From IMG/VR virus record IMGVR_UViG_3300037042_001101, positions 1 through 30,461 of that record: a DNA stretch of 30,461 bases; one strand, 5' to 3'. Shown piece after piece: positions 1-30,461 of the stretch. The DNA is from a virus. The position numbers and the translations under genes are program-made. How positions within the stretch are numbered: the first letter of the stretch is position 1; every line of letters starts with the position of its first letter. The notes under the pieces are model-generated. The model was not told the origin of the DNA and made no database searches. It saw only the letters and a program-made list of their open reading frames with translations.

Positions 1-12
1 GGACAAATACAA

Positions 13-138
13 ATGACCAAAAGATATTGGTGGCAATTGTATAAAAAAGGTTGGTATAAACATAAAGATTTTTGGGGTTGTTTATGGTGGATTAGATTTA
101 AGTGGAGTAAACAAGATGAACATTTTAAAAACAAATAA
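13..138 (+). CDS. Small Trp-rich hypothetical protein ending in FKNK
   Basis: A 41-residue reading frame starts at ATG 13 and stops at 136-138. It is very rich in Trp, Lys and aromatic residues (for example WGCLWW near the middle) and ends in HFKNK. No family is recognised. Its last codons are the same bases that form the A-rich initiation leader of the next gene, whose ATG lies 4 nt after the stop. Part of it lies in the 50-bp sequence repeated at the right end of the window. A-rich sequence precedes the start, as for other genes here. It is likely an early accessory gene, but its short length keeps confidence moderate. Confidence 0.5.
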   Translation: MTKRYWWQLYKKGWYKHKDFWGCLWWIRFKWSKQDEHFKNK

Positions 139-168
139 GATTATGAAACAAACAGCAGTAGAATGGTT
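119..168 (+). repeat. 50-bp perfect direct repeat, left copy
   Basis: The 50 bases from 119 to 168 occur again without mismatch at 30328-30377. The repeat covers the A-rich leader plus the first codons (MKQTAVEWL) of a small gene; the two genes diverge straight after. It is therefore a shared gene start rather than a terminal repeat of the phage genome. Confidence 0.85.
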
Positions 169-358
169 AATTGAGCAAATGTCGCAATCAACAACAATGA
201 AAGGTTGGATTGAAATATTTGATAAAGCCAAAGAAATGGAAAAGGAACAACAATTAGAATTAATACAATTTTTAGCAGATAGAGAAGATTTTAAAGAACA
301 TTCTTCAATGTCTATTTTTATTGCTGAAGATTTTTTAAACCAATTTAAAAACAAATAA
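143..358 (+). CDS. Small conserved phage protein of the MKQTAVEWL type
   Basis: This 71-residue acidic, helical protein starts MKQTAVEWLIEQ. An in-frame ATG at 116 exists, but it would make the protein start inside the previous gene's end and the repeated leader. ATG 143 is preferred because it follows the recurring A-rich leader directly and aligns with the start of the paralogue at 30352. Proteins starting this way are, from memory, common in Bacteroidota phages; their function is unknown. It ends in QFKNK, so its last codons again form the leader of the following gene at 363. Confidence 0.75.
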   Translation: MKQTAVEWLIEQMSQSTTMKGWIEIFDKAKEMEKEQQLELIQFLADREDFKEHSSMSIFIAEDFLNQFKNK

Positions 359-362
359 TATT

Positions 363-542
363 ATGAAAGATTTATTAGACTTCAACAGATTTAGAATGGA
401 AGCGATGCAGGAACAAATTTGCAAATTAGAACACCATATTTCAACATTAGAAACCTATGTTTTTGAATTAGCAGATTTAGATTGCCCGGATGAATACAAA
501 ACAATAGTTAAAAAGGAAATTTACAACTCAAAAAACAATTAA
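363..542 (+). CDS. Small coiled-coil hypothetical protein
   Basis: A 59-residue frame runs from ATG 363 to TAA 540-542. Residues 10-40 are a heptad-like helix (MEAMQEQICKLEHHISTLE), consistent with a short coiled coil, followed by a CPDEY turn and a lysine-rich tail. It starts 4 nt after the previous stop and ends 1 nt before the ERF gene start, so it sits tightly in the recombination operon. No function is recognised. A role as a small partner of the annealing protein is only a positional guess. Confidence 0.7.
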   Translation: MKDLLDFNRFRMEAMQEQICKLEHHISTLETYVFELADLDCPDEYKTIVKKEIYNSKNN

Positions 543-543
543 A

Positions 544-1113
544 ATGGCTACAAAGGAATTAACATTAAACAAAAAATTATCTTTAATTCAGAAAGAATTT
601 AAAGCAAGTAAATCAAAGTTTAACAGCTTTGGAAAATACAATTTTAGAAGTGCAGAAGATATATTAGAGGCACTTAAACCATTTAACGAAAAGTACCAAG
701 TGAATTTTACAATTACGGAATCAATAGAGGAAACACAATTTTTACAATTTCCAATGTTACGTTCTACAGCCTCTATAAATGATGATGTAGATTCTATTTC
801 TGCTACCGCTATAGTTGGTATTGATTTAGAACAAAAAGGAATGCAAATGCCACAAAAATTTGGTTCGGCATCAAGTTATGCTAAAAAGTATGCTTTAGGT
901 AATTTATTACTAATTGATGATACACAAGATTCAGATGCAGTTAATAAGCACGACAAAGAACCTGTAGCAGATGAAAAGAAATTTTTAAATAAAAACACAC
1001 CGGAATTTAATAAAGCTATTGAATATCTAAAAAATGGTGGTAGTTTTACAGCGATTGAATCAAAGTATAAAATGGCTAAAGAAGTACGTGCAGAATTGTT
1101 AAAAATAAAATAA
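544..1113 (+). CDS. erf: ERF-family single-strand annealing protein
   Basis: This 189-residue protein fits the ERF (essential recombination function) superfamily, which anneals complementary single strands during phage recombination and genome circularisation. The family hallmarks are visible: YNFRSAEDI near residues 28-36, a central beta-rich part with repeated alternating residues, and the strongly typical stretch around residues 105-135 (GSASSYAKKYALGN followed by an acidic DDTQDSDA). The length is usual for the family core. The C-terminal 50 residues are a basic, helical tail. It lies upstream of the SSB gene, and a RecE-like exonuclease is encoded at 6310-7083, which together make a plausible exonuclease/annealase/SSB set. 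Confidence is high for the family and moderate for the exact role. Confidence 0.9.
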   Translation: MATKELTLNKKLSLIQKEFKASKSKFNSFGKYNFRSAEDILEALKPFNEKYQVNFTITESIEETQFLQFPMLRSTASINDDVDSISATAIVGIDLEQKGMQMPQKFGSASSYAKKYALGNLLLIDDTQDSDAVNKHDKEPVADEKKFLNKNTPEFNKAIEYLKNGGSFTAIESKYKMAKEVRAELLKIK

Positions 1114-1168
1114 TAAATCTGAATAGCTGACAACAGAAAAAAAAGGTAAGCAAATTAAAAATAATAAT

Positions 1169-1468
1169 ATGGGTGCATTAATTAATTTAAGTTTACGAGT
1201 AGACAAATTACCAAAAGAAAAATTTGTACAGGGTAAAGATGGGGCGGTTTATTACAACTTTACAATAGGTGTAAACGATGAATCAAACCAATGGGGGCAA
1301 AATGTTTCTGCTACAGATTCACAAACCAAGGAGGAACGTGAGGCAAAAAAGCCAAAATCGTACCTTGGAAATGGAAATGTGGTTTGGACCGATGGAAACA
1401 TTAAACTTGCTGACAAAAAGCAAGAGGTTAGTTCAAAAGAAATGGTAACAGATGATTTACCTTTCTAA
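1169..1468 (+). CDS. ssb: Single-stranded DNA-binding protein (SSB-like)
   Basis: This is a 99-residue OB-fold-like protein. It opens with short beta strands (INLSLRVDKL), has a glycine/asparagine-rich middle, and ends in DDLPF, which closely matches the conserved acidic C-terminal tip (DDxPF) by which bacterial and phage SSBs recruit partner proteins. It is shorter than the typical bacterial SSB of about 170 residues, with almost no linker. It follows the ERF gene and is closed by a strong terminator directly after its stop, so it probably ends the left early transcript. SSB coats single-stranded DNA and would assist ERF-mediated annealing and replication. Confidence 0.85.
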   Translation: MGALINLSLRVDKLPKEKFVQGKDGAVYYNFTIGVNDESNQWGQNVSATDSQTKEEREAKKPKSYLGNGNVVWTDGNIKLADKKQEVSSKEMVTDDLPF

Positions 1469-1475
1469 ATTTAAC

Positions 1476-1502
1476 AGGGTAGTGTAAAAGCTACCCTTTT
1501 TT
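1476..1502 (+). terminator. Rho-independent terminator after ssb
   Basis: The stem AGGGTAG (1476-1482) pairs with CTACCCT (1491-1497) across an 8-nt loop, followed by a run of T to 1502. It begins only 8 nt after the SSB stop codon. It is one of the few GC-rich stretches in this AT-rich region. Confidence 0.85.
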
Positions 1503-1522
1503 AAAACAAAGAAAACAATAAT

Positions 1523-2365
1523 ATGGATATAGAGGCACAAAGATTATTAATGCAAATGTTTGAGGAGGATTGCTTTATAAATCCATTAGAAAAAATAGAA
1601 TATCCTAAACCCGCAATTTCATTTGGAACAAAATCATATGAAACAAAAGATGGATCAAAAGAATATCCGGTACCATTAGGAACATATGGAAACTTCAGTT
1701 TTGTACAGGCACCTCCAAAATCAAAGAAAACATTTTTTGTTAGTTTATTATCAGCTATTTATTTAGCAGAACATTTGGAATCGTTTTGTGGTGATTTAAA
1801 GGCAAACAGGGAAAATAAACATTTGATACATTTTGATACAGAACAAGGTAATTTTCACGCTCAAATGGTATTTAAACGCCCTTTAGATATGATTGCAAAA
1901 AAAACTGATAAATATCATACATTAGCATTAAGGCAATTATCATTTAAAGAACGTGTTGATTTTATTGAATATTATCTTTATGATAAATTAGAAGGAAAGG
2001 AAATAGGTTTGGTTATTATTGATGGTATTGCGGATTTATGCAGTGATGTTAATAATATTGAAGAATCAAATTTAGTTGTTCAAAAGTTAATGAAATGGTC
2101 CAAGGAATTAAATTGCCATATAGTAACAGTTATTCATAGTAATTTTGGTTCAGATAAACCAACCGGGCATTTAGGTTCATTTTTAGAAAAGAAAGCAGAA
2201 ACACAGATTCAATTAGAATTAAATACAATTAACAAGGGATTAGTAACAGTATCTTGCAAACGAAGTAGAAACGCACCATTTGAAAATTTTAGTTTCAAGG
2301 TTAATAGTTTTGGATTGCCACAGGTTGAAGGTGCTTTTTACGACCCACTAAAAGATATATTTTGA
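1523..2365 (+). CDS. RecA-fold ATPase, RepA/AAA_25-like replicative helicase
   Basis: This 280-residue protein has the layout of a RecA-fold helicase of the RepA/AAA_25 group. A beta strand and P-loop lie at residues 58-70 (FVQAPPKSKKT), an acidic strand at 102-108 (LIHFDTEQ), and Walker B at 161-171 (IGLVIIDGIAD, with Asp167). A sensor-like strand follows (HIVTVIHSN), then a conserved-looking GHLGSFLEKKAE segment. The P-loop is unusual: the glycine normally just before the catalytic Lys is a Lys, and the first Gly is an Ala. The fold and neighbourhood (SSB, ERF, sigma factor) suggest it unwinds DNA for phage replication. It could instead be another AAA ATPase of recombination. It overlaps the next start by TGATG. 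Confidence 0.75.
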   Translation: MDIEAQRLLMQMFEEDCFINPLEKIEYPKPAISFGTKSYETKDGSKEYPVPLGTYGNFSFVQAPPKSKKTFFVSLLSAIYLAEHLESFCGDLKANRENKHLIHFDTEQGNFHAQMVFKRPLDMIAKKTDKYHTLALRQLSFKERVDFIEYYLYDKLEGKEIGLVIIDGIADLCSDVNNIEESNLVVQKLMKWSKELNCHIVTVIHSNFGSDKPTGHLGSFLEKKAETQIQLELNTINKGLVTVSCKRSRNAPFENFSFKVNSFGLPQVEGAFYDPLKDIF

Positions 2366-2658
2366 TGCAAACAACAATTAAAACACATTTAGATGAATTA
2401 CAAATTTCAGCAGCACGAATGTTGGTATTAAATTCAGATAATAAAATGTTAATAAATTATTTTAAAGATTTAACAGAAAAGTTGTTATATTTACAACAAT
2501 TAGTACAAATGGATTTAAATTATAATTGGGTTGAAATAGAAAACATAATAAACCTATTAAAAAAACAAGATTCTGAATTAACGGATATTAATATAAATTT
2601 TAGTATTAAAGAAATAACAACAGAAAAAAAACAGGCATTTATTAAATTTAAAATTTAG
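2365..2658 (+). CDS. Hypothetical helical protein
   Basis: This 97-residue protein starts at ATG 2365, whose first base is the last base of the upstream TGA; a TTG one codon earlier is a less likely start. It is mostly helical with Leu/Gln-rich heptads around residues 30-70 and a lysine-rich C-terminus. No family is recognised. Translational coupling to the helicase-like gene suggests it is made together with it, and it could be a small helicase partner. Confidence 0.7.
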   Translation: MQTTIKTHLDELQISAARMLVLNSDNKMLINYFKDLTEKLLYLQQLVQMDLNYNWVEIENIINLLKKQDSELTDININFSIKEITTEKKQAFIKFKI

Positions 2659-2660
2659 AT

Positions 2661-2885
2661 ATGGAATTATTTATAGTTATATTAGTAGTTATTTTAGCAT
2701 TAGTATTTTTAGCAACAAGTTTTTTTAATTGCGATGTTATTATAACACCAATTAAAGGAGTAATGTTTGGTGCTTTATACAACGATGATGTTTATGATAT
2801 TGAAACAGATCACACAATACAGATAGTAATATTATTTATATCATTTAACTTTTTATGGACAACTTCAAATGGCTTGAACAAGTAG
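2661..2885 (+). CDS. Small membrane protein
   Basis: This is a 74-residue protein with a strongly hydrophobic N-terminus (residues 1-22, rich in Ile/Val/Leu/Phe) and a second hydrophobic stretch near residues 54-68. Two membrane spans are plausible, or a signal anchor plus one span. The C-terminal codons overlap the start of the sigma-like gene by 31 nt in another frame. No function is recognised. Its place between replication genes and the sigma factor is typical of early accessory genes that act on the host envelope, but this is only a guess. Confidence 0.65.
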   Translation: MELFIVILVVILALVFLATSFFNCDVIITPIKGVMFGALYNDDVYDIETDHTIQIVILFISFNFLWTTSNGLNK

Positions 2886-3397
2886 CAAAACACCACAGGG
2901 AATGGATTAAAACTATTCAGAAACTTGGTGAATATGACTATGCAGAAGATATAGTACAAGAATCCTATATTGCCTTAATGAAGTATGCAAACGCAGAAAA
3001 GTTAATTGATGATAAAGGAAATGTACGAAAAGGTTATATGTTTTTTACATTACGATCTTTATATTATCAATACTACAATAAAAAGAAACTTGTAAATAAG
3101 GTGCCTTTTGATGGATGCTGGGAATTATTTGATGATTCAAACATTGAGGAACACAATGCCTATAATGATATTTGTTTAATGATTGATAATGAGATTGATA
3201 ATTGGCATTGGTATGATAAAAAGCTATTTAAAATATACAGAGATACTGATATGTCTATGCGGGATATTGCAAGTGAAACAAACATTAGTTTAATTTCAAT
3301 ATTTCATAGCATAAAAAATTACAAGGAAATACTTAAAAACAAATTTCAAAAAGATTACCAAGATTATATTACTAACGATTATAATAACATTTATTAA
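2855..3397 (+). CDS. Sigma-70-like RNA polymerase factor
   Basis: This 180-residue protein looks like a compact sigma factor. Residues 28-45 (YAEDIVQESYIALMKYA) match sigma region 2.1/2.2, which contacts core RNA polymerase. Aromatic and basic residues at 60-78 (MFFTLRSLYYQYYNKKK) fit regions 2.3/2.4, which melt and read the -10 element. Residues 130-158 form a helix-turn-helix (MSMRDIASETNIS) like region 4. The acidic middle resembles the linker of ECF-type factors. Sigma-like genes are known in several phages as switches to late transcription. Two promoter-like sites in the structural region share a motif different from the early promoters and are candidate targets. Function as a true sigma is inferred from fold signatures only. 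Confidence 0.75.
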   Translation: MDNFKWLEQVAKHHREWIKTIQKLGEYDYAEDIVQESYIALMKYANAEKLIDDKGNVRKGYMFFTLRSLYYQYYNKKKLVNKVPFDGCWELFDDSNIEEHNAYNDICLMIDNEIDNWHWYDKKLFKIYRDTDMSMRDIASETNISLISIFHSIKNYKEILKNKFQKDYQDYITNDYNNIY

Positions 3398-3408
3398 ATT
3401 TTAAAATT

Positions 3409-3774
3409 ATGGCTACAAAAAAAGCAAAGGGTTTAGGTGATACAATAGAACATATCACAGAGGTAACAGGAATTAAAGCGGCAGTAGAAATGTTTAGCAA
3501 AGCAACAGGAATAGATTGCGGTTGCGATGAACGTAAAGCTAAATTAAACGAATTATTTTCGTATTCAAGAAAAGTTAATTGTTTAACTGAAAAAGATTAT
3601 AATTTATTAGGTGAATTAATTACTAAAAATCAATTAACACCTGCGGACCAACAAATATTAACTGATATTTATTACAATGTATTTAATTATCGTTTGCAGT
3701 TAAGTGCCTGCGGATCCTGTTGGGCGGGTAAGGTCCAGGAATTAAAAAAAGTTTACAACGAATATAAAGTGTAG
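3409..3774 (+). CDS. Conserved Cys-pair phage protein (DCGCDERK type)
   Basis: This is a 121-residue helical protein with two cysteine clusters: DCGCDERK near residues 37-44 and ACGSC near 103-107. The pairs CxC and CxxC could together hold a zinc ion. Proteins with the DCGCDERK motif and a late CxxC are, from memory, widespread in Bacteroidota phages, always without a known function. The gene is preceded by a basic N-terminus and followed directly, with no gap, by a nuclease gene. A structural or DNA-processing role is possible. Confidence 0.75.
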   Translation: MATKKAKGLGDTIEHITEVTGIKAAVEMFSKATGIDCGCDERKAKLNELFSYSRKVNCLTEKDYNLLGELITKNQLTPADQQILTDIYYNVFNYRLQLSACGSCWAGKVQELKKVYNEYKV

Positions 3775-4176
3775 ATGATAAATTGGAAGGAATCAGATTT
3801 ATTTAATTGGTTAAAAGAAAATGTATATCCTGATTTAATTAAAGCCAAGAATCAAATGTCCAGGTGGGATTGTTATAGTCCCGCCACAGGGCATAGATTA
3901 GAACTTAAATGCAGAAAGGCACATTATCCAACATTATTACTTGAAAAGAAAAAGTACGATGCTATGAAAATGGAATGTGAAAAACATTTAGACACACCAA
4001 TGTATTTTAATTCAACTCCAAAAGGGATTTATTCATTTAATTTAAATATAATTATACCGGAATGGGAAACAAATTTTAAGAATCCGGAAACAACACAATT
4101 TTACAAAACAAACAGAATAGAAAAAGAAGTAGCATATTTAGAAATAACAAAATCAAAACAATGGAAAACAATTTAA
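3775..4176 (+). CDS. Small PD-(D/E)XK nuclease-like protein
   Basis: This 133-residue protein shows a likely PD-(D/E)XK core. Asp32 sits in WDCYSPATGHR; after a turn comes the strand RLELKCRK, giving Glu43-Leu-Lys45, and then the helix LLLEKKKYDAMK. Such small enzymes include phage Holliday-junction resolvases and VRR-type nucleases. Here the substrate cannot be told from sequence. The ATG directly follows the upstream stop, and its end overlaps the next gene by 16 nt, so it belongs to the early replication operon. A structure-specific role in replication or recombination is the best guess. Confidence 0.65.
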   Translation: MINWKESDLFNWLKENVYPDLIKAKNQMSRWDCYSPATGHRLELKCRKAHYPTLLLEKKKYDAMKMECEKHLDTPMYFNSTPKGIYSFNLNIIIPEWETNFKNPETTQFYKTNRIEKEVAYLEITKSKQWKTI

Positions 4177-4520
4177 TTCAACAGGAATATTTAAAATCAG
4201 TTTTATTAAGTCAATTATTACTTGAGGCAAACGAGGGTTTATTTTTTACAACACAATACAAACAACAAATTAAGCACAAAATTAATAGTTTAAATAAGGA
4301 CCTTGAGGAAACAGTCCGAAATGAATATAAAATAATTTATAATACAGATCCGGAAACAACTACCAACATATTAAATAGCATTGAATCAATAATTAAAAAA
4401 TTACAAACAAGTTCAATAGATGAATTAGTATTTATGAATGCGGTTATTGATAAATATAAGGAAAATAAAGAATGGTTTAAAGAATACGGGGAAACTGAAT
4501 TTTTAAAATTAAATGAGTAA
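4161..4520 (+). CDS. Hypothetical helical protein
   Basis: This 119-residue, Leu/Glu/Lys-rich, almost entirely helical protein has heptad-like spacing around residues 5-60 and 70-90. No domain is recognised. It overlaps the upstream nuclease gene by 16 nt and the next gene by 8 nt, so the three are translationally coupled. The length and the N-terminal helix pattern loosely recall DnaB N-terminal or loader-type helical domains, but no motif supports that. Confidence 0.7.
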   Translation: MENNLIQQEYLKSVLLSQLLLEANEGLFFTTQYKQQIKHKINSLNKDLEETVRNEYKIIYNTDPETTTNILNSIESIIKKLQTSSIDELVFMNAVIDKYKENKEWFKEYGETEFLKLNE

Positions 4521-4776
4521 AAAACAGGAACCAACATATTCACCTACAGAAGAAGAAATACAATGTAGTTATATATGTAATAAAAATGATTTAGCATACG
4601 TAATTCAACCAATACAATATACAAAGAGGTACAAAGTAATTAAGTTTCAAATATCAAACAGGTTAGAAGTACATACATATAAAGAAAATAATATTGATAT
4701 TGAATTTACAGAATACGATGCTTTAAAAAAAACAATGGAACTTTATAAATTACACGCAAAAAGATTTAACAAATGA
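4513..4776 (+). CDS. Hypothetical protein
   Basis: This 87-residue protein has a beta-rich middle (KRYKVIKFQISNRLEVHTY), an acidic loop and a C-terminal basic helix. The middle reads like a small strand-strand domain of the kind seen in uncharacterised phage proteins. It overlaps both neighbours (8 nt upstream, ATGA downstream). No function is recognised. Confidence 0.7.
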   Translation: MSKKQEPTYSPTEEEIQCSYICNKNDLAYVIQPIQYTKRYKVIKFQISNRLEVHTYKENNIDIEFTEYDALKKTMELYKLHAKRFNK

Positions 4777-4865
4777 AATTTATATTAATAATAGCATTTT
4801 ACGAATTAATAAGGTCAAAACTAATTTGGCTTTGGTATTACTTAATTAAACAAGCAAACAAATGA
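4773..4865 (+). CDS. Very small membrane-like peptide
   Basis: A 30-residue frame starts at ATG 4773, which overlaps the upstream TGA, and stops at 4863-4865, where the next ATG overlaps again. The first 11 residues are hydrophobic and a Trp/Tyr-rich stretch (LIWLWYYL) follows, so it could sit in a membrane. The perfect ATGA couplings on both sides are the main support that it is translated. Confidence 0.5.
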   Translation: MKFILIIAFYELIRSKLIWLWYYLIKQANK

Positions 4866-5032
4866 AAATAAGCGAATTACCTGAAGATATTAAAAAAAAG
4901 GCATTACTAAATCAATTAATCTATGGTAAAAATTTAGATACAGATTTTTTACAAGGTGCTTTTATTTGGAAAGATACAAATGAAGGGCATTTATTTTGGC
5001 AAAAATTAAGAAATAAACAAGCGAAAAAATGA
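4862..5032 (+). CDS. Small hypothetical protein
   Basis: A 56-residue frame is coupled by ATGA overlaps on both sides. It begins MKISELPEDIKKKALLNQL, a pattern of a short amphipathic helix often seen at the start of small phage proteins. A Trp/Phe-containing middle (GAFIWKDTNEGHLFW) and a basic tail follow. No function is recognised. Confidence 0.65.
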   Translation: MKISELPEDIKKKALLNQLIYGKNLDTDFLQGAFIWKDTNEGHLFWQKLRNKQAKK

Positions 5033-5223
5033 AAGATACAATAGTAGAATCGGTAATAGAACAATTTAAACAACGTTCAGAAGCAGGAATAAATAAATAT
5101 GGTGTTACACTTGATAGAGAAGATTTAAACGCTTTAGAATGGCTACAACATCTTCAAGAAGAATTAATGGATGCAACATTATACGTTCAGAAACTAAAAG
5201 AAAAATTAAATGACAAAGAGTAA
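5029..5223 (+). CDS. Small MazG-like helical phage protein
   Basis: This 64-residue helical protein (QRSEAGINKYGVTLDRED then ALEWLQHLQEELMDATLYV) looks like a common small phage family. From memory it resembles the N-terminal part of dATP/dGTP pyrophosphohydrolase or MazG-like all-alpha proteins, where acidic ExxE-type residues on helices bind Mg2+. Here HLQEELMDA supplies such an acidic helix, but the protein is too short for a full enzyme unless it works as a multimer. It is coupled by ATGA to the upstream gene. A nucleotide-pool role is possible but unproven. Confidence 0.65.
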   Translation: MKDTIVESVIEQFKQRSEAGINKYGVTLDREDLNALEWLQHLQEELMDATLYVQKLKEKLNDKE

Positions 5224-5347
5224 ACAATCACCGCTACAAAGAATAAATAGAATAATGGATTTCTTATGGAAACGTGGAAACAATAAAGAATCTGTTAATG
5301 AAGTATATCGAAAAATAATTAATGAAAGGCTATCTCAAAAGAGGTAG
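5210..5347 (+). CDS. Small basic hypothetical protein
   Basis: This 45-residue basic protein (starts MTKSKQSPLQRINRIMDFL) overlaps the upstream gene by 14 nt. Its last codons (LSQKR, stop) lie inside the terminator hairpin: the TAG at 5345-5347 is the end of the 3' arm. It closes the left early operon. It has two short helices and no recognised function. The Arg/Lys content would suit nucleic-acid binding. Confidence 0.6.
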   Translation: MTKSKQSPLQRINRIMDFLWKRGNNKESVNEVYRKIINERLSQKR

Positions 5348-5356
5348 TTTTTTTTT
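5330..5356 (+). terminator. Terminator overlapping the end of a coding region
   Basis: The stem CTATCTC (5330-5336) pairs with GAGGTAG (5341-5347) across an AAAA loop, with one G-U pair, followed by nine T. The 3' arm contains the stop codon of the preceding gene. It separates the first early operon from the promoter at 5366-5407. Confidence 0.85.
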
Positions 5357-5365
5357 AGTTAATTT

Positions 5366-5407
5366 TTTGTTAAAATGTATTTTATGTTAAAAAGTTGTTT
5401 ATATTTG
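5366..5407 (+). promoter_or_regulatory. Early promoter P1 (Bacteroidota type)
   Basis: The -7 box TATATTTG is at 5400-5407 and the upstream box TTTATGT at 5381-5387. A further TTTGTTAAAA lies at 5366-5375. The same three elements at nearly the same spacing occur at 13502-13543, and weaker at 7093-7135. TAnnTTTG matches the known Bacteroidota -7 consensus. It is followed by an AAAAACAAA leader and ATG 5440. Confidence 0.8.
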
Positions 5408-5439
5408 CATATATAATTAAACAAATAAAAACAAAAATT

Positions 5440-5556
5440 ATGAAAACAATCTCACAACAACAAGTACAATTTCTTTTAAACGCATTAGATAAAGGGGAAA
5501 TAACAAAGGACAAATTTATAGAAATTATAAAATTATTAAATGATAGTTTAAAATAA
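5440..5556 (+). CDS. Small hypothetical protein, first gene after P1
   Basis: A 38-residue frame (starts MKTISQQQVQFLLNALDKG) follows the P1 leader directly. It is two amphipathic helices joined by a GEITKD turn, which resembles an EF-hand-like or small dimerisation motif, but it is too short to classify. Its position as first gene of a promoter-led operon suggests high early expression. Confidence 0.65.
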   Translation: MKTISQQQVQFLLNALDKGEITKDKFIEIIKLLNDSLK

Positions 5557-5561
5557 ACATT

Positions 5562-5669
5562 ATGAAAACAGAAAAAATAACAATGAGGGTACAAAGATTT
5601 GGTAATGTAGTTATTACGCAATTTATTCAAAACAAAAAAATAATAGAAACAACAGTAAAATACAATTAA
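5562..5669 (+). CDS. Very small hypothetical protein
   Basis: A 35-residue frame starts 5 nt after the previous stop. It is basic with alternating beta-type residues (MRVQRFGNVVITQFIQ), so it may form a small beta hairpin. No family is recognised. Support comes from operon spacing and the A-rich leader. Confidence 0.55.
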   Translation: MKTEKITMRVQRFGNVVITQFIQNKKIIETTVKYN

Positions 5670-5680
5670 AAACAAACACT

Positions 5681-5890
5681 ATGACAAAGCAAGAAATTAT
5701 TGACAGATTAGAAAACATTACTTGGTTAATGGCGGAAATTGAAAACACCTATGTTAAACACGAATTAGAGGAAATTACAGAAGCATTAAGAACTGAATTT
5801 AATTGTTCTGATACGTATGAACAAGAAGTAAAAGATGTATTAAATTACGATGAAACAATGTTTAATTTAAACAACTTAAAAATAAGATAA
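5681..5890 (+). CDS. Small acidic helical protein
   Basis: A 69-residue acidic protein (ITWLMAEIENTYVKHELEEITEALRTEF) made of two likely helices. It is the third gene of the P1 operon, and its stop TAA shares its last A with the next ATG. No function is recognised. The size and charge resemble small phage proteins that bind and block host factors, without specific evidence. Confidence 0.7.
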   Translation: MTKQEIIDRLENITWLMAEIENTYVKHELEEITEALRTEFNCSDTYEQEVKDVLNYDETMFNLNNLKIR

Positions 5891-6126
5891 TGAAAACAGC
5901 AATACAGGAATTATTTAGCCAATTAGAAATTGAGCATCCTAATTTATTTAACACAAATACTTTAGAGGGTAGAAAGTTTATAAATGATTATTATAAGTTT
6001 TTTGAATTAGAAAAAAAACAAATTATAGAGGCACACGGAAATAAAACTAAAAAATCAGGTGGTATTTCTAATTATACATTTATTTTAACAGGTGAAGATT
6101 ATTATAACGAAACATTTAAATTATGA
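5890..6126 (+). CDS. Hypothetical protein
   Basis: This 78-residue mixed alpha/beta protein begins MKTAIQELFSQLEIEHP and contains an IIEAHGNKTKKSGG turn and a short beta stretch (YTFILTGEDYY). It is coupled to both neighbours by 1-nt and 4-nt overlaps. Similar short proteins starting with a QELFxQLExxHP helix are familiar in Bacteroidota phages; their function is unknown. Confidence 0.7.
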   Translation: MKTAIQELFSQLEIEHPNLFNTNTLEGRKFINDYYKFFELEKKQIIEAHGNKTKKSGGISNYTFILTGEDYYNETFKL

Positions 6127-6326
6127 ACGAACTTGCATTAATTAAAATTCAATCTAAAATACTTGGTTTAGATAGGGAATTAAAACAATATGTGGATGAA
6201 TTATTATCCGGACAAGGTTTATTAAATGAGGACCAATTAAGTAAAATTATTAACAGCATAACACGTGAATTAAGTATTTATAACTATATTTTAAAACAAA
6301 TAATAAAAGATGGAAACAACAATTAA
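6123..6326 (+). CDS. Small helical hypothetical protein
   Basis: A 67-residue, Leu/Ile-rich, all-helical protein. It overlaps the upstream gene by ATGA and the exonuclease gene by 17 nt. The tight coupling to the exonuclease suggests that it could be a small partner of that enzyme, but the sequence itself gives no motif. Confidence 0.7.
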   Translation: MNELALIKIQSKILGLDRELKQYVDELLSGQGLLNEDQLSKIINSITRELSIYNYILKQIIKDGNNN

Positions 6327-7083
6327 AACTTTTGATAATAAAATTTGGGACAAACAGGAAATTTTAGATAATATGTATGATGATAATTTTTATTATGATT
6401 ATCTTGGTAAAAACGCCTTAAGCAGTTCAAGTTTAAAAATGCTAATACAATCACCTAAGACTTATAAATATGTTACTAAATATGGTTCGGGTGAATCACA
6501 GGCTTTACGTGATGGTAAATTATTTCACACTATGATTTTGGAACCTCATAAAATTGATGATCTTGTAATTGTGGATGTTGCAACAAAGGCAGGAAAGGCA
6601 TACAAAGATGCAAAGGCACAAGGGTTAGAGGTTTATACAACAAAAGAAATAAAGGATGCGGAACGTTTAACGGATGCACTATTAAGAAATGATGAGGCGG
6701 TTAGCTATATGAATAAATCACATTTTGAAGTACCCGCAATATCTATGATTGATGGAATACCATTTAGAGCAAAAGCAGATATATTAAAAGATAATATGAT
6801 TGTAGATTTAAAAACTACTACAGGTTTAAATGAATTTAGATATTCTGCATCTAAATATAGTTATGATTTACAATCGTATTTATATCGTGAAATGTTTGGT
6901 GTAGATAACTTTACATTTGTTGCAATAGACAAAGGTAGTTTAGATATAGGAATCTTTGAATGTAGTGATGAGTTCTACGAAAGTGGTAAACGTAAACTTG
7001 AACAGGGAATTGCAAACTATAAATATTTTTTTGGATCTGATGAAGTGGATTTAAATCAATATGTATTACGTGGAATTTTGTAA
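6310..7083 (+). CDS. RecE-like PD-(D/E)XK phage exonuclease
   Basis: This 257-residue protein matches the layout of phage exonucleases related to the RecE C-terminal domain (the DUF3799/YqaJ-like group). An N-terminal segment with a Ser-rich LSSSSLKML and GKLFHTMILEP (His73) is typical of these enzymes. The active site is Asp157 (RAKADIL) with Asp166-Leu-Lys168 (VDLKTT), followed by a helix with Gln188 and Tyr (DLQSYLYREM). Such 5'-3' double-strand exonucleases make the single strands used by annealases, here probably the ERF protein at 544-1113. It ends the P1 operon and is followed by another promoter. Confidence 0.85.
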   Translation: METTIKTFDNKIWDKQEILDNMYDDNFYYDYLGKNALSSSSLKMLIQSPKTYKYVTKYGSGESQALRDGKLFHTMILEPHKIDDLVIVDVATKAGKAYKDAKAQGLEVYTTKEIKDAERLTDALLRNDEAVSYMNKSHFEVPAISMIDGIPFRAKADILKDNMIVDLKTTTGLNEFRYSASKYSYDLQSYLYREMFGVDNFTFVAIDKGSLDIGIFECSDEFYESGKRKLEQGIANYKYFFGSDEVDLNQYVLRGIL

Positions 7084-7092
7084 ATGTTAAAA

Positions 7093-7135
7093 TTTGTTAA
7101 TTATTTTTTTATATAAATATTTAATAATAAATTTG
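7093..7135 (+). promoter_or_regulatory. Promoter P3 of the base-modification operon
   Basis: TTTGTTAA is at 7093-7100, the upstream box TTTATAT at 7108-7114 and the -7 box TAAATTTG at 7128-7135. The spacing matches P1 and P2 within 1 nt. The leader TTTAAAAACAAATAA follows, directly before ATG 7159. This places the dioxygenase and glycosyltransferase genes in an early-type transcription unit. Confidence 0.7.
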
Positions 7136-7158
7136 CTTATAATTTAAAAACAAATAAA

Positions 7159-7377
7159 ATGGAATTCGAAAATGTAGGTTACTCAAAGGATTATTATACT
7201 TTAGAAAAAAAATACATAGGTTCATTGGTTTGCGATAAAGACAGGGAGGTTTATGGTTATTTGGGTAGAAATAAAGAAATATTATTACAGGATATAATAC
7301 TTAGAAAAAAAACAATAAAAAAGGGTACAGAATTATTAACAGAGATTTTTCCTTTAAATGGAAGAATTATAAAATAA
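7159..7377 (+). CDS. Small hypothetical protein, first gene of the modification operon
   Basis: This 72-residue basic protein is beta-rich in the middle (KYIGSLVCDKDREVYGYLG) and has a lysine-rich region, RKKTIKKG. It resembles a small SH3- or OB-type barrel by strand pattern only. It follows promoter P3 with the standard leader. Position next to the dioxygenase cassette suggests co-regulation. No family is recognised. Confidence 0.65.
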   Translation: MEFENVGYSKDYYTLEKKYIGSLVCDKDREVYGYLGRNKEILLQDIILRKKTIKKGTELLTEIFPLNGRIIK

Positions 7378-7382
7378 AAATT

Positions 7383-7601
7383 ATGAAATTATTTGAGGAT
7401 GATTGGGGTGTAGATACCTCACCAATTGACAACACAGAAATCACAACTACAATGTTATATTTTAGTTCAGATGAATTAAAATTATTTAAAAAATTATGTA
7501 AAAAGGGGATTGAATATGAATTTAAAGATGAATATCAATCAAAGGGAAATTTAAGCGATTTATTATTAATTATTTTAAATGAAAAATATGGAAACTTATA
7601 G
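7383..7601 (+). CDS. Small protein, possible ribbon-helix-helix type
   Basis: A 72-residue protein with an acidic N-terminus, then one beta-like strand (ITTTMLYFS) followed by two helices (SDELKLFKKLCKKG and SDLLLIILNEKYG). Strand-helix-helix is the order of ribbon-helix-helix DNA-binding proteins, so it could be a local regulator of the operon, although the second helix lacks a clear signature. It overlaps the dioxygenase start by 23 nt. Confidence 0.65.
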   Translation: MKLFEDDWGVDTSPIDNTEITTTMLYFSSDELKLFKKLCKKGIEYEFKDEYQSKGNLSDLLLIILNEKYGNL

Positions 7602-8463
7602 ATTAAAAAAACAATTAACGGACAAACAAACCGAAAAATTAAAAACTAAATTTTTAACTGAAAAGAATTATGATTTATTAATTACCGAAGATGCCGATGG
7701 CTACGATATAAATGGTAACTTATTATTTCGATTTAGAAAAAATGCAATACCATTTGAAACATTAAAATTAGGTGTTGATTCATTTAAAAAATCTATAGCA
7801 GCCGGTGGAGGTCGTGGAATTGCTGCAGGTGGATATATTAATAAAGTAAAAAAAGATGGTACAATATCAAATTTTGATTCATCACCAATAGTTGAATCGG
7901 GAAATGTTGGTTTTATGGATGCAAGACCAGGATCGGGTGTTGTGGCAACGTGTAGAAAAACTGCATTTGCAAGGCAGTACTTTAATGAATTTAAACAGGG
8001 AATTCCATTTGTAAAATTTATTGATGATAAATACAGGGAACTTTGTCCAACACATTACGCAAAACAAAAAGCAATAGCCGATGGTACAAATAGAAACTAT
8101 GTTATAGATGATACTTCATTTACCACAGTAACTGTTAATAAAAACTTTAGGACCGCAGTACACAAAGACGCAGGTGATTTTCCCGATGGTTTTGGAAATT
8201 TAATTGCCTATCGTGAGGGTGATTGGACCGGTGGATATTTTTGTTTACCACAATATAAAGTAGCAATAGATTTACAAAATACAGATATACTTTTTGTTGA
8301 TGTTCACCAATGGCACGGAAACACAGAATTTTTAAACACACAACCGGATTGGTTAAGAATTAGTTTTGTTTTATATTATCGTGAATATATGTACAAATGT
8401 GATCAACCGGCAAAGGAATTAGAAAAAATAAAAATCAATCAAACAGGATACTTAAAATTATAA
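7579..8463 (+). CDS. TET/JBP-type 2-oxoglutarate/Fe(II) DNA-base dioxygenase
   Basis: This 294-residue protein carries the marks of the TET/JBP branch of 2OG/Fe(II) dioxygenases, which oxidise the methyl group of 5-methylcytosine or thymine in DNA. A Gly/Ala-rich RGIAAGG (residues 79-85) and CRKTAFARQ (125-133) are typical of the phage and JBP members. VNKNFRTAVHKDAGD (186-200) gives the Fe ligands His195 and Asp197. GGYFCLPQYKVAIDL (218-232) is followed by DVHQWHGNT (241-249) with the third ligand, His246 or less likely His243. Arg260 is placed to bind 2-oxoglutarate. An alternative start is ATG 7588, three residues later. It is followed 2 nt on by a TAGT-like glycosyltransferase, the expected second enzyme. 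The target base cannot be decided from sequence. Confidence 0.85.
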   Translation: MKNMETYRLKKQLTDKQTEKLKTKFLTEKNYDLLITEDADGYDINGNLLFRFRKNAIPFETLKLGVDSFKKSIAAGGGRGIAAGGYINKVKKDGTISNFDSSPIVESGNVGFMDARPGSGVVATCRKTAFARQYFNEFKQGIPFVKFIDDKYRELCPTHYAKQKAIADGTNRNYVIDDTSFTTVTVNKNFRTAVHKDAGDFPDGFGNLIAYREGDWTGGYFCLPQYKVAIDLQNTDILFVDVHQWHGNTEFLNTQPDWLRISFVLYYREYMYKCDQPAKELEKIKINQTGYLKL

Positions 8464-8465
8464 TT

Positions 8466-9287
8466 ATGGAATATGTGATAGCAATTCCCACTTATAAACG
8501 TGGTGAAACATTAAAAAATAAAACATTAAAAATGTTGGAAAATGAAAATATAAATAAAGATAATGTTTATATATTTTTCGCAAATGAAAATGAATTAAAG
8601 GAATATAATTTAATTGGATATAAAAATTTAATTGTTGGTGAATTAGGTTTAATAAATCAAAGAAATTTTATTGTAAATTATTTTAATCAAAATCAAAAAA
8701 TATTGTGGTTAGATGATGATTTAAGTTGTATCAAAACTGTAGAAAAAGATATAAATAAATTAGGTAAAAAATTTGATAATAAATTTAAAGATGCAACAAT
8801 AAATGAATTCGCAATCTTAGGATTCAATGAATTAGAAAAAAATCAATGCAGTTTATTTGGACTTTATCCCGTAAATAATGATGCCTTTTTAACCATTGGA
8901 AACGTTACAACGGATTTAAAATACATTATCGGATGCTGTTACGGAACTATAAACAATAGGGAATTATTTACCTTTGATGTTAATGAATCAAATGGCGGTG
9001 CAAAAGAGGATTTTTTACGCACATTGATGGTTTATGAAAAAGAAAAAAAGGTAGTAAGATTAAATTTCTTTACAGCAATTACAAATTATTATGGTGAAAA
9101 AGGTGGTTTACAAAGTTTAGAACAAGAATATGGAAATAGAAAGGAACGTGATTTTATTTCAATGAAATATATTTGTGATAAATATAAAGGATTAGCATTT
9201 GAAAATATAAATAAAAAAGGTTATCCGGAAATAAAATTAAAGGATACATTAATAAATAAAATTGAAAATCAAATAACATTATTTTAA
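8466..9287 (+). CDS. TET-associated glycosyltransferase (TAGT-like)
   Basis: This 273-residue protein looks like a GT-A-fold glycosyltransferase of the TAGT group. That group was predicted by comparative genomics to add sugars to hydroxymethylated bases made by TET/JBP enzymes. The nucleotide-sugar strand IAIPTYKR lies at residues 5-12. GLINQRNFIVNYF (61-73) is a typical family motif, and LWLDDDLSC (80-88) gives the metal-binding acidic cluster Asp83-85. A later NESNGGAKEDFLRTL supplies a likely catalytic acidic site, as in other GT-A enzymes. It directly follows the dioxygenase, and the pair is probably co-translated. The sugar donor is unknown. It could in principle modify a protein or cell wall, but the neighbour makes DNA the best candidate. 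Confidence 0.8.
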   Translation: MEYVIAIPTYKRGETLKNKTLKMLENENINKDNVYIFFANENELKEYNLIGYKNLIVGELGLINQRNFIVNYFNQNQKILWLDDDLSCIKTVEKDINKLGKKFDNKFKDATINEFAILGFNELEKNQCSLFGLYPVNNDAFLTIGNVTTDLKYIIGCCYGTINNRELFTFDVNESNGGAKEDFLRTLMVYEKEKKVVRLNFFTAITNYYGEKGGLQSLEQEYGNRKERDFISMKYICDKYKGLAFENINKKGYPEIKLKDTLINKIENQITLF

Positions 9288-9752
9288 ATGAAAAATCAAA
9301 CAAACTTATTTTTTGATGATAAGGTTAGTCAGTACTTTACAGGCAAAATGGATTTATACCTTGGTGATATTGATTTTAAATTTGCGGATCAATTTGTGAA
9401 CATTACTGCGGAAATTAAAAGTGTTTCAGAAAATCATATATTTAAAGGAAAAAAACTAACATTTAACCAGGCTCGTGAATATGCCTGCGATGTTAATTTA
9501 AAGGATGATTTAAACCGAATTAAAAAGAATTATTTATTTGAATATTATAAATATGTAAATGAACCATATATTATTGTAATACCATTTAAAAATATAACCG
9601 GTGATGAATTAATTGCCATTGATTTTTTAGATATGAAAAATGCAAAAATGCTATACATTAATAAAGATAATCAATTTAATCAATGGTTATCCGGGAATAG
9701 ATACGTAGGTGTTACACCAAAAAAAGAACTATTAAGTATAAACTACAAATAA
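9288..9752 (+). CDS. Unknown protein of the base-modification operon
   Basis: This 154-residue protein begins right after the glycosyltransferase stop with no gap. It is alpha/beta with DIDFKFADQFVNITAEIKS at residues 27-45: an Asp followed by a strand ending in Glu-Ile-Lys, which loosely resembles a PD-(D/E)XK nuclease core. A strand EPYIIVIPFK and a C-terminal SGNRYVGVTPKKEL follow. It may be a third component of the modification system or a nuclease that spares modified DNA, but the motif is weak. I do not recognise a family. Confidence 0.65.
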   Translation: MKNQTNLFFDDKVSQYFTGKMDLYLGDIDFKFADQFVNITAEIKSVSENHIFKGKKLTFNQAREYACDVNLKDDLNRIKKNYLFEYYKYVNEPYIIVIPFKNITGDELIAIDFLDMKNAKMLYINKDNQFNQWLSGNRYVGVTPKKELLSINYK

Positions 9753-9754
9753 AA

Positions 9755-10276
9755 ATGGAAATTACACAAAGATTAAAAGAAATAATTAAGCAGGAAACGA
9801 ATACAGATATAGATATTAGAACACGTAAAAGGCAAACTGTTGAAATGCGATCGCTATATTGTAATGTATTAAAACAATTAAACCCAAATAAAACACTTCA
9901 ATCAATAGGCGATACATTGGATTTAAATCACGCTACAGTAATACACGCATTAAACAATTACAAGGTTTACGAACAATACAATCCGGAATTAAAAAAGTTT
10001 AGAACAACAATATTATCTTACTTTACAATGGATGATTCAGAATTAAAAGAACTATTAGAAACTGAAAAGTTAAAGCACCAATTAATGGAATTGAAAATAG
10101 AAAATGATAGTTTAAAAATACAATTAAAACAACAAAAAGAAACACCAACACACGAACACACAATAATAGATGATTTAAATATATTAATGAATAACACATT
10201 GGGCACAACACAACACACAATAATAAAAGAACGCTTAGAGGCATTTTATAAAATGAATAACAATATAAAACTATGA
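9755..10276 (+). CDS. DnaA-domain-IV-like DNA-binding protein with coiled coil
   Basis: This 173-residue protein has at residues 22-72 a close resemblance to the DNA-binding domain IV of DnaA: RKRQTVEMRSLYCNVLK, then LQSIGDTLDLNHATVIHALNNY, where the (D/N)HATVxHA helix is the family signature that reads DnaA boxes. No ATPase domain is present. Residues 95-130 are a charged coiled coil for dimerisation. A plausible role is replication initiator or host-replication interference. The gene contains two copies of ACACACAATAATA at 10156-10225 around an AT-rich spacer, so the phage origin may lie inside it, as in lambda O. Its end overlaps the next start. Confidence 0.75.
   Translation: MEITQRLKEIIKQETNTDIDIRTRKRQTVEMRSLYCNVLKQLNPNKTLQSIGDTLDLNHATVIHALNNYKVYEQYNPELKKFRTTILSYFTMDDSELKELLETEKLKHQLMELKIENDSLKIQLKQQKETPTHEHTIIDDLNILMNNTLGTTQHTIIKERLEAFYKMNNNIKL
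10156..10225 (+). repeat. Iteron-like direct repeats inside the DnaA-like gene
   Basis: ACACACAATAATA occurs at 10156-10168 and 10213-10225, each embedded in a longer AC-rich stretch. The 44 nt between them are AT-rich. In protein terms the repeats encode HTII twice. The arrangement resembles initiator-binding repeats at a phage origin, but only two copies exist. Confidence 0.45.
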
Positions 10277-10548
10277 TAGTAAAAGATAAAATAACTTGGT
10301 GGAAACTATTAATAGTATTTATATCTGCAATAGTTTTAGAAGCAAACAGCATAGCAAGTTTTACTTTTTTAATGGAAAAAAATTGGTATGGAATGGTTGG
10401 AATGGTATTTATAAATCCTTTTCTATGTTTACCAATGAATCATTTTACAATAGAGGTCAAAACATTTTACGGAAGATTCTTAATAGCTTTAGCATTTGCA
10501 TTAGGTTTTAGCTTAGGAGTATTAACAATTAGACCTTATTTTATTTAG
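10273..10548 (+). CDS. Small multi-span membrane protein
   Basis: A 91-residue hydrophobic protein with three likely spans: residues 11-32, 38-55 and 68-86. A short basic N-terminus and a Trp pair precede span one. No lipobox or catalytic motif is seen. It overlaps the upstream gene by ATGA. It could alter the host membrane, for example by excluding superinfecting phage, but there is no direct support. Confidence 0.7.
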   Translation: MIVKDKITWWKLLIVFISAIVLEANSIASFTFLMEKNWYGMVGMVFINPFLCLPMNHFTIEVKTFYGRFLIALAFALGFSLGVLTIRPYFI

Positions 10549-10554
10549 CAAGAT

Positions 10555-10659
10555 ATGACAAACAAACAAGAAAAAATAATAGTAGAAGTATCTTCAATAA
10601 TATGTGCAATAAATATTATATTAGCAATAGTATTAATAATTAAATCTATAGTACAATGA
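10555..10659 (+). CDS. Single-span small membrane peptide
   Basis: A 34-residue frame with a polar N-terminus (MTNKQEKIIVEVSS) and one hydrophobic span (IICAINIILAIVLII). It starts 6 nt after the previous stop and overlaps the next start by ATGA, which supports real translation. No function is recognised. Confidence 0.55.
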   Translation: MTNKQEKIIVEVSSIICAINIILAIVLIIKSIVQ

Positions 10660-10859
10660 CACCAAAAGAAAAAGCAATGGAATTAATGTTAAAATATTAT
10701 AACGCAATTCCGATGAATACCATTAGTTTTGCAAAACAATTTGCTTTAATAGCAGTTGATGAAATTCTTGATGATGATATGTATGGAATGGAGGAAGAAC
10801 ATTTTGAAAAAAGAATTAATTATTGGGAAGAAGTTAAACAAGAAATAGAAAAGTTATGA
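10656..10859 (+). CDS. Small acidic conserved phage protein
   Basis: A 67-residue protein starting MTPKEKAMELMLKYY, with FAKQFALIAVDEIL in the middle and an acidic helix at the end. Proteins starting TPKEKAxEL with a KxxALIAVDEIL segment are, from memory, very common in Bacteroidota phages and prophages. Their function is unknown. It is coupled by ATGA on both sides. Confidence 0.75.
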   Translation: MTPKEKAMELMLKYYNAIPMNTISFAKQFALIAVDEILDDDMYGMEEEHFEKRINYWEEVKQEIEKL

Positions 10860-11017
10860 AAGAAACAATAGAACCAATTACAGCTAAAGAACGTGCTGAA
10901 ATACTTTATAATAAATACAGCAGAGAATATAACAGAATAGTATGTTCGGGTAAGATGCAACAAAATGAACATTGGAGAGAAGTAGCAATTGAATTAGGTA
11001 AGCTTTATAATAAATAA
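10856..11017 (+). CDS. Small helical hypothetical protein
   Basis: A 53-residue frame from ATG 10856 (overlapping the upstream TGA) to TAA 11015-11017. It is a charged helical protein (ITAKERAEILYNKYSREY) with a single Cys. The N-terminus resembles that of the preceding protein in type (TAKERAEIL versus TPKEKAMEL), so the two may be distant duplicates. Function unknown. Confidence 0.6.
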   Translation: MKETIEPITAKERAEILYNKYSREYNRIVCSGKMQQNEHWREVAIELGKLYNK

Positions 11018-11021
11018 GATT

Positions 11022-11129
11022 ATGGAAACACTAATAGACTTTTTAGGACATTTTACACTTGGGGTAATTATAGGAAGTGTAATTGCAATTATATATATTA
11101 AACTGTACAAAACATTTAAAAACAAATAA
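11022..11129 (+). CDS. Small membrane peptide ending in FKNK
   Basis: A 35-residue frame starting METLIDFLGHF with one hydrophobic span (LGVIIGSVIAIIYI) and a basic tail KLYKTFKNK. The last codons and stop are identical to the recurring A-rich leader, and the next gene starts 4 nt later with the same METL. This looks like a cassette fused at a shared junction. Confidence 0.6.
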   Translation: METLIDFLGHFTLGVIIGSVIAIIYIKLYKTFKNK

Positions 11130-11133
11130 AATT

Positions 11134-11367
11134 ATGGAAACACTTGAAGAAGCTGCTGAAAATTATAGTTTAAATACTATTAATGCTTTTGGCGATTATG
11201 AATCATTTATAGCAGGTGCTAAATGGCAACAAGAAAAAATGTATAGTGAGGAAGATTTAAAAGAAGCATTTAAATACGCATATACTTTAGGGTTTAGAGA
11301 TTATTTACAAGAAATCTTTAAACAAGAAAAATGTGATGAATGGTTTGAACTATTTAAAAACAAATAA
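11134..11367 (+). CDS. Small acidic phage protein ending in FKNK
   Basis: A 77-residue protein starting METLEEAAENYS. It contains AFIAGAKWQQEKMYSEEDL-like sequence around residues 20-40; SFIAGAKWQQE followed by MYSEEDL is a pattern seen, from memory, in many small Bacteroidota phage proteins. It ends FELFKNK. A longer in-frame start at 11083 would run through the previous gene, so ATG 11134 after the A-rich leader is preferred. Function unknown. Confidence 0.75.
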   Translation: METLEEAAENYSLNTINAFGDYESFIAGAKWQQEKMYSEEDLKEAFKYAYTLGFRDYLQEIFKQEKCDEWFELFKNK

Positions 11368-11369
11368 CT

Positions 11370-11594
11370 ATGGCAGATATAACAATGTGTAATGGTAACT
11401 ATTGCGAATTAAGAAACACTTGCTACAGATATAAAGCAGAACAATCAGAATATAGACAATCATACTTTGTAAAAGAACCAAACGTTACAAGTTATCAATG
11501 TGATTACTATTGGGAAGTATGCGAATACTGTAACCAAGATAATGGTAAACATAAATTAAGTTGTGCAACTTTAAAAATACAGGTAAACTTATGA
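11370..11594 (+). CDS. Cys-rich, probably zinc-binding small protein
   Basis: This 74-residue protein has nine cysteines, including CNGNYCELRNTC near the N-terminus, CDYYWEVCEYC in the second half and a final Cys in the tail. The pairs suggest one or two zinc sites. Small phage proteins with the MCxGxxCxxRxxCYRYxA start are, from memory, common in Bacteroidota phages. Function unknown. It overlaps the next start by ATGA. Confidence 0.75.
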   Translation: MADITMCNGNYCELRNTCYRYKAEQSEYRQSYFVKEPNVTSYQCDYYWEVCEYCNQDNGKHKLSCATLKIQVNL

Positions 11595-11821
11595 AAACAT
11601 TAAAAGAAAAGTTTAATATAATAAGTTGTAATGATTGTGATATGCCTTATTGTGATATAAAATGTACAACTTTATCTTTTATGGAATTAGATACATTAGA
11701 ACAAATAGCAGAACAATTCGCTATGGAGTTTGCAGAATGGTTAATTGAAAATAAAATTTTATCTTCAAAAATGCCATTAAAAGAATTATTAGAAATGTTT
11801 AAAAAAGAAAAAGGTATTTAA
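11591..11821 (+). CDS. Small protein with N-terminal Cys cluster
   Basis: A 76-residue protein from ATG 11591 (overlapping the upstream TGA; an in-frame ATG at 11561 lies inside the upstream gene and is less likely). CNDCDMPYCDIKC at residues 13-25 could bind a metal. An acidic helical half follows (MELDTLEQIAEQFAMEFAEWL). It is the last of the small-gene cluster before the packaging genes. Confidence 0.7.
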   Translation: MKTLKEKFNIISCNDCDMPYCDIKCTTLSFMELDTLEQIAEQFAMEFAEWLIENKILSSKMPLKELLEMFKKEKGI

Positions 11822-11872
11822 ACAAGTATAGTTTTTATTTATTATTAATATGTTTAAACATTATTTTTAACT

Positions 11873-12169
11873 ATGGGATTTGAAAAAGGAAATAAATTAG
11901 GAAAAGGCAGACCTACTAAAGTAGATGAACAAAAAGTAAATAATATATTCTTAAAAGCATTAGGCGAATTATATTCTAAAGAAACAGAAGAAGATACTAA
12001 AATAGCTTTTGTTAAAGATACATTAATGCAATCACAAAGAGGTCAGTTATTTATTGCAGAACATATATTTGGTAAACCAAAAGAAATTATAGAAGCTACA
12101 CACAACGTAAATGATTTTAACATAAAAGATATCTTCAAGGTTGGAAATAGCAATAAATCAGAAATATAA
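11873..12169 (+). CDS. Putative terminase small subunit
   Basis: A 98-residue protein directly upstream of, and overlapping by 29 nt, the terminase large subunit. It starts with a basic GNKLGKGRPTK motif, seen at the start of many phage small terminase and related DNA-binding proteins. A helical middle follows, with QSQRGQLFIAEHIFGKPKE, which resembles small-subunit cores. The role would be to recognise phage DNA and start packaging. The call rests on position and general features. A TTATTAATAT sequence at 11842-11851 resembles the late promoter candidates but lacks their ACAATWTTG half. Confidence 0.65.
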   Translation: MGFEKGNKLGKGRPTKVDEQKVNNIFLKALGELYSKETEEDTKIAFVKDTLMQSQRGQLFIAEHIFGKPKEIIEATHNVNDFNIKDIFKVGNSNKSEI

Positions 12170-13349
12170 TTTATTAGGTTCAGATAGTAGGTACTTTGTA
12201 ATAACAGGAGGAAGGGGAAGTGGTAAATCATATTCCCTTAATTCGTTTTTATTATTATTAACCTATGAACCAGGACACGTAATTCTTTTTACACGTTACA
12301 CGTTGACTTCGGCAAATGTTTCCATTATACCTGAATTTATTGATAAGATTGAAACAGCCGATTTAAGCCACGATTTTTATATTACAAAGGATGAAATCAT
12401 AAATTTAAAAACAGGCTCTAAGATTCTATTTAAAGGTATTAAAACAAGTAGCGGTACACAAACCGCATCCTTAAAATCATTATCCGGTGTTACGACCTGG
12501 GTATTGGATGAGGCAGAAGAATTAACCGATGAGGAAACTTTTGAAAAGATTGATTTTAGCATTAGGACCAAGGGAATACATAACAGGGTTTTATTGGTAT
12601 TGAATCCCGCAACAAAAGAACATTTTATATACAAGAAGTTCTTTGAGGATAAAGGTGTAGAAGCAGGAAGCAATTTAATCAAAGGCGATACTACATATAT
12701 ACATACAACGTATTTAGATAACATCAACAATTTATCCGAATCATTTATAAATCAAATAAACAACATACAAAAACGTAGACCGGAAAAATACAAACATCAA
12801 ATATTAGGGGGATGGTTAGACAAAGCCGAGGGAGTTATATTTACAAATTGGTCCATAGGTGAATACAAACAAATAGGTAAATCCGTATTCGGTCAGGATT
12901 TTGGATTTAGTAATGATCCCACAACGTTAATTGAATGCAATATAGATACAGCCAATAAACGAATTTATATTAATGAACGTTTTTATTTACAGGCATTAAC
13001 AACATCACAGATTTACCAATTAAACAAACAACACTGTTTAGATAGTTTAATTGTTGCTGATAGTGCCGAACCAAGATTGATCAGTGAATTACAATCATTA
13101 GGATTGAATATTGTACCTGCAATCAAAGGGCAGGGATCTGTTACATATGGAATATCATTATTACAAGATTATGATTTAATAGTATCACCCGAATCAATTA
13201 ACTTAATTAAAGAACTAAATAATTATTGTTGGTTAGAAAAGAAAAGCAGCACACCAATAGATAATCATAATCACCTTATAGATGCTTTACGATATGCTGT
13301 AGGGAATCAATTAGAAAATCCAAACAAAGGTAACTATTTTATTTACTAA
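12141..13349 (+). CDS. terL: Terminase large subunit
   Basis: This 402-residue protein is a phage packaging motor of the Terminase_3/PBSX type. Walker A GGRGSGKS lies at residues 23-30 and Walker B WVLDEAEE at 120-127 (Asp123, catalytic Glu124). A coupling-type segment LVLNPATKEHF follows at 152-162. The C-terminal RNase-H-like nuclease keeps its acidic residues: Asp253 (FGQDFGFSNDP), Asp307 (VADSAEP) and Asp381 (HLIDALRYA). ATP hydrolysis drives DNA into the prohead, and the nuclease cuts concatemers. The length is typical. The next small gene starts on its stop (TAATG). Confidence 0.95.
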   Translation: MEIAINQKYNLLGSDSRYFVITGGRGSGKSYSLNSFLLLLTYEPGHVILFTRYTLTSANVSIIPEFIDKIETADLSHDFYITKDEIINLKTGSKILFKGIKTSSGTQTASLKSLSGVTTWVLDEAEELTDEETFEKIDFSIRTKGIHNRVLLVLNPATKEHFIYKKFFEDKGVEAGSNLIKGDTTYIHTTYLDNINNLSESFINQINNIQKRRPEKYKHQILGGWLDKAEGVIFTNWSIGEYKQIGKSVFGQDFGFSNDPTTLIECNIDTANKRIYINERFYLQALTTSQIYQLNKQHCLDSLIVADSAEPRLISELQSLGLNIVPAIKGQGSVTYGISLLQDYDLIVSPESINLIKELNNYCWLEKKSSTPIDNHNHLIDALRYAVGNQLENPNKGNYFIY

Positions 13350-13498
13350 TGACATACGGGCAAATAATAGCAGCAATACAATGTTACATACACCACGTTA
13401 CCGGGAAAGAGGTAGCTATAAATCTACCACGTAATATAGGTGAAATTAAAAAGATGCAACAGATGTACGCCATAGCATCCGAACATTTGAAAAGTTAA
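13349..13498 (+). CDS. Small hypothetical protein after terL
   Basis: A 49-residue frame whose ATG shares one base with the TAA of terL and which stops at 13496-13498. It starts MTYGQIIAAIQCYIHHVTG and ends in a basic helix, IGEIKKMQQMYAIAS. The overlap and the good codon pattern support translation. No function is recognised. Confidence 0.65.
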   Translation: MTYGQIIAAIQCYIHHVTGKEVAINLPRNIGEIKKMQQMYAIASEHLKS

Positions 13499-13501
13499 AT
13501 A

Positions 13502-13543
13502 TTTGTTAAAACTAATTTATGTAACAAATTAATATTATATTTG
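13502..13543 (+). promoter_or_regulatory. Promoter P2 of a small independent unit
   Basis: TTTGTTAAAA is at 13502-13511, TTTATGT at 13516-13522 and the -7 box TATATTTG at 13536-13543. The distance from the first element to the -7 box is 34 nt, the same as in P1. The A-rich leader follows, then ATG 13567. It is an early-type promoter inside the structural gene region. Confidence 0.8.
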
Positions 13544-13566
13544 TTAAAAATTTAAAACAAACAAAA

Positions 13567-13773
13567 ATGGAAAAAGTAAACGTAGAGGTTAATTATTGCA
13601 CAGTGGATTTTGAAGTATCCGGATATTATATTAAAAGTAATTCATATGACAACACGAAAAGTTGTTTGGATGATGCGGAAATAACTATACAGGGTGTTGA
13701 TCTTTGGGAAATATTATCTACAAAACAATGGAACGACATTATAGATTTAGCAATACAGGAAATAGAAAGTTAA
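13567..13773 (+). CDS. Small protein of a moron-like unit
   Basis: A 68-residue beta-rich acidic protein: VEVNYCTVDFEVSGYYI at the N-terminus, then EITIQGVDLWEILS and a C-terminal acidic helix. Similar small phage proteins with CxVDFEVxGYY are known, from memory, without function. It has its own promoter upstream and a terminator downstream (13879-13907), between terL and the tail genes. That is the layout of a moron, a gene expressed apart from its structural neighbours. Confidence 0.75.
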   Translation: MEKVNVEVNYCTVDFEVSGYYIKSNSYDNTKSCLDDAEITIQGVDLWEILSTKQWNDIIDLAIQEIES

Positions 13774-13815
13774 TTTTTGTTTAGATTAGTTAATTTGGTT
13801 AAATGTAATTCAACA

Positions 13816-13865
13816 CCCTGATAAATAAAAAATCCCGCCCAGACATACAGGGAGCAAGGCGGATT
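13816..13865 (+). ncRNA. Candidate pseudoknot RNA element
   Basis: In a 105-nt non-coding stretch lies a GC-rich patch that stands out from its AT-rich surroundings. CCCTG (13816-13820) can pair with CAGGG (13848-13852), and AATCCCGCC (13831-13839) with GGCGGATT (13858-13865) with one bulged C. The two stems interlock, giving an H-type pseudoknot. A clean terminator follows 13 nt later. It could be a small stable RNA or the 3' structured end of the 13567 transcript. Confidence 0.45.
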
Positions 13866-13878
13866 GGAATTGCAAATT

Positions 13879-13907
13879 AAGACTTACAGAAATGTAGGTC
13901 TTTTTTT
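13879..13907 (+). terminator. Strong terminator before the tail genes
   Basis: AAGACTTACA (13879-13888) pairs with TGTAGGTCTT (13893-13902) over ten pairs, with a GAAA tetraloop and one G-U pair, followed by a T run to 13907. It closes the P2 unit and insulates it from the tail operon. Confidence 0.9.
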
Positions 13908-13914
13908 GTTTAAT

Positions 13915-13942
13915 ACAATATTGTAAAATAGTTATTAATATA
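13915..13942 (+). promoter_or_regulatory. Candidate late promoter L1
   Basis: ACAATATTG (13915-13923), then 8 nt, then TTATTAATATA (13932-13942), followed by A-rich sequence and ATG 13955. The same two elements with the same 8-nt spacing occur at 24050-24077. Both lie just behind a terminator and in front of a structural gene block. The motif differs from the early TAnnTTTG promoters. Confidence 0.55.
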
Positions 13943-13954
13943 AAAAACAATAAT

Positions 13955-14638
13955 ATGAAATTAGAAATAAGCATACCAACAGAATTAAACGAAATTAAGT
14001 TATCACAATACCAGGCGTTTTTAAAGATAGCTAAAGATAATGATGATGCCGAATTTTTGAATCAAAAGATGGTTCAAACGTTCTGTAATATAGATTTAAA
14101 AGATGTAGCTGAAATTAAGTATAAAGATGTATTAGAAATAACCGCATCAATAGGTAAAATGTTTAACGTGCAATCGCATAAGTTTATAAACAGATTTAAA
14201 CTTGGTGGAATTGAATTCGGTTTTATTCCTGATTTAGATGATATGACTTTTGGGGAATATACAGATTTAGATTCATACATTGGTGATTGGGAAAATATGC
14301 ACAAAGCTATGGCGGTTTTATTTAGACCAATTAAAAAGAAAGGTTTAAATAATACATATGAAATAGAAAAATACAATGGTAGTATTACATATTGCGATGT
14401 AATGAAACACGCTCCTTTGGATGTTGTATTTGGTGCGAATGTTTTTTTTTACAATTTAGGAAACGAATTATTGAAAAGTACGATGAACTATTTGGAGAAC
14501 AACAAACAGATACAGACTATTCTGCAACAGCACAATTCGGAAAACGATGGGGTTGGTATTCATCAATCTATGCTATCGCTCAAGGAGACCTTACAAGATT
14601 TGATCGAGTTACCGAGTTACCAATTAACCAATGTTTAA
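13955..14638 (+). CDS. Tail assembly chaperone, zero-frame product
   Basis: This 227-residue protein is the first of the tail operon and resembles the tail assembly chaperones (gpG-like) of Bacteroidota siphophages: a conserved-looking N-terminal half (IPTELNEIKLSQYQAFL; FIPDLDDMTFGEYTDLD; MHKAMAVLFRPI). At 14441-14450 the codons GTT TTT TTT TAC form a U-run where a -1 shift gives the extended gpGT-like form. The zero frame continues 62 more codons past this site (NLGNELLKSTMNYLE and so on). Such chaperones bind the tape measure protein before tail tube assembly. The identification rests on position, the overlapping frame and pattern memory. Confidence 0.8.
   Translation: MKLEISIPTELNEIKLSQYQAFLKIAKDNDDAEFLNQKMVQTFCNIDLKDVAEIKYKDVLEITASIGKMFNVQSHKFINRFKLGGIEFGFIPDLDDMTFGEYTDLDSYIGDWENMHKAMAVLFRPIKKKGLNNTYEIEKYNGSITYCDVMKHAPLDVVFGANVFFYNLGNELLKSTMNYLENNKQIQTILQQHNSENDGVGIHQSMLSLKETLQDLIELPSYQLTNV
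14443..14449 (+). promoter_or_regulatory. -1 ribosomal frameshift site (T TTT TTT)
   Basis: The heptamer T TTT TTT is in register for X XXY YYZ slippage, within a run of nine T (14442-14450). Shifting -1 here moves translation into the frame that ends at 14703 and encodes the conserved second part of the chaperone. Transcription slippage on the T9 run is an alternative mechanism. Confidence 0.75.
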
Positions 14639-14703
14639 CATACCTAACATTTGAAAAGCAAAAAAACAAAATAGAATCTGATTTAATTAAAAAAACAATA
14701 TGA
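14449..14703 (+). CDS. Tail assembly chaperone, -1 frame extension
   Basis: From the slip site the -1 frame reads 84 residues starting LQFRKRIIEKYDELFG, then FGKRWGWYSSIYAIAQGD and LTRFDRVTELPINQCLTYL. This is a familiar pattern in Bacteroidota phage tail chaperones and gives a fused product of about 249 residues. The frame has no good start of its own near the slip site; an upstream ATG at 14392 would translate a non-conserved Cys-rich lead-in. The stop TGA overlaps the next gene's ATG at 14700. It overlaps the zero frame for about 190 nt. Confidence 0.75.
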   Translation, partial: LQFRKRIIEKYDELFGEQQTDTDYSATAQFGKRWGWYSSIYAIAQGDLTRFDRVTELPINQCLTYLTFEKQKNKIESDLIKKTI

Positions 14704-15155
14704 GTACATTTTACGAAATAACACAAGTAATTAAGAATACCTTGCAACAGGATATATTTGTCAATACTGTTACAACGGGTGATATATTCAAAGTAGATTT
14801 AAATAAGCAAACGATATTTCCATTAAGTCATATTATTATTAATTCAGTATCCTATCAAGGTCCGGTATTAAATTATAATATATCTATTCTATGTATGGAT
14901 ATTGTGGATGAATCTAAATCCAAAACAACAGATATATTTATTGGTAATGACAACGAGCAGGATGTATTAAATACACAATTAGCTGTGGCAAATAGATTCC
15001 TGGAATTATTAAGCAGAGGAGCATTAGCGGAAGATTACGAATTAGTAAATGGTACAGCAAACATTGAATTTTTTACAGAACGTTTTGAAAATAAAATAGC
15101 CGGTGTAACATTTACATTTGATATTGCTATTGAAAATAAAATGACAAAATGCTAA
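14700..15155 (+). CDS. Putative tail completion protein
   Basis: This 151-residue protein has an N-terminal helix (YEITQVIKNTLQQDIFVNTVTTGD) followed by beta strands (HIIINSVSYQG; YNISILCMDIVDES) and a final strand pair (AGVTFTFDIAIENKMT). It matches, in size and pattern, tail terminator/completion proteins that cap the tail tube. Position after the tail chaperone and before the HK97-gp10-like gene agrees. ATG 14700 overlaps the -1 frame stop. Confidence 0.65.
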   Translation: MSTFYEITQVIKNTLQQDIFVNTVTTGDIFKVDLNKQTIFPLSHIIINSVSYQGPVLNYNISILCMDIVDESKSKTTDIFIGNDNEQDVLNTQLAVANRFLELLSRGALAEDYELVNGTANIEFFTERFENKIAGVTFTFDIAIENKMTKC

Positions 15156-15691
15156 AATCTGAAAAGGTAAATAAAACTATTCAAATGTTTCGTGATTATG
15201 TTATTCGTGAGGCAAAGGATAACCTTAAAAGGTCAAAACATAATAATACAAGTTTTTTAGCTAATAGCATTAAAGGTGAATTAGTAACAGAAAATGATTT
15301 TACTATTGTAGGTTTTACAATGGCAAATTATGGGATGTTTGTTGATCAGGGTGTTAAAGGTAAATCAAGTTCTGAAAAAGCACCAAACAGTGAATTTCAA
15401 TTTGGTACCGGTACAGGTCCTAAAGGTGGTTTAACAAAGGGAATCCAAAAATGGGTTAGGCAAAAAGGTTTTCAATTTAGAAGCAGAGAAGAGGGAAGTA
15501 AAGGTAGGTTTTTAAGTTATGAATCTACAGCCTATTTAATTACACGTTCTATATTTCATAATGGTATTAAACCCTCATTATTCTTTACCAAACCATTTGA
15601 GGCGGGATATAAAAAATACATAGATACAGATTTAATAAAAGCGTTTGGTCAAGATGTAGAAACAATGGTAGATTATAATTTAAAAGATTAA
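15149..15691 (+). CDS. HK97 gp10-like head-tail connector/tail protein
   Basis: This 180-residue protein has a basic helical N-terminus (DYVIREAKDNLKRSKH), then NTSFLANSIKGELV and the GFTMANYGMFVDQGVKGK segment. The YGxFVDxGxxG motif is common in HK97-gp10-like and related neck proteins. A C-terminal helical part carries FFTKPFEAGYKKY. These proteins join the tail to the head or complete the tail end. It overlaps the upstream gene by 7 nt. Confidence 0.65.
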   Translation: MLKSEKVNKTIQMFRDYVIREAKDNLKRSKHNNTSFLANSIKGELVTENDFTIVGFTMANYGMFVDQGVKGKSSSEKAPNSEFQFGTGTGPKGGLTKGIQKWVRQKGFQFRSREEGSKGRFLSYESTAYLITRSIFHNGIKPSLFFTKPFEAGYKKYIDTDLIKAFGQDVETMVDYNLKD

Positions 15692-15694
15692 AAA

Positions 15695-16765
15695 ATGAAA
15701 GTAATAAGTGCAAGAAGTCCATATCAGATAATAATAGATGAGGCAGGACAAACAGGAAGTAAAGTAGAATTGTTTATTTGGAATAAAGGAACAACAGAAC
15801 CTACAATTCCTACATATGTATTAAGTGCTAATATTCCATCTGCAGCACAAATAGAAACTAATTATAATATTTCACCTTATATTTTAGAATATATTAATCA
15901 CATTTTACCTGTTTATAGTACAACGCCTGCAGTTGCAGGAAACAATGAATGGTGTTTTACAAAAGTTAAAAGATATAAAAATGTATCCGGTGCTTTTACT
16001 TTATTAGATACTACATTATATCTTGGAATTAATGCTTATTCAGAAGTTTCTGATGGTGTAAATTTTAATACTACCGATGATGAAGATTATATATTATTAG
16101 GTGCATCAAACAATTTAAATAATAAAATTCAATATTACAATAATATACCTTCTTTAAATTTTTTAGCAAAACGCGAAACTGCAAATGATTATATAGTTAG
16201 TTATTTTAATTCAGCAGGTACATTATTAAACACAAGTGTTATTTTAAGTGGTGGTTCTACAGATTATTTTAATTATAAAGTACCATTAGCTTTTAATAAT
16301 TCTGCTTTTTGTGAAATTGAAAGTGATGTAGCAAGTGTCATTTATAGGGTTTATACAGAAAAGATAGAGGAATGTAAATACACACCTGTAAATTGTACCT
16401 ATGTAAACAAACTTGGTGGATGGCAACAAATAACGTTCTTTAAGGCACAAACAAATAAAATTGATATACAGGGTAGTAAATATAATTTAATGCCTTCTGC
16501 GATATTTTACAATCCACACGAAGGCAAAACTAAATCATTTAACATAAACGGAAAGCAAAGCGTTACTTTAAATACAGGTTGGGTTACAGAAGGATATAAT
16601 ACATTTATAAAAGAATTAATGTTAAGTGAAACTATTTTATTAGATACTAAACCTGTAACAATTAAAACACAATCGTTACAATACAAAACTAATTTATTAG
16701 ATAAAAATATAAACTTTACTATTGATTTTGAATATTCAGATAATTTAATTAACAACGTAATATAA
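15695..16765 (+). CDS. Putative distal tail/baseplate protein
   Basis: This is a 356-residue, beta-rich protein. N-terminal strands (YQIIIDEAGQTGSKVELFIWNKG) read like an immunoglobulin-type fold. The C-terminal third has KSFNINGKQSVTLNTGWVTEGYN, then IKELMLSETILLD and VTIKTQSLQYKTN, a pattern familiar from structural proteins of Bacteroidota phages. It lies before a 776-residue tail protein with a 1-nt overlap (TAATG). A distal-tail or baseplate role is inferred from order and fold only. Confidence 0.6.
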   Translation: MKVISARSPYQIIIDEAGQTGSKVELFIWNKGTTEPTIPTYVLSANIPSAAQIETNYNISPYILEYINHILPVYSTTPAVAGNNEWCFTKVKRYKNVSGAFTLLDTTLYLGINAYSEVSDGVNFNTTDDEDYILLGASNNLNNKIQYYNNIPSLNFLAKRETANDYIVSYFNSAGTLLNTSVILSGGSTDYFNYKVPLAFNNSAFCEIESDVASVIYRVYTEKIEECKYTPVNCTYVNKLGGWQQITFFKAQTNKIDIQGSKYNLMPSAIFYNPHEGKTKSFNINGKQSVTLNTGWVTEGYNTFIKELMLSETILLDTKPVTIKTQSLQYKTNLLDKNINFTIDFEYSDNLINNVI

Positions 16766-19095
16766 TGAATGTAGTTTCACTTTATATTTATACAGATACA
16801 ATTTCAAAAAGATTAGAATTATTTAACGATGAAAAAATATCTGTTACAAGTGCTGTTTCCAATTTTAATGATTTAGGAAAAATCTATACAGACTTTTCTC
16901 AATCTTTTACTATACCCGCATCAAAAAGAAATAACAAAATACTATCACATTGGTACGAAAGTTCTATAGATAATGGTTACGACCATCGTAAAAGATATGA
17001 TGCGTATATTGAGGTAAATTCAGTTTTATTTAAGAAGGGAAATATCCAATTAGAAAAAGCAAATAAAAAGAACGGATTTATTGAAAGTTATACAGTTACG
17101 TTTTATGGAAATTTAACACAATTAAAAGATAAATTTAAAGATGATAAATTAAACACTTTAGATTTTAGTAGTTTAAATCACACTTACAATTCAACAAATA
17201 TAATTAATAGAATAAACCCTACAAGTACGAGTTATTTAGTTAGTTATCCTTTAATTGGTTCACGTAGAAAATTTTATTATAAATCAGGTGCATCACACGA
17301 AGATATTACACAAACAGCCGGTGCTATACAATGGAACGAGTTATTTCCTGCTGTACCTTTATGGAAAGTATTTGAATTTATACAAACTAAATACGGAGTA
17401 ACATTTACAGGTAGTTTCTTTAGCTTAGATCAATGGAGTAAATTATATTTATACCTTAAAAATGCGGATGTATTACAATATAAATCAGAACCTTTATTAA
17501 TTGATTTTACAGCTAAATCAGGGGCTCAACCTGCTTTATTAGATTTAACAACAAATGTATTATCTACAACTTGGGATTTTTCTACAGCACCTGTACGAAG
17601 AAATTATGTTGAATTAGTAATTACCACAACATCAACAAATTATAAAATAACAGTAACGGATAATAATTTTCCATTTGCAACATATGATAATTTAAGCGGT
17701 AACACTACTTTAAATATTTTAAATACCTCTTTTGCTGATAACCCTGCTACAAATAATTTTAGATTTTATTTCAGTTCAGAAACATCATCAAGTTTTACCT
17801 CCTATGTTAAATACGAAGGTATTGTAGTATTTGCAAAAACAATTTTAGTACAAGCAACAAGCCCAAGCCAAACAGTAGTTTCAAATATTGCAATTAAAAA
17901 TTATGTACCTGATATTACTGTTAATGATTTTATTACAGGTATTATTAAGGCATTTAATTTAATGATTATTCCTAAGGATGTAAATACATTTGAATTTCTA
18001 CCTTTAGAAATGTATTACAATGCCGGTAAAATATTAGATATAACAAAATATGTTTATGCAGATGAAATGGATATTGAACGCCCTAAATTGTTTAAGGCAA
18101 TAAACTTCCAATATGAAAAAAGTAATAATATTTTAAACAACGCCTACAGGGGTTTATATAATACCGAATATGGTGATTTAATTTATACTAATAGCAATTC
18201 AAGTGAAAGTTCAAATTATGATATTAAACTGCCATTTGAAAATGTTTTATTTGAAAGGGCTGTAGGATATAATTTTGAAACTGCTACTTTAATAGATAAA
18301 GATTTAAAACCATATACACCCAAACCAATGTTAATTTATAACAATGGCGAATTACCTACAAATTTAAGTGGTTCAAATAGAATACACGTTACAACAGAAA
18401 CAGGAACATCACACATAGATAATTACATTAGATTTTCAAACGAATATAATAGTTTACCAACAGATGCTACATTTTCATATTTAATGACTATGAACTTTGG
18501 AAACGAACAATCACCCTGGTATAATGTTTTGGCACCAAAGGGATTGTATTTTAGGCACTATAAAAACTATATTGATAATTTATATAACATCAAAACAAGA
18601 GTTATTAAATGTAAAGCGTTGTTTCCCACAAGCCTGTTAAATTCATCCGTTACAAATGGTTCGGGCAGATCATTAGGTATAGCTTTAAATGATAGGTTAA
18701 TAATCAGAAATAAAAGGTATATCATTAATAATATAACTACCGATTTAACAACGGGTGAAGCTAATTTAGAATTAATTACAGACTATAGGGGAATAAACGC
18801 TGCAAGTTCTGTAGGATATAGATACGCAAGTTATGATGTATTGCAGGTTGATAGAACAGCACAAGTTATAGAGGAAGTTATTTATTTAAATGACTATGAT
18901 AGTTTTTCTTTAAAAGGTGCGGAAAACTTTTTAATATATACACCAACATTAGATAATTTAAACGATATTACACTAACAGTTACAATACCTTTAAATTCGG
19001 GTGCAGATAGAACTGATAGAATAGGAATTGAATATTACATAGGTGGTGTTTTGCAAAAAACAGAATATATAAATATTTTACAAACAGCAATATGA
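16765..19095 (+). CDS. Large tail hub/baseplate-like protein
   Basis: This is the largest gene of the window, coding 776 residues. The N-terminal 130 residues (ISVTSAVSNFNDLGKIYTD; FTIPASKRNNKILSHWYE) form a domain repeatedly seen at the start of large tail proteins in Bacteroidota phages. The middle is beta-rich with Ser/Thr/Asn stretches. A region around residues 380-450 (VNDFITGIIKAFNLMIIP; FEFLPLEMYY) resembles tail hub (gp27/Tal-like) folds. The C-terminus has short beta repeats. It is probably the central tail-tip protein. Unusually, it precedes the tape measure gene. Confidence 0.6.
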   Translation: MNVVSLYIYTDTISKRLELFNDEKISVTSAVSNFNDLGKIYTDFSQSFTIPASKRNNKILSHWYESSIDNGYDHRKRYDAYIEVNSVLFKKGNIQLEKANKKNGFIESYTVTFYGNLTQLKDKFKDDKLNTLDFSSLNHTYNSTNIINRINPTSTSYLVSYPLIGSRRKFYYKSGASHEDITQTAGAIQWNELFPAVPLWKVFEFIQTKYGVTFTGSFFSLDQWSKLYLYLKNADVLQYKSEPLLIDFTAKSGAQPALLDLTTNVLSTTWDFSTAPVRRNYVELVITTTSTNYKITVTDNNFPFATYDNLSGNTTLNILNTSFADNPATNNFRFYFSSETSSSFTSYVKYEGIVVFAKTILVQATSPSQTVVSNIAIKNYVPDITVNDFITGIIKAFNLMIIPKDVNTFEFLPLEMYYNAGKILDITKYVYADEMDIERPKLFKAINFQYEKSNNILNNAYRGLYNTEYGDLIYTNSNSSESSNYDIKLPFENVLFERAVGYNFETATLIDKDLKPYTPKPMLIYNNGELPTNLSGSNRIHVTTETGTSHIDNYIRFSNEYNSLPTDATFSYLMTMNFGNEQSPWYNVLAPKGLYFRHYKNYIDNLYNIKTRVIKCKALFPTSLLNSSVTNGSGRSLGIALNDRLIIRNKRYIINNITTDLTTGEANLELITDYRGINAASSVGYRYASYDVLQVDRTAQVIEEVIYLNDYDSFSLKGAENFLIYTPTLDNLNDITLTVTIPLNSGADRTDRIGIEYYIGGVLQKTEYINILQTAI

Positions 19096-19238
19096 TAAAA
19101 AACATTTTAGAATTATTATCACTACACGAACATTACGGACAAAGTGAAGTAATAGAAATAGCAAAAGGAAAATATAAATTAGTAACTTCTTGGAAACAAG
19201 CATTTGAACAACTGAAAAGACAATGGAAAATAAAGTAG
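19092..19238 (+). CDS. Small hypothetical protein before the tape measure
   Basis: A 48-residue frame coupled by ATGA to the upstream hub gene and overlapping the tape measure start by 16 nt. It is a mostly helical, basic protein (KNILELLSLHEHYGQSEVIEIAKGKYK; WKQAFEQLKRQWKIK). No function is recognised. Small chaperone-like proteins next to tape measure genes are common, which is only a hint. Confidence 0.6.
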   Translation: MIKNILELLSLHEHYGQSEVIEIAKGKYKLVTSWKQAFEQLKRQWKIK

Positions 19239-20860
19239 TAAATTTAGAAATAAAATCAAATATAGAGGGTTCAATATCTGAATTAAAAGCATTAAAAAGG
19301 CAGTTACGTGATACTGCTGCAGGTTCAGAAGAATTTAAAGTGCTATATAATCAGATTGATGATTTAGAGGATAAAATAAAATCCTCACGTAACGCCTCTG
19401 CTGATTGGATAGATAGTTTGGAACAGGCGGGTGGACCTCTTGGAATGCTTGGTGCAGGTTTAAATAATGCTAAAGTTGCTACTCAAAGTTTTGGTGGTGC
19501 ATTAAAAGCTACAGGTATTGGTTTAATTGTTTCTTTACTTGGTGGATTGGTTGCTGCATTTTCAGAAAACGAAGGTGCTATGAAAAAACTACAACCTGTT
19601 TTGGATGGTTTAAAGAAAATCTTTCAGGGTGTATTTCGTGCAGTAGAACCTTTGTTTGATACATTTGTTGATTTAGCAACACAGGCACTACCATATGTTA
19701 CAAAAGGTATTGGAATGGTTTATTCTGCTATGATGGCATACTTTACCTTTATAAAGGAATCGGGCGGTGGTGTAATGAAAATTTTAAAAGGTATTTTTAC
19801 CTTAGATGCGGATGCTATAACTGCAGGTATAGACCAGGTTGGTGGAAGTTTCAAAAAAACACAAACCGCCTACACTGATAGTATGAAACGATTTTCAGAA
19901 GGTTCAAAAGAACTCACAAAGAGGGAAAAAGAAGAAATGGAAAAGCGTGAGGAAGATAGAAAAAAAGCATTAGAAAAACAACAGGAAAACGAAAGAAAAG
20001 CAAAAGAATTAAAAGAGAAAAAAGCTAAAGAAGAGGCGGACAGATTACAAAAAATAAAGGATGAAGCCAATAAAGAGGCTATAAAACAAGCAGAGGCTTT
20101 TAGAAATAAATTAGAGGAGGCGGAAAAAACGGAAAGGGATGCCAAAAAAGCTAATGAAGAGGCTTTATTAACAGAACAACAATTAGCAATACAAAGAGAA
20201 AATGAGGCATATCAAGCTAAATTAAACAACGCTAAACAGTTTGGGGTTAGTACAGAAGAAATAGAAAAACAGCATTTAAACAATTTAAATAATATAAATT
20301 TAACCGCACAACAAAAACAATATGCGGAAGATAAAGCCAATGCCGAGGCTTTAATAAAAATTGAGGAATTAAAAACACAGGCCAAAATTGAACAAGCACA
20401 AAGAGGGGCTGCATTATTAAGTAATGTTTCTGATTTAATAGGTAAGGATACTGCGGCAGGTAAGGTAGCGGCAGTTGCAGCCACAACAATTAACACCTAT
20501 GCTGCAGCACAAGCAGCCTTCTTAAATGCACAAAAAAATCCGATATCTATACTTGGACCGGCATATCCGTATATTTCTGCAGGTTTGGCTATCGCAGGTG
20601 GTTTGAAAAATGTACAGGCAATTTTATCTGTACCTACGCCAAGTGGTGGTGGTGGTGGCGGTGCTCCAAGTGGCGGGGGTATGGGTGCGGGACCTGCAGC
20701 TCCAAGTTTCAATGTGGTAGGTCAAGGTGGTGCGAATCAATTAGCACAATCAATAGGTAACCAGGAACAGCAACCTGTACAAGCATATGTAGTGGCAGGT
20801 GCAGTTACAACGGGACAGGCATTAAACAGAAATATCATTAATAACGCCTCAATGGGTTAA
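19223..20860 (+). CDS. Tape measure protein
   Basis: This 545-residue protein has the typical tape-measure order. A helical coiled N-terminus (EGSISELKALKRQL) comes first, then a Gly/Ala-rich hydrophobic region at residues 68-115 (GGPLGMLGAGLNN; GIGLIVSLLGGLVAAF). A second hydrophobic part follows near 130-175, then a long highly charged coiled coil at about 215-400 (Lys/Glu/Ala-rich). Last come a second Ala-rich hydrophobic part and a Gly-rich linker (PSGGGGGGAPSGGGMG). The end (FNVVGQGGANQLAQ; RNIINNASMG) is common in Bacteroidota phage tape measures. It sets tail length; 545 residues suggests a rather short siphovirus tail. Confidence 0.85.
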   Translation: MENKVVNLEIKSNIEGSISELKALKRQLRDTAAGSEEFKVLYNQIDDLEDKIKSSRNASADWIDSLEQAGGPLGMLGAGLNNAKVATQSFGGALKATGIGLIVSLLGGLVAAFSENEGAMKKLQPVLDGLKKIFQGVFRAVEPLFDTFVDLATQALPYVTKGIGMVYSAMMAYFTFIKESGGGVMKILKGIFTLDADAITAGIDQVGGSFKKTQTAYTDSMKRFSEGSKELTKREKEEMEKREEDRKKALEKQQENERKAKELKEKKAKEEADRLQKIKDEANKEAIKQAEAFRNKLEEAEKTERDAKKANEEALLTEQQLAIQRENEAYQAKLNNAKQFGVSTEEIEKQHLNNLNNINLTAQQKQYAEDKANAEALIKIEELKTQAKIEQAQRGAALLSNVSDLIGKDTAAGKVAAVAATTINTYAAAQAAFLNAQKNPISILGPAYPYISAGLAIAGGLKNVQAILSVPTPSGGGGGGAPSGGGMGAGPAAPSFNVVGQGGANQLAQSIGNQEQQPVQAYVVAGAVTTGQALNRNIINNASMG

Positions 20861-21043
20861 TGTAATTATAAATAAAAACTTGCGTTGTAAAGCATTGATT
20901 TTATTGGTATTTTTCGTTAAATTAAAAAACTTTAAAAAAACAATATAGTATATTAAAAACAATTATAATCGTTTAAATCAAATAAAAATCGCTTTAAATT
21001 AAAAGTTTAAAAAACAAAACAAAATTTAATTTATTTTAATAAT
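20861..21043 (+). other. Non-coding region between tape measure and head genes
   Basis: 183 AT-rich bases with no convincing gene. Two near-identical segments, AATCGTTTAAAT and AATCGCTTTAAAT (about 20969-20999), form a short direct repeat, and TTTAAA occurs several times. I find neither the TAnnTTTG box nor the ACAATWTTG/TTATTAATATA pair. It probably holds a start site for the head module that I cannot define. Confidence 0.5.
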
Positions 21044-21634
21044 ATGAAGATAATAGAACTAATAATAGACGAAAACGAAAAACTTTCAGGGGTTGATGCT
21101 GTATCAATAGTAGAATTCCCGGCAATTGAATCAAATTTTATTTCATTAAATAAACAATTAGCACTTGCTAAAGTTGATGATGAAAAACGTATTTTGATGG
21201 GTGCTGCTTTAATTCCAAATAAGCAAATTTACAGAAGAAATGGCGAGGAGGAATATTATATTTTCTTTTCAAATGAAACAGTTAGAAAGGCAAGCGAATT
21301 ATTTTTGATGAATTCAAATCAAAACAATGCAACATTAGAACACGAAAAAGAATTAAAAGATTTAAGTATTGTGGAATCCTGGATTGTTGAGGATACAGAA
21401 ATGGATAAATCAAAAAAATATGGTTTAGATGCACCCGTTGGATCCTGGATGGTAAGTATGAAAGTAAACAACGATGCAATTTGGAATGATTTTGTAAAAA
21501 CAGGAAAGGTTAAAGGATTTTCAATCGAGGGATATTTTTCAGATAAATTAGAAATGTCTTTACAAAAAGAAAAAGAATTAGAATTAATTGAAAAAATTAA
21601 ATCAATAATAAGTAATGCTGAAATTAATAAATAA
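21044..21634 (+). CDS. XkdF-like prohead protease
   Basis: This 196-residue protein matches the XkdF/Peptidase_S78_2 group of phage head maturation proteases. The N-terminal IDENEKLSGVDAVSIVEFPAIE (residues 8-29) is typical. RILMGAALIPNKQIYR (49-64) follows, then the likely catalytic His100 (ATLEHEK), the IVESWIVED strand, and GKVKGFSIEGYF (154-164), where Ser160 is the likely nucleophile. The protease trims scaffold and capsid proteins during head maturation. Scaffold-like and major capsid genes follow, as expected. Confidence 0.85.
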   Translation: MKIIELIIDENEKLSGVDAVSIVEFPAIESNFISLNKQLALAKVDDEKRILMGAALIPNKQIYRRNGEEEYYIFFSNETVRKASELFLMNSNQNNATLEHEKELKDLSIVESWIVEDTEMDKSKKYGLDAPVGSWMVSMKVNNDAIWNDFVKTGKVKGFSIEGYFSDKLEMSLQKEKELELIEKIKSIISNAEINK

Positions 21635-21638
21635 AATT

Positions 21639-21824
21639 ATGGGAAATAAAACAAGTTCACCAAAAGGTGGAAAACGTGGATGCCTTTGTAAAGATGGAAA
21701 ATATAATTCAGAATGTTGTCAGGGTGAATTACAGGAACAGGGTGTAGGTTCTACAGTAGGACAACAAACAGGTTCAGTTACAAACATAAATACACCAAGA
21801 ACTATTGTAAGTTCTAATGGGTAA
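21639..21824 (+). CDS. Small Cys-rich conserved phage protein
   Basis: A 61-residue protein starting at ATG 21639, 4 nt after the protease stop; an in-frame ATG at 21615 would overlap the protease gene and is less likely. The centre, KRGCLCKDGKYNSECC, followed by QGELQEQGVG, is a pattern I recall from many Bacteroidota phages with unknown function. Four Cys could bind metal. It lies in the head module, so a virion role is possible. Confidence 0.75.
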   Translation: MGNKTSSPKGGKRGCLCKDGKYNSECCQGELQEQGVGSTVGQQTGSVTNINTPRTIVSSNG

Positions 21825-21874
21825 TTTATAACAAAAATAAATAATAATAATTTAACTAATAAATACTTATAAAT

Positions 21875-22411
21875 ATGAATGTAATTAATGAAATCAAAAC
21901 GATTTTGGGAATGGAAGTAAAACTTGCCCAAATGAAACTTAAAGATGGAGTTACTATTTTAGAGGCAGATGCCTTTGAAGTAGACAACGCTGTTTTTATT
22001 GTTAATGGTGAGGAGAAAATTCCTGTGCCGGTTGGGGAATACGAATTAGAAGATGGTATGATTTTAGTAGTAGCAGTTGAAGGTGTTATTGCTGAAATTA
22101 AAGAACCTGTTGCCGAAGTTGAAGAAACACCTGAAGCAGAAGTGGAAGTAGAGGTTGAGGCACAAGCAGAAACAGCTACACCAAAAAGAATTGTAGAATC
22201 AGTATCTAAAGAAATGTTCTTTGCAGAAATTGAAAAATTAAGAACAGAAATTGCTGAATTAAAATCAGTAAAACAGGAATTAAGTTCAGATGTTATTGTT
22301 GAACCATTAACACACTCACCTGAATCCAATAATCAAGTAAAACTAAATAAATTTTCACCTAATCGACAAATGACTACGCAAGATAGAGTTATGTCTAAAC
22401 TTTTTAATTAA
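21875..22411 (+). CDS. Putative scaffold/capsid assembly protein
   Basis: A 178-residue acidic protein between the protease and the major capsid gene. Residues 1-75 are a small beta domain (VTILEADAFEVDNAVFIVNGEEKIPV). Residues 80-105 are an acidic, Glu/Val/Ala-rich linker, and residues 112-135 a coiled coil (AEIEKLRTEIAELKS). The C-terminus is basic with FSPNRQMTTQDRVMS. An acidic, partly coiled-coil protein just before the capsid gene fits an assembly scaffold cleaved by the protease. The call comes from position and composition. Confidence 0.65.
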   Translation: MNVINEIKTILGMEVKLAQMKLKDGVTILEADAFEVDNAVFIVNGEEKIPVPVGEYELEDGMILVVAVEGVIAEIKEPVAEVEETPEAEVEVEVEAQAETATPKRIVESVSKEMFFAEIEKLRTEIAELKSVKQELSSDVIVEPLTHSPESNNQVKLNKFSPNRQMTTQDRVMSKLFN

Positions 22412-22417
22412 AAAACT

Positions 22418-23371
22418 ATGCCAACTACAACATCAATTACAACTACCTACGCAGGTGAGTTCGCAGGAAAATATATTTCTGCTGCATTATTATCAGGTTC
22501 TACTATTGCAAATGGTGGAGTTGAAGTATTGCCAAATGTAAAATTTAAATCTGTTATCCAAAAAATTTCTACAGATGCAATCGTAAAAGATGCAACCTGT
22601 GATTTTGATGCTACATCTACTGTAACATTAAGCGAAAAAGTTTTATTGGCAGAAGAATTTCAAGTAAACCTACAACTTTGTAAAAAAGACTTTCATAGTA
22701 CTTGGCAGGGTGTGGAAATGGGATTCTCTTCTTTTGATTCTTTACCTACCTCTTTTGCTGACTTCTTAATTGCACACGTTTCTGCAAAAGTTGCTGAAAA
22801 AGTTGAACAAAACATTTGGGCTGGGGTTACTGCTAATGCAGGTGAATTCAACGGATTCACAAGGTTATTAACTTTAGATGCTGCTTTACCTGCTGCACAA
22901 GAGGTTGCCGGAACAACAGTTACTGCTGCTAACGTAATTACGGAAATGGGTAAGGTTGTAGATGCAATTCCTGCTAAACTTTACGGAAAAGAAGATTTAT
23001 ATATCTATGTTTCTCAAAACGTTGCTAGAGCATACGTTAGAGCATTAGGAGGATTTGGAGCTTCTGGTTTAGGTGCTAATGGTGCTAATACACAAGGTAC
23101 ACAATGGTATAACAATGGTTCATTATCTTTTGATGGTGTTAAAATCTTTGTTGCAAACGGATTAGCCTCTAACATTATGATTGCTGCTGAAAAATCTAAC
23201 TTATTCTTTGGAACAGGTTTATTATCTGACCAAAATGAAGTAAGAGTTATTGATATGGCTGATATGGATGGTTCACAAAACGTAAGAATAATTATGAGAT
23301 TTACTGCAGGTGTACAATACGCTATTGTTGAAGATATAGTAACTTACGGAATCACAAACGCTGCTAACTAA
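22418..23371 (+). CDS. Major capsid protein
   Basis: This 317-residue protein sits after protease and scaffold-like genes and is followed by a strong terminator, as is usual for the major capsid gene. It is Ala/Gly-rich with the sequence style of HK97-fold capsids in Bacteroidota phages: EFAGKYISAALLSGSTIANGGVEVLPN at the start (spread over residues 14-40), a helix rich in Ala/Glu around 115-135 and a beta-rich end (VRIIMRFTAGVQYAIVEDIV). Codon choice favours GCT, GGT and ACT more than its neighbours, consistent with high expression. The fold is inferred. Confidence 0.85.
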   Translation: MPTTTSITTTYAGEFAGKYISAALLSGSTIANGGVEVLPNVKFKSVIQKISTDAIVKDATCDFDATSTVTLSEKVLLAEEFQVNLQLCKKDFHSTWQGVEMGFSSFDSLPTSFADFLIAHVSAKVAEKVEQNIWAGVTANAGEFNGFTRLLTLDAALPAAQEVAGTTVTAANVITEMGKVVDAIPAKLYGKEDLYIYVSQNVARAYVRALGGFGASGLGANGANTQGTQWYNNGSLSFDGVKIFVANGLASNIMIAAEKSNLFFGTGLLSDQNEVRVIDMADMDGSQNVRIIMRFTAGVQYAIVEDIVTYGITNAAN

Positions 23372-23393
23372 TACTAATTTAGTTTATATAAAT

Positions 23394-23425
23394 AAGGGGA
23401 GGTAAAATGCCTTCCCTTTTTTTTT
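23394..23425 (+). terminator. Terminator after the major capsid gene
   Basis: AAGGGGAGG (23394-23402) pairs with CCTTCCCTT (23410-23418) around a 7-nt loop, with one G-U pair, followed by T to 23425. A terminator here would shape high capsid mRNA levels. Confidence 0.85.
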
Positions 23426-23445
23426 AACTTTTAAAAAATATACTT

Positions 23446-23988
23446 ATGCCTTGCGATATATCATTAGGAAGAGCCGAACAATGCAAAAATAGCATCGGTG
23501 GATTGAGAGCTGCATACTTCATTAATTGGGGTGATGCTACAACAGTAACGTATTCTGCTACTGCAGGACAAGAGGATGTTATCACTGCTTTAGGTGGCAC
23601 TCCTGTTGGTTACAAATATGAATTAAAGGGGACTTCAACATTTGAACAAACCTTAACCTCATCAAGAGAAAACGGAACTACATTTGTGGATCAAAAATTA
23701 ACTTTAAGCATTAAGAAATTAACTATTGCAGATCACAAGCAGTTAAAATTATTATCTTATGGACGTCCACAGGTTATTATTGAAGATAACAATGGAAACT
23801 TTTTTATGGCAGGTTTGACTAAAGGTATGGATTTAGTTACTTCAACTATTTCTACAGGTGCCGCTATGGGTGATTTGTCTGGTTATTCTATGGAATTTCA
23901 AGGAATGGAACCGGTGCCTGCAAACTTTGTAACAGGACCATTAACTACAGGAATTTTAGCCTCTATTGTTGAGGGTACTGTAGCATAA
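23446..23988 (+). CDS. Putative major tail tube protein
   Basis: This 180-residue protein stands alone between two terminators and lies just after the capsid gene. It starts MPCDISLGRAEQCKNSIGG and has a beta-rich core (YELKGTSTFEQTLTSS; TTFVDQKLTLSIKKL; RPQVIIEDNNGNFFMAGL) ending in GYSMEFQGMEPVPANFV. This strand-rich design and the separate high-level unit fit a tail tube protein. It could alternatively be a capsid decoration or minor head protein. Confidence 0.65.
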   Translation: MPCDISLGRAEQCKNSIGGLRAAYFINWGDATTVTYSATAGQEDVITALGGTPVGYKYELKGTSTFEQTLTSSRENGTTFVDQKLTLSIKKLTIADHKQLKLLSYGRPQVIIEDNNGNFFMAGLTKGMDLVTSTISTGAAMGDLSGYSMEFQGMEPVPANFVTGPLTTGILASIVEGTVA

Positions 23989-24008
23989 TATTATTATTTG
24001 TTTTTTTT

Positions 24009-24041
24009 AAAAGGGGTGCTATTTATTTAGCATCCTTTTTT
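24009..24041 (+). terminator. Terminator after the tail-tube-like gene
   Basis: AAAAGGGGTGCTA (24009-24021) pairs with TAGCATCCTTTT (24028-24039) around a TTTATT loop, with a small mismatch in the G run, followed by T. It closes the 23446 unit just ahead of candidate late promoter L2. Confidence 0.8.
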
Positions 24042-24049
24042 GTTTTAAA

Positions 24050-24077
24050 ACAATTTTGAATATAAATTATTAATATA
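24050..24077 (+). promoter_or_regulatory. Candidate late promoter L2
   Basis: ACAATTTTG (24050-24058), 8 nt, then TTATTAATATA (24067-24077), 12 nt before ATG 24090. It has the same elements and spacing as L1 at 13915-13942, and also follows a terminator directly. The flanks GTTT(T)AA upstream and AAAA downstream are shared too. Confidence 0.55.
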
Positions 24078-24089
24078 TAAAAATAGTTT

Positions 24090-24419
24090 ATGATAATTTT
24101 AAGAAAACAAAACACAGCACAAACTTTAACATTTATACCAAGGGTAATGAGTGCCAATACTATTGTTTTACGAAATGAAACTACCAATGTTGAAACTACA
24201 ATAACCGCCACATTTACTTTGTCAAGTTATTATTTAACAACTACAACTATTTTTGATTTGGATGAAGATACGTTTTATAATTTAACTATTAAAAATGGTT
24301 CAGATATAGTTTACAAAGATATTATTTTTTGCACAAACCAGGCAAATGATACATATACAGTTAATCAAAATCAATATGTAGCAAACGTTACAAACAACGA
24401 ATTTAAAATTTATGAGTAA
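24090..24419 (+). CDS. Small beta-rich virion-associated protein
   Basis: This 109-residue protein is made of Thr/Asn-rich strands (AQTLTFIPRVMSANTIVLRNETTNVETTITATFTLSS spread over residues 10-46), compatible with an Ig-like or beta-sandwich domain. Similar small proteins occur, from memory, in the structural region of Flavobacteriia phages. It is first in the L2 unit and overlaps the portal gene by 8 nt. A head or tail surface role is possible. Confidence 0.65.
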   Translation: MIILRKQNTAQTLTFIPRVMSANTIVLRNETTNVETTITATFTLSSYYLTTTTIFDLDEDTFYNLTIKNGSDIVYKDIIFCTNQANDTYTVNQNQYVANVTNNEFKIYE

Positions 24420-26196
24420 TATATCAATATTAAATTTAAGTGCCTATACAAGCCCTTTAATTAAAGAAAACAAAAAAGGTGATTATATTGAATACGGAAG
24501 TGATAATAATTACTTTCAATATTTAATTGATAGATATTTGCATAGTGCCACAAATGGAGCGATTATTACCGGTGTGGCAAATATGATTTATGGTAAAGGT
24601 TTAGATGCGTTGGATTCTAACAAAAAGCCAAATGAATATGCACAAATGAAATCTATTGTTAAAGATTCTGATTTACGTAAAATTGCTTTAGAACGTAAAT
24701 TGTTAGGAATGGCTGCTATGCAAATTGTAATGGAAAAGAAACAGGTAAAACAGGTTCTTCATTTTCCAATGCAAACCCTACGTGCTGAAAAATGTAATGA
24801 TAAAGGACAAATTGAGGCATATTACTATCATTATGATTGGATGAATAAAAAGCCAGGCGAGGAAATTAAACGTATTCCTGCTTTTGGTTTTGGTAATGGT
24901 AATGAGGTAGAAATTTATGTAATTAAACCATATGTGTCTGGTTTTGATTATTATAGCCCTATAGATTATTCAGGTTCTTTACCTTATGCTTTATTAGAAG
25001 AAAAAATCGGTGATTATCAGATTAACGATGTTGAAAACGGATTCAGTGGTACAAAGGTTATTAATTTTAATAATGGTGTACCCTCGGAAGAAATGCGTGA
25101 TAAAATGAAGCGTGATGTGATGAATAAATTAACAGGTGCAAGGGGTGAAAAAGTTATTATAGCTTTTAATGCTAATGCTGAAAGTAAAACTACTGTTGAA
25201 GATTTACCATTAAACGATGCTCCTGCACATTACGAATATTTAAGTAAAGAATGTTTTGATAAATTAATTGTAGGGCATCGAGTTACTTCACCAATGTTAT
25301 TAGGAATTAGGTCCGGTGATGGTGGTTTAGGTAACAATGCAGATGAAATTAAAACTGCAACATTATTATTTGATAATATAGTTATTAAACCATATCAATT
25401 AGAAATAATCGATGCTATTGATGAAATATTGGCTATTAATAATATATCATTAAAATTATATTTTAAAACAATACAACCTTTAGAATTCGTTGATGTTTCA
25501 GGTATGAACAACGAAACAATGGAAGAAGAAACAGGTGTTAAAATGTCAGAACATACTTGTTTAAGTTCTAAAGAATTTACAGATGAAGAAGGCGATAATA
25601 TGCTTGATTTATTAAATGGCGAATCTATTAATGAAGAATGGGAATTAGTTGATAAAAGAGAATATTCAGATTCAAATATTTCTATTGAAGAATGGGCAAA
25701 TTCTAAAATAAAAAATAAAAAAAATTTATCACAAAAATTAGCTGATTTTATAAAATCAAAACCAAGTTCTGAAAGTTATTTAGATAAAAAAAATTATAAA
25801 GTACGCTATGAATATGCTGAAAAATATTCAAGTGGTAATTCACGTGATTTTTGTAAAAAAATGATGAAAAGAACTGCTAATGGTGTTGTTTATAGAAAAG
25901 AAGATATAGACCAGGCAAGTTTTCAAGGAGTAAATATCGAATTCGGTCATAATGGTCAAAACTACTCACTTTTCAAATATAAAGGCGGAGTTAATTGTGG
26001 GCATATATGGAACGAAAATCTTTATAGATTAAAAACAAAAACAGATGGAACGCCCTATGTAGATAAAGCATTAAGTTCAAGTGAACAGGTAGATTCTATT
26101 GCAGGTTACAATCCAAACCCAGGTGGATGGAATGAAGCACAAATAGCACCAATAGATATGCCAAATAGAGGACATCACCCAAATTATAAAGGATAA
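24412..26196 (+). CDS. Portal protein with extra C-terminal domain
   Basis: This 594-residue protein reads as a portal over about residues 1-400. It has an N-terminal YGSDNNYFQYLIDRY, a clip/stem-like middle with VNGAR-type loops (ITGVANMIYGKG; KLTGARGEKVIIAFN), and VGHRVTSPMLLGIRSGDGGLGNNADEIKTA spread over residues 285-316, a typical portal signature in Bacteroidota phages. The remaining ~170 residues form another domain: NYKVRYEYAEKY, SRDFCKKMMKRTANGVVYRKEDID, KYKGGVNCGHIWNENLY. That domain is familiar from head proteins of Bacteroidota phages, but its function is unknown. The dodecameric portal forms the DNA entry gate. It lies far from terL, which is unusual. Confidence 0.8.
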   Translation: MSNISILNLSAYTSPLIKENKKGDYIEYGSDNNYFQYLIDRYLHSATNGAIITGVANMIYGKGLDALDSNKKPNEYAQMKSIVKDSDLRKIALERKLLGMAAMQIVMEKKQVKQVLHFPMQTLRAEKCNDKGQIEAYYYHYDWMNKKPGEEIKRIPAFGFGNGNEVEIYVIKPYVSGFDYYSPIDYSGSLPYALLEEKIGDYQINDVENGFSGTKVINFNNGVPSEEMRDKMKRDVMNKLTGARGEKVIIAFNANAESKTTVEDLPLNDAPAHYEYLSKECFDKLIVGHRVTSPMLLGIRSGDGGLGNNADEIKTATLLFDNIVIKPYQLEIIDAIDEILAINNISLKLYFKTIQPLEFVDVSGMNNETMEEETGVKMSEHTCLSSKEFTDEEGDNMLDLLNGESINEEWELVDKREYSDSNISIEEWANSKIKNKKNLSQKLADFIKSKPSSESYLDKKNYKVRYEYAEKYSSGNSRDFCKKMMKRTANGVVYRKEDIDQASFQGVNIEFGHNGQNYSLFKYKGGVNCGHIWNENLYRLKTKTDGTPYVDKALSSSEQVDSIAGYNPNPGGWNEAQIAPIDMPNRGHHPNYKG

Positions 26197-26199
26197 AAA

Positions 26200-26700
26200 A
26201 TGGCAAAAGCACTATTTATAACAACAAACGATTTAGTTAAACATACTATTGTAAATGGTAATGTTGATCCGGATAGTTACACACAATACATATTCCAGGC
26301 ACAACAGATTCATATTCAAAACTATTTAGGTACAAAACTATATAATAAAATTAACGATGGAATTGTAGCAGGTAACCTAGCAAGTCCATATACAACGCTT
26401 TTAAGTGATTATATTAAAATGATGGTAGTACATTGGACTATGGTGGAATATTTGCCCTATGCATCTATTAAAATAAGCGAAAAAGGTGTATTTAAACATA
26501 ATTCTGAAAATAGTACAGTAGTTGATAAAACAGAAATAGATTATTTGGTTGAAAAAGCACGTGATACAGCACAAAGTTATACAAATAGATTTATAGATTA
26601 TATGTGTTACAATCAGGTTTTATTTCCTGAATATAATGCAAACAATAATAGTGATATGTATCCGGATAACAATGCAAATTTTACAGGATGGGTACTATAA
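26200..26700 (+). CDS. Putative head-tail connector (DUF6712-like)
   Basis: This 166-residue protein begins TTNDLVKHTIVNGNVDPD and continues YIFQAQQIHIQNYLGTKLYNKI, a pattern common in Bacteroidota phage virion proteins directly downstream of the portal. The rest is helical (DYIKMMVVHWTMVEYLPYASI; KARDTAQSYTNRFIDYM). The helical bundle, size and position suit a head completion/adaptor protein (gp6/gp15-like). The family name is from memory. Confidence 0.7.
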   Translation: MAKALFITTNDLVKHTIVNGNVDPDSYTQYIFQAQQIHIQNYLGTKLYNKINDGIVAGNLASPYTTLLSDYIKMMVVHWTMVEYLPYASIKISEKGVFKHNSENSTVVDKTEIDYLVEKARDTAQSYTNRFIDYMCYNQVLFPEYNANNNSDMYPDNNANFTGWVL

Positions 26701-26777
26701 AAGAAACATACAAACCAAAAGAAACTAATGTAAAGAAATTAGAAATCTTTTTAAATAAATTGAAAAATGGCAAATAA
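26688..26777 (+). CDS. Very small basic peptide
   Basis: A 29-residue Lys-rich frame overlapping the connector by 13 nt and the following gene by 11 nt. It has a charged helix (KKLEIFLNKLKNG) and no family. Overlaps on both sides favour translation, but it is short enough to be chance. Confidence 0.4.
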   Translation: MGTIKETYKPKETNVKKLEIFLNKLKNGK

Positions 26778-26973
26778 CATAGGTTGGGGGAAAGGTGCAA
26801 TTAACAACACAATAAATTGGGGTAAAGGTGCTGTTAATAACGCTATAAATTGGGGTAAATCTTATTATAGTAGTTACGCATCAGAAACAGATATTATAGG
26901 ATATATAGCGAGTTTATGGGGTACAGCTACAACAAATAATTGGGGCGAATCTACAACAGATAATTGGGGATAA
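26767..26973 (+). CDS. Repeat protein with NWGKGA units
   Basis: A 68-residue protein with three near-identical units of about 12 residues (IGWGKGAINNT, INWGKGAVNNA, INWGKSYY) and a C-terminal pair of NNWGEST/DNWG units. Gly/Asn/Trp repeats of this type occur, from memory, in small proteins next to tail-fibre genes of Bacteroidota phages. It may form a beta-rich fibre or adhesin tip, or a chaperone for the fibre that follows. No enzyme motif. Confidence 0.75.
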   Translation: MANNIGWGKGAINNTINWGKGAVNNAINWGKSYYSSYASETDIIGYIASLWGTATTNNWGESTTDNWG

Positions 26974-26996
26974 TTAATTAAATAAAAATATAAAAA

Positions 26997-27680
26997 ATGG
27001 CAAATTTATTAGGTGCTAATATAGGCACAAATTACAAAGGATTCTTAAATATAGGAAATACAATTAACACACCTTTAAGTGCAACTGCATTACAAGTCAC
27101 TGATGGTATGGGTAATGGAAGTGCTTTGACACTAAGTTTAACACAAGTTGGTATTGGTACGCCTACTCCTTCTGCTAAATTAGAAGTAAGAGATACTACA
27201 CAAAGTTTTCAGATAAAAATTGATGGTGGTGGTGCATCACAAGAGGGTTTGCAATGTGCTTCAGGTGGTTATTTAGCATCTTATAATCCCGCTTCGTATG
27301 ATTACCAATTTGGACCTTTACAAATGAATCCTGCATTTTATACTATTAGTTTTGCAGGACAAGAATTATTATATGGCAATTTATCTCCGGGAAGCATACC
27401 TGTAAAAAATATGTCGGGTATGGGCAATTCACCCATATATGTTGATGTAAATAGTGTGAGAATTGATGTTCAAGGTCTGACTGTAGGCGGAGTTACTCCT
27501 GACGCTTCCGCAAAATTAGATGTTCAATCTACTACAAAAGGTATTTTATTTCCAAGAATGACAACAACACAAAAAAATGCAATAGTATCACCTGCCGCAG
27601 GTTTAGTAATTTATGATACTACTTTAAATAAATTATGTGTAAGAGGTGCTTCAGCGTGGCAAACAATAACAAGTGTATAA
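26997..27680 (+). CDS. Tail fibre/receptor-binding-like protein
   Basis: This 227-residue protein has two copies of the fibre motif SAKLEV/SAKLDV (GIGTPTPSAKLEV near residue 56 and ASAKLDVQSTTKGILFPRM near 180). It ends AGLVIYDTTLNKLCVRGASAWQTI, a very common ending of Bacteroidota phage fibres and host surface proteins with chaperone-type tails. The middle is Gly-rich beta structure. It probably binds the host receptor at the tail tip. It is short for a fibre, so it may be the tip of a multi-protein fibre. Confidence 0.75.
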   Translation: MANLLGANIGTNYKGFLNIGNTINTPLSATALQVTDGMGNGSALTLSLTQVGIGTPTPSAKLEVRDTTQSFQIKIDGGGASQEGLQCASGGYLASYNPASYDYQFGPLQMNPAFYTISFAGQELLYGNLSPGSIPVKNMSGMGNSPIYVDVNSVRIDVQGLTVGGVTPDASAKLDVQSTTKGILFPRMTTTQKNAIVSPAAGLVIYDTTLNKLCVRGASAWQTITSV

Positions 27681-27708
27681 TAAATAAACAATTAAATAAA
27701 TAAATAAA

Positions 27709-28011
27709 ATGATACAATTAAACAAAAAATCTTTTTTAAATCTTTCAGAAGATACTCAAACATCTAAAAAAGTTGAATTACTTTCAGTTAATTATACTGC
27801 TATTTTAATGCAAAAATTGATAGATGATACACAAGTTCCACAAGGATATGTGAAATCATTTGTTTATGATGAAGCAAAAAATATACTTATGGAAAATCTA
27901 CAAGAAGATACTGATTTTAACGGAAATATTTTAATCGAATTAACTGATAATTATATTGCTAAATTAAAGGCATTAAATTCTGATATAGTTTTTACAAATA
28001 CTTTAAAATAA
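27709..28011 (+). CDS. Hypothetical protein after the fibre gene
   Basis: A 100-residue protein with an N-terminal region MIQLNKKSFLNLSED, a helical middle (AILMQKLIDDTQVP) and an acidic end. No family is recognised. Position right behind the fibre suggests a fibre accessory or chaperone, with no motif to prove it. Confidence 0.65.
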   Translation: MIQLNKKSFLNLSEDTQTSKKVELLSVNYTAILMQKLIDDTQVPQGYVKSFVYDEAKNILMENLQEDTDFNGNILIELTDNYIAKLKALNSDIVFTNTLK

Positions 28012-28015
28012 TATT

Positions 28016-28168
28016 ATGCTAATTTTAAGTGAAGAAAAATTAAAAGAATTAAACTTGTTTATTCAGGAAATGCCAACTAAATATGGCGTTCAATTAATTC
28101 AGTTTTTTAATAAATTAGTTGAAGAACAAAAAGAAGAAACATCAATATCTGAAAGTAACAATGAGTAG
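28016..28168 (+). CDS. Small helical protein upstream of the lysis genes
   Basis: A 50-residue acidic, helical frame (MLILSEEKLKELNLFIQEMP; GVQLIQFFNKLVEEQKEE) from ATG 28016 to TAG 28166-28168, overlapping the next start by 8 nt. It resembles short phage proteins that start the lysis cassette in Bacteroidota phages. Function unknown. Confidence 0.65.
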   Translation: MLILSEEKLKELNLFIQEMPTKYGVQLIQFFNKLVEEQKEETSISESNNE

Positions 28169-28343
28169 GCAACAATTTGATGTTATTTTAAATAAATTAA
28201 TAAGCAGAAAATTATCGGTTTTCGTTATCGCCTGTATTGGTTTATTTAATCAAACATTAACTTCTTCTGATTGGGTTGTTATTGCTACAGCTTATATAGG
28301 AATTGAAGGAGTTACGAATATAGTAGAACGATTAAGAAAATGA
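28161..28343 (+). CDS. Holin candidate 1
   Basis: This 60-residue protein starts at ATG 28161; an in-frame ATG at 28119 lies inside the upstream gene and is less likely. It has a basic N-terminus (ISRKLSVF), one clear span (VFVIACIGLFNQTL), a second weak span (WVVIATAYIGIEGV) and a charged end RLRK. Size, spans and position two genes before the endolysin fit a small class II holin. It is coupled to the next gene by ATGA. Confidence 0.6.
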   Translation: MSRQQFDVILNKLISRKLSVFVIACIGLFNQTLTSSDWVVIATAYIGIEGVTNIVERLRK

Positions 28344-28513
28344 AACAATATTTTTTAGATTTGAAATTATCACTTTTAACAGGAACGTATTTTGCAATAT
28401 CTTTTGCTAACGTAGATGCTACAATGAAAGTTTTAGCATTTATGTTAGCTTCAGGTTATACTTTACGTAGATGGTATTTAATGGAAAAAAACAAAAATAA
28501 TGAAACTAAATAA
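28340..28513 (+). CDS. Holin candidate 2 / small membrane protein
   Basis: A 57-residue protein with two short hydrophobic stretches (SLLTGTYFAISFA and MKVLAFMLASGYTL) and a basic tail (RRWYLMEKNKNNETK). It overlaps the endolysin start by 14 nt. It may be the holin or an antiholin partner of the upstream protein. The sequence does not separate the two. Confidence 0.6.
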   Translation: MKQYFLDLKLSLLTGTYFAISFANVDATMKVLAFMLASGYTLRRWYLMEKNKNNETK

Positions 28514-28946
28514 TAATGGTTATTTACTTATTACGGAGTTTGAAGGTTTTAGTGCTAAACCTTATTTATGTTCTGCAAAAGTACCTACAATAGGATTCGG
28601 AAATACCTATTACACAAATGGTACAAAAGTAACTTTATTAGATAAACAAATTACAAGAGTACAAGCGTTTGAAATGTTTAAACACATAGCTGATAAATTC
28701 GCAAGTAAAGTTTCTAAATTAGTTACAAGCCCTTTAAATCAAAATCAATTTAATGCTTTAGTTTCATTAGCATATAATATTGGAATAGCTGCTTTTACTA
28801 ATAGCACATTATTAAAAAAAGTAAACATTAACCACAATGATAAATCTATTGAATTAGAATTTTTAAAGTGGAATAAAGTAAATAAAAAAGAAGTAGCAGG
28901 TTTAACAAGAAGAAGATTATATGAAAGCAAAGTTTATTTTTCTTAA
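28500..28946 (+). CDS. Endolysin, GH24 (T4-type) lysozyme
   Basis: This 148-residue protein is a phage lysozyme cutting the glycan strands of peptidoglycan. The triad is visible as Glu15-x8-Cys24-x5-Thr30 (EGFSAKPYLCSAKVPTIGFG); Cys takes the place of the Asp of T4 lysozyme, as known for phage P1 Lyz. NQNQFNALVSLAYNIG and FLKWNKV...GLTRRRLYE are further family landmarks. No signal peptide is seen, so release needs a holin. The C-terminal codons overlap the spanin gene by 26 nt. Confidence 0.9.
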   Translation: MKLNNNGYLLITEFEGFSAKPYLCSAKVPTIGFGNTYYTNGTKVTLLDKQITRVQAFEMFKHIADKFASKVSKLVTSPLNQNQFNALVSLAYNIGIAAFTNSTLLKKVNINHNDKSIELEFLKWNKVNKKEVAGLTRRRLYESKVYFS

Positions 28947-29412
28947 TATCATATGTGGTGCATTTTTTATATCTTGTGCCTCACGTAAAGTTGATATAAA
29001 AACAACGGAAATAAAAAAAGATAGTTTAATTGAAACAAAAATAGATTTAACTGAAAATAAGGTTAAAGATTCTATTTCGGAAACGAATATTAAAACTATT
29101 ATTAATATTGATGAAATTATAATTAAACCCTTGGATAGTTTAAAAGAATTTATTGTAGAAGGTAAAACATATAAAAACGTTGTTTTAAGCTATAAAAAAA
29201 CTAAAGGTAATAGTTCATATAACAATAAGATAAAAGTATCACAAAACACGTTAAAACGAGTTAAAACGGATATTAAAGTAAAAACATCAAGTAAAGAAAA
29301 TATAAAGGAAAAACAAATAGATAAAAAAGCTAATTACTTTATTTATTTGTGGTTTATTTTGGGAATAATAATTATATATTTAATATGGCGAAGCAAAAGA
29401 TTGTTCTTGTAA
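28921..29412 (+). CDS. Probable unimolecular spanin (u-spanin)
   Basis: This 163-residue protein has a lipoprotein signal (hydrophobic residues 5-18, then Cys19 in FFISCAS) and a C-terminal membrane span (NYFIYLWFILGIIIIYLIW, about residues 137-155) followed by basic RSKRLFL. A lipid anchor to the outer membrane at one end and an inner-membrane span at the other is the design of u-spanins such as T1 gp11, which fuse the two membranes at lysis. The long charged middle (Lys/Glu/Thr-rich) would span the periplasm. Position right after the endolysin agrees. Confidence 0.75.
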   Translation: MKAKFIFLNIICGAFFISCASRKVDIKTTEIKKDSLIETKIDLTENKVKDSISETNIKTIINIDEIIIKPLDSLKEFIVEGKTYKNVVLSYKKTKGNSSYNNKIKVSQNTLKRVKTDIKVKTSSKENIKEKQIDKKANYFIYLWFILGIIIIYLIWRSKRLFL

Positions 29413-29519
29413 AGGAGGATAAAAAAATAAGTAGACCAAATATTCACTCAAAAAGTAAAAGTTCAAAATTAAAATCCTCAAAGAACTATAAAAAGACCTA
29501 TAAAGGTCAGGGTAGATAA
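29385..29519 (+). CDS. Small basic conserved phage protein
   Basis: A 44-residue, very basic protein, MAKQKIVLVKEDKKISRPN then KSSKLKSSKNYKKTYKGQGR. It overlaps the spanin gene by 28 nt. Close versions of this small protein are, from memory, widespread in marine and freshwater Bacteroidota phages. Function unknown; charge suggests nucleic-acid binding. A terminator follows. Confidence 0.75.
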   Translation: MAKQKIVLVKEDKKISRPNIHSKSKSSKLKSSKNYKKTYKGQGR

Positions 29520-29533
29520 AAGCATAGCAATCC

Positions 29534-29554
29534 GCAAAACACTTTGCTTTTTTT
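29534..29554 (+). terminator. Weak terminator after the lysis genes
   Basis: GCAAA (29534-29538), loop ACAC, TTTGC (29543-29547), followed by a run of seven T. The stem is short, so it may be leaky. Confidence 0.55.
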
Positions 29555-29711
29555 GTTATTTATTTAAACTTTTTTTGTTTATTTTTTTTGTTATTTTTAA
29601 TATATTTTAAAAAAGTAGATGGCAAATTTACAAGTTTTTTTTTACAATATTGCAATATTTAAAATATTTTTTTTAACAAAAATGTTAATATCATATGTTT
29701 ACATTTGACAA
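29555..29711 (+). other. AT-rich non-coding region before the HNH gene
   Basis: 157 bases of nearly pure A/T with T runs. It holds two perfect palindromes: AATATTGCAATATT (29646-29659) and AAAATATTTT (29661-29670). TACATTTG at 29700-29707 fits the -7 consensus but is only 4 nt before ATG 29712, so the transcript would be nearly leaderless. The palindromes could be an operator or an origin. A 29-codon frame at 29619 is probably chance. Confidence 0.5.
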
Positions 29712-30086
29712 ATGAAAAAGCCAACACGAAAATCATTAGTTACAAAATTGGATACAATATTCAGCCAATACATTAGGCGTAAAGATGCTATTAATGATAT
29801 AGCAACCTGTGTAACCTGTGGTAAAAAAGATCATTATAAAAAACTTCAATGCGGTCATTTTCAATCACGATCACATTACTCAACCAGGTGGGATGAACAA
29901 AATGTAGGTGTACAATGTTACGGGTGCAATATTTCACGATCCGGTGAACAATATAAATTTAGTCAATATCTTGGTGATAAATTATCAGAACAATTACAAA
30001 TTAAATCAAAGCAAATAGTTAAATTTGCTGATATAGATTTGGTGGAATTAATAAATTATTATACCGAAAAAGTAAACACTTTGTAA
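29712..30086 (+). CDS. NinG-like HNH/zinc recombination protein
   Basis: This 124-residue protein closely fits the lambda NinG (Rap) family. CVTCGKKDHYKKLQCGHFQSR lies at residues 33-53 with Cys33, Cys36, Cys47 and His49, and NVGVQCYGCNISRSG at 64-78 with Cys69 and Cys72. YKFSQYLGDKL ends the core. The two Cys pairs hold zinc and the GH motif is the HNH-like active site. NinG/Rap cuts recombination junctions or D-loops. The gene stands alone between a non-coding region and a terminator, apart from the other recombination genes. Confidence 0.85.
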   Translation: MKKPTRKSLVTKLDTIFSQYIRRKDAINDIATCVTCGKKDHYKKLQCGHFQSRSHYSTRWDEQNVGVQCYGCNISRSGEQYKFSQYLGDKLSEQLQIKSKQIVKFADIDLVELINYYTEKVNTL

Positions 30087-30111
30087 AGTTTCTTGTTTTT
30101 CTTTGTTTCTA

Positions 30112-30143
30112 AAAGCCCTGTATTTATTATGCAGGGTTTTTTT
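30112..30143 (+). terminator. Terminator after the ninG-like gene
   Basis: AAAGCCCTG (30112-30120) pairs with CAGGGTTTT (30132-30140) around an 11-nt loop, with one G-U pair; T runs to 30143. Transcription probably ends here, and a new promoter follows within 40 nt. Confidence 0.85.
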
Positions 30144-30181
30144 ATATCATAAAATTATGTTAAAATTTTAAATGATAGTTT

Positions 30182-30208
30182 TTTATTCAAAATACATTTA
30201 TATATTTG
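30182..30208 (+). promoter_or_regulatory. Promoter P4 (Bacteroidota type)
   Basis: TTTATTC (30182-30188) and the -7 box TATATTTG (30201-30208). GTTAAAA lies further upstream at 30159-30165, about one helical turn further away than in P1. The leader ATAATTAAAAACAAA follows before ATG 30240, shared with P1-P3. Confidence 0.8.
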
Positions 30209-30239
30209 CCCTATAATTAAAAACAAAAAAACAAATATT

Positions 30240-30329
30240 ATGAAACAAACATTAAAGAATTTCGGATTGGCTCTTTTATTATGGGCAGGTTTATTTACAA
30301 TGCAATTATTAATTAGTAACTTTATTTAA
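30240..30329 (+). CDS. Very small membrane peptide
   Basis: A 29-residue frame with a basic N-terminus (MKQTLKNFG) and one hydrophobic span (LALLLWAGLFTMQLLI). It follows promoter P4 and its leader directly, which makes expression likely. It ends at the first bases of the right copy of the 50-bp repeat. Confidence 0.6.
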   Translation: MKQTLKNFGLALLLWAGLFTMQLLISNFI

Positions 30330-30377
30330 CATTTTAAAAACAAATAAGATTATGAAACAAACAGCAGTAGAATGGTT
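30328..30377 (+). repeat. 50-bp perfect direct repeat, right copy
   Basis: Identical to 119-168. It covers the A-rich leader and the first codons of the last gene in the window. Here the upstream part is not coding, because the previous gene stops at 30327-30329. Confidence 0.85.
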
Positions 30378-30461
30378 GATAGGCGAATTAAAAAAGTATG
30401 ATAGTGCAGGTCTTAAAGACCAATCAAATTATGTTATTGAGATGCCTACTCACATATTAAC
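30352..30461 (+). CDS. Partial MKQTAVEWL-type protein, paralogue of the gene at 143
   Basis: The frame starts at ATG 30352 and runs off the window after 36 residues (MKQTAVEWLIGELKKYD then SAGLKDQSNYVIEMP). The first nine or ten residues equal those of the protein at 143-358; the rest differs. It is probably a diverged duplicate of a small early gene with a shared start region. Function unknown. Confidence 0.75.
   Translation, partial: MKQTAVEWLIGELKKYDSAGLKDQSNYVIEMPTHIL

Follow-up and report, generated by a model that had tools for sequence, protein, structure and literature searches.

Among the closest described systems are phage TET systems, reportedly predicted by Iyer et al. in 2013. 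The phage TETs tested by Burke et al. in 2021 are said to act on 5-methylcytosine (5mC) and to co-occur with C5-methyltransferases. Kinases and ADDT/aGPT-like enzymes are, as far as is known, components of 5hmdU pathways. For the TET-associated glycosyltransferase (TAGT) of phage T6, the reported activity is the addition of a second glucose to glucosylated 5hmC, and the modeled structure is a GT-A fold (PMC13216743).

The window analyzed here is an entire IMG/VR record of 30,461 bases, which has no completeness estimate and is therefore possibly a fragment. An earlier note had read part of it as an oxidize-then-glycosylate cassette, and the core of that reading is supported, with a Tet_JBP match for the oxygenase and a placement of the glycosyltransferase (GT) in the TAGT group through its homologues. 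The sequence features on which it was based were found in place, both in the ORF positions and in the alignments of TETs (A1) and GTs (A2). As a whole, the locus probably represents a post-replicative DNA hypermodification cassette that combines TET oxidation, TAGT glycosylation, clamp tethering, and a protective coat.

The dioxygenase and its relatives

The ORF at positions 7579 to 8463 (plus strand, as for the other parts of the cassette) encodes a TET/JBP-type Fe(II)/2OG dioxygenase, as judged from its match to Pfam PF12851 (Tet_JBP) at an E value of 2.3e-24 (85.9 bits; gathering cutoff, 34.9), the search that had been proposed as a check. In most relatives, the start methionine lies 9 nt downstream of the ORF start, which makes position 7588 the likely true start. 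The metal ligands H195 and D197 of the HKD motif (8161 to 8169), the third metal ligand H246 within DVHQWHGNT (8314 to 8316), and the 2OG-binding R260 (8356 to 8358), which also aligns with TET2, are invariant among 39 aligned TETs, some of which are only 19% identical. The TET-family profile finds human TET2 in the PDB (5e-6), and HKDAGD of the window aligns onto HRDLHN of TET2, the final residue of which is the base-contacting Asn1387 (PMC7854593). The enzyme is predicted to oxidize a 5-methylpyrimidine in phage DNA.

TET homologues with 57 to 93% identity occur in 52 viral contigs, which places the recurrence of the block far beyond chance. Recurrences of the TET-GT pair come from viral contigs, from the cultured Nonlabens phage P12024L, and from unrelated phages. 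TET and TAGT-type genes are adjacent in Synechococcus phage S-CBWM1, Arthrobacter phage Prairie (below the curated cutoffs for both Pfam scores), mycobacteriophage PRodriguez (below the cutoff for the TET score), and a Spirulina contig.

Gene 2 of Mycobacterium phage PRodriguez (L058, 813 to 1691) is annotated as a DpdA-like tRNA-guanine transglycosylase. It matches Tet_JBP at 1.4e-4, below the curated cutoff, and the TET-family profile at 1e-60, the protein itself being part of that profile's alignment, and it adjoins TAGT, PIG-L, and kinase genes. The DpdA-like label is probably a misannotation. Another arrangement is seen in a gammaproteobacterial MAG, where a 1,006-amino-acid protein (L076, 5605 to 8625) combines a TET domain with a kinase-like C-terminal region, with an ADDT-like gene nearby.

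Upstream of the dioxygenase, overlapping its start, lies a 72-amino-acid ORF (7383 to 7601). It is conserved in this position at 48 of the 52 related loci, and P12024L has it as well. The AlphaFold model of this protein (pLDDT 82) consists of an extended segment followed by two helices; the model retrieved no PDB match at an E value of ≤0.001, and the Pfam search gave no convincing match. The long first helix does not support a ribbon-helix-helix reading. The promoter P3, behind which the cassette had been placed, could not be established, as sigma-70-like matches in the window do not exceed those in shuffled sequences (22 versus 28.5). The sequence TAAATTTG at positions 7128 to 7135, upstream of the first ATG (7159), fits the Bacteroidetes −7 consensus, but this motif is only slightly overrepresented in the window (28, versus 8 to 26 in shuffles).

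The glycosyltransferase and the exchange of decorators

The GT ORF (8466 to 9287) begins 2 nt past the TET stop codon, as the earlier note had stated. Searched alone, the protein gives a weak GT8 match in Pfam (E value of 0.011) and no match to PF20691 ("TET-Associated Glycosyltransferase") at an E value of ≤1, and it is therefore filed under TAGT by homology only. It is 35 to 37% identical over its full length to the GTs of loci L011 and L012, and the L011 protein matches PF20691 at 2.7e-14 (54.0 bits; cutoff, 27.5); the L001 protein and gp27 of P12024L also score above the curated cutoff. The expected TAGT affiliation is thus borne out through homologues, while the window GT by itself falls below any TAGT threshold; homology supports its inclusion in the TAGT group, though not as a direct profile member. 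The protein corresponds to PHROG 25200 and is of the GT-A type. In the alignment of very divergent GTs (A2), R12 of the IPTYKR motif and D84 and D85 of the acidic DDD motif (D83 to D85, 8712 to 8720) are invariant. A search of the viral contigs with the window GT alone found nothing, and alignment A2 is too divergent for a scan of the collection.

Close relatives keep a constant oxidase but exchange the decorator gene behind it. The slot behind TET can be filled by a TAGT, by a lone P-loop kinase, or by a 365-amino-acid enzyme together with a kinase. The 365-amino-acid family hits ADDT (amino acid:DNA transferase; PF18724), with an E value of 1.3e-21 for its L036 member. The annotation of one relative reads alpha-glutamyl/putrescinyl thymine pyrophosphorylase clade 2. 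Loci L016 and L017 have TETs that are 99.7% identical, but one locus carries a GT whereas the other carries ADDT plus kinase, and L003 and L004 (TETs 98.6% identical) carry a GT versus a kinase. In L026 and L049, the TETs are 100% identical and the first GTs 23% identical; between the window and L001, the values are 93% for TET and 28% for GT. Overall, the GTs are <35% identical in 49 of the 114 pairs whose TETs are at least 85% identical. A similar exchange affects gene 3 of mycobacteriophages, which encodes a TAGT in PRodriguez, whereas others have an ADDT-like gene at this position.

Further arrangements were seen behind TET. In locus L026 (8810 to 10322), a single TET is followed by a tandem of two dissimilar TAGT-type genes, and in Pelagibacter phage HTVC112P (L059, 7899 to 8597), the gene after TET encodes an FkbM methyltransferase and not a GT. 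In four loci (L004, L008, L009, and L010), the slot is taken by a P-loop kinase, with GT and ADDT both missing; their end product could therefore be a phosphorylated base.

A 151-amino-acid protein (c1) lies between TET and the decorator in 40 of the 52 loci. Its family carries the motif GENxQGxEIKND (L003, 3277 to 3732, and 39 other TET loci) and has no Pfam or PDB match. Scanning for c1 gave 75 loci, of which 64 were newly added, and TET is present in 61 of these 64; in the remaining three, the distance from the c1 start to the end of the locus is no more than approximately 100 bases. No c1 is present in the window, L011, or L012, where a 154-amino-acid gene follows the GT instead. In the window, this third gene (9288 to 9752) abuts the GT ORF with no gap, so that its position is as described before; its homologues behind the GTs of L011 and L012 are 51 to 54% identical. 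The part of the earlier claim that made it a member of the cassette is unproven, since a 77% identical homologue occurs in a 24.6-kb contig (L065) in which no TET was detected. The structure model of the 154-amino-acid protein was discarded (pLDDT 40). A PD-(D/E)XK nuclease reading of the 154- and 151-amino-acid proteins finds only motif-like EIK sequences; neither Pfam, nor the PDB, nor a comparison of the two profiles with each other gave a match. Downstream of the cassette, at 9755 to 10276, lies a gene for a DnaA C-terminal-like protein with BLAST relatives in 34 related loci, mostly in the same place.

A shared C-terminal motif

The window GT ends in QITLF (residues 269 to 273, 9270 to 9284), in which Q269, L272, and F273 are kept in at least 90% of the members of alignment A2. 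This tail fits the bacterial clamp-binding consensus QL[S/D]LF (cited in PMC3716654), a peptide that mostly stands at the C terminus. The QxxLF pattern was noticed post hoc and then counted in 592 nonredundant proteins of these loci, where it stands at the C terminus of 37 of the 50 decorators, c1 proteins, and DNA methyltransferases and of none of the 542 others; 0.41 was expected from shuffling. By family, it is present in 23 of 25 GTs, all 4 kinases, 5 of 9 c1 proteins, 4 of 8 DNA methyltransferases, and 1 of 4 ADDTs, and it is absent from the TETs (0/8; that of the window ends in TGYLKL) and from the remaining proteins (0/534). The enrichment (Fisher, 4e-48) treats related proteins as independent and is better stated as several nonhomologous families sharing a QxxLF tail. 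Of 93 N6/N4 methyltransferases collected separately from viral contigs (L078 to L157), 40 end in QxxLF. Many others of that set end in QxxMF, QxxIF, or QLTLL. The 154-amino-acid protein bears a similar sequence near its N terminus, QTNLF (9297 to 9311), a possible clamp motif of which Q4, L7, and F8 are invariant in four homologues.

These tails suggest that QITLF of the window GT is a handle for the host beta sliding clamp and that modification is coupled to replication. The T4 alpha-glucosyltransferase (alpha-GT) copurifies with the T4 clamp gp45, and its share of glucosylation is credited to expression and not mainly to clamp binding (PMC13216743).

An alternative in which the tails are a DNA-level word, such as a recombination microhomology for swapping, or some other protein tag is unlikely. 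A common 3′ end could indeed aid recombination where decorators are swapped so frequently. Yet the two middle residues vary, the stop codons vary, and the codons for Q, L, and F match background usage, which points to a signal at the protein level; copies without exact QxxLF keep clamp-like variants (QYNLL, QLTLL, QQVLDL, QxxMF, and QxxIF), and the 154-amino-acid protein has its motif at the other terminus. The same tail bears on a second alternative, namely, that a generic oxygenase here accompanies a surface-glycan or lipopolysaccharide GT, with no DNA modification. Such a pair would suit a GT whose direct profile match is a weak one to GT8 and not to TAGT, but it is very improbable given a Tet_JBP score far above the cutoff, homologous GTs that are TAGTs, the exchange of the GT with ADDT and kinase genes in one slot, and a C-terminal motif common to the GT and DNA methyltransferases.

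For the hypermodification cassette, the enzyme families, catalytic residues, gene linkage, decorator swapping, and common C-terminal motif are supported by the sequence. The reactions, the sugar, the clamp binding, and a protective role, including against restriction, we infer as follows. The dioxygenase would hydroxylate a pyrimidine of the phage DNA at its 5-methyl group, and the GT would move a sugar from a host sugar nucleotide onto the new hydroxymethyl group. Binding of QITLF to the host beta sliding clamp would keep the GT at the replication fork, so that new DNA would be coated during its synthesis. The coat may block host nucleases, and exchange of the decorator gene would alter the decoration met by the host.

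The candidate substrate base and comparison with known systems

Thymine is given about an even chance of being the substrate, with a slight lean over 5mC, whose chance is put somewhat below even. A C5-methylase (PF00145) was found neither in the window nor in P12024L, whose record is titled a complete genome; the search also came up empty for 42 of the 48 other records, many of which are fragments. Thymine, as the sole 5-methylpyrimidine that does not need a methylase, is therefore a serious candidate. An N6/N4-methylated base was rejected as a general TET substrate, PF01555 being found only in P12024L among 17 records. A nucleotide-level route to the hydroxymethyl base was likewise rejected, with PF00303 found only in Cr30 among 26 records and in none of the window-group records searched.

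The same cassette acting on 5mC, supplied by the host or by an unrecognized phage C5-methyltransferase and leading to glycosyl-5hmC, is a reading that falls a little short of an even chance. Phage TETs reportedly act on 5mC (Burke 2021), and C5-methyltransferases do occur in 6 of the 50 records, two of which have the gene only a short distance (a few genes) behind TET. The pocket of the window TET resembles that of 5mC enzymes in D200 and R268, positions matched by their spacing from the HxD and 2OG-arginine residues. D200 (8176 to 8178) occupies the base-contact position of TET-type enzymes, that of NgTET1 Asp234, CMD1 Asp350, and TET2 Asn1387, which contact N4 of 5mC (PMC7854593). D200, Y266, and R268 correspond to D350, F416, and R418 of CMD1, which bind 5mC in an enzyme inactive on T (PMC7854593). 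However, the same D+3/R+8 residues are present in TETs of the group with and without a C5-methyltransferase gene. PF00145 gave no match in the window, in P12024L, S-CBWM1, Prairie, Cr30, and HTVC112P (phage records titled complete), or in G007, G020, G027, G032, and G037 (28 to 32 kb). The alternatives in the slot, kinase and ADDT/aGPT-like genes, also argue against 5mC, being, as far as is known, enzymes of 5hmdU pathways.

More tentative still is a base-J-like phage system, in which thymine would be oxidized in place to 5-hydroxymethyluracil and glycosylated by clamp-riding enzymes, with decorators exchanged among relatives. If so, sugar, phosphate, or amino-acid-type decorations would be set on one common intermediate, and decorator exchange would be akin to serotype switching of the DNA itself.

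The cultured Nonlabens phage P12024L offers a test case for phage TET action on thymine. One conserved oxidase feeding interchangeable decorators would be a natural panel for DNA-modification writing tools and for defenses that read DNA modifications. The tails suggest, moreover, that several unrelated phage DNA-modifying families are replication coupled through the host clamp. The decorator swap and the QxxLF tails of TET phages were not found described in the literature searched.

The pairing of TET with TAGT is itself already known; this group is set apart as a variant by the slot in which decorators are swapped, by the clamp-like tails, and by a methylase being usually absent. The window shares with the phage TET systems of Iyer (2013) and Burke (2021) a TET/JBP dioxygenase clustered with a TAGT-type GT in a phage genome. 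The phage TETs of Burke reportedly have C5-methyltransferases, whereas most records here are without. With base J, made by kinetoplastid JBP1/2 and a glucosyltransferase, the cassette would share TET/JBP oxidation of a base inside DNA followed by glycosylation, but the base J host is a eukaryote, and thymine is here only a candidate substrate for a phage enzyme. T4/T6 glucosylation (alpha-GT, beta-GT, and the T6 TAGT) likewise puts sugar on hydroxymethylpyrimidine DNA, and the T6 enzyme belongs to PF20691, the family of the window-GT homologues. T4, however, makes its hydroxymethyl base at the level of nucleotides, whereas the window gave no PF00303 match; T4 alpha-GT binds the phage's own clamp gp45 (PMC13216743), whereas the putative partner here is the clamp of the host. 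Finally, sister phages carry in the GT slot the P-loop kinase and ADDT (PF18724) that recall the 5hmdU hypermodification of ViI, SP10, and phiW-14 (kinase plus aGPT/ADDT); the window has the GT version, and TET would be the source of the hydroxymethyl base in those phages.
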